Below are positions 1 to 64,000 of a DNA stretch of 64,000 nt, one piece after another. The translations under genes were made by a program, and so were the position numbers. Position 1 is the stretch's first letter; the number at the start of each line of letters is the position of its first letter. Origin of the DNA: Cytophagales bacterium (GTDB lineage: Bacteria; Bacteroidota; Bacteroidia; Cytophagales; 172606-1); the NCBI GenBank assembly GCA_030446715.1, contig JAUJMU010000001.1, positions 721,297 through 785,296 on the forward strand. The letters are read 5' to 3'. The notes beneath the pieces are model-generated. The model was given only the letters and a program-made list of their open reading frames with translations. It was not told where the DNA came from and did not search any database.

Positions 1-159
1 CACAAAAAATGAAAATGACCTGATTGCTTACAGAAGAGAATTATTGTAAGAGCAATTTAGCCACTTAAGTACTTATAAAGAAGGTGGTTCTGAGGCTTAA
101 AAAACGGAGGCCCGTAAGAAATGAAGCGGTTAAAATACTTTTCTGAATAGCATGGGCAG

Positions 160-2568
160 TTATTTCATCCGCACAACCGTTACGCCGGGGCCGCCGCGGT
201 CGGCATGTTCGTCTTCCAGCGACTGCACCTGCGTGTAATTACGGAGGTGATTCCGCACCAGCGTCCGCAGGATTCCGTCGCCCTTGCCGTGTACGATCCG
301 CAGCTCCGGAGAGCCCAGCATAATGGCGTTGTCAACAAACTGATCCACTTCCTGCAAGGCTTCTTCGCCCCGCTTGCCGCGCAGGTCAAGCTGGTAGCTG
401 AAGTTGGCCATCTTCTCGTTCAGGTCTATGCCGCGCATGCGGGGGGTATTTTCTACGGTGTGGGCCCGGTACTCCTTGCGGCTGATCTTTTCCAGACGGT
501 TCAGCTTCACGGTAGATTTGAGTTCGCCGATGCCGATCAGGGCCTCCTTGTTGCGCGGGTTCAGGTCCAGCACCTCGCCCACGGCCGTTTGCCCCTTGAT
601 GCGCACCAGGTCGCCGGCCTCAATATCACCGCCGATAACCTTGATTTCGGGAGCGTCTTCTACCGGGGCGGGCGGCACGTAATCGGGCTTCAGGGCAGTT
701 TCAAACTGCTGTAGTCCGCGGCGCAGTTCGCGGGTTTCGTCCTTGCCGGCCTGCTTTTCGCGGATCTCGCGGATGGTCTGCTCGATGCGGCTGTTGGCGT
801 CACGCACCAGATTCCTGGCTTCTTCCTTCGCCTGGTTGAGGATTTTTTTCTTTTCCGTATCGAGGTGTGTTTTCAGTTCATTGTACTGCTTCAGCGTCTG
901 GGCCAGTTGCTGGTCCTTGCGCGTCACTTCCTGATTCCTGGTGGTAAACTGACGCCTTTCCCGCTCCAGGTCGCGCAGCATCTTATCAAAATTGACCTGA
1001 TCCTCACCCACTTTCTCCCTTGCCCGCGCAATCACTTCCTTGGGCAGACCGATCTTGTGCGCGATTTCAAAGGCAAATGAGCTACCCGGCTGCCCGATTG
1101 CCAGCTGGTACAGCGGCTCCAGGTGCTCCGTATCAAAGCGCATGGCACCGTTGGTCACGCCTTCAGTGCGGTCGGCAAAAGACTTGAGGTTGGCGTAGTG
1201 CGTATTGATCACGCCAAAGGCTCCTGTCTGGTTGACGGCTTCCAGAATGGATTCAGCTATGGCCCCGCCCATACCCGGCTCCGTACCCGTACCGAATTCA
1301 TCAATCAGGAAAAGGGTACTCTTCCCGGCCGACCTCAGCAGGTGCTTCATGTTGGTCAGGTGCGAAGAGTACGTACTCAGGTCGTTTTCCAAAGACTGCT
1401 CATCACCTATATCAATGAAAATATCGCGGAACAGACCTGCCCTGGAGTCTTCCGACATGCTGACCAGCAGGCCGCACTGGTACATGTACTGCGTGAGCCC
1501 CACGGTTTTGAGGGCAATGGATTTACCGCCCGCATTGGGACCGGAAATCACCAATATCCGGTTGCTGGCGTCCAGCTTTATATTGAGGGGCACTACGGTT
1601 TTGCCCTGCTTTGCAAAAGAAAGGTGCAGGAGCGGATGCCGCGCATTTTCCCAGCCGATCAGCATCTGCTTCACAAAAACCGGGTTTACGGCATCGGTCT
1701 GCAGCGCAAACTTTGCTTTGGCGCGGATAAAATCCATCAGGCCCAGAAAAGTGTAGGCCTTGCGCAGGGCCGGCACGAAGGGACGCAGGCGGCCCGTGGC
1801 TTCCGTCAGGATCCGGACGATTTCGCGCCGTTCGCGGTAGCCCAGTTCAGTAATCCCGTTGTTGATATCCAGCACTTCGGCCGGCTCCAGAAAAACGGTC
1901 TGACCCGTAGCCGATTCATCCTGCACGAAGCCCTTGATGCGGCGCTTGTATTCGGCGGCCAGCGGAATCACCATCCGTCCGTTGCGGAAGGTAATGGCGG
2001 CATCGTCAGCGGCGTAGCCGTTGCTTTTGGCCTGCCGCAGAATGCTGCCAAGGGTTTTGCGCAGATGGGCCTGTTCGGAGATGATCTGCCGCCGGATGGC
2101 CTGCAGTTCCGGCGAAGCATCGTCGCGGAGTTTGCCGCGGTCATCCACCACGCGGTCCAGGGCTTTGAGCAGGCCAAAGTCAACTTCCACCATTCTGGTC
2201 AGTTCGCGCAGGTGCGGATACACCTCATCCGGCTTGCTGCCGAAGAAGCGCAGGCATTCGGAAATGGTCCGGAGGGAGATCTTTACTTCAAACAGTTCTT
2301 CTTCCGTCAGGAAAGCACCTTCAATAGCGGCTTTGGTGAGGTGCTCATGTACGTCTATGTAATTGCTGGCCGGAAAGTTTTCACCCGACTGCAGGATGTA
2401 CCTGAACTCGGCCGTTTGCTTTACCAGCCGGTCAATCAGGTCGTAATCGGACGAAAAGCGCATCTTCTCCGCAAAGTACCGGCCCAGCGGACTGATGCAG
2501 GCCTCCCTGACGTGTTCACGTACCTTATCAAAACCTAACTTCTGCTCTATATTGTTGGGGTATAACAT
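160..2568 (-). CDS. mutS2: Endonuclease MutS2 (MutS-family ATPase with Smr domain)
   Basis: MutS2 is a MutS-family ATPase that acts on branched DNA or stalled ribosomes and does not take part in classical mismatch repair. The protein is about 802 aa, the usual size. The N-terminal clamp/core region is followed by the ATPase, with Walker A GPNAGGKS near residue 341 and a Walker B region containing LIDEFGTGTEP. A long charged coiled coil follows, and the C-terminal Smr nuclease domain shows DLRGKRGEEAL and HGKGDGILR. The frame is open to 2601, but the start at 2568 (MLYPNNIEQKLGF) matches the conserved family N-terminus, so the first 11 residues are probably not translated. It is followed by the DUF4296 gene on the same strand upstream. 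Family assignment is secure; the precise cellular role is not shown by sequence. Confidence 0.95.
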   Translation of the reverse strand: MLYPNNIEQKLGFDKVREHVREACISPLGRYFAEKMRFSSDYDLIDRLVKQTAEFRYILQSGENFPASNYIDVHEHLTKAAIEGAFLTEEELFEVKISLRTISECLRFFGSKPDEVYPHLRELTRMVEVDFGLLKALDRVVDDRGKLRDDASPELQAIRRQIISEQAHLRKTLGSILRQAKSNGYAADDAAITFRNGRMVIPLAAEYKRRIKGFVQDESATGQTVFLEPAEVLDINNGITELGYRERREIVRILTEATGRLRPFVPALRKAYTFLGLMDFIRAKAKFALQTDAVNPVFVKQMLIGWENARHPLLHLSFAKQGKTVVPLNIKLDASNRILVISGPNAGGKSIALKTVGLTQYMYQCGLLVSMSEDSRAGLFRDIFIDIGDEQSLENDLSTYSSHLTNMKHLLRSAGKSTLFLIDEFGTGTEPGMGGAIAESILEAVNQTGAFGVINTHYANLKSFADRTEGVTNGAMRFDTEHLEPLYQLAIGQPGSSFAFEIAHKIGLPKEVIARAREKVGEDQVNFDKMLRDLERERRQFTTRNQEVTRKDQQLAQTLKQYNELKTHLDTEKKKILNQAKEEARNLVRDANSRIEQTIREIREKQAGKDETRELRRGLQQFETALKPDYVPPAPVEDAPEIKVIGGDIEAGDLVRIKGQTAVGEVLDLNPRNKEALIGIGELKSTVKLNRLEKISRKEYRAHTVENTPRMRGIDLNEKMANFSYQLDLRGKRGEEALQEVDQFVDNAIMLGSPELRIVHGKGDGILRTLVRNHLRNYTQVQSLEDEHADRGGPGVTVVRMK

Positions 2569-2714
2569 TAATTCAATTGAAAATTGACACTGAAAAGGCA
2601 TCTTTCACCTCAGACACACTTCTTTGAACCGTAAAGACAGCTGCCGAAGGAAAACATAAACACGAAAGACAATGTTCGTTCCGCACAAAGCATTTTCAAT
2701 TGTCCATTTTCAAT

Positions 2715-3047
2715 TTACTTGATGCTGTTTTCGCGGAGGCTGAGGCTGTCTACTACGGCGGCGTAAATCTGGTCCATCTGTTTGATGTTTTCCATGTAGT
2801 AACGGTAGCTGTTGTAGTACCGGGTGGAATCGGTGCTGTGTTTGGTAAACACATCCTTTTCAAGGAATTTATAGTACACCTGCACGGAATCCGGCGACCG
2901 GAGTCCGGCCGAGTTGGCTTTTGCCTCTGCCACGTGAATGTCGATCAGGATATTGATCATGCTTTCCTGATCCAGAATGCCCGGAGGTGTCTTGGGCGAA
3001 CTTTGGCAGGAGGCGAGTAACAGGAGGCAAAAAATGATCTTTTTCAC
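2715..3047 (-). CDS. DUF4296-like small lipoprotein
   Basis: This is a 110-aa protein with a lipoprotein signal: MKKIIFCLLLLASC has a basic start, a hydrophobic core and a lipobox ending at Cys14. The mature part contains ILDQESMINILIDIHVAEA, the pattern characteristic of DUF4296, a family found in Bacteroidota and of unknown function. The rest is rich in Tyr and charged residues and probably helical (TRYYNSYRYYMENIKQMDQIY). It lies 146 bp upstream of mutS2 on the same strand and may be cotranscribed with it. The family call comes from the motif and size; no function can be assigned. Confidence 0.75.
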   Translation of the reverse strand: MKKIIFCLLLLASCQSSPKTPPGILDQESMINILIDIHVAEAKANSAGLRSPDSVQVYYKFLEKDVFTKHSTDSTRYYNSYRYYMENIKQMDQIYAAVVDSLSLRENSIK

Positions 3048-3080
3048 GGCGCAAAGGTAGCAATTAACGGATGAAGGGGA

Positions 3081-3554
3081 TTACAGGAAAATTGCCGCTG
3101 CGAAAATAGTGCCAGCCATATTGCCGGAGTAGCGCTGGTACACGGGTTTGCGGTAAGCAAACTGAAGGTACATCACCGGGTAAAAAAGCAGGCTGAACAA
3201 TGGATTTGATCCCCTGAAAGTAATGTCGTCAACAATGAGGCTGCCGGTGCCTTGCTGCCGGATGACGTGCCGGTGCCGCCAGGAGCCGAGGAAGAAGGGC
3301 AGCTGCAAGCCTTCATCCACGAAGTACACTTCGCCGGGGCGTGAATCATTTTCGGTGATCCGGCTCTTCCAGGTCTGGCCGAAAAAGACGAAATTCAGCC
3401 GCACGTGCACCTCGTCGCCAGGCTGGTTACCGTCGTAACGCAGAAGCCGTACCTTTGGGAAAGGGGGACTCAATGCCTCGAACAGTTTCTGGTCAAATTT
3501 TTGTGCAACTTCCTGGTAAGGTTGCCTTACCGCAGTCGTTATATAAATACGCAT
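3081..3554 (-). CDS. SRPBCC-like ligand-binding domain protein
   Basis: A 157-aa soluble protein. Alternating hydrophobic segments, with RIYITTAVRQPYQEVAQKFD at the N-terminus and a later GEVYFVDEGLQLPFFLGSWRHRHVIRQQG, resemble the START/SRPBCC helix-grip fold seen in Bacteroidota proteins of this size. The frame is open to 3599, but the ATG at 3554 gives the family-like N-terminus and leaves room for the divergent promoter of the neighbouring barrel gene. The C-terminus is hydrophobic and could associate with the membrane. No catalytic residues can be named. The fold assignment is inferred from pattern only. Confidence 0.6.
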   Translation of the reverse strand: MRIYITTAVRQPYQEVAQKFDQKLFEALSPPFPKVRLLRYDGNQPGDEVHVRLNFVFFGQTWKSRITENDSRPGEVYFVDEGLQLPFFLGSWRHRHVIRQQGTGSLIVDDITFRGSNPLFSLLFYPVMYLQFAYRKPVYQRYSGNMAGTIFAAAIFL

Positions 3555-3577
3555 ACAATTTTCGTAATCCGAACCTG

Positions 3578-3585
3578 TACTTTTG
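3578..3585 (+). promoter_or_regulatory. Bacteroidota-type -7 promoter box TACTTTTG
   Basis: TACTTTTG matches the Bacteroidota -7 consensus TAnnTTTG exactly and lies 18 bp before the ATG of the outer-membrane barrel gene at 3603. No convincing -33 TTG element is visible at the expected 19-21 bp spacing, so the assignment rests on the -7 box and its position. It overlaps the start region of the divergent SRPBCC-like gene. Confidence 0.5.
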
Positions 3586-3602
3586 CTTCCAAATCTCAAA
3601 CC

Positions 3603-4184
3603 ATGAAACTGACAAGACTGTTTACAGCCCTGTTGCTGTTTATGTTATCCTTTAATGCCCTTGCCCAGACCCCGAGCGATTCACTCTTCCGGCGACGGGG
3701 GGCCGAACAGCCCAAACCGAACTGGATGGAACGTATTTCTTTAGGTGGAAACTTCGGGGCATCGTTCGGCAACAATACTTTTATTAACCTCGCACCGCTG
3801 GTGGCTTACCGGTTTACGGATAAATTTATGGCGGGCGGTGGTTTTACCTATATTTACTCCCGCTGGAAGCTTCCCGGCTACCAGGCGGTTTCCAACAGCA
3901 TTTATGGCGGCCGGACCATGGCCCGCTACTCCCTTTTCCCGAATTTTGCCCCAACCCTTGAATATGAGGCGCTGAACGTTCCCTACCTGAAGCAGACGGA
4001 CTTCGGGCTGGAGCAGGACCGGCGATGGATTGGTAACCCACTGGCCGGAGCCACGGTGATCTTTCCGATAGGAGCACGGTCCACCTTCGGGATTACGGCA
4101 TTGTATAATCTCAATTACCAGAACAACCGGATGTATTCTCCCTACGGCAGCCCCTGGGTACTCCGGATGGGATTTATGTTGTAA
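3603..4184 (+). CDS. Small outer-membrane beta-barrel protein
   Basis: The 193-aa product has a clear signal peptide (MKLTRLFTALLLFMLSFNALAQ, cleavage after Ala-Gln). Repeated amphipathic strands rich in Gly and aromatic residues follow (ISLGGNFGASFGNNTFINLAPLVAYRFTDKFMAGGGFTYIY), and the protein ends in an aromatic-rich strand closing on RMGFML, as expected for an outer-membrane barrel of about eight strands. The ATG at 3603 is chosen because it begins the signal peptide and follows a TACTTTTG box. A strong terminator follows, so the gene is probably a single transcription unit. The fold class is well supported; function is unknown. Confidence 0.75.
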   Translation: MKLTRLFTALLLFMLSFNALAQTPSDSLFRRRGAEQPKPNWMERISLGGNFGASFGNNTFINLAPLVAYRFTDKFMAGGGFTYIYSRWKLPGYQAVSNSIYGGRTMARYSLFPNFAPTLEYEALNVPYLKQTDFGLEQDRRWIGNPLAGATVIFPIGARSTFGITALYNLNYQNNRMYSPYGSPWVLRMGFML

Positions 4185-4207
4185 ATATTCCTCGCGCATG
4201 TAACTTA

Positions 4208-4234
4208 AAGTCAGGCCATCAGCCTGACTTTTTT
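4208..4234 (+). terminator. Rho-independent terminator after the barrel gene
   Basis: A 9-bp perfect stem (AAGTCAGGC / GCCTGACTT) with a 5-nt loop is followed by a run of T. It begins 24 bp after the stop codon at 4184. Confidence 0.85.
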
Positions 4235-4277
4235 ATTGCTGAAGCATCCTCTGGCGCTGAAATTTCAGATGCCTTGT

Positions 4278-4310
4278 TTTGATTACGAAATATTTCGTAG
4301 ATAAAATTTG
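4278..4310 (+). promoter_or_regulatory. Probable promoter of the BlaI/BlaR1-type operon
   Basis: TTTG at 4278-4281 is separated by 20 bp from TAAAATTTG at 4302-4310, which resembles the Bacteroidota -33/-7 pair with one extra base in the -7 spacer. The first operator palindrome lies between the two elements and the second overlaps the predicted start of transcription. That is the geometry expected for repression by steric block. The assignment is inference from pattern and context. Confidence 0.5.
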
Positions 4311-4356
4311 TATTTACGAAATGCTTCGTATACTTTTACCTACGAAATATTTCGTA
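4284..4356 (+). promoter_or_regulatory. Three operator palindromes TACGAAATATTTCGTA
   Basis: The 16-bp sequence TACGAAATATTTCGTA, a perfect palindrome, occurs at 4284-4299 and again at 4341-4356. A one-arm variant, TACGAAATGCTTCGTA, sits at 4315-4330. Centre-to-centre spacings are 31 and 26 bp, near three and two and a half helical turns. They lie directly upstream of a BlaI/MecI/CopY-family repressor gene and around its predicted promoter, so they are very probably its autoregulatory operators. Confidence 0.85.
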
Positions 4357-4397
4357 GTTATAAGACACACCAGACTGAAAGGTTTTACTACTCACCT

Positions 4398-4787
4398 ATG
4401 TCAACCTCACCTCCCAAACCCACCGAATCAGAACTGGAAATCCTCCGGATTCTCTGGCGGCACGGTCCATCCACCGTACGTCTGGTGCACGAGGAGCTTT
4501 CCCGTGACAAGGATGCCGGCTACACCACTACCCTGAAGCTCATGCAAATTATGGCAGCGAAGGGACTGGTAAGCCGCGACGAAACAGCCCGGACGCACAT
4601 ATACCAGGCAGCGGTTTCCGAAGCGGATACGCAGAAGCAACTGCTGAACCGCTTTCTGGATACTGCCTTCGGAGGTTCAGCGGCCCGGCTGGTGATGCAG
4701 GCGCTGGGCAATCACGATGCCTCCAAAGAGGAACTGGACGAAATCAGAAAGTTGCTGGATCAGATGGAAAAACGACCCAAACCATGA
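4398..4787 (+). CDS. BlaI/MecI/CopY-family transcriptional repressor
   Basis: This 129-aa dimeric winged-helix repressor belongs to the family that controls genes cleaved or sensed by BlaR1-type membrane proteases. The sequence PTESELEILRILWRHGPSTVRLVHEEL and the recognition region GYTTTLKLMQIMAAKGLVSRDE match the family's DNA-binding domain. The C-terminal half supplies the dimerisation helices (LLNRFLDTAFGGSAARLVMQAL). An upstream in-frame start at 4308 is rejected because it would overlap the operators; ATG 4398 follows them. The stop overlaps the start of the downstream sensor gene (ATGA), so the two are translationally coupled. In this family, induction follows proteolysis of the repressor when the BlaR1 partner is activated. 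Confidence 0.92.
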   Translation: MSTSPPKPTESELEILRILWRHGPSTVRLVHEELSRDKDAGYTTTLKLMQIMAAKGLVSRDETARTHIYQAAVSEADTQKQLLNRFLDTAFGGSAARLVMQALGNHDASKEELDEIRKLLDQMEKRPKP

Positions 4788-6853
4788 ACCACCTCACCAA
4801 CTTACTTCCCGACAGCTTTGTGACGGCCCTGGGCTGGACGCTGCTGCACTCCCTGTGGCAGGGAGCAGTTATTGCCTTACTGACCGGACTCGCACTGGTG
4901 CTGCTGAGGAAATACCCGGCCGCGGTGCGGTATCTGGTTACCCTTACGGCCCTGTGCGCTACGCTGTCAGTGGCCATATTCACCTTCCTGCGCTACTATC
5001 CGGCTCCCGGTCGTGCAGGTCAGCTGGCATCAGCAATGGCCGGCAGCCCGGAAATTTCTGTGATAGCCACCGCGGAAGCATCCGAAACGAAATATCTGAC
5101 GACTGTTGTGGCCCAGTTTACCGGCTATTTTGCCAATCACTTCCCCCTGCTGGTGACGGCGTGGGCAGTTGGTGTGCTGGTGCTGCTGCTCCGGTTTGCC
5201 GGAGGGGTTGCCCTTGTTCAGCGCCTGAAAAGCTATCAGACTGGTCCGGCAGCAGGGCAGTGGCAGGAGAAGGCGGATGGCATGGCCCGGCGCATGGGCT
5301 TACATAAAACGGTAAGGCTGCTGGAGTCGGGGCTGGCAAAGGTACCCATGACCATCGGTTACCTGAAACCCGTAATTCTGCTGCCCGCCGGCACCCTCAC
5401 CGGACTGCCACCGGCGCAGCTGGAAGCGATACTGGCCCACGAACTGGCCCACATCTGCCGGCACGATTACCTGGCCAATCTTCTGCAGTCTCTGATCGAA
5501 ATCCTGCTGTTCTTCAATCCGGCCGTGTGGTGGCTTTCGGCCCGGGTGCGCGAGGAACGTGAGCATTGCTGTGATGACATGGCAGTTTCTGTTTGCGGTG
5601 ATTCTCTGACGTTTGCCCTTGCCCTTGTGCACCTGCAGAATTGGTACACGAATCCGGGTGCGCCAGCCGGTGCACTGGCCGTAACGGGTACCAGGGGCAT
5701 GCTGCTGGGACGGATAAAGCGCCTGATGGACCAGCCCCGGCGTAGTCCCGGTTTCATAGAAGGGTTTATTGTCGCCGGGGTGTTGCTGCTTGGAATTGCC
5801 ACTGTGTCGGTAAGTGCTTCGGCCAGCCTTAATGGGGTGAGCCGGCAGGAGAAGCAGACTGCTTCGGCTGCTCCCTTGTTTGTGGAAGCGGAAGCACCAC
5901 TGGTGGAAGAGGCCGGAGAACGTTCAGCGTTGCATCTGCAGTGGAGCGACTCCACAAACCGCCGTCCGGATGTGGTGATTGTGCAGGACAAGAAAGGTAA
6001 AATCACTGAACTATACGTGGATGGCCGCCAGATCAGGCAAAAGGACATTAAAAACTATCAGGGGCGCATTGACGAAGCCTTGGCGGAAAGGAAAAAGGCC
6101 CGTTATTCTGACAACCCGGATCAGGACATCCAGACGGCGCTTCACCGGATTGAAAAGAACAGGATAGAAGAGAGAAGGGAGATATACGAAAGCCTGGGTG
6201 ATTATGCGCCTCCCATGCCTTCCGTTCCTCCCCTGCCCGGCTTACCGGCTCCTCCCGCACCACCAATGGCGGCAATGCCACCCATGCCGCCCCTGATAGA
6301 AGGGGACGAGGCCCGCATAGAATGGACAAATGAGGACACACCGGAAAAAATCCTGAAAGAACTGAACCGGATGCAGAAGGAATTACACGAGACCCAACGG
6401 AAAGCCATTGAACAATCCCGCCTGAAGGAGGAATTATCAGGGCAGCTGAACGGGGAAAGGCAGCGTGAACTCCACCAGCAGCTGGAAGAAATGCTGAAAA
6501 TCCAGCAGGTGAAGCATGATTCCATCATGCGCGAACACGCCCGGCGCATGAGCGGGCACGAAGCCAGCATGAAGGCTCACGAAGCCGAGATGAAGAAACA
6601 TGCGATCCGGATGGAGAAGCACGCAGCTTTCATGAAGACAATCGGAAACCAGCTCGTAAAAGATGGCCTCGCAAAAGCGGGACAGAAGATAGATTTCCGG
6701 ATGGAAAACGGCCAGCTGCACATCAACGATCAGCTGCAGCCGGCAGAAGTATTCCGTAAATACCAGCAACTGATCCGGGAGGAGGAGAGGAAATCCGGTG
6801 AGAAGATGACTGAAGATAAAGACATCCGCTTCCACCTGAAGCTGAACAACTGA
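4784..6853 (+). CDS. BlaR1-type M56 membrane metallopeptidase with long proline-rich and coiled-coil tail
   Basis: A 689-aa protein. N-terminal membrane helices at about 12-70 and 115-145 flank a zinc protease domain with HELAH at 219-223 and a downstream EREHCCDD segment. This is the M56 (BlaR1/MecR1) arrangement, in which a sensed signal activates self-cleavage and loss of the BlaI-type repressor encoded just upstream with an ATGA overlap. A further membrane helix lies near residues 325-350. Instead of a penicillin-binding sensor domain, the extracytoplasmic part has a Pro/Met-rich stretch (about 475-505) and then roughly 170 residues of charged, His/Met/Glu-rich coiled coil. The inducing signal is therefore unlikely to be a beta-lactam sensed by a PBP-like domain; what it is cannot be read from sequence. 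Confidence 0.88.
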   Translation: MNHLTNLLPDSFVTALGWTLLHSLWQGAVIALLTGLALVLLRKYPAAVRYLVTLTALCATLSVAIFTFLRYYPAPGRAGQLASAMAGSPEISVIATAEASETKYLTTVVAQFTGYFANHFPLLVTAWAVGVLVLLLRFAGGVALVQRLKSYQTGPAAGQWQEKADGMARRMGLHKTVRLLESGLAKVPMTIGYLKPVILLPAGTLTGLPPAQLEAILAHELAHICRHDYLANLLQSLIEILLFFNPAVWWLSARVREEREHCCDDMAVSVCGDSLTFALALVHLQNWYTNPGAPAGALAVTGTRGMLLGRIKRLMDQPRRSPGFIEGFIVAGVLLLGIATVSVSASASLNGVSRQEKQTASAAPLFVEAEAPLVEEAGERSALHLQWSDSTNRRPDVVIVQDKKGKITELYVDGRQIRQKDIKNYQGRIDEALAERKKARYSDNPDQDIQTALHRIEKNRIEERREIYESLGDYAPPMPSVPPLPGLPAPPAPPMAAMPPMPPLIEGDEARIEWTNEDTPEKILKELNRMQKELHETQRKAIEQSRLKEELSGQLNGERQRELHQQLEEMLKIQQVKHDSIMREHARRMSGHEASMKAHEAEMKKHAIRMEKHAAFMKTIGNQLVKDGLAKAGQKIDFRMENGQLHINDQLQPAEVFRKYQQLIREEERKSGEKMTEDKDIRFHLKLNN

Positions 6854-6881
6854 CACACCCACGCACACCTTTGATCAGCAG

Positions 6882-6913
6882 GCCCCGCCGGATTCCGGAC
6901 GGGGCTTCTTTTT
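6882..6913 (+). terminator. Terminator after the BlaR1-type gene
   Basis: GC-rich stem GCCCCGCCGG / CCGGACGGGGC with a 3-nt loop and one bulged A, followed by a T-rich tract. It lies about 30 bp after the stop and closes the repressor-sensor operon. Confidence 0.8.
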
Positions 6914-7086
6914 GACCGAAAACCGGAGGTGGTGTATCCACAGTCCGAAAATACGGGTAACTTTACCGCGCATTAAACTGCCCTGCGTTTGCCCTTCCGG
7001 TAAATGGCCCATGATCCGGGAAACAAAGTGTCCCGTACAATGCTTTGATCATTTTAAACCTGTACAAGCGTAAAATAATAACCAAC

Positions 7087-7467
7087 ATGAACTTACCTGA
7101 TGATTTGAGGTACACCAAGGATCACGAATGGATTCGCGTGTCCGGCAACGAAGCCTACATAGGAATTACCGATTTCGCGCAAAAGGAACTGGGCGACATT
7201 GTGTACGTGGACATAAACACAGTAGGCGAAGAGATCCGGCAAAACGAAATTTTCGGCACGGTAGAAGCGGTAAAAACCGTTTCGGACCTGTTTATTCCGG
7301 TTTCGGGTACCATTCAGGAGGTGAACGACCTGCTCAACTCCCAGCCCGAGCTGGTCAATACTGATCCCTACGGCAAGGGCTGGATGATCCGGATGACCAT
7401 CGCTGATCCGCAGGAACTCGAAGGATTGCTCAGTGCCAATACCTACGCTGCTGTGATCGGAGGCTGA
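7087..7467 (+). CDS. gcvH: Glycine cleavage system H protein
   Basis: GcvH carries the lipoyl arm that shuttles the aminomethyl group between the P, T and L proteins of glycine cleavage. The product is 126 aa, the usual length. [13 protein letters not shown] starts the domain, and the lipoylated lysine is K63 in [21 protein letters not shown] is the conserved C-terminal signature. The ORF is open from 7045, but ATG 7087 gives the family N-terminus. The gene stands alone here; gcvP and gcvT are not in the window. Confidence 0.95.
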
Positions 7468-7492
7468 TCATCAGGTAGCTGCAAAATTTTAA

Positions 7493-7533
7493 ATTGTGAA
7501 TTCCTGCCGGCAGGCAGGTTAGATTTTGAATGA
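7493..7533. repeat. Dispersed intergenic repeat, copy 1
   Basis: The segment begins ATTGTGAATTCCTGCC and contains the palindrome CCTGCCGGCAGG. A diverged copy (about three quarters identical by eye) lies at 62323-62366 in the same orientation between other genes. The function is unknown. Confidence 0.4.
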
Positions 7534-7628
7534 TAATCAACGGCTTGATCCTCATGTATTTCAGGCAGAATGCCTGATTTGGGAACACCAGATCAAATCT
7601 GCGCACCTGCTCAGATCCATAAAAGAGA

Positions 7629-7662
7629 GGCCGCCCCGGATTTCCGGAGCGGCCTGTTATTT
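7629..7662. terminator. Bidirectional terminator between gcvH and the S41 protease gene
   Basis: Stem GGCCGCCCCGG / CCGGAGCGGCC with one mismatch and a short loop. T-rich DNA lies on both sides when each strand is read (TGTTATTT on plus, TCTCTTTT on minus). It sits between two convergent genes, so it can serve both. Confidence 0.7.
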
Positions 7663-7786
7663 ACAGCTTCTCAGCGGTGAGCAGGTAAGCGGGCAGAAGT
7701 AACCGGATATTCTGTAAGCAATAGCTTGACGACCGGTTGTCTGATGCTGCCCGGACAACGAACAACTCATAACCAGCAACTACTTA

Positions 7787-9454
7787 CTATTTGCCGTTGT
7801 AGGTAGACAGTTTGCCGTTTTCCAGTTCAGAGGCTTTGGCAAAAAGCTCAAGAGCCCGCTGGTAAATGGGATCACGTTGGTAGACAATCTGGTAGTATTC
7901 GTTGTTATAGCCTTGCTTGCTGCTCTGCCAGATGCTCTTGGCCAGTAAAGCCTTCACCTGGGTGCGGATGTAGTCTTTGGACCGGGCAAATTCGTCCTGC
8001 CGCATTTTGATGCCTGAAAGGTCAGCCATAGCCACCAGTTCCTTCATCATCTGCTCAGATACCTGAAACTTGGTACGGAACTCCGTGAAGTTCAACTTGT
8101 CGAGGTCCCGGCGGTGCTCAGCCCAGTAATTGAAAGCATATTCACGGATGATGTTGGCAGAAAGCAGTTCATCGAGGTACTGGGTGCGGGAGCTGGTATC
8201 CATGGGCACAAAGTAGTCGGGCATGATGCCGCCGCCGCCGTATACCACCCGGCCCTTGCTGGTGTAATATTTCAGTTTCTGGTCAAACTTGATGCTGTCA
8301 GCATTGAAAAATTCGCCGTGTTCGTAGCGCTTCATCACGTCTTTGCCGTAATCAGCCTTTTGATCAGGAACATAAGGTTTCTGGATGCTGCGGCCACTCG
8401 GGGTATAGTAGCGTGAAATGGTCAGGCGCAGTTCTGAACCGTCGTCGAGGGGAATGGGCGCCTGAACAAGGCCTTTACCGAAAGACCGGCGGCCGACAAT
8501 CAGGGCACGGTCGTTGTCCTGCAGGGCGCCGGCTACAATCTCGGAAGCCGAAGCACTGCCCTCGTCAATCAGCACCACTACCGGGCCTTTTTCAAATACG
8601 CCGGGCTGGAAGGCTTTGATCTTCTGGTCGAAGCGGGCCTCTTTCCCGTCGGTGTACACAATCAGCTTATCGCCGGCGAGAAACTCATCCACCATGTTGG
8701 TGGCACGGTCCATGTAGCCGCCGGGGTTGCCCCTGAGGTCAAGCACGAGCTGCTGCATGCCCTGACGCTTCAGTTGCGCAAGGGCTTTCTTGAATTCGTC
8801 GTACGTGTTGGAGGCAAAGCGGTTTACCTTGATGTATCCGGTGTTGTTGTCCACCATATAGGAGGCATCAATGGAATACTGGGGTATACGGTTGCGGGTA
8901 ATGCTGAATTCCTGCGCCTCGCCGGAGCCTCTGCGCACTACGCCCACCCTGACTTTGGTGCCGCGGGGGCCGCGAAGTTTGCCGAACACCGAGCCGTTTT
9001 CGAGGTCCGGACCCACCAGCGCCTGACCATTTACGGATACAATCTTGTCACCGGCCCGCAGTCCGGCAGTTTCGGCCGGCCCGCCGTTGAAGGGAGCAAT
9101 CACGTAAACCGTATCCTTGAATATATTGAATTCAATGCCGATGCCATCAAAATCACTTTCCAGCTGGGTGCGGGCCATGTCAATGTCCCGGGCCGGAATA
9201 TAGGTGGTGTGCGGATCGAGCTTTTCGAGCATTTTCTCGATGGAATAATCCACGAGATCTTCCGTACTGACCGTGTCAACGTAATCACGGTCAATCAACG
9301 TAAGAATTTCCTTGAATTTCAGGTAACCTTTGGCTACTGAACTGCTGCTGCGGCCGCCAAACATAGTAGCCCCAATGAATACGCCACCCGCCAGCGTGAC
9401 TGCCAGCAACAGGGGTAAGCGTACGTAAAATCTGGAATTGTCAACAGGACGCAC
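7787..9454 (-). CDS. S41-family C-terminal processing peptidase (CtpA/Tsp-like)
   Basis: This 555-aa serine protease cleaves proteins from their C-termini in the periplasm. A single signal-anchor helix at about 12-32 is followed by a PDZ domain at about 95-180 (GIGIEFN, GLRAGDKIVSVNG). The S41 catalytic domain contains DEGSASASEIVAGA with the likely nucleophile Ser302. The general base Lys327 in SFGKGLVQ is 25 residues later, the same spacing as in E. coli Tsp. The C-terminal 150 residues are an extension common in Bacteroidota members. The gene is monocistronic and convergent with gcvH. Confidence 0.93.
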   Translation of the reverse strand: MRPVDNSRFYVRLPLLLAVTLAGGVFIGATMFGGRSSSSVAKGYLKFKEILTLIDRDYVDTVSTEDLVDYSIEKMLEKLDPHTTYIPARDIDMARTQLESDFDGIGIEFNIFKDTVYVIAPFNGGPAETAGLRAGDKIVSVNGQALVGPDLENGSVFGKLRGPRGTKVRVGVVRRGSGEAQEFSITRNRIPQYSIDASYMVDNNTGYIKVNRFASNTYDEFKKALAQLKRQGMQQLVLDLRGNPGGYMDRATNMVDEFLAGDKLIVYTDGKEARFDQKIKAFQPGVFEKGPVVVLIDEGSASASEIVAGALQDNDRALIVGRRSFGKGLVQAPIPLDDGSELRLTISRYYTPSGRSIQKPYVPDQKADYGKDVMKRYEHGEFFNADSIKFDQKLKYYTSKGRVVYGGGGIMPDYFVPMDTSSRTQYLDELLSANIIREYAFNYWAEHRRDLDKLNFTEFRTKFQVSEQMMKELVAMADLSGIKMRQDEFARSKDYIRTQVKALLAKSIWQSSKQGYNNEYYQIVYQRDPIYQRALELFAKASELENGKLSTYNGK

Positions 9455-9807
9455 TTTTCAGGAATTTACAGTAAAAACAAAAGGACCAATTGTATCTGAA
9501 TATGGTAAGTGGCTGCACGTATCAGGCGTAATACATCACGTAACTGTGGCATCAATTATTGCCTGCCGGATGTACTTATACCAAATATAATACACACAAA
9601 AGATAATTTCACCTTTTTTTGAGGAACGGAATATAATTGTAGTCCAACAGCGAAAAAAGATCGATTATCCTATTGAAGTAACATGGTAAGTTGAAGTACC
9701 AATGTAAGCATACGATGGGTTTGGAGTGTGGTTACCAATAAAATATATAAAAACTAATTCTTGATTATATGAGCAGGAAGAAGGTAGATTCGTATCAGTG
9801 AAATGAT
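9455..9807. other. Intergenic stretch, AT-rich, between divergent genes
   Basis: About 380 bp separate the S41 protease gene from the hemerythrin gene. The DNA is clearly more AT-rich than its flanks and must hold both divergent promoters. No long ORF, tRNA-like fold or strong hairpin could be recognised. Confidence 0.4.
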
Positions 9808-9815
9808 TATTTTTG
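9808..9815 (+). promoter_or_regulatory. Bacteroidota-type -7 promoter box TATTTTTG
   Basis: Exact match to TAnnTTTG, 22 bp before the GTG start at 9838. A matching -33 element is not obvious. Confidence 0.5.
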
Positions 9816-9837
9816 TAAGGTTTAAATCAGGCTTGCT

Positions 9838-10578
9838 GTGGAAATCACCCGTCGTAAAATAGGGGAACTGGTAGACGAAAATTACGTGTATGCTTATGCG
9901 TTGTACTACCTTGGCATCCGGTTCTATGAGTATCCGGAGGATACCCTGGAGCAGGTTTGCCGCCAGCGGGGGCTCAACATGAGTCAGGTGGTACACCGGC
10001 TGCAGTCAGCAGTTTTGCCGGATAAAAGCAGCAACCTGGCTCTCGAAGAACTGCCGGTAGACCTGATCATCGAATACCTGAAGCACATGCACCACGTGTT
10101 TGTGCGGCATAAGCTCCCCTACATTGCCCGCCTGATCGAAACGCTTGAAGGCCCTGAAACGCCCCTTGCTGATGATCTTCGGATGGTTTTTCCGCTTTTT
10201 GTAGAAGATTTTATCCTGCACATCCACGAGGAGGAAGATACCCTCTTCCGCTACATCGCCCTGCTGCACAAGGCCAGCCACCACAAAGTGAGTCCCGGGC
10301 GGCTGTACTTCCAGATGGAAAAACATTCGGTCCAGCGGTATGCGGTGGAGCACGACATCCACGACGACGAAATGCGCGGCATCCGCGAGATTACGGGCGG
10401 TTACCATTGGGGGCCTGTGGCCAGCCAGCGGCTGAAGGTCATATTTCTGGAACTTCAGGCATTTGAGCAGGAACTTCAGATGCACGCCAGCATTGAAAAT
10501 GAGATTCTTTTTCCCAAGGCCCTGCGGCTGGAGAACGAAGTCAAAAGCATGGTCGGTCAGTCGGTCAGGCTGAACTGA
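9838..10578 (+). CDS. Hemerythrin-domain protein (ScdA/RIC-like)
   Basis: A 246-aa protein. Residues 1-60 look like a ScdA_N/DUF542-type segment, and the rest is a four-helix hemerythrin-like bundle. Candidate di-iron ligands lie in YLKHMHHVFVRHKLP, DFILHIHEEEDTLFRYI, VEHDIHDDEMRGI and MHASIENEILFPKA, the expected H...HxxxE...H...HxxxxD-style pattern. Members of this group repair iron-sulfur clusters after nitric oxide or oxidative damage. The start is GTG at 9838, placed just after a TATTTTTG box. A canonical Cys pair at the very N-terminus, used by RIC proteins, is not seen; only Cys41 is present. Repair of Fe-S clusters is therefore possible rather than certain. Confidence 0.8.
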   Translation: MEITRRKIGELVDENYVYAYALYYLGIRFYEYPEDTLEQVCRQRGLNMSQVVHRLQSAVLPDKSSNLALEELPVDLIIEYLKHMHHVFVRHKLPYIARLIETLEGPETPLADDLRMVFPLFVEDFILHIHEEEDTLFRYIALLHKASHHKVSPGRLYFQMEKHSVQRYAVEHDIHDDEMRGIREITGGYHWGPVASQRLKVIFLELQAFEQELQMHASIENEILFPKALRLENEVKSMVGQSVRLN

Positions 10579-10604
10579 AGGATCGTGCCGGTCATACCAT
10601 CAGG

Positions 10605-10640
10605 ACCCGTAAGCCCGGTCAGGCACTTGCGGGTTTTTTT
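10605..10640 (+). terminator. Terminator after the hemerythrin gene
   Basis: Stem ACCCGTAAG / CTTGCGGGT (one G-T wobble) with a 12-nt loop and a run of seven T, 26 bp after the stop. Confidence 0.8.
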
Positions 10641-10700
10641 GTTCGCGATAATCTGCTACAGAAAGATAAACCCGACAAGACCCGGTACGTGTATACTCAG

Positions 10701-11174
10701 ATGGGAAGAATCCTTGCAATAGATTACGGCACCAAACGGACCGGCCTGGCCGTTACCGATCCGCTCGGGATCATTGCCACGCCGCTGGATACGGTTCGCT
10801 CCCACGATCTGATCACTTACCTGAAGGGTTACGTGCAGCGGGAAGCAGTGGATGCTTTTGTGGTGGGCTTGCCCAGGCAACTGGACAACACGCCCTCCTC
10901 GGTTGCCCCGCAGGTAGAGGCCTTTGTGAAACATCTGCGGAAGAGCTTCCCCGAAATACCCATACACCGGATCGATGAACGTTTTACTTCGCAGATAGCC
11001 CAGCAGGCAATGCTGGCCTCTGGTATGAAGAAAAAAGACCGGCAGGTGAAAGGGAACGTAGACCGGATCAGCGCGGTTATCATTCTGCAATCGTATATGT
11101 CCGGGCAGGCATTTGCCCGGCTCCGGACCGGAGAAGCGGAAACTCCTGAATCTGGTTCATCACCAGTCAGTTAA
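10701..11174 (+). CDS. ruvX: Holliday junction resolvase-like RuvX (YqgF family)
   Basis: A 157-aa RNase H-fold protein that processes the 5' end of pre-16S rRNA and was originally proposed as a Holliday junction resolvase. MGRILAIDYGTKRTGLAVTDP carries the first catalytic Asp, VVGLPRQLDN the central strand, and RIDERFTS and KGNVDRISAVIILQSYM the remaining acidic residues. ATG 10701 is preferred over the ATG at 10689 because the family begins at the GRILAIDYG strand. The def gene follows 32 bp later, so the two probably form an operon. Confidence 0.94.
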   Translation: MGRILAIDYGTKRTGLAVTDPLGIIATPLDTVRSHDLITYLKGYVQREAVDAFVVGLPRQLDNTPSSVAPQVEAFVKHLRKSFPEIPIHRIDERFTSQIAQQAMLASGMKKKDRQVKGNVDRISAVIILQSYMSGQAFARLRTGEAETPESGSSPVS

Positions 11175-11206
11175 CTTTTTAACACTACAGCATAAAAATT
11201 ACCATA

Positions 11207-11782
11207 ATGATTTACCCCATTGTAGCCTACGGTGATCCCGTACTGAAAAAGCAGGCGGAAGAGATTGAAACCGGCACCGATGTGAAGCAGCTGGTGGAGG
11301 ATATGTTCGAGACCATGTATACAGCCAGCGGTGTCGGGCTGGCGGCCCCGCAGATCGGCAAAGCCATCCGCTTGTTTGTAATGGATGCAAAAGCGATGGA
11401 TGAAGAAAATGAAGCCCTGCAGCACACAAAGAAAGCTTTCATCAATCCAGTCATTGTGGAAGAAACCGGTGAGAAATGGGCTTTTGAAGAAGGCTGCCTG
11501 AGCATTCCCGGCATCCGGGCAGAAGTGTACCGGCCGGCAAAGGTGAAAATCCGCTACTTCGACACCGACTGGAACGAACACGTGGAGGAGTACGACGGCC
11601 TTGCTGCCCGCGTGATCCAGCACGAATACGATCATCTGGAAGGTGTATTGTTTACCGACTACCTGTCGGGACTGAAAAAGCGTTTGCTCAAAAACCGCCT
11701 GACCGACATCAGCAAAGGCAATGTAAAATCAGACTACCGCATGCGTTTCCCGGCGGCGGCCCGCCGGGCCGGTGTGCGGTAA
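11207..11782 (+). CDS. def: Peptide deformylase
   Basis: Removes the formyl group from the N-terminal methionine of nascent proteins, using a metal ion. All three family motifs are present in a 191-aa product: GVGLAAPQIG (motif 1), EGCLSIPGIRAEVYRP (motif 2, metal-binding Cys) and QHEYDHLEGVLF (motif 3, HExxH). The C-terminus adds a basic tail. It lies directly behind ruvX in the same orientation. Confidence 0.96.
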   Translation: MIYPIVAYGDPVLKKQAEEIETGTDVKQLVEDMFETMYTASGVGLAAPQIGKAIRLFVMDAKAMDEENEALQHTKKAFINPVIVEETGEKWAFEEGCLSIPGIRAEVYRPAKVKIRYFDTDWNEHVEEYDGLAARVIQHEYDHLEGVLFTDYLSGLKKRLLKNRLTDISKGNVKSDYRMRFPAAARRAGVR

Positions 11783-11911
11783 CCTGAGGGGATATGCTTG
11801 TTGGCCGTAAGCGGATAGTTACGCCAATAAAGAACAAAAACTTGGGGATAGTGAGCAACCCTATCCAGTATCTGAGGGTCAATGCAGAAGGAACCAATCC
11901 GCAAGCACAAG

Positions 11912-12373
11912 ATGAAACTGAAACATATTCTTTATTTACCTCTGATTGTACTGGTGGTGACGGCTTGCCAAAAAGAGCCAAATCCTGATGAATTTTATCA
12001 GAAGTGGTCTCAATGCAGACAAAAGAACAGCTTTGACACAGAGGCAACTTTTAACCACCTGGTCGGCGAATGGAAAATGATTGCTACGGGTTGTGGGGAG
12101 TGTTATTCCGCAGGAGTAAAACCATCCGGTAAAAATGTCAGGCTTATTTTTACTTCTGACTCTACGCTTCAGGTGGTGGAAAAGGGACAAGTAATCAGAA
12201 ACAGTAAGTTTTCCATCCGCCTCACTCACGGTAGTGTAAGGGAAATAGAAACACAACCTTCTCTTGACAACCTGTACACCTGGGGTGATATTGAATTCTG
12301 CGAAAACAAGGTAGGCTTCATTACAAGCTACCGGGACGGACCCGATTATTTTTTTGAACGCGTTGATAACTAA
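11912..12373 (+). CDS. Putative lipocalin-like lipoprotein
   Basis: A 153-aa protein starting MKLKHILYLPLIVLVVTACQKE, a typical lipoprotein signal with the lipobox Cys19. Mature residues include LVGEWKMIATGCGECYSAG, a lipocalin-like opening strand, then beta-rich repeats (VRLIFTSDSTLQVVEKGQ) and a C-terminal GPDYFFERVDN. This pattern is common in small Bacteroidota lipoproteins of unknown role. The upstream in-frame ATG at 11882 is rejected because it would bury the signal peptide. Function unknown. Confidence 0.65.
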   Translation: MKLKHILYLPLIVLVVTACQKEPNPDEFYQKWSQCRQKNSFDTEATFNHLVGEWKMIATGCGECYSAGVKPSGKNVRLIFTSDSTLQVVEKGQVIRNSKFSIRLTHGSVREIETQPSLDNLYTWGDIEFCENKVGFITSYRDGPDYFFERVDN

Positions 12374-12539
12374 ATGAAGAACATTGAAATGGGAGAAGCC
12401 TGCGCCTGACACTGCTCACTCCGGCCGCCGGGCCGCTCTTCCGCAATGCTCAACAGGAGACCACAGTATGCGGCAATGTCTGCTCCATTATCTGCTGAAC
12501 TTAATAATATAACCGGCATATAAATAATCCCGTTACCCG

Positions 12540-12580
12540 GCCCGCAAAGTTTCGCCAGAAATTTGCGGGCTCATTTTTTT
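12540..12580 (+). terminator. Terminator upstream of the first MFS gene
   Basis: Perfect 9-bp stem GCCCGCAAA / TTTGCGGGC with a 13-nt loop, then TCATTTTTTT. It is about 170 bp after the lipoprotein stop. The DNA between shows no gene. Confidence 0.8.
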
Positions 12581-12667
12581 GGAATAGATTGAGGGTTTAT
12601 AAAATAAATATCCGGAGGACCCGTAGCTCCGGCAACAGACTTTCTTCAAACCTCTACTGCGTTTTCC

Positions 12668-13909
12668 ATGCAAATGCCAACTTCCACTGCCCGGTCGCCC
12701 CGGCTGCTTAACGCCGCCGTTGTGGTGGCGGCACTTGGTTACTTTGTTGACATTTACGACTTGCTCCTGTTCGGTATAGTGCGGGTGGCCAGCCTGCAGT
12801 CACTGGGCCTTACCGGCGAAAACCTGACCCGGCAGGGCGAATTTCTGATCAACATGCAGATGATCGGCATGCTGATCGGCGGCATTCTGTGGGGTGTGCT
12901 CGGCGACAAGAAAGGACGGCTGTCGGTGCTGTTCGGTTCTATTTTTATCTACTCGGTAGCCAACATTGCCAACGGCTTCGTGCAGGGGGTGGAAGGCTAC
13001 GCGCTGTGGCGGTTCGTGGCGGGCATCGGTCTGGCCGGCGAACTCGGGGCCGGCATTACGCTGGTCAGTGAAGTCTTGCCGAAGGAAAAACGCGGCATCG
13101 GCACCATGATTGTGGCATCGGTCGGGCTTACGGGTGCCGTGGTCGCCAACCTCATCTACAAGTTCTCCGGCGACTGGCGGACGTGCTACTTCATCGGTGG
13201 AGGGCTGGGACTGGGCCTGCTGCTGCTGCGTGTCGGGGTGAGCGAATCGGGCATGTTCAGGACCGCGAAGGCCGATTCGGTGAGCCGCGGGGACTTCTTT
13301 GCGCTGTTCAACAACCGGGAGCGGCTGTTTAAGTACCTGCGCTGCATCCTCATCGGTCTGCCTACCTGGTACGTAATCGGCATTCTGGTTACTTTTTCGC
13401 CTGAGTTTGCCAAAGCCTTCGGCATCCGGGGAGAGGTAAAAGGCGGTGACGCCATCATGTATGCCTACATCGGCATCGTGCTCGGCGATATGGCTACCGG
13501 TGGCCTCAGCCAATTGCTGAAAAGCCGCCTGAAGGTGATGTATATTTTTCTGGGCCTGAGTGCCGTCGTAATCACCATTTACCTGAATCTGCACGGTGCC
13601 ACCGCCTCCACGCTGTATCTGCTGTGCGGACTCATGGGCTTTGCAACCGGTTTCTGGGTGATTTTTGTGACCATTGCCGCCGAACAGTTCGGTACCAACC
13701 TGCGGGCTACCGTCACCACTACTGCACCCAACTTTGTGCGCGGCGCCCTGCCGTTGCTCATCATCGTGTTCAACTTTTTTGAAGGGCCGATGGGCCGGAT
13801 CGGCGCTGCGGCAGTGGTAGGCGCTTTTGTGATTGTGACCTCCGTGCTGTCGGTGCGCGGCCTGAAAGAGACCTTCCACCAGGACCTGAATTATACGGAG
13901 ACAGTATAG
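12668..13909 (+). CDS. MFS transporter, sugar-porter/organic-acid type
   Basis: A 413-aa integral membrane protein with about 12 hydrophobic helices. The MFS signature between helices 2 and 3 is visible as GVLGDKKGRLSVLF, and AGIGLAGELGAGITLVSEVLPKEKRG follows in helices 4-5. That second motif is typical of the metabolite:H+ symporter and SV2-like branch. The loop between helices 6 and 7 is short. The substrate cannot be read from sequence. No neighbouring catabolic gene points to one. It is preceded by a terminator and appears monocistronic. Confidence 0.85.
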   Translation: MQMPTSTARSPRLLNAAVVVAALGYFVDIYDLLLFGIVRVASLQSLGLTGENLTRQGEFLINMQMIGMLIGGILWGVLGDKKGRLSVLFGSIFIYSVANIANGFVQGVEGYALWRFVAGIGLAGELGAGITLVSEVLPKEKRGIGTMIVASVGLTGAVVANLIYKFSGDWRTCYFIGGGLGLGLLLLRVGVSESGMFRTAKADSVSRGDFFALFNNRERLFKYLRCILIGLPTWYVIGILVTFSPEFAKAFGIRGEVKGGDAIMYAYIGIVLGDMATGGLSQLLKSRLKVMYIFLGLSAVVITIYLNLHGATASTLYLLCGLMGFATGFWVIFVTIAAEQFGTNLRATVTTTAPNFVRGALPLLIIVFNFFEGPMGRIGAAAVVGAFVIVTSVLSVRGLKETFHQDLNYTETV

Positions 13910-14155
13910 ACAGGGAGACCGGAAAACGGCGACAGGAGGGAACTGCGGCGGATCGGGTTTGTCCGATAGAAACCTTTGCAAGGGTTATAAGTTGCTGTGC
14001 AATTTTAAACTTTGAATGCCCAGAACAACGCGCTGATTGTCAACCATTTTATTAAAAACTAAAATCCAAAACATCGGATTACATCTGCCCGCTTACTTAA
14101 ATGCGGACAGTGGAAGCTTTCAGACTCTGACCTGAGTCTTTTCAAGCAAAACCTT

Positions 14156-14163
14156 TATCTTTA
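14156..14163 (+). promoter_or_regulatory. Possible -7 box of the toxin-antitoxin operon
   Basis: TATCTTTA matches TAnnTTTG at seven of eight positions and is 25 bp before the antitoxin ATG at 14189. No clear -33 box was found. Confidence 0.3.
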
Positions 14164-14188
14164 AGTAAGGAAGACCAATATTGTTTCT

Positions 14189-14425
14189 ATGGACGCAAAC
14201 CTTAAATACCACCTCATCGAAAAGATTGTCCAGACCAATAACGAAACTTTATTGCAGGAGATCAAAGGCTTACTGGAAGCAGCTCCCGGTGAACTTCGGG
14301 AGCAGATGAGTGATGCTGAACAGAAATCAGTGGAAAGAGGGATCAAACAAGCTGACCGGGGCGAATTTATTCCTCACGAGCAAGCATGGGCGCAGATTTC
14401 AGCAAATCGTAAAAAGCGGGGCTAA
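14189..14425 (+). CDS. Putative type II antitoxin
   Basis: A 78-aa acidic/basic mixed helical protein with a ribbon-less N-terminus (KYHLIEKIVQTNNETLLQEIKGLLE) and a C-terminal toxin-binding-like stretch (ADRGEFIPHEQAWAQISANRKKRG). The end resembles antitoxins of the addiction-module family paired with RelE/ParE toxins. Its stop codon overlaps the start of the toxin gene by one base (TAATG), the usual coupling. In this family the antitoxin, alone or with toxin, represses its own promoter. Confidence 0.82.
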   Translation: MDANLKYHLIEKIVQTNNETLLQEIKGLLEAAPGELREQMSDAEQKSVERGIKQADRGEFIPHEQAWAQISANRKKRG

Positions 14426-14718
14426 TGGATTATCGCCTCGTCTGGACTACAGAAGCCCGGACTTCGCTGGCGCAACTGGTCAGTTACCTGGATGAGCTCC
14501 ACCCGTCAGCCGGTGATCAGTTGCTGATTCAGGTAGATAAAAGCTTATCACTGATTTCCGGAATGCCTTTTATGTATGCTGTCATCCCAGAAAAGACAGG
14601 AGTCAGGCGTTGTGTTCTTGACCGGTACACTGTTCTTTGCTACCGCATCGGTGAGGCGCAGGTAGAGTTGCTCAGCTTTTTTGATTCGCGGCAAGACCCT
14701 GCCAAACGCAGTATCTGA
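14425..14718 (+). CDS. RelE/ParE-family toxin
   Basis: A 97-aa protein with the ParE/RelE fold pattern: YRLVWTTEARTSLAQLVSYL at the N-terminus, a central helix (AGDQLLIQVDKSLSLISGMPFMY) and the C-terminal beta strands RRCVLDRYTVLCYRIGEAQVELLSFFDSRQDP. The final FFDSRQDP corresponds to the conserved C-terminal end of the family. It starts within the antitoxin stop codon. Whether it acts on ribosomal mRNA (RelE) or gyrase (ParE) cannot be told by eye. The pair appears intact, unlike the two decayed modules elsewhere in this window. Confidence 0.82.
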   Translation: MDYRLVWTTEARTSLAQLVSYLDELHPSAGDQLLIQVDKSLSLISGMPFMYAVIPEKTGVRRCVLDRYTVLCYRIGEAQVELLSFFDSRQDPAKRSI

Positions 14719-14724
14719 ATCTCT

Positions 14725-16009
14725 TTAAGCAATAGCCGTCGTGTCCACTTCCCGGGCGGCCTTGATGGCGGGGAAATAGGAGGCACCGAAGGTGATCAGG
14801 GCAATGGTGAGGCCGGTGAGGGCGAAGTCACTGAAGCGCATCTTTACCGGATAGGCCTCCACGATGGACGTCTGCATGCCCATCTTCACAATGCCGTACT
14901 CCTGCTGCAGCCAGCAGATGAGCACCCCCGCGGCAATGCCGAACAGGGTGCCTGTCAAGGCGATGATGGTGCCTTCTGCCAGAAAAATTTTCCGGATAAA
15001 CCCTTTTGAAGCGCCCATTGCGGCCAGAATTGCCACGTCTTTCTTCTTGTCAATGGCCAGCATCGTGAGCGAGAAGAAAATGTTGAAGGAAGCAATTGCC
15101 AGAATAAACGAGAAGGTGATGTACACAAACAGCTTTTCCCAGCGGATGGCCTTGAGCAGACTGGCGTGCTGCTCGTCGCGGTTCTAGCTTTTCCCAGCGG
15201 ATGGCCTTGAGCAGACTGGCGTGCTGCTCGTCGCGGTTCTGTACCAGAAAATCTCCACCCAGAGACTGTTGCAGGTACTTCTGCACCCGCTGCATGGAAG
15301 CATTGCCGGCAATGCTCACCTCCAGGTAGGTACGCCGGTTGCCCAGTTGCAGCAGGTCGCGGGCAAAGGCCAGAGGCACAAAAATGTAATTGTTGTCGTA
15401 CCGCTGCTCGATGGCAAAAACTCCTCCGGCCCGCACGGCATCACGGCGGTAGGCGTTGGGAGAGTTAAGGTCAATCGTCCGGCGGGAGGTGTTCGGGTAG
15501 TAGACCATGAGCGGGTTCATCTCGTCCATCAGCGACACCGACAGCATGTATTGCACGCCGCTGCCGATAATGGCATAATCCGTTTCGCCGGCCTGCAGCC
15601 GGAGTTTGCCGGCTACAATCATCGAGTCCATGCCGTTCTGGCGGAGAAAGGCTTCCGGCGTGCCGCGCATTTTTACAATCACCTGGTTTTTGCGGTAGGT
15701 GAGCAGGGCATTGTCCTCAATGATTTCAAAAACGTGTTCTACGCCCTGTGCCTGCCGGATTTTGTTTAACAGGGTATCATTGACCACGAAAGTTTTTCCC
15801 CGGGCCGGCCTGATCTGGATCTCCGAATTGAAGGTATTGTGCAGGCTGCGGAAGAGGTCTTCCAATCCGTTGAAAACCGAAAGCACAATTACCAGCGCCA
15901 TCGTGCCCACCCCAACCCCTACCATGGAAATGATCGAAATCACATTGATGAAATTCTGCTTCTTGCGGGAGAAGAAATAGCGGCGGGCAATAAAATACGG
16001 CAGATTCAC
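14725..16009 (-). pseudogene. LolC/FtsX-family ABC permease, frame broken by a 55-bp tandem duplication
   Basis: The protein belongs to the LolC/E-type permeases that, with an ATPase, release lipoproteins from the inner membrane. The N-terminal part reads NLPYFIARRYFFSRKKQ, then a first membrane helix (VGTMALVIVLSVFNGLEDL) and a large periplasmic domain. The C-terminal part, in another frame from 15126, contains three further helices (YITFSFILAIASFNIFFSLTML and onwards). The frames differ because the 55 bp at 15131-15185 are repeated exactly at 15186-15240. Removing one copy restores a single frame of 409 codons from a GTG at 16009, exactly the normal size. This could be an assembly duplication or a true mutation; an assembly artefact is more likely because the family is normally essential. 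Confidence 0.85.
15131..15240. repeat. Exact 55-bp tandem duplication inside the LolC-type gene
   Basis: Positions 15131-15185 and 15186-15240 are identical and directly adjacent. Fifty-five is not a multiple of three, so the reading frame shifts. Confidence 0.97.
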
Positions 16010-16150
16010 GGGCGGAAAGGGGTAAAGGTAGCAGATGATCCGGCAAAGAAACCGGTTGTGGCCGGCCATACCGACGGAAAGTAACCCGCCTGAACTGACT
16101 TAACCGGAAGTAATATGTAAGAAACAAACCCTGAAATGAAACTATTTCCG

Positions 16151-16546
16151 CTACTTTTTTACGTAAGTGGTATCATCGGGATCTTCTTCGGTGGGCGGCG
16201 GAATATTGAGGCCCGAAATCAGCGTATCCATCCTGGCGGCGTACTCCGCGGTTTCGTCCAGAAAGAACACCAGTTCCGGAATAATGCGGGCCTGGTGACG
16301 GATGCGGTTGCCCAGAATCTGCCGGATGAGCCTGGTTTTTTCCTGAATGTCTTCGAGCAGAAGCTGCTTGTTGGGAGCCAGCATAAAGCTGAGGTAGATC
16401 CGGGCCACGCCCAGGTCAGGACTTACCTGCACGCGGGTAACGGTAATGAATGCGCTGCCAAACTGACTTTTTGTTTCCCGCTGAAAAATATCACCCAATT
16501 CCTTCTGAAGAAGGCGGGAAAATTTCTGTTGTCTCTTATTATCCAT
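16151..16546 (-). CDS. rbfA: Ribosome-binding factor A
   Basis: RbfA binds immature 30S subunits and helps 16S rRNA maturation, notably in the cold. The 131-aa product has the single KH-like domain: RQQKFSRLLQKELGDIFQRE at the N-terminus, then VTRVQVSPDLGVARIYLSF and the C-terminal RIIPELVFFLDETAEYAARMDTLI. It is upstream of and co-oriented with the LolC-type permease, a pairing commonly seen in Bacteroidota. Confidence 0.95.
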   Translation of the reverse strand: MDNKRQQKFSRLLQKELGDIFQRETKSQFGSAFITVTRVQVSPDLGVARIYLSFMLAPNKQLLLEDIQEKTRLIRQILGNRIRHQARIIPELVFFLDETAEYAARMDTLISGLNIPPPTEEDPDDTTYVKK

Positions 16547-16724
16547 AATTTTAATGAAAACGAAGCCCTTACAGGTAAGGTTTTGGTAAAGGATGTATTA
16601 TTTAAAACGGCAAATAAACCAATAACTGGGGTATTTTTGTAATACTATTCCGGCGGCAGATTTTGGCTCTTACCCGGCGGCATTTTCTCCTGAGCACATT
16701 TATTATCCCTAACGCCCCAATCCT

Positions 16725-18191
16725 TTGATCAGTCTTTTTCGAAATGGTTCGCCCCTCCGGATTTTAAGTGTACTGGCATTTTTGCTGGCACTCCGGCTGC
16801 CCGCCTTGCTGGAGGGAATCCCGGCGCTGTCGCCGGAGCTGAAATGGATGCTGGTGGGCGAACGCATGGATCAGGGATACATGCTCTACACGAGTATCTG
16901 GGACAATACCGCGCCTCTGGCGGCGGGAGTGTACTGGCTGATCGACTGGCTCTTTGGACGCAACAGCCAGGTGTACCAGATCATTGCCCTGCTGCTGGTA
17001 ATGGGCCAGGCGGCTTATTTCAACGTATCGGCCCAGCGGCGGCAGCTTTTTTCGGAGAAAACCAGCGTACCCGGCCTGCTGTACGTAGTGTGCATGAGCC
17101 TGTTTTTCGACTTCTTTACCCTGTCGCCGGTGCTGATGGGCACTACTTTCCTGCTGTTTGCCATTGATTCGGCCTTTGCCCACCTGAGCCGCGACAATGA
17201 TACCGACGAAGCCTTTGCCATCGGTTTTTACATTGGCATGGCCACTTTGTTTTACCTGCCGCTGGCGTGGTTTGCCGGACTCATGTTCGTGGCGCTGCTG
17301 CTGCTGTCGGCGGTCCGGTTCCGGAAGTTTTTCCTGCTGCTGTTCGGCTTTGGTTTTCCGACCGGCATTGCCTGGTTGTTGTTTTACCTGCTCAACGGTC
17401 AGCGGGCACTGTATTTCAACTGGATCAACGCTACGTTCAGCCTCGGTACGCAATACTACGCAACGCTGGGCGGCTATATCCTGATTCTGCTGCCTTTTGC
17501 CGCGCTGCTGGTGGTGGCCAGCTGGCGGTTGTTCAGCGGCGAAGCCCGCTTTATCAATTACCAGATCCGGTGCCAGCAGCTGATGGTGCTCTGGGTAATC
17601 ACGGCGGCGGTTTCCCTGCTCTTTGTAAATGATCTGACGCCCAGCCAGTTTATCGTGCTTGTGCCGGCGGTGGTCTTCTTCGGCACTCATTACTTTCTGC
17701 TGCTGCGGCTGCGCTGGCTGAGCGAGGTGATCTTTACCGGCTTTCTGGCCCTTGTGCTGATGATCAGCTACGGCGGCATGTACCAGACGCCCCTTTTCCA
17801 GTCCATGGTGCATTATCAGGACCTGGTGGTGCGCGAAAATACGGCCAGAGATCATATTCAGCAGCAAAAGCTCCTGATCCTTGGCGACGAAATTACTGAA
17901 TACCAGAACAACACGCCTGCCACGCCTTATCTCAACTGGACCCTGGCAAGGCGGCATTTCGACGACCTTGACAACTTTGTCAGTGTGACCCGCCTGTACG
18001 AAAACTTCCGCCGCGACCCGCCGGAAGTGATTATCGACAAGCGTGATATAGTGCCCAAACTGTTTGCCCGGATTCCCGCATTGGGCAATGCTTACCGGCA
18101 GCAGGGAAATACCAGTATTTACGTACGCCGCGGAAGCGGCAGCAACCGGCAGGTCGCTGCCGGAAATAAGGAAGAAAACGTAGAGGAGTAA
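16725..18191 (+). CDS. Polytopic membrane protein, DUF6427-like
   Basis: A 488-aa protein with roughly ten hydrophobic helices and a soluble C-terminal region of about 110 residues. The N-terminus MISLFRNGSPLRILSVLAFLLALRLP and the loop WMLVGERMDQGYMLYTSIWDNTAPLAAGVYWLIDWLFG resemble Bacteroidota membrane proteins annotated DUF6427, an assignment by recollection of pattern. The start codon is TTG at 16725, because no ATG lies before the first helix. The C-terminus is hydrophilic (IPALGNAYRQQGNTSIYVRRGSGSN). Function unknown; it converges on rpiB across a shared terminator. Confidence 0.65.
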   Translation: MISLFRNGSPLRILSVLAFLLALRLPALLEGIPALSPELKWMLVGERMDQGYMLYTSIWDNTAPLAAGVYWLIDWLFGRNSQVYQIIALLLVMGQAAYFNVSAQRRQLFSEKTSVPGLLYVVCMSLFFDFFTLSPVLMGTTFLLFAIDSAFAHLSRDNDTDEAFAIGFYIGMATLFYLPLAWFAGLMFVALLLLSAVRFRKFFLLLFGFGFPTGIAWLLFYLLNGQRALYFNWINATFSLGTQYYATLGGYILILLPFAALLVVASWRLFSGEARFINYQIRCQQLMVLWVITAAVSLLFVNDLTPSQFIVLVPAVVFFGTHYFLLLRLRWLSEVIFTGFLALVLMISYGGMYQTPLFQSMVHYQDLVVRENTARDHIQQQKLLILGDEITEYQNNTPATPYLNWTLARRHFDDLDNFVSVTRLYENFRRDPPEVIIDKRDIVPKLFARIPALGNAYRQQGNTSIYVRRGSGSNRQVAAGNKEENVEE

Positions 18192-18193
18192 AA

Positions 18194-18245
18194 AAAGGGC
18201 TGGCGCAGCAGGTAAATAATACCGTACCCATTGCGCCAGCCCTTT
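18194..18245. terminator. Bidirectional terminator between the membrane protein gene and rpiB
   Basis: A 14-bp perfect stem (AAAGGGCTGGCGCA / TGCGCCAGCCCTTT) with a 24-nt loop. It starts 3 bp after the plus-strand stop and ends 11 bp before the minus-strand stop. Confidence 0.85.
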
Positions 18246-18256
18246 ATGTTATGTCA

Positions 18257-18688
18257 TCAGCAGGCGATTTTCTTCACCCGCGTTTGGTGCCGGCCGCCTT
18301 CAAAGGGAGTAGCCAGAAAAGTAGTCAGACATTCTTTAGCCAGCTCCAGTGGGATAAACCGCGCCGGCAGGCAAATCACATTGGCGTTGTTGTGACTACG
18401 CGCCAGGGCCGCCAGTTCGGTGTTCCAGCACAGCGCTGCCCGCACCCCGGCGTGTTTGTTGGCCGTGATGGCAACGCCGTTACCACTCCCGCAGATCAGA
18501 ATGCCAAAATCAAAGGCACCCGATTCGACGGCACCCGCCAATGGGTGGGTAAAATCAGGGTAATCCACGGAAGCGTCGCTGAACGGGCCGAAGTCTTTGT
18601 ACTGAACTCCCTGTGATTGGAGCAGTGCGATTATTTCTTTCTTGTAAGAGAAGCCGGCGTGGTCGCCGCCAAGTGCAACTGTAGGCAT
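18257..18688 (-). CDS. rpiB: Ribose 5-phosphate isomerase B
   Basis: Interconverts ribose 5-phosphate and ribulose 5-phosphate in the pentose phosphate pathway. The 143-aa product begins MPTVALGGDHAGFSYK, contains ICGSGNGVAITANKH with the catalytic Cys66 and the anion-binding loop, and has GVRAALCWNTELAALARSHN and NANVICLPARFI. The frame is open to 18895, but the ATG at 18688 matches the family N-terminus exactly and the upstream part has no similarity to it. Confidence 0.95.
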   Translation of the reverse strand: MPTVALGGDHAGFSYKKEIIALLQSQGVQYKDFGPFSDASVDYPDFTHPLAGAVESGAFDFGILICGSGNGVAITANKHAGVRAALCWNTELAALARSHNNANVICLPARFIPLELAKECLTTFLATPFEGGRHQTRVKKIAC

Positions 18689-18888
18689 GAGGAGTGGAAA
18701 TTTTGAATGGTCAATGTTGAATTCTGAATGAAAATACGGGACGGGCGGAGCGGGGTGAAAAGTTTTTCGGTCCGTAAATCCAATGCTTACCCGTCCGGCC
18801 CGGCAAAGATAACCGGTAACGGGCATTTTTAGTCCCAAGGCTTCCCATATGCCGGAAAAAAGGCAGATTTGCGGCTTAACCCACCGGT

Positions 18889-20236
18889 ATGCCACTTCAT
18901 CCCCTTTACGCCATTTCTCCCATTGATGGCCGTTACCACCGCCAGACCACCTGCCTGCAGCCCTATTTTTCCGAAGCCGGCCTGATCCGCTACCGGGTGC
19001 GGGTAGAAATCGAATACCTGATTGCCCTGTGCGAGTTGCCCCTGCCGCAGCTGAAAGACTTCCCTAAAGAGAACTACCGGATTGCGGGAAATCTACGGGC
19101 ATTTTGGCGAGGCCGGGGCGCAGGCGGTAAAGGAGATCGAGCAGACGACCAACCACGACGTAAAAGCGGTAGAGTACTTCATCAAGTCAAAAATGGATGC
19201 CATGGGCCTTGAGGCTTTCGGTGAATTCATTCACTTCGGCCTTACCTCGCAGGACGTCAACAACACTGCCATTCCGCTGTTGCTGAAAGAGTGCATGCAG
19301 ACCCAGATCCGGCCGGTGCTGGAGCAGACGGTCCGGCGGCTCGGCGAACTGGCTACCCAGTGGGAGGGAATACCCATGCTGGCCCGTACGCACGGGCAGC
19401 CTGCTTCTCCCACGCGGCTGGGCAAGGAAATACAGGTATTCGTGGAGCGGCTGGAGCGGCAACTGGAATGGCTGGACGCCGTGCCGTTTGCGGCCAAGTT
19501 TGGCGGCGCTACCGGCAACTTCAATGCCCATCACGTGGCGTATCCGCAGGTAGATTGGGTAGCTTTCGGCAATAGGTTTGTAAACGAAATCCTCGGCCTC
19601 AACCGCAGCCAGTTTACGACCCAGATCGAACACTACGACCAGCTGGCCGCCTTCTGCGACGCCCTCAAGCGCATCCATACGATTCTGCTTGACCTGAGCC
19701 GCGACCTCTGGCAGTACGTTTCACTTAACTACTTCAAGCAGAAAATAAAAGAGGGAGAAATCGGCTCTTCGGCTATGCCCCACAAGGTAAACCCGATTGA
19801 TTTTGAGAATTCCGAAGGAAATCTGGGTATTGCCAACGCCCTGCTGGAATTTCTGGCGGCTAAATTACCCGTTTCGCGCCTGCAGCGTGACCTCACCGAC
19901 TCCACGGTGCTGCGCAACCTCGGTGTGCCGCTGGCCCACGCCCTGATTGCGTACCAGTCGCTGCTCAGGGGGCTCGGCAAACTCGAACTCAACCCTGCGG
20001 CGCTGGAAGCCGACCTTGAAGAAAACTGGGCCGTGGTCGCTGAAGGCATCCAGACAATCCTGCGGCGCGAAGGTTTCCCCAGGCCCTACGAAGCCCTGAA
20101 GGACCTTACCCGCAAAAACGAAAAGATCACCGCCTCTGCCATCCGGACCTTCATCGAAGGCTTAGCGGTTTCCGAAGCAGTAAAAGCGGAGTTGAGGAAC
20201 ATTACGCCGTTTAATTATACGGGGGTGGGGCAGTAG
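18889..20236 (+). pseudogene. purB: Adenylosuccinate lyase, interrupted by a one-base frameshift
   Basis: PurB performs two steps of purine synthesis: SAICAR to AICAR and adenylosuccinate to AMP. The start (PLYAISPIDGRYHRQT) and the long C-terminal part (KEIEQTTNHDVKAVEYFIK, THGQPASPTRLGKE, GSSAMPHKVNPIDFENSEGN) are typical. That last signature carries the catalytic serine of the superfamily. The two parts are in different frames, switching near 19080-19084. Removing one base gives a 448-residue protein, the normal length for this order. Because the pathway is seldom dispensable, a sequencing or assembly error is the simplest explanation. If real, the 3' part from 19082 lacks the N-terminal domain and would be inactive. 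Confidence 0.92.
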
Positions 20237-20270
20237 GGCAGTAGGGAGCGTTGCCTTATTTTTGAATTTG

Positions 20271-20401
20271 CCCCGGCGCAGGCATCAGCCTGTGCCTTTT
20301 TCCTTCTGCTCTCTGGCTTTACGGGCGGCCAGCAGGAGTCAGACATATAGCAAAAAAGCTTGAGGCTGCAAAGGTACAGGCTGATGCCTGCGTCTGCGGG
20401 G
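20271..20401. repeat. REPIN-like inverted pair of REP-type palindromic repeats
   Basis: Two copies of a roughly 30-36-bp element with core CAGGCATCAGCCTG face each other, at 20271-20300 and 20365-20401. The second read on the opposite strand matches the first at all but a few positions. Such head-to-head doublets are the structure called REPIN. A third copy is at 21241-21276. No RAYT transposase gene is in the window. Confidence 0.7.
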
Positions 20402-20481
20402 AAAGAAAACCACGACCACAGGATGCAGGTAGCTCCGCTCAACTTTTTTGGTAACTTCGAAAACCACATTTCAGGATTACT

Positions 20482-21210
20482 ATGAAAACTGTACTGATTA
20501 TTACAAGCTTTTTTCTGGTAACATTCACCCCACTGCGCCAGCCTCTCCGGATTGACTTGGTGCCAATCGGAGAAGTATCGGTGGAGGACCTTAAAATAAT
20601 CAAGCAAAGTATTGAGGGCTACTACCGGGCGGAAGTGACGATACGGGAGCCGGTAAAGGTTCAGGAAGATTTCAGGGTCAATACACCGAACCAATCCACA
20701 CGCGTTACAGGTGGGAAAACTTGGATAGTGCAGGATTCTGCTGTGTTGCAGGCTGAAAAGCTAACTAGTTATTTGAATACCATCAGGGAAGAAAGCTTCG
20801 ATAAAACTATCGGAGTAACCGGGCAAGGAATCCGGATCGGTCAGGAGAGGTGGACCATCCGGGGTGTTGTGCCTCCCGACCCGGAGCGGAATTGCGCTGT
20901 CGTTTCTACCTATCTGGTGAAGCGGCAGAGTAGTTCTGCTCAGCAATATGTTTTCCGGCTTGGTAAAGTTGCGATGCACGAACTGGGTCACACATTAGGT
21001 TTAGAACATTGCAGCGGCGGAAAAAGCAAAAGCACAGGTGAGGCTCCGCCTGTGCTTCTTCCTGACTTTTCTGCGGAAAAAGGTCCGGAAGCGAAAGGTG
21101 ATCCTGAATGTTTTATGCTCCGGAGTACACCGGATGGTGAAGCTTTTTACCAAACTTCCAACCGGTTATGCCGTCAGTGTCAGAGTGGAGTACAGGACTA
21201 CCTGAAGTGA
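20482..21210 (+). CDS. Archaemetzincin-like M54 zinc protease with an internal insertion
   Basis: A 242-aa secreted or membrane-anchored protein with an N-terminal hydrophobic segment (TVLIITSFFLVTFTPL). The zinc site HELGHTLGLEHC at 166-177 matches the archaemetzincin pattern HExxHxxGLxHC. The following cysteines of the structural zinc site are present as ECFML (Cys210) and LCRQC (Cys230, Cys233). Archaemetzincins usually have only a few residues between HC and CxM. Here about 30 residues (178-207) intervene, rich in Lys, Ser and Pro. The DNA of that insertion contains a hairpin related to the neighbouring REP repeats. The gene is flanked by such repeats on both sides. Confidence 0.82.
   Translation: MKTVLIITSFFLVTFTPLRQPLRIDLVPIGEVSVEDLKIIKQSIEGYYRAEVTIREPVKVQEDFRVNTPNQSTRVTGGKTWIVQDSAVLQAEKLTSYLNTIREESFDKTIGVTGQGIRIGQERWTIRGVVPPDPERNCAVVSTYLVKRQSSSAQQYVFRLGKVAMHELGHTLGLEHCSGGKSKSTGEAPPVLLPDFSAEKGPEAKGDPECFMLRSTPDGEAFYQTSNRLCRQCQSGVQDYLK
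21030..21057. repeat. Hairpin repeat inside the archaemetzincin coding region
   Basis: Perfect 9-bp arms AAGCACAGG / CCTGTGCTT around a 10-nt loop, in frame within the gene. The CACAGG...CCTG core resembles the REP copies at 20365-20401 and 21241-21276. Confidence 0.6.
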
Positions 21211-21240
21211 CAGGTAGAGTGAAAATTACTTGTGGCAGCA

Positions 21241-21276
21241 GCTGCAAAGGCACAGGCGGATGCCTGCGCCAGCGGG
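21241..21276. repeat. REP-type repeat, third copy
   Basis: Thirty-two of 36 bases match the copy at 20365-20400 in the same orientation, starting GCTGCAAAGG and with the core CAGGCGGATGCCTG. It lies just after the archaemetzincin stop. Confidence 0.75.
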
Positions 21277-21357
21277 ACAGGACGGGACTTATAGCACAAA
21301 TGGTTCCACACGCACAAAAGCTCATAAAAAGCACAAAAGTTTCAAATTGGCACGTCT

Positions 21358-21393
21358 GCCCGCCTTGCCACAAATGCAATGTTGGCTGAATTT
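21358..21393 (-). repeat. Flanking repeat of the PIN module, left copy
   Basis: Read on the minus strand this contains TTCAGCCAAC followed by TTGTGGCAAGGCGGGC. An inverted, related copy is at 22009-22046, so the decayed toxin-antitoxin module is bracketed by the pair. Confidence 0.55.
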
Positions 21394-21394
21394 G

Positions 21395-21769
21395 TTATTC
21401 TTTCGGTGCAAAGTTGTCCCAATACTCTCTCGGTGTCAGAATTCCCGTGTATTCAACTTACCGCTGCCAACTCCAAAAATTTGTTGTCACTTGTATCTGT
21501 CAAAACCTCAATTTTTATGTCGGTTTTGTAGAAAGTTGAAATCTCACGCAATTTATTCAATACTACTTCTGCTCTTTCTTGTCTTGAAGCTGGCAAATTT
21601 ACTGAACTTATCTCTGCTTAGCACTTCCACATACTCCGCAAAAATCTCGTCCGAAAGACAAGTTTCCACTTTTCGGGTTAGCACCAGGTTATATAGAACT
21701 CTGGTTGGAATGGAACTTGAAATGAGAGCCGAAACGATGACGTTTGTGTCAAGAATTATATTTTTGCAT
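21395..21769 (-). pseudogene. PIN-domain (VapC-like) toxin, decayed
   Basis: No single frame is open, but consecutive frames together give a recognisable PIN toxin. IILDTNVIVSALISSS (first catalytic Asp) and FAEYVEVLSRDKFSKFASFKTR are in one frame. AEVVLNKLREI through TDTSDNKFLELAAVS is in the next. YTGILTPREYWDNFAPKE, the usual C-terminal end, is in a third. The first frame change lies near 21564. Between the last two pieces about 20-25 codons, which normally hold the later acidic residues, are missing. The ATG at 21769, inside the antitoxin's end, is also out of frame. At least three lesions make an inactive gene the best reading. Confidence 0.8.
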
Positions 21770-21977
21770 CTCTGACTGCTTTTATTTCAGCATTGATTTC
21801 GTCCAGAGTCATTTTTGAAAGGCCTGCTTGTTCTGCAATTTCATTACATTCCAACAAGGCTTTCCGGGCATACTCACGACTTATCAATTCTACCAAGTCG
21901 GTGAATTTGACTTCTTCACTTCCCAAATTGTATTTCTGGAAGTCGGTTTCGCTTATTTTTATCTGTACTGTTCGCAT
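21756..21977 (-). CDS. Antitoxin of the decayed PIN module
   Basis: A 73-aa protein (RTVQIKISETDFQKYNLGSEEVKF at the N-terminus, LSKMTLDEINAEIKAVRDAKI at the end). The strand-then-helices start looks like the ribbon-helix-helix-type antitoxins that pair with COG1569 PIN toxins, and the tail is a typical toxin-binding extension. It is intact. Its stop overlaps the degraded toxin remnant, as in a functional operon. An antitoxin left after loss of its toxin can persist as an orphan. Confidence 0.75.
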   Translation of the reverse strand: MRTVQIKISETDFQKYNLGSEEVKFTDLVELISREYARKALLECNEIAEQAGLSKMTLDEINAEIKAVRDAKI

Positions 21978-22008
21978 ATCTTATTCTGTTTGAATTTTCG
22001 GTTTCTAC

Positions 22009-22046
22009 AATTTCAGCCAACGTCAGGGTATTGCCGAAGGCGGGGC
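22009..22046 (+). repeat. Flanking repeat of the PIN module, right copy
   Basis: Begins AATTTCAGCCAACGTC and ends ATTGCCGAAGGCGGGGC, related in inverted orientation to 21358-21393. Confidence 0.55.
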
Positions 22047-22126
22047 TTTTTAGCACTACCGCTTAATAAAATTACCAATCTTCAATTACTTTTGTCAGCC
22101 TGATAGTATTGTGTCAGCCCCCTACC

Positions 22127-22149
22127 AGGCGTAGTCTCTGACTACGCCT
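22127..22149. repeat. Short perfect palindrome, 10-bp arms
   Basis: AGGCGTAGTC and GACTACGCCT separated by TCT. It stands alone in intergenic DNA without a T-run, so it is more likely a dispersed palindromic repeat than a terminator. Confidence 0.6.
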
Positions 22150-22210
22150 TCCTGGGTGCCGGACTCAGTACGGCTTTTCACCCGGTCAAATCCGCTGATG
22201 CTTTAACTTC

Positions 22211-22732
22211 TCAGAAATTCTCCCTCGCCTCGCTTTTCAGAAACTTGAGGGCGCGGCCGGTAGGATCTATTTCTTCGGTGATGAGGGTTTCGAAGATGCG
22301 TTTGGCAAGGTCCATGCCGCGGCTGTCGGGCGACACCTGTCCGGCGGCGTTGTTGATGATCACCACCACTTCTTCCATGGAGCCCTTCACCTGGTACCAG
22401 GCTTCGTCGCTCATGTACACCTGCTGCGAAAGGTTATGCCCGAACTCCTCGCGGATTTCGGACAGCAGCGCCTGGTGCAGCTCGGCGGCTGAATATTCGC
22501 TGTTGCTGGTCCGGAGGAGCAGGTTGTTGGGCGTGATCCGCTCCAGAAAGAGGCACATGCGTTCGTAGGCCTGCAGCCGCAGCGGCAGGATAATATCGGT
22601 GTGCTTGAGTTTGATGTCCACCAGCCGCTTCTCAAAGTCTTTTTTCAGAAAGACATTTACCGTCAGGTACATCGCATACAGCACAAGGGCAGCCGGTAAA
22701 AGGACTTTAATAAGATCGGGTAGTACTTCCAT
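22211..22732 (-). CDS. DUF7935-like membrane-anchored protein
   Basis: A 173-aa protein with one N-terminal membrane helix (PDLIKVLLPAALVLYAMYLTVNVFL) followed by a helical cytoplasmic domain (KDFEKRLVDIKLKHTDIILPLRLQAYERMCLFLERI). The conserved-looking LRLQAYERM and HNLSQQVYMSDEAWYQVK fit a small Bacteroidota family sometimes called DUF7935. ATG 22732 begins right before the membrane helix; the longer frame to 22780 adds an unlikely leader. Function unknown. Confidence 0.7.
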   Translation of the reverse strand: MEVLPDLIKVLLPAALVLYAMYLTVNVFLKKDFEKRLVDIKLKHTDIILPLRLQAYERMCLFLERITPNNLLLRTSNSEYSAAELHQALLSEIREEFGHNLSQQVYMSDEAWYQVKGSMEEVVVIINNAAGQVSPDSRGMDLAKRIFETLITEEIDPTGRALKFLKSEARENF

Positions 22733-22851
22733 ACTGAATCGGTCGGGCAATGAATTTATTGGGAGGAATGCTTGTTCCAAAGCTAATTAAAATTCGGGCA
22801 CTCCTTAAAATAGCTTAAACTTACAGATTCCCGAAAAGGCGCCTCTCTTTT

Positions 22852-23178
22852 ATGATTATCAAGAAGGATACGCAATGCCCGGTCGTTATTACACCGGCAG
22901 CCCTCTCCCATATCCGGCAGATCATTTACCAGAAAACCATCTCCACCGACACGTACGGTCTCCGCATCGGCAAGAGAGGCGGCGGCTGTGCCGGATCGTC
23001 TTTTCTGCTCGGCTTCGACACGCCTAAATCTGCCGACCAAAGGTACCAGGTGGAGGAAATTCCGGTTTTTATCGAAAAGAAGCACCTGATGTACGTATTG
23101 GGCCTCGAACTGGATTACCAGGAAGGAGAGGAGAGCGGCTTTGTGTTCAACAATAAAGAGGCTGAGCGGCAAGTCTGA
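22852..23178 (+). CDS. HesB/IscA-like A-type Fe-S protein lacking the C-terminal Cys pair
   Basis: A 108-aa protein of the A-type iron-sulfur carrier fold. VVITPAALSHIRQIIYQK opens the domain, LRIGKRGGGCAGSSFLLGFD contains the first conserved Cys48, and GFVFNN closes the core. Typical IscA/HesB/ErpA proteins end with a CGCG motif that provides two more cysteine ligands; here GFVFNNKEAERQV ends without it. It may bind a cluster differently, or have a non-carrier role. This variant is familiar in Cytophagales. Confidence 0.8.
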   Translation: MIIKKDTQCPVVITPAALSHIRQIIYQKTISTDTYGLRIGKRGGGCAGSSFLLGFDTPKSADQRYQVEEIPVFIEKKHLMYVLGLELDYQEGEESGFVFNNKEAERQV

Positions 23179-23285
23179 TCCACGCTTTGGATTTGAAAAT
23201 GGGCCCTTAAAAAATTAAAGGCACTGCGGGTACATCTTCTCTTCCCGTTGCGTGTAATAAGACGCTTACCAAATATGCATCCAAA

Positions 23286-23855
23286 ATGAATGAAATAGAA
23301 GAAGCCATTGAGCAGGTACTTGGCAAGGGTGGCTCAGACCTTGGGTTAGGACAGATACTGATCAGAGCGGTGATCATTTACCTGGTGGCACTGATAATTA
23401 TCCGGCTCGGAAAGAAGCGGTTGCTGGGACGCAGTTCCGTGTTTGATGTCATACTGGGCGTGATCATCGGTTCGATGTTCAGCCGGACCATCCACAGCGA
23501 TGTGCCCTTTCTGGGCAGCATACTGGCTACCACGGTACTGGTGCTGCTGCACGGAATCTTTTCTTCGCTGGCGTTCAGGATAAAGAGCTTCGGCCCCCTG
23601 GTGAAAGGACACGCCGGGGAACTGGTAATGGACGGCGAAATCAAGTGGGATGCCATGCGCAAACATGACATGAGTCAAAAGGATCTGGAGGAAGCTATGC
23701 GGCTACAGATCAACTCGATGGACCTGTCGGCAGTAGAGTCAGCCACACTGGAACGCAACGGCAATATCAGTTTTATCACCAAAAGCAGGGAGCCCCGCAT
23801 TATTGAGATCGAAGTAAAGGAAGGTGTACAGCGGATACGGCTCGAAATCAGTTAA
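23286..23855 (+). CDS. DUF421 (YetF-like) membrane protein
   Basis: A 189-aa protein with about three membrane helices in residues 20-100 and a C-terminal soluble YetF-type domain. KKRLLGRSSVFDVILGVIIGSMFSRTI is the hallmark segment around helix 2, and the soluble part contains LVKGHAGELVMDGEIKWDAMRKHDMSQKDLEEAMR. Proteins of this family are poorly characterised and have been linked to spore or stress physiology in Bacillus. The MFS gene follows 25 bp later, so they may share a transcript. Confidence 0.88.
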   Translation: MNEIEEAIEQVLGKGGSDLGLGQILIRAVIIYLVALIIIRLGKKRLLGRSSVFDVILGVIIGSMFSRTIHSDVPFLGSILATTVLVLLHGIFSSLAFRIKSFGPLVKGHAGELVMDGEIKWDAMRKHDMSQKDLEEAMRLQINSMDLSAVESATLERNGNISFITKSREPRIIEIEVKEGVQRIRLEIS

Positions 23856-23880
23856 GCAGCCACCGCATAGCATTAAACCA

Positions 23881-25116
23881 ATGAACCATCTGCAATCCAC
23901 TTTAGAAAATTCTGCCATACAGCTGACCCCGTCCCGGGAACGGCTGCTGCTGCTCACGCTGGGCGTGATCCAGTTTACCCACGTGATGGATTTTGTGGTC
24001 ATGATGCCGCTGGGCGACCAGCTCCGGAAGGCCTTCTCCATCAATGCCCCGCAATTCGGGTTGCTGGTATCGGCCTACACGTTCAGTGCGGGTATCTGCG
24101 GCTTTCTCGGGTCTTTTTTCATTGACCGCTTCGACCGCAAAAACGCGTTGCTCACGCTGTACGCCGGGTTTATACTGGGTACTTTCAGCTGCGCCATTGC
24201 CCCTACTTACCCCATTCTGATGACGGCGCGTATTCTCACCGGCGCGTTCGGTGGCATGCTGGGTGCCCTGGTGCTGGTGATCATCGGCGATGCTATTCCG
24301 TTTGAGCGGCGGGGCCGGGCCATGGGAGCCGTGATGTCGGCATTTTCGTTTGCCTCCAGCATCGGGGTGCCGCTGGCCCTGTATATCTCCGATCCGCGGC
24401 GGCTCAACTGGCACGGACCTTTCTTTGTGCTGGCGGGGCTCAGCCTTGTGTTTCTGCTGATAGCTATCCGGGTAATCCCCCGTATCAACGGGCACCTGAA
24501 CGGGGAGCGCAAAGATCCCATGGCGGCCATCAAAACAATTATCCGCAATCCGAGCCAGCAGTGGGCGCTGCTTCTGATGGCCGTGCTGATGCTGTCAGCG
24601 TTTGCGATCATCCCTTACCTTGCCATCTTTGTGGTTTCCAACGTCGGCTTTCAGCAGTCAGAACTCTTTTACGTATATCTCACGGGCGGCACGGTCGGCT
24701 TCTTTGCCTCTCTGCTGGCCGGGCGACTGGCCGACCGGTTTGGCAGTACGCGGGTTTTCACGGTTTCGTGCGTGCTGGCCATTATTCCGATGCTGATCAT
24801 TACCAATCTGGGGGAAACGCCGATTCCGGCTACCCTGCTGGTGTTTGCTTTCTTTTTCATTTTCAACAACGCCCGGATGGTACCGGCCACTACCCTGGTG
24901 ACCTCCAGCGTGGCGCCGCAGACCCGGGCCGGGTTTATGAGTATAAACGCAGCCCTGCGTGACGTTACTGCCGGCTGTGCTTCCTTTATCGGCGGAATGA
25001 TCATTGCCGAAGGGGAAGGCGGCAAAATCCTGCATTTCGGCTGGGTAGGCGCTTTTGCGGCCGTCACTGCGCTGAGCTGTGTGTGGATTGTCCGGAACAT
25101 CAGGCAGATTTCCTGA
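23881..25116 (+). CDS. MFS transporter, DHA1-type efflux carrier
   Basis: A 411-aa protein with about 12 membrane helices. LGVIQFTHVMDFVVMMPLGDQLRKAF in helix 1, FFIDRFDRKNALLTLYAGF between helices 2 and 3, and GDAIPFERRGRAMGAVMSAFS after helix 4 match the AraJ/arabinose-efflux branch of drug:H+ antiporters. The frame is open from 23824, but ATG 23881 is preferred; the earlier start overlaps the DUF421 stop. The substrate is not identifiable. Confidence 0.85.
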   Translation: MNHLQSTLENSAIQLTPSRERLLLLTLGVIQFTHVMDFVVMMPLGDQLRKAFSINAPQFGLLVSAYTFSAGICGFLGSFFIDRFDRKNALLTLYAGFILGTFSCAIAPTYPILMTARILTGAFGGMLGALVLVIIGDAIPFERRGRAMGAVMSAFSFASSIGVPLALYISDPRRLNWHGPFFVLAGLSLVFLLIAIRVIPRINGHLNGERKDPMAAIKTIIRNPSQQWALLLMAVLMLSAFAIIPYLAIFVVSNVGFQQSELFYVYLTGGTVGFFASLLAGRLADRFGSTRVFTVSCVLAIIPMLIITNLGETPIPATLLVFAFFFIFNNARMVPATTLVTSSVAPQTRAGFMSINAALRDVTAGCASFIGGMIIAEGEGGKILHFGWVGAFAAVTALSCVWIVRNIRQIS

Positions 25117-25187
25117 CCCCGTTCAGCAGACCATAAGCCAGACTTGCTTTACTTTGCAATGGATTTCCTTTTTTAGCCTTTAGCCGA

Positions 25188-26702
25188 ATGGATATGATTT
25201 TTGAGCAAATCAGCAGCCAGGATTATATGCCGCACGGGCATTGTTACTTCTGGGAGCCGTATATTCTGTGGTCGCACGCCATCTCCGACGGGATCATTGC
25301 CCTGGCCTACATGGCCATTCCGCTGACGCTGATCTACATTTTCCGCAAGCGTAAAGATTTCAGGTTCATCTGGATCATGGTGCTGTTTGCCGTCTTTATT
25401 TTCGGCTGCGGCATCACGCACGTATTCGACGTAGTCACCATCTGGAATCCCATTTACCGGCTCGACTCCGTAGCCCGCATTGTTACGGCAATGGCTTCCA
25501 TCGGTACGGCCCTGGTGCTGGTAAAGATCACGCCCGATATTCTGGCCATCCCGACGGCAAAGCAGTGGATGGATGTAAACGAGGAGCTGAAAGCGCAGCT
25601 GGCAGCACTGCGCGAAAAAGACCGCACCATCGAGGCATTCAAAGAATTTGAGGCCCTGACCGAAACGCTGCCGCAACTGGTCTGGACCAACCTGGCGGAT
25701 GGCAAGGCCAGATTTTACAACCAGCGGTGGTACCAGTACACCGGCCTTGATTTTGAAGGCTCTATTACCGGGGCATTGCAGAAAGCGGTAGTGCCTGACC
25801 GTTTGCCCGAAATACTGGATGCGTGGGAGCAGGCCCTGCGCCATCAGCAGCCTTTTGAGCGGGAAATGTGCATTGCAAACCGGCAGGGCGAATACCGCTG
25901 GCACCTTGGCCGGGCGGTGCCCGTACAGACGGCTTCACTCACCGGCCTCTGGGTGTGTACCCTCACCGACATCCACGACCAGAAACTACAGACCCGGGTG
26001 CTGGAACAGAAAAACCGCGAACTGGTGCGGACCAACAATGACCTCGATAATTTTATATACACGGCCTCCCACGATCTGAAAGGCCCCGCATCCAACATTG
26101 AAGGCATAGCCGGACAGCTGCAGAAGCGGCTGGGCAACCAGGCCGACGAGACCGGCGAAATGCTGCTGAGCCTGCTGGGGCAGTCGGCCCAGAAGCTGAA
26201 GCACACCATCAATGACCTCACCGAAATTGCCAAGGTGCAGAAGAATATGGAGGAGGAAACGGAGGTAAACTTCTTCAGTGAGGCGCTGGCCGATGTGCAG
26301 CACGACATCGCCCCGGTGATTGAAGCCGCGGGAGCAACGATTACGGCGCAGTTTGAAGCCACCACCATACCTTTTCAGAAGAAAAATCTCCGGAGCATTT
26401 TCTACAACCTGCTTACCAACGCCATTAAATACCAGTCACCCCACCGGCCGCCGGTGATTCGCATTGAAACCCGCACCGAAGAAAAGTACATCCGCCTGAC
26501 CGTGGAGGATAACGGCCTCGGCATCCGGGAGCAGCACCAGGAAAAGCTTTTCCGGATGTTCAAGCGGTTTCATACCCACGTAGAAGGGACTGGCATCGGT
26601 CTGTACATCGTGAAGCGGATTGTGGAGAACAATAACGGAAGGATAGAAGTAGAAAGTGAAGAAGGCCGGGGAACTGCTTTCCATATTTACTTCCCGCTTT
26701 AA
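25188..26702 (+). CDS. Sensor histidine kinase with ethylene-receptor-like membrane domain, PAS, HisKA and HATPase
   Basis: A 504-aa protein. Residues 28-125 align with the ethylene-binding domain of plant ETR1. ISDGIIALAYMAIPLTLIYIF, FGCGITHVFDVV and VTAMASIGTALVLVKITPDIL contain equivalents of ETR1 Asp25 (D34), Tyr32 (Y41), Pro36 (P45) and the copper ligands Cys65 (C74) and His69 (H78), all at identical spacing. A PAS/PAC segment follows at about 150-265. HisKA has the phosphoacceptor in TASHDLKGPASN, and the HATPase_c domain shows LLTNAIKY, VEDNGLGI and GTGIGLYIVKRIV. The output partner is not adjacent. Whether it binds Cu and ethylene or another small ligand is not shown. Confidence 0.9.
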   Translation: MDMIFEQISSQDYMPHGHCYFWEPYILWSHAISDGIIALAYMAIPLTLIYIFRKRKDFRFIWIMVLFAVFIFGCGITHVFDVVTIWNPIYRLDSVARIVTAMASIGTALVLVKITPDILAIPTAKQWMDVNEELKAQLAALREKDRTIEAFKEFEALTETLPQLVWTNLADGKARFYNQRWYQYTGLDFEGSITGALQKAVVPDRLPEILDAWEQALRHQQPFEREMCIANRQGEYRWHLGRAVPVQTASLTGLWVCTLTDIHDQKLQTRVLEQKNRELVRTNNDLDNFIYTASHDLKGPASNIEGIAGQLQKRLGNQADETGEMLLSLLGQSAQKLKHTINDLTEIAKVQKNMEEETEVNFFSEALADVQHDIAPVIEAAGATITAQFEATTIPFQKKNLRSIFYNLLTNAIKYQSPHRPPVIRIETRTEEKYIRLTVEDNGLGIREQHQEKLFRMFKRFHTHVEGTGIGLYIVKRIVENNNGRIEVESEEGRGTAFHIYFPL

Positions 26703-26791
26703 GTGGTTATTCGTTATCAGCTGCTCCCGGAGAGATTACTTACGATTACCCCCTTACGACTGGCGACTGGCGACTTATGACTCCCCACTCC

Positions 26792-27664
26792 CTAATGCGT
26801 TTTAGTCATGCCCGCCGGGATGGCAAGCACAAAGTCTGCCGTGCCCCGCCCGGGCTCTTTCAGGGAGCTTATTTCTTCCTGTTCCACCGAATGAATGGTG
26901 ACAATCTTCAGGTCCGGATCGCTCTTTTTCAGATACCACACAATGCCCTCAAAATTCTGGGAATGGTAGGTGCCGTTGAAGTGCAGGAACAGCTGCCCGG
27001 TGGCCAGGTTTCTGGTGATAAAATGCGCCATGGTGGCATCTTTCACTGCCTGGGCTTTGGCAAAATTCTGGAGACTGGTCCCGCTGCCGCTGCCGTGGCT
27101 GCCCGTCATTTCCAGCATGTTTTTGTAACCCGGCAAGGTAAGGTCTACCTCAATGGGCAGGGGTGTCATCCACTGCTTTGCCTCCCGGGGCAAGGCGTCC
27201 AGCACCCCCAGATCCGATTTGGAAACGAGGCTGGCGTACCGCCTCGGAATGTTGGTGGCAATGAAGGGAAGCTGGTGCTGCCGGGCAAAATCCACCAGCG
27301 GCTTGTAATCCGTTTCGTAATTCCGCCACACCTTTGCTTCAGTCCCGAACTGCTGGCCGGTCAGCATGCCCTGCAGGTATTCGTTCAGCACCAGTTGATC
27401 GTCAGCCTCAAACATTTCAGCGCCCATCACCAGCCTGTTGCCTTTGCCCTTGTACAGGTCTTTGGCAACCTCCAGCTGCAGCCAGTGGCAGATCGGGTTG
27501 TTATGCAGTTCGCCAAACAGGACCACGTCTGCCTGTTGCAGGCGTTTCACCATCTCCGGGTAGCCGGTTGCCTTGCCCTTTCCCGTAAAGAGCTGGTAGG
27601 CAGGCTTTGCCGGTACGAAGGAAAACAGCAGCCAGCAACTCAGCAGCAGCGCCGGTCGGTTCAT
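26792..27664 (-). CDS. ChaN-family haem-regulated lipoprotein-like protein
   Basis: A 290-aa secreted protein with a signal peptide (RPALLLSCWLLFSFVPAKPA). VVLFGELHNNPICHWLQLEVAKDL is the ChaN motif 1, GAEMFEADDQLVLNEYLQG motif 2, and FIATNIPRRYASLV plus a His-rich segment (GSHGSGSGTS) follow. The fold is related to TraB/GumN (Tiki-like) proteins. ChaN of Campylobacter binds haem and takes part in iron uptake, but some relatives act as proteases. No iron-uptake genes adjoin it. Confidence 0.85.
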   Translation of the reverse strand: MNRPALLLSCWLLFSFVPAKPAYQLFTGKGKATGYPEMVKRLQQADVVLFGELHNNPICHWLQLEVAKDLYKGKGNRLVMGAEMFEADDQLVLNEYLQGMLTGQQFGTEAKVWRNYETDYKPLVDFARQHQLPFIATNIPRRYASLVSKSDLGVLDALPREAKQWMTPLPIEVDLTLPGYKNMLEMTGSHGSGSGTSLQNFAKAQAVKDATMAHFITRNLATGQLFLHFNGTYHSQNFEGIVWYLKKSDPDLKIVTIHSVEQEEISSLKEPGRGTADFVLAIPAGMTKTH

Positions 27665-27708
27665 GCGGAGCAGGGGTTAGAGGGATTTATTGCAGAAATA
27701 CTTGCTCT

Positions 27709-28947
27709 TTATTCTCTGACCCTTACGGTGAGCAGCGTAACGTCATCCGTATAGACCATACCGGCCCGGTGGCCTTCTACGGCGGCAATCACGCGGCGGT
27801 GAATGGCTTCCGGTGAATCGCTCCGGAAGCGGTCTACCATTTCGCTGATCCGGTCACCACCGAACTCTTCGTCCCGGTCATTGGTCACTTCCACCAGGCC
27901 GTCGGTGTAGGAGAATAGCAGAAATTCGTTCAGGTCTTCAATCACGGTTTCTTCCAGAAAGGGCAGCGGCTTGAATATACCCAGTACGGTGGTGCCTTTT
28001 TCGAGCAGTTCGGGCTCCTGCCGGCCCCGGCAAAGCACGGGTGCGTTGTGGCCCGCATTAACGTAGGTGAGCTTTTTGGCCTGCCGGTCGTAGATGGCGC
28101 AGAACAGCGTGATAAACCGTTCGCCGCCCGAAACCTGATACAGGGCGTAGTTCAGTTCCTGGATAATCTGCTTCAGGTTGCCCGTCTGCCGGGCCAGGAT
28201 ACGCAGCGAAGCCTGAAAATTAGACATCAGCAGGGCTGCCGGAATGCCCTTGCCGGATACATCGGCTACGCACATCAGAAAGGTATGCTCATTGATCCGG
28301 ACAAAGTCGTAATAGTCGCCGCCTACGGAATGGTGGGGGAAGTAGTCGGCTTTTACCTGCAGCGTAGCAGTGTTGGGCAGGTTCCTGGGAAACAACATGC
28401 CCTGCACCTGCTGCGCAATTTCGAGTTCACGGTTAAATGCTTCCTGGGCCATCTGGCGGCGGGTCAGTTTTTTATTCTCAATCGCCACCACAATAATGTT
28501 GGTCAGCGTTTGGAGAAACGTGATGCCGGTGTTGCTCAGGGGGCTGTTTACCGTGTCCAGGCCTTCTACAAACACGTAAGCCAGAATGGTATCCTTATGA
28601 AAAACGGGTATGACCAGATCAAATTCGCGGAAAATTTCCGGCAGGGCTACTTTTTCCACGGGCGTCACCTCCCGGATCTGCAGCTCCGATATGGCCTTGT
28701 GGATGTCGTAAAAGTCGGTCCTGGTGCCGAAGCTCACCTTATACTGCCACACATCTTCCCGCAGGCAGAGCAGCAGCTTCTGTATTTTCAGGTTTGCCCT
28801 CAGGATAAAGTTGTAAATTTTATAAAGGGCGTCTTCGGGCAGGTTGTTGTTGATGGCCAGCGTTACTTCCAGCAGGGCGTTCAATTCAATTTCCTTCAGG
28901 CGGAGCTGATGGTCATTGTCAATAACAGCGGATTGTTTTCCGTTCAT
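27709..28947 (-). CDS. PP2C/SpoIIE-family phosphatase with GAF-like domain
   Basis: A 412-aa cytoplasmic protein. An N-terminal GAF-like sensor (about 15-175) is joined through a coiled linker (ENKKLTRRQMAQEAFNRELEIAQQVQGMLFP) to a SpoIIE-type PPM phosphatase. The phosphatase motifs VGGDYYDFV, CVADVSGKGIPAALLM, YVNAGHNAPVL and LFSYTDGLVEVTN carry the metal-binding aspartates. Such phosphatases typically act on anti-sigma antagonists (partner-switching). No STAS or anti-sigma gene adjoins. ATG 28947 is preferred over an upstream start at 29004, which has no family support. Confidence 0.9.
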   Translation of the reverse strand: MNGKQSAVIDNDHQLRLKEIELNALLEVTLAINNNLPEDALYKIYNFILRANLKIQKLLLCLREDVWQYKVSFGTRTDFYDIHKAISELQIREVTPVEKVALPEIFREFDLVIPVFHKDTILAYVFVEGLDTVNSPLSNTGITFLQTLTNIIVVAIENKKLTRRQMAQEAFNRELEIAQQVQGMLFPRNLPNTATLQVKADYFPHHSVGGDYYDFVRINEHTFLMCVADVSGKGIPAALLMSNFQASLRILARQTGNLKQIIQELNYALYQVSGGERFITLFCAIYDRQAKKLTYVNAGHNAPVLCRGRQEPELLEKGTTVLGIFKPLPFLEETVIEDLNEFLLFSYTDGLVEVTNDRDEEFGGDRISEMVDRFRSDSPEAIHRRVIAAVEGHRAGMVYTDDVTLLTVRVRE

Positions 28948-29114
28948 AGGATTGGCTACAGGATACCTGCGGAAAATAGTCAAAATTTTACAGATATGTA
29001 ACAAAAAGGGGCGTAAACCTTTATCTTCGGAGTAATACTATCCGGGAAAGTGTTTTTCAACACCTGGGAAAGTACCGTAAGCCCTTCTACGGACCGGGGC
29101 AAAATGAGATACAG

Positions 29115-29993
29115 ATGGCAAGAAACGTATTTTTATTGATTTCTGTTTTTCTGCTTCCGTTCGTAAGCTTGGTTGCCAGTGGGCAGCCCGCTTCAGAAAA
29201 GAGCATGCTGTGGGAAATTTCCGGCAAAGGTTTATCCAAACCTTCATTTCTTTTTGGTACTATCCACGCCATCTGCGCTGAAGATCTGGTCATTACGGAA
29301 GCCATCCGGAGCCGGATAAACGCGTCGCAGCAATTGTATCTTGAGCTGGACATGGACGACCCCGGTATGTTTGCCAACATGCAGCAGATGATGCTCATGC
29401 AGGACGGCACCACCCTGAAATCGCTGCTCAGTGAAGATGAGTACAAGCTGGTCAATACGTACTTTACCGATTCCCTGGGCATGCCGCTGGCCCTGCTCAA
29501 TACGGTAAAGCCCTTTTTCCTGACTTCAATGATGCTCCCGGCCGTGCTGGACTGCCAGCCTGCCTCCTGGGAAGCCTCCCTGACCCAGCTGGCACAGACG
29601 AAAGGCACCGAGGTGAAGGGACTGGAAACGGTGGGGGAGCAGCTGGCGTTTTTCGATAAGATTCCCTACAAAGACCAGGCAGCCATGCTGGTCGGGAGCC
29701 TGAAGGAGTCCGGCAAATCAAAGGAAGAGTTCCGGACGATGGTAAATCTATACAAACGGGGCGACATCGAAGGGATTCAGAAGCTGATTACGGATCAATC
29801 AGCTGGCATCGGGAAGTATGATCAGCTGCTGGTAACCGAACGCAACAACCATTGGTTGCCGGTGATCCGCAAAGCCGCGGGCGAAAAGCCGACCTTTTTT
29901 GCGGTAGGTGCGGGCCACCTCGGCGGTACCAACGGCCTGATCCGCTTGCTGCGCAAGGCCGGTTACAAGGTAAAGCCGGTAATGGGAGAATAG
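29115..29993 (+). CDS. TraB/GumN-family protein
   Basis: A 292-aa secreted protein with a signal peptide (RNVFLLISVFLLPFVSLVASGQ). SFLFGTIHAICAEDLVITEAI carries the GTIH motif typical of TraB/GumN, GLETVGEQLAFFDKIPYKDQ the second conserved region, and FFAVGAGHLGGTNGLIRLLRKAGY the closing G-G-HL segment. The family shares the Tiki-like fold with ChaN, encoded 1.5 kb upstream on the other strand. Its biochemical function is unresolved; the family is found in membrane and periplasmic settings. Confidence 0.9.
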   Translation: MARNVFLLISVFLLPFVSLVASGQPASEKSMLWEISGKGLSKPSFLFGTIHAICAEDLVITEAIRSRINASQQLYLELDMDDPGMFANMQQMMLMQDGTTLKSLLSEDEYKLVNTYFTDSLGMPLALLNTVKPFFLTSMMLPAVLDCQPASWEASLTQLAQTKGTEVKGLETVGEQLAFFDKIPYKDQAAMLVGSLKESGKSKEEFRTMVNLYKRGDIEGIQKLITDQSAGIGKYDQLLVTERNNHWLPVIRKAAGEKPTFFAVGAGHLGGTNGLIRLLRKAGYKVKPVMGE

Positions 29994-30051
29994 GTTTCCG
30001 TGGCTGCGTCTGGTGAGGCAGGCAATGCCGGAACTGGATTTTGAATATACA

Positions 30052-30151
30052 CAGGACTTTCTCAAAAGAAGGTAGTATTGCGCTGGTTCAGGCGTCCACG
30101 CCTGGATCAGCTGCCGCGGAGTCAAAGGAGCGGTATTTTGAGAAAGTCCTG
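30052..30151. mobile_element. MITE: 100 bp, 16-bp perfect inverted repeats, 5-bp target duplication
   Basis: CAGGACTTTCTCAAAA at 30052-30067 is the exact reverse complement of TTTTGAGAAAGTCCTG at 30136-30151. The element is flanked by the direct repeat ATACA (30047-30051 and 30152-30156), consistent with a target-site duplication. Its interior has no coding capacity but contains the palindrome CAGGCGT-CC-ACGCCTG, related to repeats at 50425 and 52358. It sits between a gene's stop codon and its terminator. Confidence 0.82.
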
Positions 30152-30155
30152 ATAC

Positions 30156-30198
30156 AAAAGAAAGAGGCTCCTGCAATCAGCAGGAGTCTCTTTCTTTT
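30156..30198. terminator. Strong bidirectional terminator
   Basis: A 19-bp stem with one G-T wobble (GCTCCTGC / GCAGGAGT in its upper part), flanked by A-rich and T-rich arms and a 5-nt loop. It lies between the convergent TraB/GumN and DUF4168 genes and serves both. Confidence 0.85.
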
Positions 30199-30204
30199 AC
30201 TGTC

Positions 30205-30767
30205 TTACGGCCGCTGATCTATCAGCTTCTGTACCCTTGCCTGTACGGCCGCATTCTGCTGGTAGGCCAGCATGATCTGCTCGAACTTCTCCAGGGTGAT
30301 GCCTTCCTTTTCAATGGCCTGCTGCATGCTTTGTTCGATCTGCGGCTGCATCTCCATAATCCGCTGAGCAGCTTTACTGAAGGCCGCTTTCTCCTCCGGC
30401 GAAGCCTTTACTTCCCCAAGCTTCTGTTCCTGATGGGCCTTGGCCATCTCAGTAAATTTTTCTACGGTCAGTTTTTCTTCCTCCACTCCACTACGGCCAC
30501 CATGGCCTTCTGGCTTTCCTGCTGCACGGCAGCGGCTTTGGCGCTTGCCTGCACAAACTGTTTCAGCTCGGCATCCGAGATATCTTCTGTTTTCAGCTGT
30601 GGCTGGGAGCTGGTATTGCCCTGAGCGGGAGCCTGCTGAGCGGGAGCTTGTTGTGCCGGAGATTGCTGAGTGCCGGCTTTTTGTCCGTAGGCAGCACTGC
30701 TCAGGCACATGGCCGCAAGGAGGCTCGCGGCGACAAATATTCCTTTGGTTTTTCTGATCAATGACAT
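30205..30767 (-). pseudogene. DUF4168-family secreted protein, interrupted by a 5-bp duplication
   Basis: Signal peptide (IFVAASLLAAMCLSSAAYGQ), a Gln/Ala/Pro-rich linker with SPAQQAPAQQAPAQ repeats, then a DUF4168 domain. The domain is split: the first frame ends in VVEWRKKN with a stop, while EEEKLTVEKFTEMAKAHQEQKLG continues in the other frame. The plus-strand sequence CTCCACTCCA at 30481-30490 is a 5-bp tandem repeat. Removing one unit restores a continuous 185-residue protein. The lesion is therefore probably a local duplication or read error. Confidence 0.78.
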
Positions 30768-31177
30768 GAGGTAAAGAATTGGGGTGAAAAGATTGGTTAA
30801 TTTTCCCGGACCGGCGGATTTACCCGCTTTTTAAGATTTTATCCGGAGTTATACGGCCCGCATACCTCAAGGTTATCTTTACGGGTCAGCCCGGCATGAA
30901 CGGCCCCGGCAACATCCGGCAAAGGTGCTCTGGTGCCGAGATCCATGCAAATGGAAATCAGGTAGTTAACGTCAATGAAAATTAAGTTGGCTGGTAATTT
31001 ACTTATTCATTCAAGCGGTCCTGAGAGGATCTTCGCAGCGAAAGCCAGCCAGTGATCTGCCCCGCCTTGAAGATTCTTTCGGGATGATCATACGGAGGGG
31101 ATCCAGTGAAGTACATAAATACCTGCTTCTCAGAGTCATCAGGGGACAAAAAAATTATCTGAAACCCGTAACCAATC
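30768..31177. other. Intergenic region, no gene recognised
   Basis: About 400 bp without a credible ORF. An 84-residue frame at 31003-31257 on the minus strand has no recognisable features and overlaps the terminator, so it is treated as spurious. Confidence 0.4.
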
Positions 31178-31219
31178 AAAAGGCCCTGCATGAAGCATGT
31201 GCTCTGCGCAGGGCCTTTT
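31178..31219 (-). terminator. Terminator of the GHL10 hydrolase gene
   Basis: 12-bp perfect stem AAAAGGCCCTGC / GCAGGGCCTTTT around an 18-nt loop, about 70 bp after the minus-strand stop at 31288. Confidence 0.75.
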
Positions 31220-31287
31220 CCTGAACCCATCACATAACATAGCCGGGGAGAGACCATGTGACGGGTGAACAGCGGACAGGAAGGCGA

Positions 31288-34062
31288 CTACTCCCCCCGG
31301 ATCAGCTTGTAGGTATATGCTTTCCCCCCGGTGATCAGGCGGGCAAAGAACACCCGGCCACCTGACTGTCTCATATTTACCCGGAAGCTGTATACTTTAC
31401 CGGCTTCAATGCCTCCTTCGTACAGCCGGTGAAGTTTATTTCCCTGCGGATCATAAATTTCCAGCACGGCATTTCCAATAGCAACCCCTGCGTTGAAGTT
31501 GATGGTTACCTGATCGGTGAACGGGTTAGGGTAAGCGGTCAGCAGGGTAACTTCAGTTGCGGGGAAAGTATCAGCCCCAACCCCTGCTGCCGGTATGCAC
31601 GCGTCCAGACTGCCACTGTTTCTCAGCAGTAAAGCCACTAAGCCTGGCGAGGTGCAAATCTGTATTCCGAAACCCGGTTTCGGTCTGTTGCCGGTTCTGA
31701 TGCACACCTGCACTTTGTCGTTGAGGTCGCCGCATCGTACATCAATCACCCGTATGGTCGCCACCGACGATCCCGTACAGCCAAACTCGTTGGTCGCCAC
31801 CACAGTAAAGGTATAAAGGCCTGCCGCGGCTGGCGTAAATTCCACCGTTTCTCCATCTGTGCTGCTCAGGCCTGCGGCTGGGGTCCACTGGTACCGGCTG
31901 TTGCCGGCCGCCGAGGTGCTGTTGGCAGCAGTAAGCGTCAGTGACTGTGCGCCATAGCCCAGGGAAATTGTATTCTGGGGCAGGCCCGTGAAGGTCTGAT
32001 CCATACGGCTGAAACTGACGGTTACCAGCGGTTCGGTACCGGTTACGGTTACGGTAGCCGTAGCCGAAGCCGTATTGCCGCTCTTGTCGGCAACGGTGAG
32101 GGTTACGGTATTCGGACCCATATTGGCGCAGGTGAAAGCAGCCGGCGAGACTTTTAATGTACTCATATCGAGTCCGCAGTTATCCCAGGTACCGTCGTTG
32201 ATGTCGTCGGCAGTGATCGCAACAGTCCCATTGCTGAGGGGCCGCGTGATGTTGCGCGTTATCACAACGGGCTCAATATTGTCTTCGGGCGTTATGCCGA
32301 AGGTACACACCGAAGATTTACCCGATGCATCCGTAGCCGTCAGGGTGATGGTCACCACTCCCGTGCCGGACACTGCCGTACCCGGGGTGGGCAGTTGCGT
32401 TACCGTGATCTCGCCGGGCAATGACACATCATCGGTTACGGTTGCCAGACTGCGGAAGTCAGGTAATACGGCTGCGCACGAAGCGTCAAGGGCCAGTTTC
32501 TGGTCTTCAGGGCACGCAAGGGCCGGGGCCGCGTAGTCCGTGGTGTTGGATGGTGCGCTTTCGTTATGGAACCGGTCCAGGGCCGTCACCTTGTAATAGT
32601 ACGTCACACCGGGGTTTTCCGGAACGTCCGTAAAAGTGCTTACAGCCGTGTTGGTAACCGCAAGCAGGTTATTGGCACCCGCCAGGTTGATGGCCGGATT
32701 TTCAGACCGGTAAATGGCAAACTGCCTGACTTTATCAAATTCACTCCCGGCCTCTTCGGGTTTGGTCCAGGTCAGGGTCATGGAACCGTCATCGCTGCGG
32801 GTGGCAAACAGGCCGGAAGGGGCGGCCGGCGGGGTATCGTCGCGCCACGGCATGGCCGGCAGCAGGGCCGGCTTCCGGTAGAAGTTGAGGCGCAGTGAAT
32901 CGCGGAAACCGAGCCGGGTAGTGGCCCGCAGGCTGCTCGTGTTGTAAACCGCCTGCCCGTATACATTGGCAAGGCTCCGGTTCATGCGCACCTGATTGGG
33001 TATCTGTGATGGGTTGGCCCAACTGGGTCCCTGCGCCGGATCGTTCACCTTATAACCCGCAAGGCCGATGTAAATATGCCGGCCGAAGGAGTTGTTGTTC
33101 CACCAGGGCGTTACAATCCCGTAGTCCGCGCCGGACTGGCCGATAAACCAGTACACCTGCGGGGCGATGTAGTCCACCCAGCCTTCCTGCAGCCATTTCC
33201 GCGAATCGGCGTGCAGGGTTGTGTAGTGCTCCAGTCCGCGGGTATTGGATCCTATTTCGGGATTCGTGCTGTTGCGGTAAATGCCGGTCGGGGAAACCCC
33301 GAACTTTACCCACGGTTTCAGGTCTTTGATCGTTTCGGCCACCCTTTGATCAGGATGTCCACGTTGTCGCGCCGCCAGTCGCCACGCTGTTCAGGGAAAA
33401 CCGCGCGGATCAGCCGCGTACGAAGCATCATCGTTGTATGGGATAACACCCATCCCCGCGGCGGCGGGATAAAAGTAATCATCGAAGTGAATGCCGTCTA
33501 CATCGTAGCGCTGCACAATATCGGCAATCACGCTGGTTACGTAGTCCCGTACGGGGGCAAGGCCGGGGTCCAGCACCCGCAGGTTGCCCTGGCTCAGCAG
33601 CCATTCAGGATGCACCTTGGTCACGTGGTTCGGGGCGAAGAGAGGCAACTGGGTTACATTGGCAATGGCCCGATAAGGATTGAGCCAGGCGTGGAACTCA
33701 ATGCCCCGCTTGTGGCACTCATCGATCATAAACTGCATCGGGTCCCAGTCCGGCTCGGCGGGGGCCCTGCCCTGTACACCGGTCAGGTCCGCTGACCATG
33801 GCTCAATATCACTCTGGTACATGGCATCGCACTGACTGCGCACCTGAATATACAGGACATTCAGCCCGGTAGCCTTGTGGTGGTCAAGGATCAACAGGAA
33901 AGCAGCCCGCTGCTGCGCAGGCGTCTGGCTGCGGTTGGGCCAGTCAATGTTGGCGTAAGTGGCAATCCACGCCCCGCGTAATTCCCTTTTTGGTATTTCC
34001 TGGGCGATGCCGCAGCGAAGAAAGGCAAAAGATAAAATTATTGAGAGTAAGATTTTTTGCAT
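31288..34062 (-). pseudogene. T9SS-secreted GHL10-family glycosyl hydrolase with FN3 and HYR-like domains, two compensating frameshifts
   Basis: Reading through two indels gives about 924 residues: signal peptide (KILLSIILSFAFLRCGIAQ), GHL10/DUF187 hydrolase (RELRGAWIATYANIDWPNR, HAWLNPYRAIAN, YDVDGIHFDDYFYP, LKPWVKFGVSPTGIYRN), an FN3 domain (PSGLFATRSDDGSMTLTWTKP), HYR-like repeats (ACPEDQKLALDASCAAVLP), a PKD-like segment and a C-terminal T9SS sorting domain (LTAYPNPFTDQVTINF). The frame slips by one base near 33392 and returns near 33343, so both flanks share a frame while about 16 codons (EQRGDWRRDNVDILIKG) lie in another. A sequencing error is the likely cause. The protein would cleave or bind cell-wall or environmental glycans at the cell surface. 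Confidence 0.85.
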
Positions 34063-34330
34063 GCGGTTGATTTAATGGTTCAAGGTATAAAACTAGAAGT
34101 TTTTAATTATAATTTTGTACTTAACTTATTAAAAATTTTTAAAATGTAATTTGCACAGTATCAGGCGCATAGATGGAAGATTCTCCCTAAGGAGGGTGCA
34201 ACTTTGAAAAATTACATTAATGTAAATAATCCGAACCACAGTCATTTGTAAAAACCAAGGCCTGAATTTCATTTTTTCAGTGCGGAAGGTATGATTATGA
34301 GATCGGAGCCGGGCGGACGGGTTTGGGTAC
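34063..34330. other. Intergenic region upstream of the GHL10 gene
   Basis: AT-rich DNA, presumably with the minus-strand promoter. A short hairpin around CTCCCTAAGGAGG (34181-34196) lacks a T-run. No ORF or RNA gene was recognised. Confidence 0.4.
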
Positions 34331-34333
34331 GGG

Positions 34334-34364
34334 GTAAAAAAAGAGGAACCGGCAACGGTTCCTC
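34334..34364 (-). terminator. Terminator of the sugar phosphate isomerase/epimerase gene
   Basis: 9-bp perfect stem GAGGAACCG / CGGTTCCTC with a GCAA tetraloop. On the minus strand it is followed by a T-run, 22 bp after the stop at 34386. Confidence 0.82.
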
Positions 34365-34385
34365 CGGATAAGATGATTGCTGTAC

Positions 34386-35381
34386 TTATGCTCCCAGTGC
34401 CTTTCGGGCATACTCTACGCATTTGGCTGTTTCCTTTACCGCATCTGAGCCTTCGGGTATCGGATACTCCAGTTCAATCGTGGCCGGGAATTTATATTTG
34501 TTCTTCCGCATGAGCTGCAATACCTCCACGATGGGCGTATCTCCCTCACCCCAGGGGACATTGGCGCCGCCGTTCGCCTTCGACTTCCGGTCTTTGGTGT
34601 GCATGCTTTTGATGTGCCGGTGTTTATCCCCAATCAGGGGAATGGGATCAAAGCCGGCGGCGACGTAGTGCCCCATATCCAGGTTGAGTGCATTATAGGG
34701 CGACTGACTCAGGGCAACATCCCACGCCGCAGGGGTTTGCTGGAGGTGTCCGTGGTAACCTACATAAACTTTGTGCCGGGCAGCAAGTTTTCCCAGCCGC
34801 CCGGTCTGGGCCGGATCAGCCGGCAGTTCAACCGTCACGTGGTCAGCGCCAAGGGCTTTGGCCGCCCGGAGGGCATATTCCACCTCAGCATCCGTATTGT
34901 TTACGCCCAGTGCACCGGGCTTGAAAGCATAAATCCGGACGCCGGCCTGGTTGTACATTCTGCGCAACTGCTCAAACTTTTCCATTCCGGTACTTGCCCG
35001 CCATGCCGCCATTTTTCTGTTGTACTCCGTTCTTTCGGCTTCCTGTTCGTGAGTTGACCGGCCCTGGCCGCCGGCACCAGCCGTGCGGGAGGGAGCCGCC
35101 GGAGCCCCGGCAAAGATTTCCGCCGGAGTCCCCATCAGTTCGATGGCACTGATGTTACTGTCTATGCAATACTGCAGGATCTGTTCGGCGCTGCCGGGCA
35201 TGCTCCGCCAGGAGTAGCTGATGACCCCGATCTGCACGCCATTGAATAAAGAATTGGGTTTGCCCAGTCCCTTCAGGTAAGCAGGAGCACCGGATGTAGC
35301 TGGCGGGGCAATGGTAATGCCGGCTGCGGCAAGGGCAGCAGTAGTCAGAAACTGACGCCGGGAAAGGTCTGGAGGAGTCAT
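34386..35381 (-). CDS. Sugar phosphate isomerase/epimerase (xylose isomerase-like TIM barrel), exported
   Basis: A 331-aa protein with a Tat-type signal (LSRRQFLTTAALAAAGITIAPPA). The AP endonuclease 2 TIM-barrel fold follows (GVQIGVISYSWRSM, CIDSNISAIELMGTP, DHVTVELPADP, LDMGHYVAAGFDPI, IKSMHTKDRKSK, IELEYPIPEGSDAVKE). His and Glu residues in the last strands are likely metal ligands. Such proteins convert or epimerise sugar derivatives; the substrate is unknown. It lies between a GHL10 hydrolase and a SusC remnant, which suggests a place in a polysaccharide utilisation locus. Confidence 0.88.
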   Translation of the reverse strand: MTPPDLSRRQFLTTAALAAAGITIAPPATSGAPAYLKGLGKPNSLFNGVQIGVISYSWRSMPGSAEQILQYCIDSNISAIELMGTPAEIFAGAPAAPSRTAGAGGQGRSTHEQEAERTEYNRKMAAWRASTGMEKFEQLRRMYNQAGVRIYAFKPGALGVNNTDAEVEYALRAAKALGADHVTVELPADPAQTGRLGKLAARHKVYVGYHGHLQQTPAAWDVALSQSPYNALNLDMGHYVAAGFDPIPLIGDKHRHIKSMHTKDRKSKANGGANVPWGEGDTPIVEVLQLMRKNKYKFPATIELEYPIPEGSDAVKETAKCVEYARKALGA

Positions 35382-35574
35382 GCGTTTGAAAGGATTATGT
35401 GGTTGGGTTTAGTACCGGAGGCAAAATATACGGGATTTATGCGGGCCAATAAAACAGCTGCGCAACGGGCAGTTAACAAAAAGATACCTGACCGGATACA
35501 TTCCCGCCCCTCCTCTTAACATTTACACCCCCTAACTTGAACAATCAAGCGCCCTGCGAACCACCCGGATGTTT
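35382..35574. other. Long leader upstream of the susC remnant
   Basis: With the following promoter box, 366 bp separate the two divergent genes. No regulatory RNA was recognised, but the 165 bp between the -7 box at 35575 and the ATG at 35748 would make an unusually long 5' leader. Confidence 0.35.
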
Positions 35575-35582
35575 TAATTTTG
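35575..35582 (+). promoter_or_regulatory. Bacteroidota-type -7 box TAATTTTG upstream of susC
   Basis: Exact TAnnTTTG match. No convincing -33 element was seen at the standard distance. Confidence 0.4.
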
Positions 35583-35747
35583 TTTAAGAAAAAATTGATT
35601 TCGTACAATCCTGGAGAGCCATTCAATCTCATCTGCTTCGTAGGCGTTCCCTGGCTGCCATCAGACCGGATGACTGAGGCTTTTGCCTTTACCCGAAGTA
35701 AATTCTTTTAACTGTTCTGACAATCCTAACTCAAAAGCAAAAAGTTT

Positions 35748-36947
35748 ATGGGAATGAAAAACATTTACCCAGGACAGTGCGACTCTGACCGGAGATCAGA
35801 AAGGCATCGGTTGGTTATGCTGCGGTTTGCTGTACCAATCCTGATGGTGCTGACAATGCAGATGCCAGTCGCGTTTGCGCAGTCCGAAAAAACCCGGATA
35901 ACTGGTAAAGCTGTCTCTGCCTCCGACCAGCAGGGGATTCCGGGGGCCAGCGTAGTCGTGAAAGGTACTACTACCGGTACGAATACCAGTGCAAGCGGTG
36001 AATTTTCGCTGGATGCGGCAAATGATGCCGTACTGGTAATTTCCTTTATTGGTTTTACCACTGAAGAAGTTGCAGTTGGCGGCAGGCCGCAGATTGATGT
36101 TACGCTGGCCGAAGACATTAAGGCGCTGAGCGAAGTGGTGGTGGTTGGTTACGGTGAAATGCGCCGCAGCGACCTGACCAGTGTCCAGACCACGGTAACT
36201 GCCAAAGAAATTGAAAAGACAGTAAACACGACCATTGAGCAGGCCATTCAGGGCCGGGCCGCCGGTGTGTACGTAACCCGGAATACCGGTCAGCCGGGTG
36301 GTGGTGTTTCTGTGAACATCAGAGGCCTTAATTTGATTACCGGCACCAATGAGCCGCTGTACGTAATCGACGGCGTGCAGGTTCAGCAGGGCACCAATGT
36401 AAGCTACGGCCCGCGCAGCTCTACCAACCCGCTGGCCTTCCTGAACCCCTCGGACATTGAGTCAATGGAGATTCTTCAGGGTCCTTCGGCCACCGCCGTG
36501 TATGGTTCCCGCGCCACCAACGGCGTGGTATTGATCACAACCAAGCGCGGTAAGGCAGGTGAAATGAAGGTAAACTACGGTTACACATATTCCCTGCAGG
36601 ACAAACCTGATTTTCTGCCTACGCTGAATCTGCAGCAGTACGCCACCATGCACAATGCCATCCGGACCCAGACGGGTGGTACGCTCACGCCGGAATTCGG
36701 GGACCCGTCTGTTTTAGGACAGGGTACCAACTGGCAGGAGGCGCTGTTCAAGAGAGCTCCCCTCAACAAACACCAGCTCAGCCTGAGCGGCGGCAGCGAC
36801 AAAACCACCTGTTACCTGTCCGGTTATTTTCTCTCCCCTCAATTCCATCACTACTCCCTGGGGAGCAGGTTTCATTGCCGGACGTTACGGCAACCCGGGC
36901 CTGCAGTGGGAATCAACCAACACCAACAACCTGGGCTTTAACTTAGT
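35748..36947 (+). pseudogene. susC: SusC/RagA-type TonB-dependent receptor, internally deleted
   Basis: Outer-membrane glycan importer. A signal peptide is followed by a CarboxypepD-like domain (ITGKAVSASDQQGIPGASVVVKGTTTG), the SusC signature ALSEVVVVGYGEMRRSDLT, and a plug (IQGRAAGVYVTRNTGQPGGGVSVNIRGL, NPSDIESMEILQGPSATAVYGSRATNGVV). The barrel begins normally, but at about 36835-36845 the frame changes. It resumes with WGAGFIAGRYGNPGLQWESTNTNNLGFNL, which belongs several hundred residues further on in normal SusC proteins. Most of the barrel is therefore missing. The remaining strand runs directly into SusD sequence at about 36948. Either real deletions or chimeric assembly produced this. 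Confidence 0.88.
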
Positions 36948-37305
36948 TGCCGGTGGCAAGGATCAGTTTCTCGACCGGCCCCCGCCGGGCAGCATTGTAG
37001 ATGCCAACTTCTATAAGACTGATGAGCAGATTCTGGCGGGTACGGCACCTTTGTACAACAACGTATGGTTTGCTTATAACGATAAGGCGTCGCACGGAAT
37101 CGGCAACGCCCGGGGCGGGGTGCTCTTCTCGGGGTCTTACCAGTTACCCAATATTCAGATGAACACCACCGGTACCACCGACGAGAACAACGCCTCGTGG
37201 CGTTCCTTCTATAACGTGATTGGCCAGACCAACCTGCTGATGTCAAATATCAACAAGTTTGCCGGCCCCGGTGTATCTGCCAACATCAGGCAGCACGCCG
37301 TGGAG
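36948..37305 (+). pseudogene. susD: SusD/RagB-family fragment fused in frame to the SusC remnant
   Basis: KDQFLDRPPPGSIVDANFYKTDEQIL and YNNVWFAYNDKASHG are a typical SusD mature N-terminus, normally preceded by a lipoprotein signal. Here the signal is absent and the sequence is joined to SusC in the same frame. It continues as ASWRSFYNVIGQTNLLMSNINK and stops being SusD-like near 37305 (NIRQHAVE). The following 35 bp lead into the opposite-strand membrane protein gene. Only about the first 120 of an expected 500 or more residues remain, so the fragment cannot work as a glycan-binding lipoprotein. Confidence 0.85.
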
Positions 37306-37339
37306 AGAAACCTGCCTGTCTGGAGTATACTGCCAGTCG

Positions 37340-38920
37340 TCACCTTACGCCGTGCGGCAACGAAACCCGTAGTTGTGGAGGCTGCTCCCGGAGCGGGAGG
37401 GTATCCGGCACGTATTTCAGGATGTAAAGGTAGTATTGCTCGTCGGTAATAATTCCGTTGGTGAAGCTTCGCAGGGGTATCAGGCGGGATGCGCCCACCC
37501 CGGGTTTTTGGTTGAATATCAGGAGAACGTCCCGTTTCAATCCCTGGCTCAGCTGCTGCCCCTCCCGGATAAATTGCTCCGTGGAAATACTGTCCCTCCT
37601 GGCGTTCCATATCACAAAGGAACCCCAGCGATCAGCCTGGGGATAGTAGATCTTTTTGGATAAATAGCTTGCCACCGGAGTGAGGGTATAATCCAACTTA
37701 CCGGCAATGGGATAATCGCGGTAGGAGCTTTTGTCTATAAACTGAGCTACCGCCTTGCTCTCCGAAAAAGGATAGCGGACCTCTTTGTAGATGGATATGG
37801 ACGCAGCCGCTACGCCGGCCAGCAGAATGGTCAGCAAGAATACCCCGGAGTATCTGTTGCACCATACCGAGACCCTGTTGACGAGAACGGGCCTTACCCG
37901 GATGGGAGTTACGTAGTACGATAACCAGTAGGCGGCAATGAACAGGAAGTAGAAACTGCCGTGGTGGTAGAGATAGCCTGAATATTTTACGTAGCAAAAG
38001 GTTAAGATCGCCAGCGTACCGAAGCCGGCCAGGAACGCTATTGTGGGCTTTCTCGCAAAAAGCAGCAGGACGTACAGCAGAATGCCGACCGACAGCAGGA
38101 GCTTGGCGTAGTGGCTGACCGCCGCACTTAAACCCAGGCCATCCATTACGTTATTCGTCCAGAAATCTTTGGTAAGCTTTGGAATTGGAAAATAACTTTC
38201 CCATATATGATCCACCTGAAGGGCGAATAAACCAGGATCAAACGCAAAGTTCCAGCCGGTGGCGTATCCCGTGTCGGGAGGTGGCATCATGGTGAATGCC
38301 GCTACCCCTAGCCCGAGTCCGAAAAGCACTCCCCCGGCCACCAGATCGGGCCGGCGCAGCAGTCCGGCAACTTTTCCTCCGGCTGAATACCCGTATTGAA
38401 TCAAGGTAAAAAGTGCAAGGGCAACAGCGGCAATGGCATAGAAAACGTTTGTTTGCGCCAGCAGGGTAAGCACCCCGAACGCAAGCAGATAGTTTACCCT
38501 GGGTCTGGACATCAGCACGCAGTAGATAAGCAGCAGGAGCACCGCTATCCCGTAGTTGCGGCATATAGTCGCGTATTCGTACAGCATAAAGTACCCAAAA
38601 ATGAGCAGTATCCTCTGCCATCTCGGGAAAGGAGCGTACACCAGGAGAATCGTGGCCGCAGCCGCAGCAATCAGCAAGTGAATCACCTGCATGGCAACCA
38701 CTTGCTTGGTCACGCTGGTTAAAGCAAATAAGACCAGAAACCACAGGAGCGGGTGCCCTTCGTACCGGGTATTCGCGTATAACTCACCCAGCGAATTACT
38801 GCTTGCGGCTAAACTCCAGGCCTGCAATTCATCCCGCCACATTTCGTGGTGCAACCCGCTGTAAATGCCCAAGCCCAGGTATAGGGCAACAATGATTGCG
38901 TAGATATAAGATGCTTTCAT
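37340..38920 (-). CDS. Polytopic GT39/ArnT-like glycosyltransferase or related membrane protein
   Basis: A 526-aa protein with about ten membrane helices followed by a soluble C-terminal domain (from about 390). The first extracytoplasmic loop has HHEMWRDELQAWSLA, the acidic DE-type motif characteristic of GT-C enzymes that use polyprenyl-phosphate sugars. YEGHPLLWFLVLFAL and ICRNYGIAVLLLLIYC follow. The C-terminal 130 residues (FIDKSSYRDYPIAGKLDYTLTPVASYL) look periplasmic. It sits beside GT2 and methyltransferase remnants, which suggests a surface polysaccharide biosynthesis cluster. Its last few residues may come from the abrupt join at its 3' end. Confidence 0.72.
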   Translation of the reverse strand: MKASYIYAIIVALYLGLGIYSGLHHEMWRDELQAWSLAASSNSLGELYANTRYEGHPLLWFLVLFALTSVTKQVVAMQVIHLLIAAAAATILLVYAPFPRWQRILLIFGYFMLYEYATICRNYGIAVLLLLIYCVLMSRPRVNYLLAFGVLTLLAQTNVFYAIAAVALALFTLIQYGYSAGGKVAGLLRRPDLVAGGVLFGLGLGVAAFTMMPPPDTGYATGWNFAFDPGLFALQVDHIWESYFPIPKLTKDFWTNNVMDGLGLSAAVSHYAKLLLSVGILLYVLLLFARKPTIAFLAGFGTLAILTFCYVKYSGYLYHHGSFYFLFIAAYWLSYYVTPIRVRPVLVNRVSVWCNRYSGVFLLTILLAGVAAASISIYKEVRYPFSESKAVAQFIDKSSYRDYPIAGKLDYTLTPVASYLSKKIYYPQADRWGSFVIWNARRDSISTEQFIREGQQLSQGLKRDVLLIFNQKPGVGASRLIPLRSFTNGIITDEQYYLYILKYVPDTLPLREQPPQLRVSLPHGVR

Positions 38921-39032
38921 GTTTCACTCACTTGGTATTTCGATGCTCCTATACCGGCCTTTGCAAGCAGTCTTTCAAAACATTCCGCCCACCCGATGCT
39001 GGTCCGTTAAGCATTATTTCCCGGCGCACGGG

Positions 39033-39941
39033 TTAGCTTAACTTTAATCTGCCCCGTAACTTCGACAAATATTGTTTCCCCTCCGACAGGCGTCTGTGCA
39101 GCCAGGGATTCTGGTAGGGCAAGTAGGCCTTGCGCCAGGTCAACCATACGGCTACTGACTTTACATTGTGACGCTGCAGGTACTGAGCCAGCCATTCCAG
39201 AAAATATTTTCGCACTACATGATACTTACCCTGTTGGGTAACCGTGGCCACGCAGGAATCCGTATGTTGCCGGTAAAGCAGCCAGGGCGTACTGGCAACA
39301 AATACCGGGGTGTGTAAGTACACTTTGCTTAGGAAAGCCTGATCTTCATAAAAGCTTTTGAAATGTTCTTCAAATCCTCCTACGGCAACCAGCACCTCTT
39401 TTTTACCATAAATGTGGAAGGACAGGGAGCTTGCCCGGCCCCCAGCGGGTACAGCTGCAAAAACAAGTCCGGCGGATGGCAGACCACGTCCTGCTGCCCG
39501 CCCAGGGGTATCAGGGTATCCGTTGCGGTAGGATCCTGCCAGCTGTACCAATATAAAGCCGCACTGCAGATCATGCCTACTTCACCGTGCTTTTCAAAAA
39601 TGGCAACCTGCTCCGTCAGTTTTTCGGGCACCCACACGTCGTCACCATCCAGGAACGCCCATACCTGCCGCCGGCCTTTTTCCAGCCCAGGTTCTCGAAG
39701 CACTCATCCCTTTGTTCTGATGCGCTTCGTGTTCCAGGTAATGTATCCGCCCCGGGTTCTGATCGGCGTACTCTCTGGCAATGGCAGTGCTCCCGTCCGT
39801 GGAGCCATCGTCCACCAGGAGCAATTCCCAGTCGCGATAGGTTTGGGCTAATACACTTTCAATCGTTTCTCGGATGAATCTTTCTTCGTTCAGAAAGATG
39901 ACTACAATGGATACAGTTGGATGAGTTGCAAATGGTTGCAT
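39033..39941 (-). pseudogene. Glycosyltransferase family 2 protein, two compensating frameshifts
   Basis: Reading through the frame changes gives about 303 codons. TVSIVVIFLNEERFIRETIESVLAQTYRDWELLLVDDGSTDGST is the canonical GT2 N-terminus with the nucleotide-binding Asp. A second frame supplies VWAFLDGDDVWVPEKLTEQVAIFEKHG with the DxD-like DGDD. The first frame returns for FHIYGKKEVLVAVGGFEEHFKSFYEDQAFLSKVYL and YRQHTDSCV. Slips lie near 39700 and 39440. The total length stays a multiple of three. The enzyme would add a sugar to a surface glycan. Probably an error-prone stretch of the assembly. Confidence 0.82.
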
Positions 39942-40216
39942 AGTAACTATATAAGGATCAGGAAACATTTTACAGAAAAATACATTCCCTTTATGGAAAG
40001 AACAAACGCATAAAGGGCAACTGCATGCGGGCTGTTGTAATACCCTATACGTGCAACTACGGCTCAAACTCTTCTCCTGCTCACTAATGCGGGTATATTT
40101 TCCTCAACGGGGCCAGCCAATCGGGTAATATACGATAACAAAGGTATTACGAATGAAGTACCTGAAGAAAGAAGCAACTTTTTTTAATTATGCAATCAGC
40201 ACTTGTACCCTTCCGG

Positions 40217-40519
40217 TCAGGCCAATGCCTTCTCAGCAATCGCTGTAACAATTACCTGGTAATGGGGATCGTTGCTTTGCAGTTCCTTTTCGGTTACTTT
40301 CCCAACGCCCATGCATGCCGTACAGGAAAGCAGTAGCCGTAAACACATTGCCCTGGTTTTTACGGTCAGCCGGGCACCCGGAAAACATTCTTCCAGCAGT
40401 AATTGAATAGAACGGGCCGTGAAAGGCCACAGCCACCTGTCCTTCCACTCCCCGTAATCAATGTTGGTAATACCGGGTACCGTCAGCAGCAACACGCCTC
40501 CGGGTTTTAAAATGCAGTG
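40217..40519 (-). pseudogene. SAM-dependent methyltransferase, C-terminal fragment
   Basis: ILKPGGVLLLTVPGITNIDYGEWKDRWLWPFTARSIQLLLEECFPG is the second half of a class I methyltransferase, with LKPGG at the usual loop after the SAM site. Between about 40350 and 40305 the sequence steps into a second frame (GNVFTATAFLYGMH) and back, so two small indels seem to cancel out. The 5' end, including the glycine-rich SAM motif, is missing. The gene stops near 40519, where the GH26 fragment begins on the other strand. Its place next to GT2 and GT-C genes fits a polysaccharide-modifying role. Confidence 0.75.
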
Positions 40520-40520
40520 A

Positions 40521-41024
40521 CAGGAAAGTCACTTGATGAGAAGCCGCGACGACCTGCAGGTGCATAATTTTCTGTACGCCTTCTCGCCCGACTGCCTCTT
40601 CGATACCGAAGCCGGGTTTCTGGACCGCTACCCCGGTGACCAATGGGTAGATATGGCAGGCATGGACAACTACGCCGATTTTGGCCGCAATGACTGCTAC
40701 AATGTAGAAGCCGGTATCCGGAAACTGAAGATCGTATCAGACTACGCCCGGAAAGCAGGTAAGCTGGCTGCCTTCACCGAAACTGGCCTTGAATCCATTC
40801 CCAACCAGACCTGGTGGACCGGAACCTTGCTGAAAGCCTTACAGACAGAGCACGTGCAGCTGGCCTGCGTGCTGGTATGGCGCAACGACACCCGCAGCCG
40901 GACACACTACTACGCTCCCTTTCCGGGCCACAGCAGCGTACCCGACTTCCTGCGTTTTTACGAGAGTCCGTTCACCCTTTTTGAAAATGACCTGAGTGCC
41001 ATCTACCGCATCAGAAGAAGATAG
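40521..41024 (+). pseudogene. Glycoside hydrolase family 26, C-terminal fragment
   Basis: VHNFLYAFSPDCLFDTEAGFLDRYPGDQWVDMAGMDNY, LAAFTETGLESIPNQTWWTGTLLKAL and VLVWRNDTRSRTHYYAPFPGHSS match GH26 beta-mannanases. FTETG carries the nucleophile Glu of the second catalytic strand. The first half, with the general acid Glu, is missing. The sequence begins abruptly at about 40521. A mannanase would fit with the SusC/SusD remnants as part of a mannan-degradation locus. No signal peptide is left. Confidence 0.82.
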
Positions 41025-41029
41025 CGCCG

Positions 41030-42109
41030 CTACCGCCGGAGGTAAACCCGGAAAGTAGAACCTGCATCTGCCTGGCTTTCCACTTCGATCCGGCCGCCGG
41101 CGTTGTCTACGATCTTTCTGACGATATAAAGGCCAATGCCCGAACCTTCTACGTGGTTGTGCAGGCGCTTGAACATGGTGAAGATTTTGTTTTCTCCGGA
41201 CAGGTCCATGCCCAGTCCGTTGTCCGCAACGGACAACACGAGGTACTCTCCATCCACGCAGCAGGTGATCCGCAGCTTCAGGTGGCGGTGGGGGGAGCGG
41301 TACTTTACGGCGTTGCTCACCAGGTTGTACACGATGCTTTGGAGGTTCTTGCGGGAAAAAGCAATTTCCGGACACTGGCTGACTTCAACTGTCACGCCGG
41401 CGCCTGCTTCCCCGATGCTGTCTTCCATGTCCAGCAGTACGTGCCGGATTACCTCCGGCATGGCTACGGCAGTGATTTCTTCATCCGCCTTGCCTATTTT
41501 GATGATTTCGGTCAGGTCGGCAATGGTGCCCTTGAACCGGCTGATGGCATCCCGCATCAGGTCCACGGCTTTGCCAAATACGGGCTCTTCCGGGTTGTCG
41601 GGCGGTAATTTTTTCACCAGTACCCGCAGCAGCCCTTCGATATTCAGAATAGGCGATTTGAGGTCGTGGGAAGCCGCGTACACAAAGTTATCCAGGTCTG
41701 CATTGACGCGGGTAAGCTGGCCGTTGGCGGCACTCAATTCCTCATTGGCAGCGTACAGCTCCTCGTTGGCGGCGGCAAGCTGTTCATTGACTTGCTGCAG
41801 AGCCAACTGGCTTTCTTCCACTTTCCGGCGGGCTTCTACCTGTCCGGTCACCTCCACTACAATCTGAATAATGCCCGTAATCTCCCCTGCTGTATCCTTC
41901 AGCGGCTGGTACACGGTATTGTAGTAACCGGCAATCAGCTTGCCGTCCCGCTTCAGGGTGGCCGGCATTTCTTTGGCATCGAAAGTAGTGCCGGTGCTGA
42001 ACACATCTCTGAAAATTGCCTCAAACCCCTGACCCTTCACTTCCGGCACGGCTTCAAACACGGGCTTACCCAGCAGTTGGGCGGCTGGCCGGGGGATGGA
42101 TAAGGGCCT
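41030..42109 (-). pseudogene. Histidine kinase, 5'-truncated
   Basis: The reading frame continues upstream of the first usable start to about 42109, where it meets an unrelated gene fragment, so the N-terminus is missing. What remains is the end of a PAS domain (FEAIFRDVFSTGTTFDAKEMPATLKRDGK), a coiled coil rich in NEELYAANEELSAANG, HisKA with AASHDLKSPILNIEGL and HATPase_c (NLVSNAVKY, VADNGLGMD, GSGIGLYIVRKIV). It is the same class as the kinase at 25188 but lacks the membrane sensor. The C-terminus is complete. Confidence 0.82.
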
Positions 42110-42114
42110 GATGA

Positions 42115-42636
42115 ATGAGCAGGCAAATTCCAGTCAGGCCCTCCAGGTCGGATTCGCCGGGGAGCGGACCCCTGTTCGACCAGATCTTCAGCACCTTTCT
42201 GAAAGGCTGCAGCACGTCGGATCTGCTGTACGCCAACCTGTGCATTCCCTTTTTTCTGGCCTTGCTGATCATGCCGGAAAACCTGCCTAAAGAGTACTTC
42301 GCCACTGCTGCGGCCAACCCCACTGACCGGGCCCTCCGATACATGCAGAACCACCTATCCGAACCGGTTGTGCTGGAGAATATTGCCCATGCCGCGCACT
42401 TATCTACCTCGTTTTTCTGCCGGAAATTCAAACGCGACACGGGTTATCTGCCGGTTGCCTGGTTCAATCACCTGCGCATTCAGAAAGCCTGTCAGCTGCT
42501 TCACTTCAGCGATCTGCGCATCAACGAGGTGACTTCTCAGATTGGGATCGACGACCCTTTTTACTTTTCGAGGCTGTTTAAAAAACAGACAGGCGTTTCA
42601 CCGGTGGAGTACCGTAAGAATGAAAGCTTCATATAG
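42115..42636 (+). pseudogene. AraC-family transcriptional regulator, 5'-truncated
   Basis: The C-terminal 110 residues contain the two helix-turn-helix motifs of AraC/XylS proteins (LENIAHAAHLSTSFFCRKFKRDTGYLP and RINEVTSQIGIDDPFYFSRLFKKQTGVSP). The preceding 60 residues look like the end of an AraC sensing domain. A stop codon at 42112-42114 lies directly upstream in frame, and the neighbouring DNA belongs to a histidine kinase on the other strand. The N-terminal sensing domain is therefore missing. This is the right boundary of the mosaic region. Confidence 0.8.
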
Positions 42637-42963
42637 TAAGCGCCGCAGGCCCAGGAAAACAACCGTTGATCTTCCCTCCATCTTCCCCTGAAGCAACAGC
42701 CGTCTCAGGTTTTTTTCCGGAAATTACCATCTGGTATAGGAACAGTGTAAAAATCAACTTTTTTTAAAAGACTGTTCTTTAAACTGTTTTCTTATTAAAT
42801 TGAATAATGGGCAAATAAAAAAGGATTGTTCTGGTAACGCAGCCAGTGCGTTGCTGCAAAGAAAAATCGCGACACCGGCATCCTCCGTTGAGCGGGCGGC
42901 GTATACCGCATTGAGTTACAGAATAATACACTTTCTTTTAACAGACATTATTTCCCATTTATT
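42637..42963. other. AT-rich intergenic region upstream of the sigma factor
   Basis: Several T-runs and short palindromic bits, but no clean terminator, promoter box or ORF could be defined. It must contain the sigma-factor promoter. Confidence 0.35.
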
Positions 42964-43521
42964 TTGCAGCCCTCGAAAATTTCACTATCTGAAAGCAGCC
43001 TGATTGCCCTGCTTGAACGGCGGGATAAAACCAGTTTTGCCATTCTTTACAGCCGCTACGCCGGTAATCTGTACGGCATTGCCCTTCGGATCGTGCGGTC
43101 GCCGGAAATGGCCGAAGACATTCTGCAGGATTCATTCGTGAAAATATGGCTGAACATCGATTCATACGACCCCGGCAAGGGCCGGCTATTTACCTGGATG
43201 CTGAATGTTGTCCGCCATACTGCCATTGACCACCTCCGGTCCCGTAAAAGAGACCCCCTCCACCAGCCCCTCGAAGACAGCGTGGGCGATCTGGACCGGC
43301 ATTATGCCCACTACACTGAGTCGGTGGATGCAATCGGCCTTGAGTCACTGCTCGCGTTGCTTCCTTTCGAGCACCAACTGCTCATTGATTTCTTCTACTT
43401 CAGGGGATACACGCAGGAGCAGGTTGCCCAGACGTTCAAAATCCCGGTCGGTACGGTAAAGACCCGACTCCGGAGCGCCATCCGGCACCTCCGCACCACG
43501 GTAGCGGAGCCGCCGAAGTAA
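42964..43521 (+). CDS. ECF-type RNA polymerase sigma factor (SigK-like)
   Basis: A 185-aa sigma-70 family protein with only regions 2 and 4. ILYSRYAGNLYGIALRIVRSPEMAEDILQDSFVKIW is region 2.1-2.2, DSYDPGKGRLFTWMLNVVRHTAIDHLRSR is 2.3-2.4, and LPFEHQLLIDFFYFRGYTQEQVAQTFKIPVGTVKTRL is region 4 with its helix-turn-helix. The start is TTG at 42964, as no ATG lies before region 2. No anti-sigma gene is adjacent. The small coiled-coil gene and the two ferritin-like genes nearby are possible targets; this is inference from position. Confidence 0.9.
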   Translation: MQPSKISLSESSLIALLERRDKTSFAILYSRYAGNLYGIALRIVRSPEMAEDILQDSFVKIWLNIDSYDPGKGRLFTWMLNVVRHTAIDHLRSRKRDPLHQPLEDSVGDLDRHYAHYTESVDAIGLESLLALLPFEHQLLIDFFYFRGYTQEQVAQTFKIPVGTVKTRLRSAIRHLRTTVAEPPK

Positions 43522-43720
43522 AAGAACTACCCAAATCCGGCTTCTTCGCGCGCTTATCTTCCAGATAACAAATCTTCAGGTTCTCTCATAGCTCAGAATG
43601 GGAGAGGTCTGGAAAGAACGACCAAAAAGAGTGATTGGACCGGCAAAAACACCGGTACGTCTAATTCCTGTTCCCGGGTGTTTTCTGATTCCATACCTTC
43701 ACCATCAAACGAGCTGAAAT

Positions 43721-43906
43721 ATGAGCAACTTATACAAGAACTCCGACACCCAGACGGCCATTTTACAGGAAGAAAATCTGGAACTGCTGCGCGAACTCCG
43801 GTCGCTGTATGAACTTCACGTTTCCTTACTGCGGGAAGCTGTGTCTCTTCAGAAAGCAATCGGGGAATCCGGTCAGCAGAACCTGCCGGGCGGAACAGCA
43901 CAATAG
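43721..43906 (+). CDS. Small coiled-coil protein of unknown function
   Basis: Sixty-one residues, with a heptad-rich helix (AILQEENLELLRELRSLYELHVSLLREAVSLQKAI) and short polar ends. It has its own ATG and is followed closely by a strong terminator, which supports a real transcript end. It is 200 bp downstream of the sigma factor. It may be a partner or regulator of sigma activity. No family is recognised. Confidence 0.55.
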   Translation: MSNLYKNSDTQTAILQEENLELLRELRSLYELHVSLLREAVSLQKAIGESGQQNLPGGTAQ

Positions 43907-43960
43907 GCACAGTTGCTTCGTAGCAGCTATTGGCTGCTACGGGTCATAAGACATACATCA

Positions 43961-43998
43961 AAAAGAAAGCCCTGCCAGTTATGGCAGGGCTTTCTTTT
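43961..43998. terminator. Strong bidirectional terminator
   Basis: 17-bp perfect stem (AAAGCCCTGCCA / TGGCAGGGCTTT in its upper part) with a GTTA loop and A/T runs on both sides. It lies between the coiled-coil gene and the convergent ferritin-like gene. Confidence 0.9.
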
Positions 43999-44020
43999 TA
44001 ACTGCTTATCAGAGATGCAA

Positions 44021-44829
44021 CTAGGCTACAATGAACATAGAGGCAATGGCGGTTACTTCAGCTCTGGTCAGCGGCTCGTCGAAAGACTCTGCAATGTCTT
44101 CGCGGCTGATCATGGGATCCCTGACAATCATGGTCAGATCCACCCCGCCCTGCATCACGTTGTCTTCACCGGCGTACACTGCCGCCACGTTCCTGTCCCG
44201 CTCGGTTCTCAGGTGCCAGCTCTGCACGCCTCTCAGGCGGCGCACCCTTGCCGCGTGCCGTGCTTCCACCGAGTGGATCTGCAGGGCAGCCGTCAGCACG
44301 GCGTCGTTGCTCATCAGATTGGCTGCCTGCCCCTTGTAGGCTCTCACACCCGTGTCTTCAAAAGCCTGCGCCAGACTCAGAAACTGGCCGTAGTTGGTGA
44401 AGGGCATAAACATGCCGCCGGCCGTAAAGTCAAACCCGGGCTTTTGATGGGCATGCCGCCAAGGGCGTTGATTGTCTTCATCAGAAAGTCCACGTGCTGC
44501 CGCTCGTGCTTGCCGATCTGCATGAAGACTCTCTCGGGCGTGCCCGAAGGGATCACCCCGGAGTCAAGGGCCATCTGGTAGAAATCTGCTTCCAGGTGCT
44601 CCAGCAGCAGGGCAAAGTTGAGCACGTCCACCACACCGCTGCCGCCCTGGGCCATTGCCTTTTTGGAAGAAGCCACCGTGGCTGCACCCACTGTGAAGGT
44701 GCCAAGGGCCAGCTTTTTGCCGAAGTCTCCCAGCGAACGGAATACGTCCCGCCGGTTGGAAAGATCCGTATGCTCTTTCAGCTTTGCGTCTTTGTTATCG
44801 AGTGATTCGATGAGATTGAATATGTTCAT
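44021..44829 (-). pseudogene. Ferritin-like domain protein, one-base frameshift
   Basis: About 269 residues when one missing base near 44446 is restored. An N-terminal twin-basic export-like segment (NRRDVFRSLGDFGKKLALGTFTVGAA) is followed by a ferritin-like four-helix bundle (VVDVLNFALLLEHLEADFYQMALDSG, FMQIGKHERQHVDFLM, NDAVLTAALQIHSVEARHAARVRRLRG). ExxH pairs in each half are probable metal ligands. The two halves lie in different frames. The neighbouring gene is an intact paralogue. It would be a periplasmic or exported di-iron or iron-binding protein; function unknown. Confidence 0.82.
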
Positions 44830-44856
44830 GATCTTGAGTTCGGTTTAGGAAGTGAA

Positions 44857-45624
44857 TTATACAGGAGCATTGAAAGTTACGTCGGCCATTACGAAAGGAG
44901 CCGCAGCAGCAAGCACTTGGCTAGGTGGCAAAGCGAGATCAAGTCCATTCTCATCTATAATATCATCACCGGCAAATAAGGCCCGGCTGTTATACTTGGA
45001 AGGGAAATAAGTGGCAATCACTTCCCGCAGGTAGGCTGCGTGGCGGGCTTCCACCGAAACAATCTTGCCGGCAAGCAACAGATAGGCAGGTGTTTCCAGC
45101 ATTTTGCCGGCACCGTTGTAGGCTGCTACTCCCAGATCTTCAAAGGTTTTGGCTGTATCAAGCACCTTGTTACGATCGGCAAAATTGATCATGCTGAAGT
45201 CAAACTCAACTTCCTGTATCGCAGCACTGCCAAGGGCAGCTTTGAAAAACTCGCGGTGCACGATTTCGTGGTCACGGATATCTTCAAAGAACCGGCGGTC
45301 AGCGGAAGTCAGCCCGTTCATAAATGACCGGTTGCTGGTGGCCATCATGTAAAAAGCAGCTTCCAGTTGCTCCAGCAGGTAAGCATAATTGAGCACGCCG
45401 ATATCGCCGGTGCCGAGGTCAATCATAGTGCTGTGTCTTCTGGCACTGCGGGTGTCAGCGGCTACGTCATCCGAAAGCTGGGAGAGCTCAGATTTACATC
45501 CGGTGAGAAATAACGCGGCAGAGGCAGTTGCCACACCAGCCCGCTGCAGGAAAACACGGCGTTGGGACAGCTCAGGATTTACCGCCTGATCCCCGCTTTT
45601 CTTCTCGTGAAGGGTTTTTTGCAT
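44857..45624 (-). CDS. Ferritin-like domain protein, exported lipoprotein
   Basis: A 255-aa protein. RRVFLQRAGVATASAALFLTGC combines a twin-arginine-type start with a lipobox Cys, so it is likely exported by Tat and anchored as a lipoprotein. The four-helix bundle shows GVLNYAYLLEQLEAAFYMMATSN, DIRDHEIVHREFFKAALG and LLLAGKIVSVEARHAAYLREVI. E..H pairs in helices 1-2 and 3-4 are typical of DUF4439/ferritin-like proteins. It lies 27 bp upstream of its paralogue on the same strand, so the two probably form an operon. Confidence 0.85.
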   Translation of the reverse strand: MQKTLHEKKSGDQAVNPELSQRRVFLQRAGVATASAALFLTGCKSELSQLSDDVAADTRSARRHSTMIDLGTGDIGVLNYAYLLEQLEAAFYMMATSNRSFMNGLTSADRRFFEDIRDHEIVHREFFKAALGSAAIQEVEFDFSMINFADRNKVLDTAKTFEDLGVAAYNGAGKMLETPAYLLLAGKIVSVEARHAAYLREVIATYFPSKYNSRALFAGDDIIDENGLDLALPPSQVLAAAAPFVMADVTFNAPV

Positions 45625-46055
45625 AGTTGTAAAGGTTAAAGGTTGTTAAGAGTTAAGTTTAGGTCAAAAGTCAGTTGCCCGGGTAAAGTAATGCATACCT
45701 ACGCCGCGGTGCCGGGGGCGGATTTCACTGAATCATAAAAATTTGAGAATTATTGGTTAAATGAAATTTTGTGCTTTGCAAACAGGCAGGTTTACGGGAC
45801 GGCAACAGATGCTGGCCGGGGATCAGAAGCTGATTTGCAGCGGTTCCGACAGCAGCAAATCCATGACAAAAAAATTAAACAAAATCTTTAAAAATTTTAA
45901 TTTTTTAATATACTTGCGTAAGGTGTCTCCGCAACCGGGGCCAATCCGGTCCGGATTTACGGTCCTGACGTTAGTTCCCTGAGCGTCTTTTTTGCCCCCG
46001 GCCGATTAACCTGATTGCGTTTTTCTCGTATGCAGAAGATATTTACCCCCATTTC
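45625..46055. other. Intergenic region between divergent genes
   Basis: About 430 bp, including a very AT-rich block (45871-45920). It must contain the divergent promoters. No ORF of credible codon usage or RNA gene was seen. Confidence 0.35.
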
Positions 46056-46811
46056 ATGAGCACCTCTTCTAATCCAATCGCCTTCCAGAGATTTGACACC
46101 GCTCTCTCACGCCTGAACTGGCAGCCTCTCGAACTTTCTTACCGCAATGGCTATGAGCCCTCTGAACGCATTTACCAGATAGGAGAATGCGAGTTCCGGG
46201 TGAAGGATACGCCGCAGGGCTTTACCGACAACTACGGTATCACTACTTATCTTTCGCCGCAGGATAATCCTGATGATCCCGAAACGATCAGATCATTCGG
46301 GGATAAAATCATCCGGAAGCTGGAAGAAGCTTACCGCGTACAATTCATCACCAGAGACAGCCAGCGTCGTACGGTGCTGCTTCAGCGGGTCTGGGAGGAG
46401 GAAATTCTGCCCCAGATTGCCGATGAACTGGATTTTTTCCAACTGACCAATTATGATCTGGTGGTACAGGATAATTCCTTCCGGCTGCACCTGGGCGAAG
46501 AACCGCGCATTGACGGCACTAAAGTAGACGACTACATTATCATCCGGGGCTTCTTCTATCCGCTGGAGGTAAGCATTTACGCCATCTACCTCAATAAACT
46601 GTTCCAGTTTTTCGGGATGCTGCACGAGCCCAATGACAAGGATTGGGACGGTGCCATGGGCAGGGTGCAGGGATATATTGACCGCTTCTACGCACTGGCC
46701 AAAAACATTCAGAATCTTTTATCCGAACACGTGCTGGATGACAAGTTTATGCCACCGCGGGAGTTTCCGGGCTTTGCCGAACAGTTTGCTGCCCAGGCCG
46801 ATTACAAATAA
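46056..46811 (+). CDS. Hypothetical cytoplasmic protein
   Basis: A 251-aa soluble protein without signal peptide or membrane helix. It opens STSSNPIAFQRFDTALSRLNWQPLELSYRNGYEPSERIY and has mixed alpha/beta character with a long acidic helical segment (WEEEILPQIADELDFFQLTNYDL). No family could be recognised by eye. The reading frame is uninterrupted, composition is normal for the window, and the ATG is followed by typical codons, so it is treated as real. It is convergent with the aldo/keto reductase. Confidence 0.6.
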   Translation: MSTSSNPIAFQRFDTALSRLNWQPLELSYRNGYEPSERIYQIGECEFRVKDTPQGFTDNYGITTYLSPQDNPDDPETIRSFGDKIIRKLEEAYRVQFITRDSQRRTVLLQRVWEEEILPQIADELDFFQLTNYDLVVQDNSFRLHLGEEPRIDGTKVDDYIIIRGFFYPLEVSIYAIYLNKLFQFFGMLHEPNDKDWDGAMGRVQGYIDRFYALAKNIQNLLSEHVLDDKFMPPREFPGFAEQFAAQADYK

Positions 46812-47070
46812 CAGATACCAAATATCAGGTCGGCACTGGGACTTCCTGCTCTGACGGTATACTGCTGCATCCATACCGGACAAGGCCGTATGCAGACGCT
46901 TTTCCACCGGAGGGGCCGGGAGTGGGGTAAGAGTAAAAGACTAACAGTGATAACGGACAAGAGATGGTTCGGGCGTGGACACGGTGACCGGCACTGACAA
47001 CGATACCGGTGCCTCCATTTGTGCCCCGCACACAACTTCTTGCGTAATCACTGCGATATTTGATATCTGC

Positions 47071-47964
47071 CTAGCGGTGCTCCTCGTACAGATTTATTTT
47101 ATTGACGTTTCGCAGTGATTCCATTTCCCGCTCCGTGAGCGGCGGGGTCTGGGCAATGGCTATTGCTTCCACAAGTTGCAGCGGCGTCCGGATGCCCAGC
47201 ACTGCCGCCGTCAGGGCGGGTTGGTGCAGCACAAAACGCACGGCCGCCGCCGCACTCCGGCCCGGCCCGGCCAGCGCCGAAACGGCATCAGCGGCCCTTT
47301 CTACTTCTTCGGCCGGGTAGTTCAGGTAATCATCCGGCTCCTTGCCGGCCAGCAGGCCTTTTGCCAGACTGCCCCTTGCCAGGACTCCGATCTGGTGTTG
47401 CCGGAGCAGTTCCAGACAACTTTCTTCGGGGCGGCGGTCCAGCAGACTATACTGCATCATCACACTTACAATGCCCGACCGGCTCACGTACTCCCGGATC
47501 ACATTCGGCCGGATAGACGAAATCCCGTAGGCCCGTATCTTGCCCTGCTCCTTCAGTGTTTCAAATGCACTGATCGTCTCGTCGATAGGGTCGTCCAGGG
47601 TGCCGCCGTGCAGTTGGTACAGGTCTATATAATCTGTTTGCAGGCGGCGCAGGCTCTCCTCCACGGCCCGCAGAATGTAGTCTTTGCGCGGGTTCCAGTC
47701 CCAGCCGGTGCCGTCGGCCCGCCACTGATTGCCCACTTTGGTGGCAATAATCACCCGTTGCCGCATGTCTTTAAAGGCTTTGCCTACAGTTTCTTCATTG
47801 GCTCCCTTCCCGTACACGTCGGCGGTGTCAAACAGATTGATGCCATTGTCCAGGGCGTGGTGCAGCAGCCGTGTATTGTCCGCGTGGCCGGTACCCAGCG
47901 ACATGCAGCCAAAGCTTATTTCGCTCACAGAGAGGTCTGATTTTCCTAACCGGTTGTATTGCAT
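47071..47964 (-). CDS. Aldo/keto reductase
   Basis: A 297-aa TIM-barrel NADPH-dependent reductase. It begins QYNRLGKSDLSVSEISFGCMSLG and contains the catalytic tetrad region as NLFDTADVYGKGANEETVGKAF (Asp, Tyr), VIIATKVGN (Lys) and DYIDLYQLHGG (His). GVLARGSLAKGLLAGK and VLGIRTPLQLVEAI form the cofactor-binding end. The substrate is not predictable. It is divergent from the DUF4139 gene. Confidence 0.93.
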   Translation of the reverse strand: MQYNRLGKSDLSVSEISFGCMSLGTGHADNTRLLHHALDNGINLFDTADVYGKGANEETVGKAFKDMRQRVIIATKVGNQWRADGTGWDWNPRKDYILRAVEESLRRLQTDYIDLYQLHGGTLDDPIDETISAFETLKEQGKIRAYGISSIRPNVIREYVSRSGIVSVMMQYSLLDRRPEESCLELLRQHQIGVLARGSLAKGLLAGKEPDDYLNYPAEEVERAADAVSALAGPGRSAAAAVRFVLHQPALTAAVLGIRTPLQLVEAIAIAQTPPLTEREMESLRNVNKINLYEEHR

Positions 47965-48053
47965 AGAGGTAGATTGCCAGATTGTCCGGGTTCCGTCCGG
48001 CGGTTTTATGGAAAAAATGCGGAGCCTGCATCTTACCAGAAAACCGGATTTTT

Positions 48054-49934
48054 ATGAGCTACTTTATACTCTCCCTGATTCTGCTCCTGGGGCCTGGATT
48101 ACTTCCTGCAAACGGGAACCGCAAGGAAGTTGATTCAAAAATCGAAGAAGTTACCATTTTTCTGAGCGGTGCACAGGTCACCCGTACCGCCGCCCCTTCC
48201 GTGCCGGCCGGTACGGCTACGCTGGTTTTTGGCGGCGTGCCGGCCCATATTTCGGCCCAGAGCATTCAGGTGAAGGGTGAAGGCAATTTTACGGTGCTGT
48301 CGGTGGTGCATCAGCTCAATTACCTCGAAAGCCAGACCCGGGCAAAGGAAATAAACGACCTCCAGAGCCGTTTGAAAACGCTGCGCGAAAAGCTCGAAAG
48401 CGAAAACGCCATGCGTGAGGTGTATACCCAGGAAGAACAGGTACTGATGGAAAACAAGCACCTGGGCAGCCGGAACCAGGCCATAAAGGTAAGTGACCTG
48501 AAGGATGCCGCTGATTTTTACCGGTCGCGGCTGGCGGAGCTGAAATTGAAGCAACTGGAAGTAGGCCGCACCATCAGGACGCTGAGCGAAGAAACCGAAA
48601 AAATCAACCGTCAGTTGCAGGAGCTGCGGGCAAGGAAAGACGAGCCTGCCGGCGAAATTCTGGTCACTACCCACGCCAGAGCAGCCACGGCATCCCGGTT
48701 TACAATCAGCTACCTGGTGAACGAAGCCGGATGGCGGCCTGCGTACGATATTCGCGTAAAGGACGTGAAAAGCCCGGTTGCCCTGATCTACAAAGCCAGC
48801 GTGTACCAGACTTCCGGCGAAGACTGGAAAAACGTGAAGCTGACCCTGTCCACCGGCAACCCTTCCCAGAACGGCTCGCAGCCGGTACTGAATCCCTGGT
48901 ACCTTGGCTTTTACCGGCCCCATGTCTATAACCTCCCCGGCAGTTCAGATGCCAACGCGGCTGCGGTCAACGTGCGGCAGATCAACGGGCGAATCACAGA
49001 TGATCAGGGCAAGGCCCTTCCGGGGGTAAATGTCCTGATCAAGGGCACTACCGTGGGTACGGTTACGGATGGCAATGGCTACTATTCGCTGCAGGTGCCC
49101 GCCGGAGGTTCTCAGGTGGTTTATTCTTTTATCGGCTATACCACGCAGGAGACCCATATTTTTTCCCCGACAATGAATCTGGTTTTGCAGCCGGACATTC
49201 ATTCGCTGAACGAAGTAGTGGTTACGGGCTACGGAGCATTGCAAGGCAAGGTTGCCGGCGTGGAGGCAAGGGCAGGGCGTGATAAAGCCGCTCCGCCGCC
49301 GGCAGTGGCTACGCAGGAGGTAAAGCAGACCTCAGTAACCTTCAAAATTGACATTCCCTACACCATTCCTTCGGGCGGCAAGCAGTATTCCGTGGACATG
49401 CAGGAGTACAACATTCCCGCGTATTACGAGTATTCCTGCGTACCCAAGCTGGACCCCGATGTATTCCTGACGGCCAAAATCACGGATTGGGAGGAGTACA
49501 ATCTGCTGGCGGGAGAAGCCAGCCTGTTCTTTGAGGGCACTTTCCTCGGCAAATCGCTGCTGGACGTGCAGAACACCACCGATACGCTGACCCTTTCGCT
49601 GGGCCGCGACAAAAACATCATCGTTACCCGCACGAAGGTAAAGGAGTTTACCACCAAACAGTTCATCGGTGCCAACCGGCGCGAAACCAGGGCTTGGGAA
49701 ATCACCGTCCGGAACAAGAAGGCTTTGCCGGTTAATATCGTTGTACAGGACCAGTTGCCGGTTTCCACCCAAAGCGAAATCTCCATTGACCGGCAGGAAA
49801 TCTCCGGCGCCACGCCCGATGAGCAAACCGGCAAGCTCACCTGGAAATTTGAACTGCCACCCGCCCAGACTAAAAAGCTGGACGTCCGCTACGTGGTAAA
49901 GTATCCGAAGAATGAGCGGGTGGTGCTGGAGTGA
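48054..49934 (+). CDS. DUF4139/MuiA-family protein with SusC-like CarboxypepD segment
   Basis: A 626-aa exported protein. Signal peptide (YFILSLILLLGPGLLPANG), then DUF4140 (SKIEEVTIFLSGAQVTRTA) and a coiled-coil hairpin (about 100-205). The DUF4139 domain (ASRFTISYLVNEAGWRPAYDIRVKDVKSP) is split by about 110 residues. These contain a CarboxypepD_reg-like domain (GRITDDQGKALPGVNVLIKGTTVG, about 309-385) and NEVVVTGYG, the signature that precedes the plug of SusC receptors. DUF4139 then resumes and ends in a conserved beta-rich region. Family members are called mucoidy inhibitor A. The insertion may let it dock on TonB-dependent receptors, which is inference. Confidence 0.85.
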   Translation: MSYFILSLILLLGPGLLPANGNRKEVDSKIEEVTIFLSGAQVTRTAAPSVPAGTATLVFGGVPAHISAQSIQVKGEGNFTVLSVVHQLNYLESQTRAKEINDLQSRLKTLREKLESENAMREVYTQEEQVLMENKHLGSRNQAIKVSDLKDAADFYRSRLAELKLKQLEVGRTIRTLSEETEKINRQLQELRARKDEPAGEILVTTHARAATASRFTISYLVNEAGWRPAYDIRVKDVKSPVALIYKASVYQTSGEDWKNVKLTLSTGNPSQNGSQPVLNPWYLGFYRPHVYNLPGSSDANAAAVNVRQINGRITDDQGKALPGVNVLIKGTTVGTVTDGNGYYSLQVPAGGSQVVYSFIGYTTQETHIFSPTMNLVLQPDIHSLNEVVVTGYGALQGKVAGVEARAGRDKAAPPPAVATQEVKQTSVTFKIDIPYTIPSGGKQYSVDMQEYNIPAYYEYSCVPKLDPDVFLTAKITDWEEYNLLAGEASLFFEGTFLGKSLLDVQNTTDTLTLSLGRDKNIIVTRTKVKEFTTKQFIGANRRETRAWEITVRNKKALPVNIVVQDQLPVSTQSEISIDRQEISGATPDEQTGKLTWKFELPPAQTKKLDVRYVVKYPKNERVVLE

Positions 49935-49994
49935 GAGGTGGAAAGTGTTCCCGAGGGAGGAATAAGACGCCGGAAAACCTTATTTTTACCAAAC

Positions 49995-50217
49995 ATGTCA
50001 GTTAAAATTATGGACGTAGATACCGTAAAGCTCACCTTGATTGAAAAAATACTGCATACAGAACGGGAGGATATTCTTGAACAGGTGCGGGTTATTTTAG
50101 AATCAGCTATATACCCTGAGCGATGCTCAGAAAATAATCTTGGATCAGCGTCTGGCTGACAGTCGTGAAGGAGAAGATTGGGAAGTAGTGAAAGCACGGC
50201 TCCGCAAGGACAGATGA
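49995..50217 (+). pseudogene. Type II antitoxin, frameshifted
   Basis: SVKIMDVDTVKLTLIEKILHTEREDILEQVRVILE is in one frame. TLSDAQKIILDQRLADSREGEDWEVVKARLRKDR, a common addiction-module C-terminus, continues in another after a slip near 50110. The stop overlaps the toxin ATG. The whole would be about 73 residues. Confidence 0.7.
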
Positions 50218-50279
50218 ATTACAAGCTTTTAGTAAAGAGTCCTGCAGTCGCCCAACCCCGTCCCGTAGAGCACACTTAA
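50214..50279 (+). pseudogene. RelE/ParE-type toxin, truncated to 21 residues
   Basis: MNYKLLVKSPAVAQP at the ATGA overlap with the antitoxin has the typical start of RelE/ParE toxins. It then diverges into RPVEHT and a stop. The rest of the toxin is missing, and repeat-rich DNA follows. Confidence 0.6.
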
Positions 50280-50289
50280 TCTAGCCGGT

Positions 50290-50320
50290 CTGATAAATCA
50301 GTCCGGCGGGGCTATGGTTA
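50290..50320. repeat. Palindromic repeat
   Basis: GCCGGTCTGAT and ATCAGTCCGGC with AA between them and one T-T mismatch. Intergenic, no T-run, so probably a dispersed palindrome. Confidence 0.5.
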
Positions 50321-50391
50321 TTTTCAAGTTAGCCTCTGTGAAGACAGGGGTTGCTGAATCAGTTGCACCCTACCTCAAGCAAGGTTGGGCG

Positions 50392-50446
50392 CTTGCTTCA
50401 GTTTGGAAAGTGGTTAATCGGGTCAAGCGTCTACGCTTGGCCCAGC
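50392..50446. repeat. Left flanking repeat of the MutS-like gene
   Basis: GCTTGCTTCAGTT (50392-50404), then a palindrome CAAGCGT-CT-ACGCTTG (50425-50440). A related arrangement in the same orientation follows the gene, at 52391-52446. The GCGTCYACGC core also occurs in the MITE at 30089-30104. Confidence 0.6.
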
Positions 50447-50541
50447 CCGGTGTCGAACGCGTGCCATTTGTCCGGTGACATGGTTCGAGTCGCTCATTGT
50501 TTTGTAGCAATTAACCGATTTTCGGCATTACTTTACAGTAT

Positions 50542-52359
50542 ATGAGTAAAGATTTAAATCGTTTTTTTGCTTCCCGTGTTTTAAAGTTCAGTAAGGAAAA
50601 GCAAACGAAAAACAAAGTCCTTTTACAACTTAGCCTGGTCAGATTAGTCGTATTCATTTCAGGAATTATACTTGTTTTGTATTTTTCCAATGAAAGAGAA
50701 TTTTTGTATTTGCTATCGTTCTTATCTGTAGCACTAGGTGTTTATACGTATTTGGTCTTCAAGTCTTCCGAAATAGAAAAGGATCTTCAAAGGATCGGCA
50801 TGCTTCTTAAAGTCAACCAGGATGAAATACACCGGCTGGAGCGCAAACTGGATGGTTTAGATAATGGGAACGAATATGCTGATTCACTGCACCCTTTCAC
50901 GAGAGACCTGGCTGTCTTCGGGGATTTTTCGCTTTTTCAGTTGATGAATAGAACTTCAACGAAAAATGGGGAGAAGCTATTGGCTGATCTACTTAAATGC
51001 AACCAAAAGCTGGCCGATATCAAGGAAAGACAGGAGGCAATTGCAGAATTAGCAGGGCATATAGATTGGAGGCAAAAGTTCGAGGCAACAAAAAGCCCAC
51101 GCTCACAGGCAAATGACGTTACTTCGTTTTCAACATTTATCGTCGGGTTGAAGCCGGTAAAATGTCTTCCCTGCATGGGAATGTTTTTTATATTTCCATT
51201 CCTGCTCCTCACTACTGCTGTTCATGGCGGCTCTATGGGTTTCACTTTTTATCATTTGATTATCTGCATAATCATTCTCACAATTAACGGTTTTATACAT
51301 ATTTTTTTATCTAAAAAGTACAAACAGGTTTTCAAAGTATCATCAAACTATTATGCGCTGATAATAGATTACTTCAAAATGCTTTCAGTCATTTCTGGGA
51401 CCACATTCGTATCACAAAGACTGAATAAGGCAAAAGCTGTATTCAATCCATCCGGACAGGATAACTACCAGGGGCCATTGGAGAGTCTGACCGTGTTATT
51501 GAAAGGATTGGCTGATAGAGGCGGCCTGTTGAGTGCTATTTTTATTACCGATGCTTTTTGGTTGATGAAACTGGAGTTGTGGAGAAGAAAAAATGGGAAC
51601 CTTGATCTGCCGGAAGTTTTCAGGACTGTTAATGAATTTGAGGTTTTAGTCAGCATTGCGGGCTTCGCGTACATAAACCCTGATTTTGTTTTTCCGGAAG
51701 TTGCAGAAAGCCAAGAAATTATTTTTAAAGCGGAAGATCTTGGGCATCCACTTATCAAACGATCCCAAAGAGTTACTAACAACTTTGAATTAGCGGGCAA
51801 CGCCAGAGTGGTCCTTCTCACCGGCCCGAACATGTCCGGAAAAAGCACGTTCTTAAAATCAGTTGGAATCAATACCGTGCTTGCTTTAACCGGATCGCCT
51901 GTTTGTGCAAAGCGCTTCGTAATTACTCCGGTCCGTCTTTTTGTCAGCATGAAAAATGAAGACAATCTGAAAGAGAACAGTTCATCTTTCTATGCGGAGA
52001 TCAAGAGGATCGAGCAACTGATCAAAATCGCCGAAACAGATGGTAATACCTTTTACATCATTGATGAAATTTTTAAAGGTACTAATTCCGTCGACCAGAT
52101 CAAGGGGGCAGTAGCCGTGATCAGGCATTTAAAAAGGTTGAATGCTTCGGGCTTCATCTCAACCCATAATTCACAATTAGCTTTATACTCAAGGATTGAT
52201 AATACAATCAGGAATGTCTGCTTTGAAAGCAGAAATGATAACAACAGGGTATTGTTCGACTACAAAATCCAGGAGGGAATTGCGGAAAGTCTTACTGCCT
52301 GTAGCTTGATTCAAACCATCGGAGTTGACACGGATTTTGAACTGGAAATTAACTTTTGA
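50542..52359 (+). CDS. Membrane-anchored MutS-family ATPase
   Basis: A 605-aa protein with two hydrophobic segments near residues 34-76 and another pair near 214-260. The core and ATPase of a MutS homologue follow. Walker A is GPNMSGKST (428-436), Walker B FYIIDEIFKGTN, with SSSFYAEIKRIEQL and FISTHNSQLALY downstream. It lacks the mismatch-recognition domain of MutS, so it is not the classical repair protein and may work on DNA or cell-wall-associated complexes at the membrane. Base composition is clearly more AT-rich than neighbouring genes, and codon use looks different. It is flanked by related repeats, which suggests horizontal acquisition. Start ATG 50542 is the only good one. Confidence 0.87.
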   Translation: MSKDLNRFFASRVLKFSKEKQTKNKVLLQLSLVRLVVFISGIILVLYFSNEREFLYLLSFLSVALGVYTYLVFKSSEIEKDLQRIGMLLKVNQDEIHRLERKLDGLDNGNEYADSLHPFTRDLAVFGDFSLFQLMNRTSTKNGEKLLADLLKCNQKLADIKERQEAIAELAGHIDWRQKFEATKSPRSQANDVTSFSTFIVGLKPVKCLPCMGMFFIFPFLLLTTAVHGGSMGFTFYHLIICIIILTINGFIHIFLSKKYKQVFKVSSNYYALIIDYFKMLSVISGTTFVSQRLNKAKAVFNPSGQDNYQGPLESLTVLLKGLADRGGLLSAIFITDAFWLMKLELWRRKNGNLDLPEVFRTVNEFEVLVSIAGFAYINPDFVFPEVAESQEIIFKAEDLGHPLIKRSQRVTNNFELAGNARVVLLTGPNMSGKSTFLKSVGINTVLALTGSPVCAKRFVITPVRLFVSMKNEDNLKENSSSFYAEIKRIEQLIKIAETDGNTFYIIDEIFKGTNSVDQIKGAVAVIRHLKRLNASGFISTHNSQLALYSRIDNTIRNVCFESRNDNNRVLFDYKIQEGIAESLTACSLIQTIGVDTDFELEINF

Positions 52360-52419
52360 CCTATTAACCCTAACTGAAGCAAGCGTCCACGCTTGCTTCA
52401 GTTAGGGTTAATAGGTCAA
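52356..52419. repeat. Perfect palindrome: 31-bp arms, 2-nt centre
   Basis: Arms at 52356-52386 and 52389-52419 are exact reverse complements, separated by CC. The left arm includes the stop codon of the MutS-like gene. The core GCGTCCACGC matches the MITE at 30089-30104. It could act as a terminator in hairpin form, but its length and the related neighbours suggest a mobile palindromic repeat. Confidence 0.9.
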
Positions 52420-52422
52420 TTG

Positions 52423-52446
52423 GGTTAAGTGTCCACCCTTTATCCA
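52423..52446. repeat. Degenerate copy of the GCGTCYACGC repeat
   Basis: GGGTTAAGTGTCCACCCTTT is similar to GGGTCAAGCGTCTACGCTTG at 50421-50440 but its palindrome is decayed. Confidence 0.5.
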
Positions 52447-52484
52447 ACCTGAAAGAACAACAGCCAACCAACAGCCACTTTCGC

Positions 52485-53576
52485 TTACCTCCCCTTCCGC
52501 AGCAATCCCCGCGTAAACTGATTCTCCATTCTTCTCTTACCCGATCGCAGCACGGGCTCCAGCAGGTACATATCCGCTCCCGGCACTTTGCGGATCAGGC
52601 GGAAAGCGGCCTGCCGGTCCAGTACGCTGGCGGCGGTGGAGAGCCAGTCGGCGGTGGTACCGTTACGGGCCACTACGGATACAGTGCGCTGACCGGTAAG
52701 GCCGGTTCCGGTGGCAGGGTCTACAATGTGCGAATACCGCTGGCCATCAATCTCAACGAACTGGTAATGATCTCCGGAGGTGGAAATGCCAATGTGGTGC
52801 AGAGGGAGCGTAATGGCGTGGGTGGTGTCACCTTCAATGACGCCGAGTTGTACCTGCCAGCCTTTTTTGCCGGGTGGTGGGGCTCCGGTGGCAAGGTTGC
52901 CGCCGCCGTCTACCAGCGCGGCCTCAATTCCCTGCCGCCGCAGCATTTTGAGGGCTTCGTCTACGGCGTAACCTTTGCCGATGCCCCCAACGTCCAGCCG
53001 CATACCGGGCTTTTGCAGCAGCACCGCTTTCCGGAGGGGATGGTACTTTATGTACCGGTAGCCAACTGAAACTCTCGCCTTTGCGATAGCTTCGCTGGAA
53101 GGGGGTTCGTGCTGCCGGCGGGAGCGGCGCCAGAGTTGCACTACCGGACCGATGGTAACATCAAAAGCGCCGTTGCTCTTACGGGAAGCCCGGTGCGAGA
53201 TCCGCAGCACCCGCCAGAGGTCCTGACTTACCGGCACCCACTTGCCGCGGCCGGCAGTGCGGGAAAGCCGGCTCAGTTCGCTGTCTTCGAGGTAATCACT
53301 CAGGATGACGTTCAGCGTGTCAATGCGGCGGAAAGCAGACAATGCAGCTTGCCGGGCCGACACGGAATCTGGTGCGTACAGCAGAATGCTGAAAGTAGTA
53401 CCCATCTGGCGGTGGGTAAATCCGTACCGCTGCCGGGCTTGCTGGGCGGGGGCCTGAGTGGCCGATGCAGCCAGCAGAAAAAAGAAGACGGGAGACAGGA
53501 GATGGGAGAAGGGAGACAAAAAAGCAGCTCTGCTCTTCTTCCCGCTGTCCGTTATTGCCCGTCTAACGTCTCCCAT
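52485..53576 (-). CDS. apbE: FAD:protein FMN transferase (ApbE family)
   Basis: Transfers FMN from FAD to a Ser/Thr of target proteins such as Rnf/Nqr subunits. It has a signal peptide (LLSPVFFFLLAASATQAPAQ) near residue 25. The ApbE signature is present: QMGTTFSILLYAPDSV, SNGAFDVTIGPVVQLW, RLDVGGIGKGYAVDEAL, AALVDGGGNLATG and the metal-binding HIVDPATGTGLTGQRTVSVVA. The frame is 363 residues; a start a few residues downstream is possible. The target protein is not encoded nearby. Confidence 0.93.
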   Translation of the reverse strand: MGDVRRAITDSGKKSRAAFLSPFSHLLSPVFFFLLAASATQAPAQQARQRYGFTHRQMGTTFSILLYAPDSVSARQAALSAFRRIDTLNVILSDYLEDSELSRLSRTAGRGKWVPVSQDLWRVLRISHRASRKSNGAFDVTIGPVVQLWRRSRRQHEPPSSEAIAKARVSVGYRYIKYHPLRKAVLLQKPGMRLDVGGIGKGYAVDEALKMLRRQGIEAALVDGGGNLATGAPPPGKKGWQVQLGVIEGDTTHAITLPLHHIGISTSGDHYQFVEIDGQRYSHIVDPATGTGLTGQRTVSVVARNGTTADWLSTAASVLDRQAAFRLIRKVPGADMYLLEPVLRSGKRRMENQFTRGLLRKGR

Positions 53577-53596
53577 CTAACTTCTCCTGTCTCAAT

Positions 53597-55177
53597 TTAA
53601 AAGCCTACTTTGGTAAAGTAGAATACATTGCGGCGGCCTTTTACCTGCTCATTGGAGTCGTTGCGGATCTTCTGGTAGCCCCACGCAAGGAAGTTGTTGC
53701 CGTACCAGTATTCCACCTCGTCGGCCTGGGATTTTCGCACCCGGTCGCCTTTGTACTCGGTGGTGACGGGAATATTCTCCTTTGCCTCTACCACCTCATT
53801 GCCCCGGATCACTTTGGATTTCAGTTCACCGTTGTGGTTGTAGGCCAGCATGATGTTTTCATTGTCGAAGCTGACCTTTACTTTTTCGCGGAGGCTGAAT
53901 GTTTTTACGTCCGAAATTTCAAAGCTGTTATCCCACACTAAGTTGCCCTGCCGGTCGAAGCCGGCGATTACGGCGTGGGTGTACACCCAGCCATCAAAGA
54001 TGGGCATATTGCGGTTATAGGGCATGCCGCCCCAGGCACCGTAGCCGTAGCCCCAGCCCATCGGACCGGGATACATAGAGTTGTAGTTGGTCCGGTATTC
54101 GGGGTAGTAGGCTTCAGCAATCATTACGTACTGTCCGTTGCGTTCAATGATGTCATGCACCAGCAGCCGGTACTGCAGACGCAGGTCGCGGCCCTGCGAT
54201 TTGCGCCGGCTGATGCGGCTTTCCATCCGCTCCCGCTGCTTCTGCCCCATAAACTGAAAGAAGTTCCTGAAGTCGGTGAAGCTGTAGTACTTCAGGTAGT
54301 TCTGTTCGCCGTTTTGCAGCTTGCTGATGTAGATACCCTGCGAATAATCGGCAGTGCCCTGGTAGAAGCTGCCCCAGCCGTACCCGAAGTAGTTGTAGGA
54401 AGTAGCCCGTGCATACACCGGCCCCTGCGTGCCGTACGTACCGATCACCAGTTCTACGGAATCGCCAAGGGCAGAAAGCTTGCCGTTGAGCAGATCGTAG
54501 TCTTTCTGGCCGGATGCCGTCAGGGCAATGTTCCGGACTGATTCTCCTTCCGGCGTAAAGGTTTTGACAATTACATTCTTGCTGCGGCTTTTGCCTTCCA
54601 CGTAGGTGGCGTGCAGCGTACGGGAAAGCGTATCTACGGTGAGAGACTGAATATCAGTACGGTTTCTGAACGCTGACGGCAGCAGGCGGGCCTTTTTGGC
54701 GGGCAGGTTCACGTGCAGCAGGATCGGTTCGTTGCGGGTCTTGCCGGCAATGAAGGCATTGCTGCCAATGGCATCAAAGTCAACGATGTCGAGGCGGTCC
54801 AGTGAGTAAAAGTCATATTTTTCGGCAAAGCCGGCCCGTACGTTCAGCTTGATAATCTGGTAGTTGGGGCTTTTGTAACGGTTAAACAGCAGGTACAGGG
54901 CCTTGTCGCGGTACACGTACTTGTTCAGGGAAAGCATCCCGTTTACGATGCAGTCTACCGTCCAGTCTTCCTTCAGATCGGTGTTGTAGCGGGTAAAGGT
55001 ATATTTGCCCTGCGAAACTTCCGTAAACAGGATCACGCCCTCCGATTCAACGGGTACCACGTGCATCTGGTCGGCGTTGCTGCGGGTTTCTATTTCCACC
55101 CGGCGGGGTTTTTCAGGCTGCGCGGAGGATTGGGTTACGAACCACAATCCGGCAATAAGTGCAAAAAAAGATTTCAT
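53597..55177 (-). CDS. Exported protein of unknown function
   Basis: A 526-aa protein with signal peptide KSFFALIAGLWFVTQSSAQ. The rest is rich in beta strands with repeated short hydrophobic strands and Tyr, Trp and Lys (NTDLKEDWTVDCIVNGMLSLNKYVYRDK, FDRQGNLVWDNSFEI), which might form a propeller. A Gly/Tyr/Met-rich segment occurs near 330-355. No family is recognised. ATG 55177 is used because it directly precedes the signal peptide; the longer frame to 55234 has no such feature. It lies 20 bp upstream of apbE and may be cotranscribed with it. Confidence 0.65.
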   Translation of the reverse strand: MKSFFALIAGLWFVTQSSAQPEKPRRVEIETRSNADQMHVVPVESEGVILFTEVSQGKYTFTRYNTDLKEDWTVDCIVNGMLSLNKYVYRDKALYLLFNRYKSPNYQIIKLNVRAGFAEKYDFYSLDRLDIVDFDAIGSNAFIAGKTRNEPILLHVNLPAKKARLLPSAFRNRTDIQSLTVDTLSRTLHATYVEGKSRSKNVIVKTFTPEGESVRNIALTASGQKDYDLLNGKLSALGDSVELVIGTYGTQGPVYARATSYNYFGYGWGSFYQGTADYSQGIYISKLQNGEQNYLKYYSFTDFRNFFQFMGQKQRERMESRISRRKSQGRDLRLQYRLLVHDIIERNGQYVMIAEAYYPEYRTNYNSMYPGPMGWGYGYGAWGGMPYNRNMPIFDGWVYTHAVIAGFDRQGNLVWDNSFEISDVKTFSLREKVKVSFDNENIMLAYNHNGELKSKVIRGNEVVEAKENIPVTTEYKGDRVRKSQADEVEYWYGNNFLAWGYQKIRNDSNEQVKGRRNVFYFTKVGF

Positions 55178-55368
55178 GGATGTAGCGGCTGATAAAGGGC
55201 CTCTCCCGGAGGAGAGAATATGGTCAGATTGCATTATAAACGTTTGAAAATGATCAGCAGTATAAATTTATAGGAATCCTGAAGAGAGCCCTGGACCGGT
55301 ACCGCTGCCGGGCCTCCGGCGTACCGTTACTGCACCTGAGTTCTCCGCAAGGGCGATTTCTTACCTCC

Positions 55369-56610
55369 CTACAAATTCCGGCCCAGGTAGTACAGATACG
55401 TGAAGCCTGCTTCAAATCCACCGACGGCAAAAGAATCAGCCGTCCGTTGCCGGGCCGTGGTTTGCCTGCCGGTCACAATGGCTCTGTACCGCCCGAATGG
55501 CACGCCGTACCCTACGCCCAGCAGGAACGCCTGCCGGAGGCTCAGCCAGCGGAAGCCGGACTTCAGGTGCAGCGCCGCCCCCGCCGGAATATTGAAGTTG
55601 CTGATGTCGTCCGGGTCGGTCTGATTGCCGCTCTCATCTTCGCTGCCTCCCACATCAAACTTCAGGCCGGAGGCCCAGGCCACGTGGGCACCCAGAAAGG
55701 GCGTGAATTTTTGTCCGTAGTTCAGCAGGTACGCCCTTACGCCGGCACCTGCCTTGAAGCCGGACGGCCCAAAGCCGATGCCACCGCCCACGTCGAATTT
55801 CCGGCCCAGATTCCGGACCAGTTCCGCGCCTGCCCAGCCGTAGGGGGCTCCCCACCCTAAAGAAATACCCGCTGCCCAGGCATTGGCCAGCCGCTTTTCC
55901 CGCAGTACCCGTAGCTTCTGGCGGGCCGTGGGCAGATCGGGACTGGTAAGGGCAATCTCCAGCCGGTCGGCTATTTCGCGGGCCAGTCTGGCATACTCCG
56001 GCACCATAGCCGAGGCCCGGATATCGGGAGAGGCCAAGGACACCCGGCCGGCCGCCACCACCGCCAGGCTACGGTCAAATACCTCATAATCAATCCGGTG
56101 CACCGTCTTCAGGTACGGCGTGACGTACATCGGATAATAATTGGCCGTGATTTCGTAAAAGTTCAGGGAAACCAGAAAATCGGCACCATAACCGGCCATT
56201 GTTCCCCTCATCTGCCCGTCCAGTACCGAGTCGGATACAAGGGAAGTATATTTCTCTTTAAAGACATTTTCCCATTCGGCGTACCTGCTCCGGCTGTGGA
56301 GGCGGGAAACGGTGTTTGAGTCCAGCGCCACGAACCCGAAGCGGTCATCGGCATAGTTGGTCATCGCCTTTACCACTTCGTCGCTGTAGGTCCGGATGAC
56401 CCGGCTGACATTGTCATTGGTAAGCCCGGCACTGTCGTTGACAAAAGCAAGCTCGGCCACTGAGTACACGTTGGCACTGAACTGCGAAAGGCGCAGGCCC
56501 GAAACAATGATCTTCGGCTTGCTGCCTCCGGAAAGATTCTGGGCGGCAGTGGTCAGCGAAAGCAAACTCAGACTAATAAGGAGTGTGGTCGTAATCAGGC
56601 GGATGGGCAT
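55369..56610 (-). CDS. Exported protein with C-terminal barrel-like domain, unknown function
   Basis: A 413-aa protein. Signal peptide (RLITTTLLISLSLLSLTTAAQ) is followed by an N-terminal mixed domain of about 200 residues (RVIRTYSDEVVKAMTNYADDRFGFVALD). The C-terminal 170 residues have alternating Gly/aromatic strands ending in GFEAGFTYLYYLGRNL, an outer-membrane barrel-like ending. This could be a receptor or adhesin with a periplasmic part. Family unrecognised. The gene runs in the opposite direction from the downstream RND operon. Confidence 0.65.
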   Translation of the reverse strand: MPIRLITTTLLISLSLLSLTTAAQNLSGGSKPKIIVSGLRLSQFSANVYSVAELAFVNDSAGLTNDNVSRVIRTYSDEVVKAMTNYADDRFGFVALDSNTVSRLHSRSRYAEWENVFKEKYTSLVSDSVLDGQMRGTMAGYGADFLVSLNFYEITANYYPMYVTPYLKTVHRIDYEVFDRSLAVVAAGRVSLASPDIRASAMVPEYARLAREIADRLEIALTSPDLPTARQKLRVLREKRLANAWAAGISLGWGAPYGWAGAELVRNLGRKFDVGGGIGFGPSGFKAGAGVRAYLLNYGQKFTPFLGAHVAWASGLKFDVGGSEDESGNQTDPDDISNFNIPAGAALHLKSGFRWLSLRQAFLLGVGYGVPFGRYRAIVTGRQTTARQRTADSFAVGGFEAGFTYLYYLGRNL

Positions 56611-56772
56611 TTTGAACAGGTGTGGTTTGATGTCCGGCCAGTGGCCAAAAGGTATACAAAGTTAACGTGATTAAATATAACTTATCCGCGAAAAACCTCC
56701 GGTTTGGCTAAAATAGTCTTATTTTAACTTTCTTGTTGGTGCTCCCTTTTTCATATTGTTTTCACCCTGGAA

Positions 56773-57840
56773 ATGATTCCCCCAAACAAAATTTTTTCTA
56801 AGCTTTCTCTTGGGCTTCTGCTGGGTGCAGGCGTGCTGGCAGCGTGCAAAGAGACCAGACAAAAGCAAGTTCCCGCAAGTGCCGGGCCGCAGCCAATCCG
56901 GGCGGAAGTGTACGTGGTCAGGGATACTTCCATCCGGGAAGACGTGCGCCTGGTAGGCAGTGTGGTGGCCAACGAAGGAGTAGAAATAGTGAGTGAACAC
57001 GCCCGGCGGCTGGCAAAGATTAACTTTGCCGACGGAGCCACCGTCCGCAAGGGACAGCTGATGTTTAAACTCGTGGATGCTGACCTGAAGGCGCAACTCA
57101 AAAAACTGACCGCGCAGCGCAAATTGTCGGCCGGGGAGGAGTCCCGTTCGGCTTCGCTGCTCAAGCTGGAAGGCATCAGCCGGCAGGAGTACGAACGGGT
57201 CGTCAGCAGCATCGAAGTGCTGGATGCCGAAATTGAAGCCGTGCAGGTGCAGCTGGACAAAACCGAAATCCGTGCACCGTTCAGCGGCAGAACCGGCATC
57301 CGGCGGGTCAGTGAAGGTGCCTTTGTGCAGCCCAACGTACCACTGGTGACGCTGGAGGACCTCAGCAGGGTAAAAATCGAATTTGCCGTACCGGAAAAAT
57401 ACGCCAGCCGGGTACGTACCGGTGAAGCCATCTCTTTCACCGTTGAAAACAGCGATAAATCCTATACGGCCCGCATCGCGGTGATTGAGCCGAAGATTGA
57501 CCAGAACACCCGCAGCCTCTTTATCCAGGCCGTGGCCGACAACCGCAACGGCGAACTGGTGCCGGGCTCATCGGCCATGATCGGGCTGAACCTGAGCGTA
57601 ATCGGCAATACCGTGCTGATTCCGACCCGTTCCCTGATTCCGGGGCTGGAGAGCAGCAGCGTACTGCTGGTAAAAAACGGCAAGGCAGAAAAGACGCAGG
57701 TAGAAACCGGCCTCCGCACCAGCCGCAGCGTGCAGATCACGGGTGGCCTCGCCATTGGCGATACCATCATGACCACCAATATTTTACGGGCCAAACCCGG
57801 CATTCCGGTACAGGTCGTTTCCAACAAAACCAATCCATGA
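56773..57840 (+). CDS. RND efflux periplasmic adaptor (membrane fusion protein)
   Basis: A 355-aa lipoprotein (LLLGAGVLAACKETRQ, Cys at about 24). VGSVVANEGVEIVSEHARRLAKINFADGATVRKGQLMFKL forms the biotinyl/lipoyl half, AQLKKLTAQRKLSAGEESRSASLLKLEGISRQEYERVVSS the helical hairpin, and KTEIRAPFSGRTGIRRVSEGAFVQPN the returning lipoyl half. A beta-barrel and membrane-proximal domain complete it. It bridges the pump and an outer-membrane channel. The stop overlaps the pump start (ATGA), so translation is coupled. Confidence 0.94.
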   Translation: MIPPNKIFSKLSLGLLLGAGVLAACKETRQKQVPASAGPQPIRAEVYVVRDTSIREDVRLVGSVVANEGVEIVSEHARRLAKINFADGATVRKGQLMFKLVDADLKAQLKKLTAQRKLSAGEESRSASLLKLEGISRQEYERVVSSIEVLDAEIEAVQVQLDKTEIRAPFSGRTGIRRVSEGAFVQPNVPLVTLEDLSRVKIEFAVPEKYASRVRTGEAISFTVENSDKSYTARIAVIEPKIDQNTRSLFIQAVADNRNGELVPGSSAMIGLNLSVIGNTVLIPTRSLIPGLESSSVLLVKNGKAEKTQVETGLRTSRSVQITGGLAIGDTIMTTNILRAKPGIPVQVVSNKTNP

Positions 57841-60800
57841 GCATTTCCGAACTGAGCATCCGGCGGCCCGTACTGGCCATGGTGCTTTCCATTCTGCTGG
57901 TGCTGTTCGGTGTGGTCGGGTTCACGTACCTGGGTACCCGCGAATTCCCGGCCGTTGACCCGCCGGTTATCACTGTAAGCACCACCTATCCCGGGGCAAG
58001 CCCGGAAGTAATTGAATCGCAGATCACCGAGCCCCTGGAGCAGGCCATCAACGGCATTGCCGGGGTGCGGATCATTTCATCTGTTTCGCGGGAGCAGGCC
58101 AGCATCGTCACCGTGGAGTTCGGCATCAGCGTAGATCTCGAAGCGGCCGCCAACGATGTGCGCAGCAAAGTGTCGCAGGCCGTAGGGGTGCTGCCCGCCG
58201 ACGCTGATCCGCCGGTGGTAGACAAGGCCGACGCCAATTCGCAGTCCGTTATTTTTCTCTCCGTGCAGAGCGATACCCGCAGCATGCTGGAGCTTTCGGA
58301 CTTTGCCAATAACGTGGTCAAGGAGCGGCTGCAGACGATCCCCGGCGTGAGTGGTGCCTTTGTGCGCGGCGAACGGCGTTACTCCATGCGGCTGTGGATG
58401 GACCCCGTCCGGCTGTCGGCGTACCGGGTGGTGCCGGCTGATATTCAGGCGGCGCTGCGCAAGGAGAACATTGATCTGCCCTCCGGCCGCATTGAGGGCA
58501 ACGAAACCGAACTCAACCTCCGCACCGACAGCCGCCTGACCACGGCCGAAGAGTTTAACCGGATGATCATCAAATCGGAAGGGGGCCGTACCATCCGCTT
58601 CTCTGACGTTGGCTACGCCGAACTGGGTGCCGAAAACGACCGAAGTTCCATCAGCCGGAGCACGGTGCAGGGGGTGCTGGTTTCCATTCAGCCGCAGCCC
58701 AATGCCAATGAGATTGAGATTGCCGATGAAGTGTACCGGCGCCTGGAGGAGTTAAAGGCAGAAGTGCCTGCCGACATTCACGTGCGGGTTGCCAATGACT
58801 ACACCAAGCCGGTGCGCCGCTCCATCAGGGAAGTGGAAGAGACACTTATTATCGCCTTTATTCTGGTGGCGCTGGTGATCTACTTTTTCCTCCGCGACTG
58901 GCGTTCTACCATCATTCCGATCATCGCCATTCCCATTTCCATCATTGCCACGTTTTTCATCATGTACCTGGCGGGCTTTTCCATCAACGTGCTTACGCTG
59001 GTGGCAATCGTGCTGGCCATTGGTCTGGTGTGCGACGACGCCATTGTGGTGCTGGAAAACATTTACGCCAAGGTAGAAGATGGCATGTCGCCTTTTCAGG
59101 CGGCCATTCAGGGGTCCAAAGAGATTTACTTCGCCATTATTTCCACTACGGTTACGCTGGTTTCGGTATTTATTCCGATCATCTTTCTGCAGGGGCTTAC
59201 GGGGCGCCTGTTCCTCGAATTTGGAGTGGTGCTGGCGGGATCTATATTGATTTCGGCGCTGGTGGCCCTCACGCTGTCGCCGATGATGTGCGCTTACCTG
59301 CTCAAGCGGCACGACCAGCCGGGGCGGTTCTACGCCGCCACCGAAAAATTCTTCAACAACCTTACCCGTGCGTATACCCGGTCGCTGAACCGGTTTATGC
59401 GCGCCAGGTGGCTGGCAATTCCGGTTGTAGCCGGCATGTTTGGCCTGATCGTGCTGTTCGGCAAGATCATTCCGTCCGAACTGGCTCCCCTCGAAGACCG
59501 TGGCATTATCCGGGTGCAGGTGCGGGCACCCGAAGGGGCCTCCTTTGAATACATGGAAGAAAACATGGCCGCCATTGATCAGTACATCAACGATTCCATT
59601 CCCGAACTGGCCGCTACCATATCCCTGACGGCGGTTATTCCGGGCGGCGGCGCTTTTGCTCCGGTCAATACCGGTCTGGAAAATATTTTCCTCATTGACC
59701 CCGATCAGCGTGGCCGGTCGCAGGCGGAGGTATTCGCGCAGCTTTCCAAAGGGCTGGAAGAATTCACCGGCGTGCGGACCTTTCCGGCCCAGCCGCCCAC
59801 CATCGGCAGCCGGTTTGGCGGCCAGCCGGTGCAGTTTGTACTGCAGGCTCCCACGCTGGATCAACTGGTGGAAGCGCTGCCCCAGTTTCTGGAAAAGGCT
59901 CAGAAGCATCCTTCCCTGCGGTTTGTGGATTCGGATTTTAAGGTTAATAAGCCCGAACTTCTGCTGCGGATCAACCGCGAAAAAGCTTCCGAACTGAAAG
60001 TATCGGTGGAAGAAATTGCGCGTACGCTGCAACTCGCCTACAGCGGCCAGCGGTACGGCTACTTTATCATGAACGGCAAGCAGTACCAGGTGATCGGCCA
60101 GCTTGCGCGCAGTGACCGCGACGAACCCCTTGACCTGAAGGCCCTCACCATCCGGAACAGCCAGGGCCAGATGGTGCCGCTGGACAACCTGATTACCTAC
60201 AATGAATCGGTAAATTCGGCGGCCATTTACCGCTACAACCGCTACGTATCGGCTACAGTGACAGCCGGTCTGGCTGATGGCAAAACGCTGGGTGAAGGCA
60301 TTCAGGCGATGCGTGAAATTGCCGCCGAGGTGCTGCCGCCGGCGTTCAAGACCGATACAGCCGGGCAGTCCAAAGAATTTGAAGACAGCTCGTCGAGCCT
60401 GCTGTTTGCGTTTCTGCTGGCCATTGTGCTGATCTACCTGATTCTGGCCGCGCAGTTTGAGAGCTTCGTTGACCCGCTGATCATCCTGTTTACGGTGCCG
60501 ATGTCGATTGCCGGGGCGCTGGGTACGCTGTATTTTTTCGGGCAAACGCTGAATATCTTCAGCCAGATCGGCATTATCATGCTGATCGGTCTGGTGACCA
60601 AAAACGGGATTCTGATCGTGGAATTTGCCAACCAGCGCAAGGAAGCCGGTTTGCGGCGCACCGATGCCGTGATTGAAGCCGCCTCGGCCCGTTTCCGGCC
60701 CATTCTGATGACAAGCATGGCAACGGTGCTGGGGATTCTGCCCATTGCCTTGTCGCTGGGTACGGCGGCGGGCAGCCGGCAGTCGCTGGGCATTGCGGTG

Positions 60801-60941
60801 GTGGGCGGCATGATCATCTCCGGCTTCCTGACCCTCTACGTGGTGCCGGCCATGTACACGTACCTGTCGCGGAACCTGAGAAAGCGGGGGCAGGAGAAAG
60901 ATTTGCAACTACTGACGCAAAGAGAGGAGGTACCCGGATGA
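57837..60941 (+). CDS. RND-family efflux permease (AcrB/HAE-type)
   Basis: A 1034-aa inner-membrane proton antiporter, close to the usual length. FTYLGTREFPAVDPPVITVSTTYPGASPEVIESQITEPLEQAINGI starts the porter region. The proton-relay aspartates are in IGLVCDDAIVVLENI (D397 and D398 by count), and PLVTK-like GLVTKNGILIVEFANQ closes helix 10. It belongs to the multidrug/hydrophobe branch, as no heavy-metal signature is seen. No TolC-type channel gene follows; it must be supplied from elsewhere. The rdgB start overlaps its stop. Confidence 0.95.
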   Translation: MSISELSIRRPVLAMVLSILLVLFGVVGFTYLGTREFPAVDPPVITVSTTYPGASPEVIESQITEPLEQAINGIAGVRIISSVSREQASIVTVEFGISVDLEAAANDVRSKVSQAVGVLPADADPPVVDKADANSQSVIFLSVQSDTRSMLELSDFANNVVKERLQTIPGVSGAFVRGERRYSMRLWMDPVRLSAYRVVPADIQAALRKENIDLPSGRIEGNETELNLRTDSRLTTAEEFNRMIIKSEGGRTIRFSDVGYAELGAENDRSSISRSTVQGVLVSIQPQPNANEIEIADEVYRRLEELKAEVPADIHVRVANDYTKPVRRSIREVEETLIIAFILVALVIYFFLRDWRSTIIPIIAIPISIIATFFIMYLAGFSINVLTLVAIVLAIGLVCDDAIVVLENIYAKVEDGMSPFQAAIQGSKEIYFAIISTTVTLVSVFIPIIFLQGLTGRLFLEFGVVLAGSILISALVALTLSPMMCAYLLKRHDQPGRFYAATEKFFNNLTRAYTRSLNRFMRARWLAIPVVAGMFGLIVLFGKIIPSELAPLEDRGIIRVQVRAPEGASFEYMEENMAAIDQYINDSIPELAATISLTAVIPGGGAFAPVNTGLENIFLIDPDQRGRSQAEVFAQLSKGLEEFTGVRTFPAQPPTIGSRFGGQPVQFVLQAPTLDQLVEALPQFLEKAQKHPSLRFVDSDFKVNKPELLLRINREKASELKVSVEEIARTLQLAYSGQRYGYFIMNGKQYQVIGQLARSDRDEPLDLKALTIRNSQGQMVPLDNLITYNESVNSAAIYRYNRYVSATVTAGLADGKTLGEGIQAMREIAAEVLPPAFKTDTAGQSKEFEDSSSSLLFAFLLAIVLIYLILAAQFESFVDPLIILFTVPMSIAGALGTLYFFGQTLNIFSQIGIIMLIGLVTKNGILIVEFANQRKEAGLRRTDAVIEAASARFRPILMTSMATVLGILPIALSLGTAAGSRQSLGIAVVGGMIISGFLTLYVVPAMYTYLSRNLRKRGQEKDLQLLTQREEVPG

Positions 60942-61516
60942 ACCTCTGCATGGCCACCAACAACGCCCACAAAATTGCCGAAATGAAGCCGCTGCTCAGT
61001 GCTTCCGTCCAGCTGGTCAGCCTTGCCGGCATCGGCTGCCACGAGGAACTGCCCGAAACCGGCGATACGCTGGAAGCCAATTCGGGGCAGAAGGCGCAGT
61101 ACGTGTGGGACCACTACGGCGTGAGCTGCTTTGCCGACGATACGGGTCTGGAAGTAGAGGCGCTGGACGGCGAACCGGGTGTGTACTCAGCCATGTATGC
61201 TGGTCCGCAGCGCGACAGCGGCGACAATATGCGGCGGCTGCTCCGCAAGCTGGAGGGAAAGGAAAACTGCAAAGCGCAGTTCCGCACCTGCATCACCTTG
61301 ATTCTGAATGGTGAAAAATACCAGTTTGAGGGTGTAGTGAAGGGCACTATTCTGGAAGCGCCCCGCGGCACGGGTGGCTTCGGTTACGATCCGCTTTTCG
61401 TGCCGGACGGCTACGCGCAGACCTTTGCCGAAATGCCGCTTGCCGAAAAGAACAAGATCAGTCACCGGAGCCGCGCCGTGCAGGAACTGATCGGGTTTTT
61501 GGGAAGGGTAGGGTAA
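60938..61516 (+). CDS. rdgB: Non-canonical purine NTP pyrophosphatase (RdgB/HAM1)
   Basis: Hydrolyses ITP/dITP and XTP to prevent their incorporation. The 192-aa product starts LCMATNNAHKIAEMKPLL (NTP-binding start) and has FADDTGLEVEALDGEPGVYSAMYAG and GTGGFGYDPLFVPDG, the classical motifs. ATGA overlap with the RND permease makes an unusual operon of efflux pump plus nucleotide-pool cleaner. The overlap is visible, but co-function is not implied. Confidence 0.95.
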   Translation: MNLCMATNNAHKIAEMKPLLSASVQLVSLAGIGCHEELPETGDTLEANSGQKAQYVWDHYGVSCFADDTGLEVEALDGEPGVYSAMYAGPQRDSGDNMRRLLRKLEGKENCKAQFRTCITLILNGEKYQFEGVVKGTILEAPRGTGGFGYDPLFVPDGYAQTFAEMPLAEKNKISHRSRAVQELIGFLGRVG

Positions 61517-61588
61517 GATGAAATGGATTGGTTGTGGGTGTTTAGGTGTTGTGTGTGATTAAATGAAATAAAAGAAAAAGAAAAAGAA

Positions 61589-62014
61589 TTGAATAAAGTA
61601 GTATTTTTTGGAGGACTAAGCCTTCTCTTGCTCAGCTGGCAGCCTAAAAACAATTATCGTAAAGTGATGGAGCAGTTAGAGGTCCGTCATCAACAGTGCT
61701 TGGATCAAGGAGAAGCCATGATGCTTTGTAGTCGGCACTACTCCATTCAGATGGATAGTATGTTAAACGTGGTCTATCAGGACTTGCTTGGCCACTACAA
61801 TCCCCAACAACAAAAGCAGCTACGGTTTCAACAAAGAGAATGGCTTAAAAAGAGGGATGTCAAGCTAAAAACAATTTGGGCTGATGTAAATGCACTCCGA
61901 GCCAAAGGGGAGTTTGTTCCCCAGGATGATCGAATGTTTGCTTATGGAAAAGAAGCCACTTTAGTGGAAGAAAGGGTATTAGAACTAATCTCTGAATTGG
62001 AAAAAGTAGAGTAA
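61589..62014 (+). CDS. LprI-like (DUF1311) exported protein
   Basis: A 141-aa protein from a TTG start with a hydrophobic start (KVVFFGGLSLLLLSWQ). MDSMLNVVYQDLLGHYNPQQQKQLRFQQREWLKKRD matches the LprI/DUF1311 pattern, including conserved YxxL and QR-W-K segments. Two cysteines occur, in HQQCLDQ and LCSRHY. DNA is noticeably more AT-rich than the flanks. Family members include lysozyme inhibitors, but function here is unknown. Confidence 0.72.
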   Translation: MNKVVFFGGLSLLLLSWQPKNNYRKVMEQLEVRHQQCLDQGEAMMLCSRHYSIQMDSMLNVVYQDLLGHYNPQQQKQLRFQQREWLKKRDVKLKTIWADVNALRAKGEFVPQDDRMFAYGKEATLVEERVLELISELEKVE

Positions 62015-62322
62015 AAACCACACACAACACCCTGCTGAACGCCAACCCGTCCTGCCAAAGCCAACGGACAGGGTATGGCGTCAGCAGTTGATCCGTTGGC
62101 TGCAAAACAATCAGGTAGCTTTGTATTTGCACCGCCTCTGGCAGAACACAGCCGGGTGCACCAGTACCTTGCGGACCCGGCAGGTTCTGCAAACTGCGTC
62201 TGATCTGGTCGGAAAAACAGGACCGGTGAACGTAAACGAGAGGCTACAAAATTTACAAAACTTTTGTATTCTGACCTGGCCTGGAAGTAATGTGGCGGTC
62301 TGTAGATTGCTGAGCGAGTTCA
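62015..62322. other. Intergenic region, no gene recognised
   Basis: Short frames only; none has recognisable features. With the following repeat and terminator it makes up a gap of about 450 bp. Confidence 0.35.
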
Positions 62323-62366
62323 GATTGTGAATTCCAGTCTGTCAGGCAGGTCAAATTCAGAATGAA
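62323..62366. repeat. Dispersed intergenic repeat, copy 2
   Basis: Diverged copy of 7493-7533, starting ATTGTGAATTCC and containing TCAGGCAGG. Confidence 0.4.
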
Positions 62367-62415
62367 TAGGTAATGCAGGGGTTACAGCATCATTGGTTCA
62401 TAAAGTGTAATCTGC

Positions 62416-62448
62416 AAAAAAAGCCTCCCCGGTTTTACCGGAGAGGCT
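62416..62448 (-). terminator. Terminator of the small minus-strand gene
   Basis: Stem AGCCTCTCCGG / CCGGGGAGGCT with a 5-nt loop (one mismatch), followed on the minus strand by seven T. It is 24 bp after the stop at 62472. Confidence 0.8.
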
Positions 62449-62471
62449 GATAATGGCAAGGCCAGATGCTT

Positions 62472-62750
62472 TTACTCTGCGGCGGCGGCAGCGGCTGCCC
62501 CGGCACCCCGGCTCTGATTTTCGACATTTACCTTCATTTCGTAGCGTTCAATGGCCTCGTTTAAATCCTGAGCGCACTGGGAAATTGTACTCACGGCCGT
62601 ATCCACTGCGCCTTCCAGGTCCGCATCGGGTAAGTCAAACAACTCGATCTGAATGGAAGCCGCCTTTTCGATCAGTGCTTTCTGGCTATTCTGCACGTCC
62701 TGCAATTTGGTCAGTACGTGGTTCATGATGTCGGCTTTGGTCTTTTCCAT
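62472..62750 (-). CDS. Small helical protein of unknown function
   Basis: Ninety-two residues, nearly all helical (DIMNHVLTKLQDVQNSQKALIEKAASIQ, AVSTISQCAQDLNEAIERYEMKVNVE), ending in an Ala-rich tail. It is followed by a good terminator, and its start is 146 bp downstream of the stop of the cyclase gene (62897) on the same strand. Composition fits the window. No family is recognised. Confidence 0.55.
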   Translation of the reverse strand: MEKTKADIMNHVLTKLQDVQNSQKALIEKAASIQIELFDLPDADLEGAVDTAVSTISQCAQDLNEAIERYEMKVNVENQSRGAGAAAAAAAE

Positions 62751-62896
62751 AAGTTAAAATGCCCATTGACAGTCTTTGATATTCTCCAATGGTTTTGGTT
62801 TATTCTCACTTATACGACTTGGGTCAGGTAAGGGTTATCTTCAAACCGACAGCCGGTGTCAGCCCTGGACCAAAACCAATAGTTACTCAAAACGCC

Positions 62897-64000
62897 CTAC
62901 GCTACCTTCAGACTGTGTTTTTCAAGGACACCGATGGCTTCGGCCACCAGTTGCGGATTTACCTGGTGTACTTCCACACCCTTGCCGATCTTTTCGAGCA
63001 GCATGATGGTCAGGCGGCCACCCAGGTGCTCCCGGAACTCATGGAGGCCCTGCACTATGGCCAGCTCACCGGAAGTGGTGCGGTCCGAAAGGGCTGGTGT
63101 GTACAGCGGAAAGCCAAGGGCATCCAGTACGTCCAGAATAATCTGTAAATCATTGTCACCCAGCATGCCGGCTAAGTTGGCGTACACGCAGTCCAACGCC
63201 ATGCCGATGGCTACCGCCTCGCCGTGCCGGATTTCGTAATCAGTAAGCGCCTCCAGCTTGTGCGCCGACCAGTGCCCGAAGTCCAGCGGACGCGATGAAC
63301 CTTTCTCAAACGGGTCGCCACCGGCAATGTGATCGAGGTGCATCTGGGCGCATCGGTAGATCAGGTACTGCATGGCGGGCATGTCGCGGGCCGCCAGGGC
63401 CGGCGCATCGTGCCGGATGCGGTCAAAAAAGGCAGCGTCTTTGATCAGGGCAACCTTGATGGCTTCGGAAATGCCCGACCGCCAGTCGCGGTCATTGAGG
63501 GTGGTCAGGAAGCTGAAGTCGTTGAGGACCGCAAACGGCGGGGCAAACGTGCCGAGAAAGTTCTTTTTGTGGAAGGCGTTGACGCTGTTTTTTACGCCGA
63601 CCCCTGAGTCATTCTGCGCCAGCACGGTAGTGGGTATCCGGATCAGCCGCACGCCCCGGTGCGAAACTGCCGCTGCAAAACCCGCCATGTCCAGAAACGC
63701 ACCGCCGCCCACGGCCGCAATGTAACTGTGCCGGTCAATTCCGTAGTCGTTGACGGCCTGCTGGATCTGCTCCACCAGGGCCGGGTCGTTTTTACAGGCT
63801 TCACCACCGGGCATCACAAGGGGAGCGGCCGCGAGGCGGATCAGGGAGGCGTATGTTTTGGCGTAGCTGGTGATTTCTGCCTCCAGCTGCCCATGATGAG
63901 CTGCCACGCCGCTGTCAATCACGAAAAAAATGCGGCGCGGCACAGAGTTTCCATCCTGCCGGAGTACGTCGGCCAGCAGAGGGTTTTCAGGCCGGAACAG
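62897..64000 (-). CDS. AroB-like sugar-phosphate cyclase, possibly EboD; 5' end beyond window
   Basis: The gene is cut by the window's right edge; at least 368 residues are visible. Motifs of the dehydroquinate synthase fold are present: AAVGGGAFLDMAGFAAAV (NAD-binding), IPTTVLAQNDSGVGVKNSVN, SGISEAIKVALIKD, and the metal site GSSRPLDFGHWSAHKLEAL and RHGEAVAIGMAL. True AroB has NLGHTFGHAIE at that position. The DFGHWSAHKLE variant is, from memory, that of EboD, the cyclase in the ebo cluster thought to help export precursors in several bacterial groups. If so, further ebo genes should lie to the right. A dehydroquinate synthase role is the alternative. Confidence 0.82.
   Translation of the reverse strand: MFRPENPLLADVLRQDGNSVPRRIFFVIDSGVAAHHGQLEAEITSYAKTYASLIRLAAAPLVMPGGEACKNDPALVEQIQQAVNDYGIDRHSYIAAVGGGAFLDMAGFAAAVSHRGVRLIRIPTTVLAQNDSGVGVKNSVNAFHKKNFLGTFAPPFAVLNDFSFLTTLNDRDWRSGISEAIKVALIKDAAFFDRIRHDAPALAARDMPAMQYLIYRCAQMHLDHIAGGDPFEKGSSRPLDFGHWSAHKLEALTDYEIRHGEAVAIGMALDCVYANLAGMLGDNDLQIILDVLDALGFPLYTPALSDRTTSGELAIVQGLHEFREHLGGRLTIMLLEKIGKGVEVHQVNPQLVAEAIGVLEKHSLKVA

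Follow-up and report, generated by a model that had tools for sequence, protein, structure and literature searches.

A histidine kinase encoded in the 64-kb window (the whole stretch of DNA analysed, from a 6.4 Mb, 98% complete Cytophagales genome) is probably a membrane-bound, copper-dependent ethylene receptor of the AzoEtr1/SynEtr1 type that passes phosphate to an unlinked single-domain regulator. While ligand and output are what we infer here, the amino acid sequence shows three predicted membrane helices, all seven residues of the binding site, a PAS domain and a transmitter that is intact (Table 1). An earlier sequence-only reading had recognized an ethylene-receptor-like sensor at residues 28–125, followed by PAS, HisKA and HATPase domains, and had proposed a copper or ethylene sensor. 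This observation is correct and its interpretation is partly supported by our analysis.

Pfam shifts the borders of the sensor domain to residues 26–121. The profile score of 114.6 bits lies far above the cut-off of 27 and model positions 2–97 of 97 are covered; the profile search did not place the domain in an unrelated family. The kinase layout is likewise reproduced by Pfam, with the HisKA match (23.3 bits) slightly under its curated cut-off of 26.9. The transmitter is intact: the ATPase motifs are present and aligned with those of relatives, as is the phospho-acceptor H295 in the motif SHDLKGP (codon 26070–26072), which is invariant across 16 relatives. As the kinase half resembles paralogues from the same genome (55% identity with one of them) and the sensor is common to many phyla, the protein is a domain combination that, judged from these similarities, joins a widespread sensor to a kinase of its own lineage. 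AlphaFold predicts three confident membrane helices (residues 24–54, 61–86 and 90–119; mean pLDDT 90.7, mostly above 90) in agreement with hydropathy. The N-terminal segment contains no lysine or arginine and the loop between helices 1 and 2 contains five, a pattern that fits an outside N-terminus and an inside kinase. A relative of the sensor domain was not found in the PDB, neither by profile nor by fold.

Table 1. Positions of the kinase, its domains and site residues, the upstream neighbour and the phage genes with an ETR1_N domain. Coordinates refer to the window unless a locus is named.
Feature	Coordinates	Strand	Basis or remark
MFS transporter, 71 bases upstream of the kinase	23824..25116	+	same strand
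CDS, 504 aa, membrane histidine kinase ETR1_N - PAS - HisKA - HATPase_c	25188..26702	+	ORF from ATG, intact
MPHGHCYFW motif, residues 14–22, bearing C19 (single N-terminal cysteine in bacterial family members)	25227..25253	+	C19 conservation
ETR1_N ethylene-binding domain (Pfam PF25487), residues 26–121	25263..25550	+	E 2.7e-33
Helix 1 site: D34 (25287-25289), Y41 (25308-25310), I44 (25317-25319), P45 (25320-25322)	25287..25322	+	alignment to ETR1, AzoEtr1
Helix 2 site: I71 (25398-25400), C74 (25407-25409), H78 (25419-25421)	25398..25421	+	57/57 homologues for each
R97, helix 3, at the ETR1 K91 / AzoEtr1 K98 position	25476..25478	+	alignment
PAS_3, residues 176–247	25713..25928	+	Pfam E 4.5e-10
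HisKA dimerisation domain, residues 287–351	26046..26240	+	Pfam E 6.5e-5
HATPase_c catalytic domain, residues 399–504; N box, DNGLGI, GTGIGLYIVKRI	26382..26699	+	Pfam E 2.6e-26
Phage ETR1_N genes	L114:4959-5453, L115:4941-5336, L116:4758-5567, L117:706-1062, L121:4947-5816		Pfam

The sequence-only reading had listed D34, Y41, P45, C74 and H78 as copper/ethylene-site positions. These assignments are right, and together with I44 and I71 they match all seven residues required in ETR1 (D25, Y32, I35, P36, I62, C65 and H69); the block from ETR1 D25 to H69 aligns with the window sensor without a single gap. The same positions follow from AzoEtr1 (L032, public record of A. brasilense Sp7), in which D35, C75, H79 and K98 (numbering of PMC11819568) correspond to D34, C74, H78 and R97 of the window protein, ungapped and with an offset of one. 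The site residues sit on the first two predicted helices, and C74 and H78 are presumed to be the Cu(I) ligands. R97 on helix 3 occupies the position of ETR1 K91 that has been implicated in receptor output (PMC11819568). An arginine at this position is common to most of the Cytophagales clade and also occurs in a few other members, two cyanobacteria included.

Conservation was assessed in 57 diverse family members over 96 columns (residues 24–119). Only 12 of these columns are invariant, and they include five of the seven residues of the site (P = 2.4e-4); conservation of the site in the family is not chance. On helix 1, Y41 and P45 are found in 57/57 homologues, I44 in 56 and D34 in 55. C19 is kept in all 57 motif-found homologues and in 24 of the 31 proteins of a Pfam-based Bacteroidota set. 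The invariance of the N-terminal MPHG is not evidence because this motif served to find the 57 members. The Pfam-based set, for which no motif was used, retains the complete seven-residue site in 23 of 31 proteins.

The view that ethylene-binding domains belong to plants and cyanobacteria is too narrow. Family members have been reported in plants, cyanobacteria, proteobacteria and fungi (PMC11819568, PMC10518463, PMC7700396, PMC9603746), putative proteobacterial receptors are listed by reviews (PMC10518463, PMC7700396) and AzoEtr1 is proven in an alphaproteobacterium (PMC11819568). With one degenerate sensor motif we retrieved 440 loci from GTDB genomes, and the top 80 of them, which were named, cover nine phyla (Bacteroidota, Pseudomonadota, Verrucomicrobiota, Acidobacteriota, Myxococcota, Bdellovibrionota, Cyanobacteriota, Eiseniibacteriota and Vulcanimicrobiota/Eremiobacterota), so that the family extends over at least nine bacterial phyla, and plasmid matches add Deinococcus. 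The first family alignment contained no stretch conserved enough for motif scanning. The rarity in this phylum that the sequence-only reading implied is not supported either: of 396 Bacteroidota genomes sampled, 21 (about 5%) contain an ETR1_N match above the Pfam cut-off, as do six of the eight genomes of the window's family and none of 14 control genomes. In the open literature we found no paper, test or ligand data on a Bacteroidota or Cytophagales member; subscription surveys may list some.

In the sensor tree, the window sensor falls in a Cytophagales clade (support 97) that keeps the site. Its nearest named loci are those of uncultured Cytophagales AVDCRST_MAG56 (sensor 84% identical), YX2bin28 and Rhodocytophaga aerolata. 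Recent acquisition from cyanobacteria is not supported since the sensor nests in this clade; the deep forks, which rest on few columns, are unresolved. One long-branched viral row also lies inside the clade, a placement that is unlikely to be meaningful. Some Pfam-positive members have broken sites: L021 lacks the C, L030 the C and H, and L031 the Y and P, with two alignments disagreeing on the C and H of L031. The genomes of L030 and L031 belong to the same genus as the window genome and also bear an intact copy, so such paralogues may be losing the site. L005 and L007 (G184 and G374) encode 1567-aa open frames (1096 aa within the locus) in which ETR1_N is not N-terminal but lies some 500 residues into the protein; they carry N at the ETR1 D25 position and D at the K91 position.

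Small membrane proteins with ETR1_N and without a kinase occur in phages, namely on the four IMG/VR contigs L114–L117 and, among cultured phages, in Maribacter phages Colly_1 and Molly_1 to Molly_5. All five tested proteins scored above the Pfam cut-off and kept the positions C19, Y41, C74 and H78, and none of the five has a PHROGs entry. The best viral structural match of the window sensor is A0A8E4UZR7 (probability 1.00), whose 289 aa equal the length of the Colly_1 protein. The Colly_1 gene (QQO97348.1) is located directly upstream of an N-acetylmuramoyl-L-alanine amidase gene, and in L114 an amidase is found about 1.8 kb upstream of the ETR1_N gene; a role in lysis or in the membrane would be a guess. 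A further L114 gene (5450–6079) overlaps the end of the ETR1_N gene and encodes a weak PAS match, resembling a sensor-PAS kinase that has been split and has no kinase part. Additional viral scans with single phage proteins and AzoEtr1 as queries returned only known loci or copies from Maribacter phages.

The so-called ethylene-binding domain might be an ancient, general-purpose Cu(I) module of membranes that serves kinases like this one, and the stand-alone phage proteins with their identical copper ligands, for signals or tasks other than ethylene; we regard this as unlikely. Alternatively, the C74/H78 site could report membrane Cu(I), with ethylene not being the physiological signal. The metal-site residues are indeed among those conserved, and the stand-alone phage proteins hold the four positions named above and lose others of the seven, so metal ligands can persist without a kinase. 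However, I44, P45 and I71, which are not ligands and are needed for ethylene binding by ETR1, are also kept, a response to ethylene is established for the proven bacterial members (PMC11819568, PMC6682694), and no copper-handling gene was recognized beside the kinase, in a neighbourhood that is itself not conserved. A dedicated copper sensor is thus quite improbable. We are similarly sceptical that the copper site senses another small molecule such as CO, another alkene or the membrane redox state, with ethylene as a surrogate ligand. Distribution over at least nine phyla with diverse output architectures is wider than any obvious ethylene ecology, and the site is incomplete in eight of the 31 Pfam-based Bacteroidota proteins, one of which (L006) is interrupted by an in-frame stop codon, but the site of the window protein is complete and both SynEtr1 and AzoEtr1 bind ethylene (PMC6682694, PMC11819568). 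It is very unlikely that the sensor domain is a membrane anchor only and that the PAS domain, which is real and of a common sensor type, does the sensing, as clade member L037 keeps the sensor without a PAS match and the site is nearly invariant family-wide, indicating that constraint acts on the sensor domain.

ETR1 of Arabidopsis thaliana shares all seven site residues with the window protein and 39 identities over 97 aligned positions. ETR1 differs by its GAF and receiver domains and by its signalling through the CTR1/EIN2 pathway. Plant receptors carry two N-terminal cysteines (PMC6682694), whereas the window protein has the single C19 before the first helix and a PAS instead of a GAF domain, unlike plant-type ETR/ERS proteins. 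Among proven receptors, the nearest to the window protein is AzoEtr1 from Azospirillum brasilense (L032:5962-7539), which binds ethylene and affects biofilm (PMC11819568). AzoEtr1 has 525 aa and the same sensor-PAS-kinase layout, and its sensor is 44% identical to the window sensor, ungapped and with all seven site residues. On the other hand, identity over the full length is 30%, the phylum is a different one, K98 stands in place of R97 and a response regulator of 160 aa is encoded adjacently, which the window kinase lacks. SynEtr1 (slr1212) of Synechocystis PCC 6803 is alike by description in its bacterial ethylene-binding domain, single N-terminal cysteine and histidine kinase signalling (PMC6682694, PMC7700396) but differs by its cyanobacteriochrome light-sensing domain and the putative partner slr1213, while the window protein has only PAS. 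The Cytophagales orthologues L034–L044 (from AVDCRST_MAG56, Rhodocytophaga, Marivirga, Cesiribacter, Nafulsella and Sporocytophaga) belong to the same clade, and most of them have the sensor-PAS-kinase layout, a length of about 500 aa and no regulator beside them. They differ in full-length identity (39–60%) and gene neighbours, and L038 stands out by its greater length and by a regulator encoded next to it. No studies of these orthologues were found in the open literature.

The kinase gene is the last in a same-strand run that also encodes an Fe-S cluster assembly-type protein, a DUF421 protein and the MFS transporter; the following gene lies on the opposite strand. The run including the MFS-kinase pair is kept in the genus-mate AVDCRST_MAG56 but is lost among more distant orthologues, and the neighbours therefore do not point to a partner. 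Specifically, the upstream MFS transporter is not supported as a functional partner because the two genes stay together only inside the genus. Neighbours (DUF421, MFS, ChaN-like and SpoIIE-type) vary between genera and none points to ethylene. An ACC deaminase above the curated cut-off is not present in the window genome, and a sub-threshold match is no evidence since the same search also matches in six control genomes. In favour of a copper-dependent receptor, the genome encodes four P-type ATPases of the class to which copper pumps belong. Elsewhere in the window, a second histidine kinase (41030–42061, minus strand) has HATPase_c as its sole match, and its open reading frame starts without a recognized sensor; it may be truncated or frameshifted. 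At 4308–6853 (plus strand), a BlaI-type repressor is followed by a BlaR1-type M56 peptidase, a common pair.

The sequence-only reading understated the lack of an adjoining response regulator: the genome has 86 receiver-domain matches and none of them lies inside the window. Among 70 complete family loci, 15 have an adjacent receiver and 12 a fused one, while 43 have neither, so that the orphan status of the kinase is ordinary in the family. Clade members near the window protein mostly are sensor-PAS-kinases of about 500 aa without an adjacent regulator. In other Bacteroidota kinases of the family (L088, L095, L105 and L112), and inside the clade in L038, a CheY-like single-domain regulator (130–147 aa) is encoded immediately downstream. 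The window genome contains about 20 single-domain regulators of the L038-neighbour type (30–46% identity), too many candidates to name the partner.

As an ethylene receptor, the window protein would dimerize and hold Cu(I) by C74 and H78 with support from D34. Ethylene released by plants, other microbes or decaying matter would bind to the copper, and the resulting change would travel along helix 3 and its extension and onward through the PAS domain to alter autophosphorylation of H295, which would decrease if SynEtr1 is followed. The phosphate would then be transferred to a regulator encoded elsewhere, most likely of the CheY-like single-domain type that neighbours related kinases in Cytophagales. 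For the output, surface or biofilm behaviour may reasonably be guessed, solely from the analogy with Synechocystis and Azospirillum. The arginine R97 in place of ETR1 K91 and a gene context without a link to ethylene speak against the receptor reading, and the main sensing role could fall to the PAS domain.

The window protein belongs to a known family that already was wider in bacteria than the frame of plants and cyanobacteria. The breadth of the family and the proven proteobacterial member of the same architecture limit the interest of a further case. Within the open literature searched, bacterial ethylene receptors have been demonstrated to function in cyanobacteria and one alphaproteobacterium (PMC6682694, PMC11819568). 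The window protein adds a testable receptor candidate in a phylum for which we found no demonstrated one in the open literature, and Bacteroidota are common in soil and on roots. Identifying the partner of these mostly stand-alone kinases would show how orphan bacterial ethylene receptors are wired. Since the intact member lies in a clade with cultured genera (Rhodocytophaga, Cesiribacter and Nafulsella), ethylene perception in Bacteroidota becomes directly testable.

Follow-up and report, generated by a model that had tools for sequence, protein, structure and literature searches.

An extended perfect palindrome overlapping the stop codon of a MutS-like gene and its putative origin from a RAYT-associated REP

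In the DNA analyzed here (the window, a 64-kb part of a 1.05-Mb contig in a draft host genome of 6.43 Mb and 25 contigs), a MutS-like gene ends in a 64-bp perfect palindrome. This palindrome is genuine and is a well-formed copy of a REP that is associated with a RAYT and lacks a tag. Elements of this kind are already known, and the new part is the extension of the arms. In the reading that we consider probable, a hairpin of RAYT (REPtron) subclass 2.6 type was lengthened at the end of the MutS-like gene by inverted copying of its 5' flank. The features discussed below are as follows.

52356..52419, + strand: whole perfect palindrome, 64 bp, 31-nt arms and CC centre (arm comparison, hairpin scan of the window)
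52374..52401, + strand: REP core, 28 nt, CTGAAGCAAGCGTCCACGCTTGCTTCAG, the CC strand being the + strand (family consensus, 74 copies)
52356..52373, + strand: outer arm on the 5' side, 18 nt, presumably the template; nt 1-4 are the end of the MutS-like ORF with TGA (presumed direction)
52402..52419, + strand: outer arm on the 3' side, 18 nt, which presumably repeats the 5' flank in inverted form (presumed direction)
52420..52447, + strand: decayed REP-like stretch ttgggttaagtgtccaccctttatccaa, core-like AGTGTCCAC, directly 3' of the palindrome (by eye)
50542..52359, + strand: MutS-like ORF, 605 aa, MutS domain V, stop codon inside the palindrome (ORF list, domain search)
50418..50445, + strand: REP copy with a CT centre (TCGGGTCAAGCGTCTACGCTTGGCCCAG), upstream of the MutS-like gene (core search, 74-copy catalogue)
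50370..50402, - strand: decayed copy related to the long palindrome, upstream of the MutS-like gene, in which the rare CTGAAGCAAGCG variant recurs together with some of the 5' flank (sequence comparison)
30083..30110, + strand: REP copy embedded in a MITE-like repeat that spans about 30053-30150 and has the ends AGGACTTTCTCAAAA / TTTTGAGAAAGTCCT (core search, 74-copy catalogue)

The palindrome and its dispersed family

The initial annotation described two 31-bp arms that are exact reverse complements around a 2-nt centre and overlap the stop codon of the MutS-like gene, and both points were borne out. The arms (52356-52386 and 52389-52419) comprise 31 nt each and are 100% complementary with 2 nt (CC) between them, and the palindrome covers the final 4 nt of the ORF at 50542-52359, so that TGA lies within its outermost 4 nt. 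The runner-up perfect hairpin in the 64-kb window has arms of only 18 nt, and the predicted RNA fold of the palindrome region reaches -62.4 kcal/mol, whereas shuffled versions average -20.6 (z -12.2). The interpretation in the annotation is partly supported. It missed the composite nature of the arms: the inner 28 nt are a repeat, whereas the outer 18 bp of each arm are the locus's own sequence, except for one decayed relative 1.95 kb upstream.

The genome-wide search for GCGTCYACGC palindromes and their arm lengths that had been proposed recovered a dispersed family whose arm extension varies by locus. In the fetched loci of the host genome, we catalogued 74 distinct copies of the hairpin CTGRNNCAAGCGT-CC-ACGCTTGNNYCAG, each matching CTGRNNCAAGCGTCCACGCTTGNNYCAG at a minimum of 20/28; all 13 pairs are formed in 23 copies, 11 or 12 in 25, and fewer in 26. 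This disposes of the earlier proviso that no other copies might exist genome-wide. When the 101-bp region was used as a query, 51 matches were obtained in the host genome, nearly all of which, self matches aside, cover the inner part only. The sequence GCGTCNACGC was found at 93 places in this genome, mostly as GCGTCCACGC. Inside the window the 10-mer is not enriched (11 found versus 7.5 expected, one mismatch allowed), but across the genome it identifies a real family. The element proper spans about 28 nt and consists of a 5' CTG followed by the stem GRNNCAAGCG/CGCTTGNNYC round TCCA. Compensatory changes keep the core paired at several positions; at pair 6, for example, the 68 copies include TA 39, AT 7, CG 4 and GC 3 times. 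An exact match to a 26-nt stretch of the core was absent from viral contigs, and a literature search on GCGTCCACGC returned no paper on bacterial repeats, judged by title.

The annotation also placed the core in a MITE 22 kb away and upstream of the same gene. Both placements hold: GCGTCCACGC occurs at 30092-30101 within a MITE-like repeat whose centre lies 22.3 kb from the palindrome, and GCGTCTACGC occurs at 50427-50436, upstream of the MutS-like gene. A general origin of the family from the MITE was rejected, as 17 of 73 oriented copies look MITE-embedded when scored by a flank pattern of our own choice. The copy at 52356 is without the GGACTTTCTCAAAA ends that the 30092 copy has. The proposal of a repeat family instead of a simple terminator is supported by the 74 copies and by a cognate RAYT in their densest cluster; it is not the MITE, however, that defines this family. 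We also rejected the idea of a DNA uptake sequence, the half motif CTGRNNCARGCGTCC occurring only 75 times, in many cases at catalogued palindromes (by eye).

Two further arrangements were observed among the copies. Half units such as CTGGATCAAGCGTCC, perhaps by-products of transposition, stand directly before a full palindrome at L086, L026 and L167:2855. In MITE-like repeats of the host genome (L242-L252), a second palindrome, AGTGGTCAGTGTnACACTGACCACT, adjoins the GGACTTTCTCAAAA ends, and its copies at L242 and L243 also have locus-specific extended arms.

The cognate transposase and the class of element

In a sister species (G001), a 174-aa protein encoded between clusters of palindromes scores 99 bits for NF047646, the profile of the REP-associated tyrosine transposase (RAYT; cut-off 80 bits). 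This match inside a palindrome cluster led to the host enzyme: tblastn of the G001 RAYT against the fetched loci yielded a 58.6% identical frame in the host genome at L167, which encodes 181 aa from the shared start and scores 85.7 bits, likewise above the cut-off. A search with the Y1 transposase profile PF01797 (E 0.001) had returned two host genes, neither of them near a core, and had missed the true RAYT. Six palindrome copies lie within 2 kb of the host RAYT gene, on both sides, forming the densest cluster seen, and the RAYT gene of G001 (L190) has the same layout among palindrome clusters. In genome G178, a 41% identical RAYT relative has two palindrome copies about 0.2 and 1.1 kb away; around four other RAYT relatives (L351, L352, L361 and L363), the fetched 1.5 kb held no core copy, a point against the reading adopted here. 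The host RAYT contains a 7-residue tandem duplication at the conserved WQ motif (L167, about 2395-2440), and this duplication, which likewise counts against that reading, suggests that the enzyme may be impaired.

Because its copies surround a RAYT gene in the host and recur in the same layout in the sister species, the palindrome can be classed as REP-like, and it most closely resembles the "atypical" REPs that belong to RAYT subclass 2.6 (PMC6006769). This subclass of RAYT / TnpAREP, equivalent to Bertels group 5, is described as having "atypical secondary structures" (PMC6006769). Its characteristic motifs are NH[LIV]H, WQ and YIH[QN]NP, and its hairpins flank the RAYT gene with copies elsewhere (PMC6006769). 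The motifs read by eye are NHLH, WQ and YIHQNP in the host and NHLH, WQ and YVHQNP in G001, which gives a tentative placement by motifs. The palindromes both flank the RAYT gene and occur elsewhere in the genome (host L167, G001 L190), and the NF047646 scores above cut-off identify the enzyme in both species. The likeness of the hairpins themselves is one of description, and the passages of PMC6006769 consulted do not mention arm extension.

The family also resembles the GTAG- and CGTC-tagged REPs (PMC3733652), which are short dispersed palindromes forming dimers and clusters, mostly at gene ends. It differs from them in carrying no unpaired GTAG or CGTC outside the end of the stem; here CGTC is central, and the conserved 5' trinucleotide is CTG, found in 60/73 copies. 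The core stem is 10-13 bp with locus-specific extension, unlike that of the tagged REPs as described in PMC3733652. As with E. coli TnpAREP and its REP (PMC8266576), a RAYT is paired with a hairpin, here a presumed substrate, but the E. coli REP has a GTAG foot and a bulged stem.

Locus-specific arm extension and its probable origin

Beyond the 13-bp core, many copies go on pairing perfectly, and the extra sequence is different at every locus. Among the 21 copies in which the GCGTCYACGC centre is exact and every pair of the core is formed, 12 are extended by at least 3 bp, compared with 8 of 420 cross-locus pairings in which the left flank of one copy was set against the right flank of another. 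The longest extension is 18 bp, in the window copy, versus 5 in the cross pairings, and the summed extension of 93 exceeds both the mean (12.2) and the maximum (55) of 20,000 permutations. A wider set gave a similar proportion (12/23 copies extended by at least 3 bp; cross-pairing maximum 6). The arm extension is thus unusual and statistically clear.

A fold-back artefact of assembly is extremely unlikely as its source. The assembly is a draft of 25 contigs, which would fit such an artefact; against it, a single repeated core lies in the middle of the arms, long arms peculiar to their own locus are found at many copies, and two palindromes, arms included, are common to orthologous sites of two other assemblies.

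The flanks of the core are asymmetric. When the copies are read along the CC strand, 55 of the 68 exact ones have the 5' CTG and 31 the 3' CAG; the discordant copies comprise 27 with the 5' CTG alone and 3 with the 3' CAG alone (p 8e-6), or 21 versus 3 among the 56 copies left after the 17 MITE-embedded-looking ones are removed. The bias recurs in G001 (5' CTG at 21/22 places, 3' CAG at 3/22, counted by eye), and 15 of 16 extended copies keep the 5' CTG. Since CTG is conserved on the 5' side far more often than CAG on the 3' side, we infer that the 5' flank served as template and was copied backwards onto the 3' side, CTG being the tag of the element and the 3' side being remade from the 5' side. 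The window copy, with its coding end on the 5' side, agrees with this direction as a single case. If the ancestral REP was symmetrical, as most copies in genus g23 are, the CTG/CAG asymmetry could instead reflect later decay of the 3' side, and the direction would then be open.

The probable course of events, including the copying, its direction and its agent, can be outlined as follows. A REP hairpin would have settled at the end of the MutS-like gene; its 3' end would have folded back on the stem, with DNA synthesis continuing into the 5' flank, and 18 nt of that flank would thereby have been duplicated in inverted form on the 3' side. The most likely agent is template switching at the hairpin as the DNA is being replicated. 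Such switching, known from mutations that make or mend hairpins, yields perfect inverted copies (PMC8794818), in one step and with symmetrical changes in both arms, as would be the case here; the cases in that paper are described for RNA genes, whereas the present one concerns a mobile repeat family. Our literature search found no paper joining extragenic palindromes with template switching.

It is conceivable, although we think it rather unlikely, that the RAYT itself grows the arms by nicking the CC strand just 3' of the REP, so that the paired 3'-OH at the hairpin foot primes synthesis along the 5' flank. E. coli TnpAREP cleaves its REP in single-stranded form, at a CT on the 5' or the 3' side, leaving a 3'-OH that "can serve to prime replication" (PMC8266576). 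Either agent can yield a 3' arm that is the inverted 5' flank, and only RAYT priming predicts a strand bias tied to the enzyme. Template switching was ranked higher because it requires no extra assumption and the host enzyme may be damaged. Were RAYT priming true, every REP would acquire part of its surroundings in inverted form, in all cases from the tag side. REPs would then generate palindromes by priming themselves, and the swapping of hairpin families at the same gene ends in related species would belong to this turnover. How REPs spread and stay palindromic is an open question, and the mechanisms of their dissemination have been called poorly understood (PMC8266576). Under inverted copying by either route, outer arms that repeat a unique flank would be a footprint of DNA synthesis begun at a hairpin, readable from genome sequence alone, and would show a bacterial genome gaining a long perfect stem at a gene end in a single step.

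Two other histories of the arms were weighed. A REP may have been inserted into the loop of an existing hairpin, such as a terminator, the outer arms then being the host's own stem. REPs inserting into larger palindromes are reported from other bacteria (PMC3733652), a G001 locus (L236/L196) has AAAAAGCCCC/GGGGCTTTTT outside the core between convergent genes, and L100 shows a break between core and outer stem. L100 is the exception, however: in the counted extended copies, the extra pairing starts directly at the core with no unpaired loop bases, and removal of the core would leave a loopless palindrome, which makes this origin unlikely. Selection for a long, stable RNA stem, with the arms built through ordinary compensatory mutations, appears slightly less likely still. 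It is in keeping with the compensatory changes within the core, the RNA fold z of -12.2 and the location of several copies between convergent genes (ORFs checked around 18 regions), but mismatch-free arms of 18 to 31 bp that differ per locus are not expected from stepwise change, and the stem in the window is followed by no T-tract.

Gene context and related genomes

The MutS-like gene and a convergent gene run towards each other, with the palindrome between their ends. An ordinary intrinsic terminator of the MutS-like gene, long by chance, would suit the position at the stop codon ahead of a convergent gene, and relatives in g23 have A- and T-tracts (L253). In the window, by contrast, a T-tract is lacking on either side and strand, the terminator scan is silent at the palindrome, and the core is a dispersed repeat. 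The missing T-tract after the stem leaves a classical terminator unsupported, and we judge this explanation very unlikely. Given this site between the ends of two convergent genes, the 3' end of the MutS-like mRNA probably falls at the hairpin, as, judged by position, does that of the convergent gene, with the hairpin acting as a stabilizer or barrier and not as a T-tract terminator. Such a 3'-end stabilizer or barrier role has been hypothesized for REPs (PMC3733652).

The MutS-like protein falls below the curated cut-offs of the listed MutS equivalogs, and a scan of the genome contigs with it returned one distant relative. A DNA search at the syntenic place of G001 and of G002, members of the same genus, did not find the gene; more distant homologues of the protein are present in G001, G002 and other relatives. 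The decayed palindrome upstream of the gene (about 50370-50402) is in inverted orientation, and its local score against the 5' flank was equalled in 0.4% of 2000 shuffles; on its 3' side it also has TAGGGT in common with the long palindrome. Because parts of both flanks recur in this relative, the long arms may have existed before they came to their present position, or the MutS-like gene may have come between two copies.

Core matches were found in 6 of 59 relatives (3 mismatches allowed) and in 13 of 390 genomes of the order (2 mismatches). The flanks of ten long-arm host loci were queried for empty sites within the genus. Eight gave ortholog matches in G001 or G002, with both flanks for L158 and L006 and one flank for six; L160, without an ortholog match, and L159, with scattered matches only, were left out. 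The DNA beside these matches is without the palindrome, and its spacers do not align, leaving the arm history unreadable there. As no empty site with an alignable spacer was found among the loci compared in related genomes, the copying event was not seen directly.

In g23, seven loci were queried and five were aligned with two to six further genomes each; L255 and L259 were left unaligned, as their flank spacing varied or the right flank was repetitive. G145 and G082 are 89-93% identical at two shared loci, where they have two palindromes in common with arms alike. Most g23 copies are symmetrical; most centres there are TCGA, and the copies with this centre therefore cannot be oriented. At four or more of the five aligned sites, another species has an unrelated hairpin in place of the REP, with hairpins listed at one mismatch allowed and without a chance control. 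The L261 site, for instance, has AAACCCTAAGG...CCTTAGGGTTT in G027, two CTGACACTT...AAGTGTCAG in G120 and none in G042, and at L263 all that remains in G145 is TATAACTGGT-tca-ACCAGTTA, which looks like loss of the middle part. Hairpin repeats thus seem to replace one another at these aligned gene ends.

Several separate observations were made in these genomes. At L256 (G145), the REP has replaced the original gene end, so that the palindrome, as read by eye, now contains the in-frame stop. In G001 (L189-L194), palindromes of opposite orientation recur about 185 bp apart, as though they bounded a repeat unit of some 210 bp. The host genome also contains a palindrome of unrelated sequence with 24-nt arms round one base (L175:335-383), and AAACCCnnAAGGnTCTT...CCTTnnGGGTTT palindromes recur in the host genome and in g23 genomes (L112:260-293, L176:421, L178:28 and L322).
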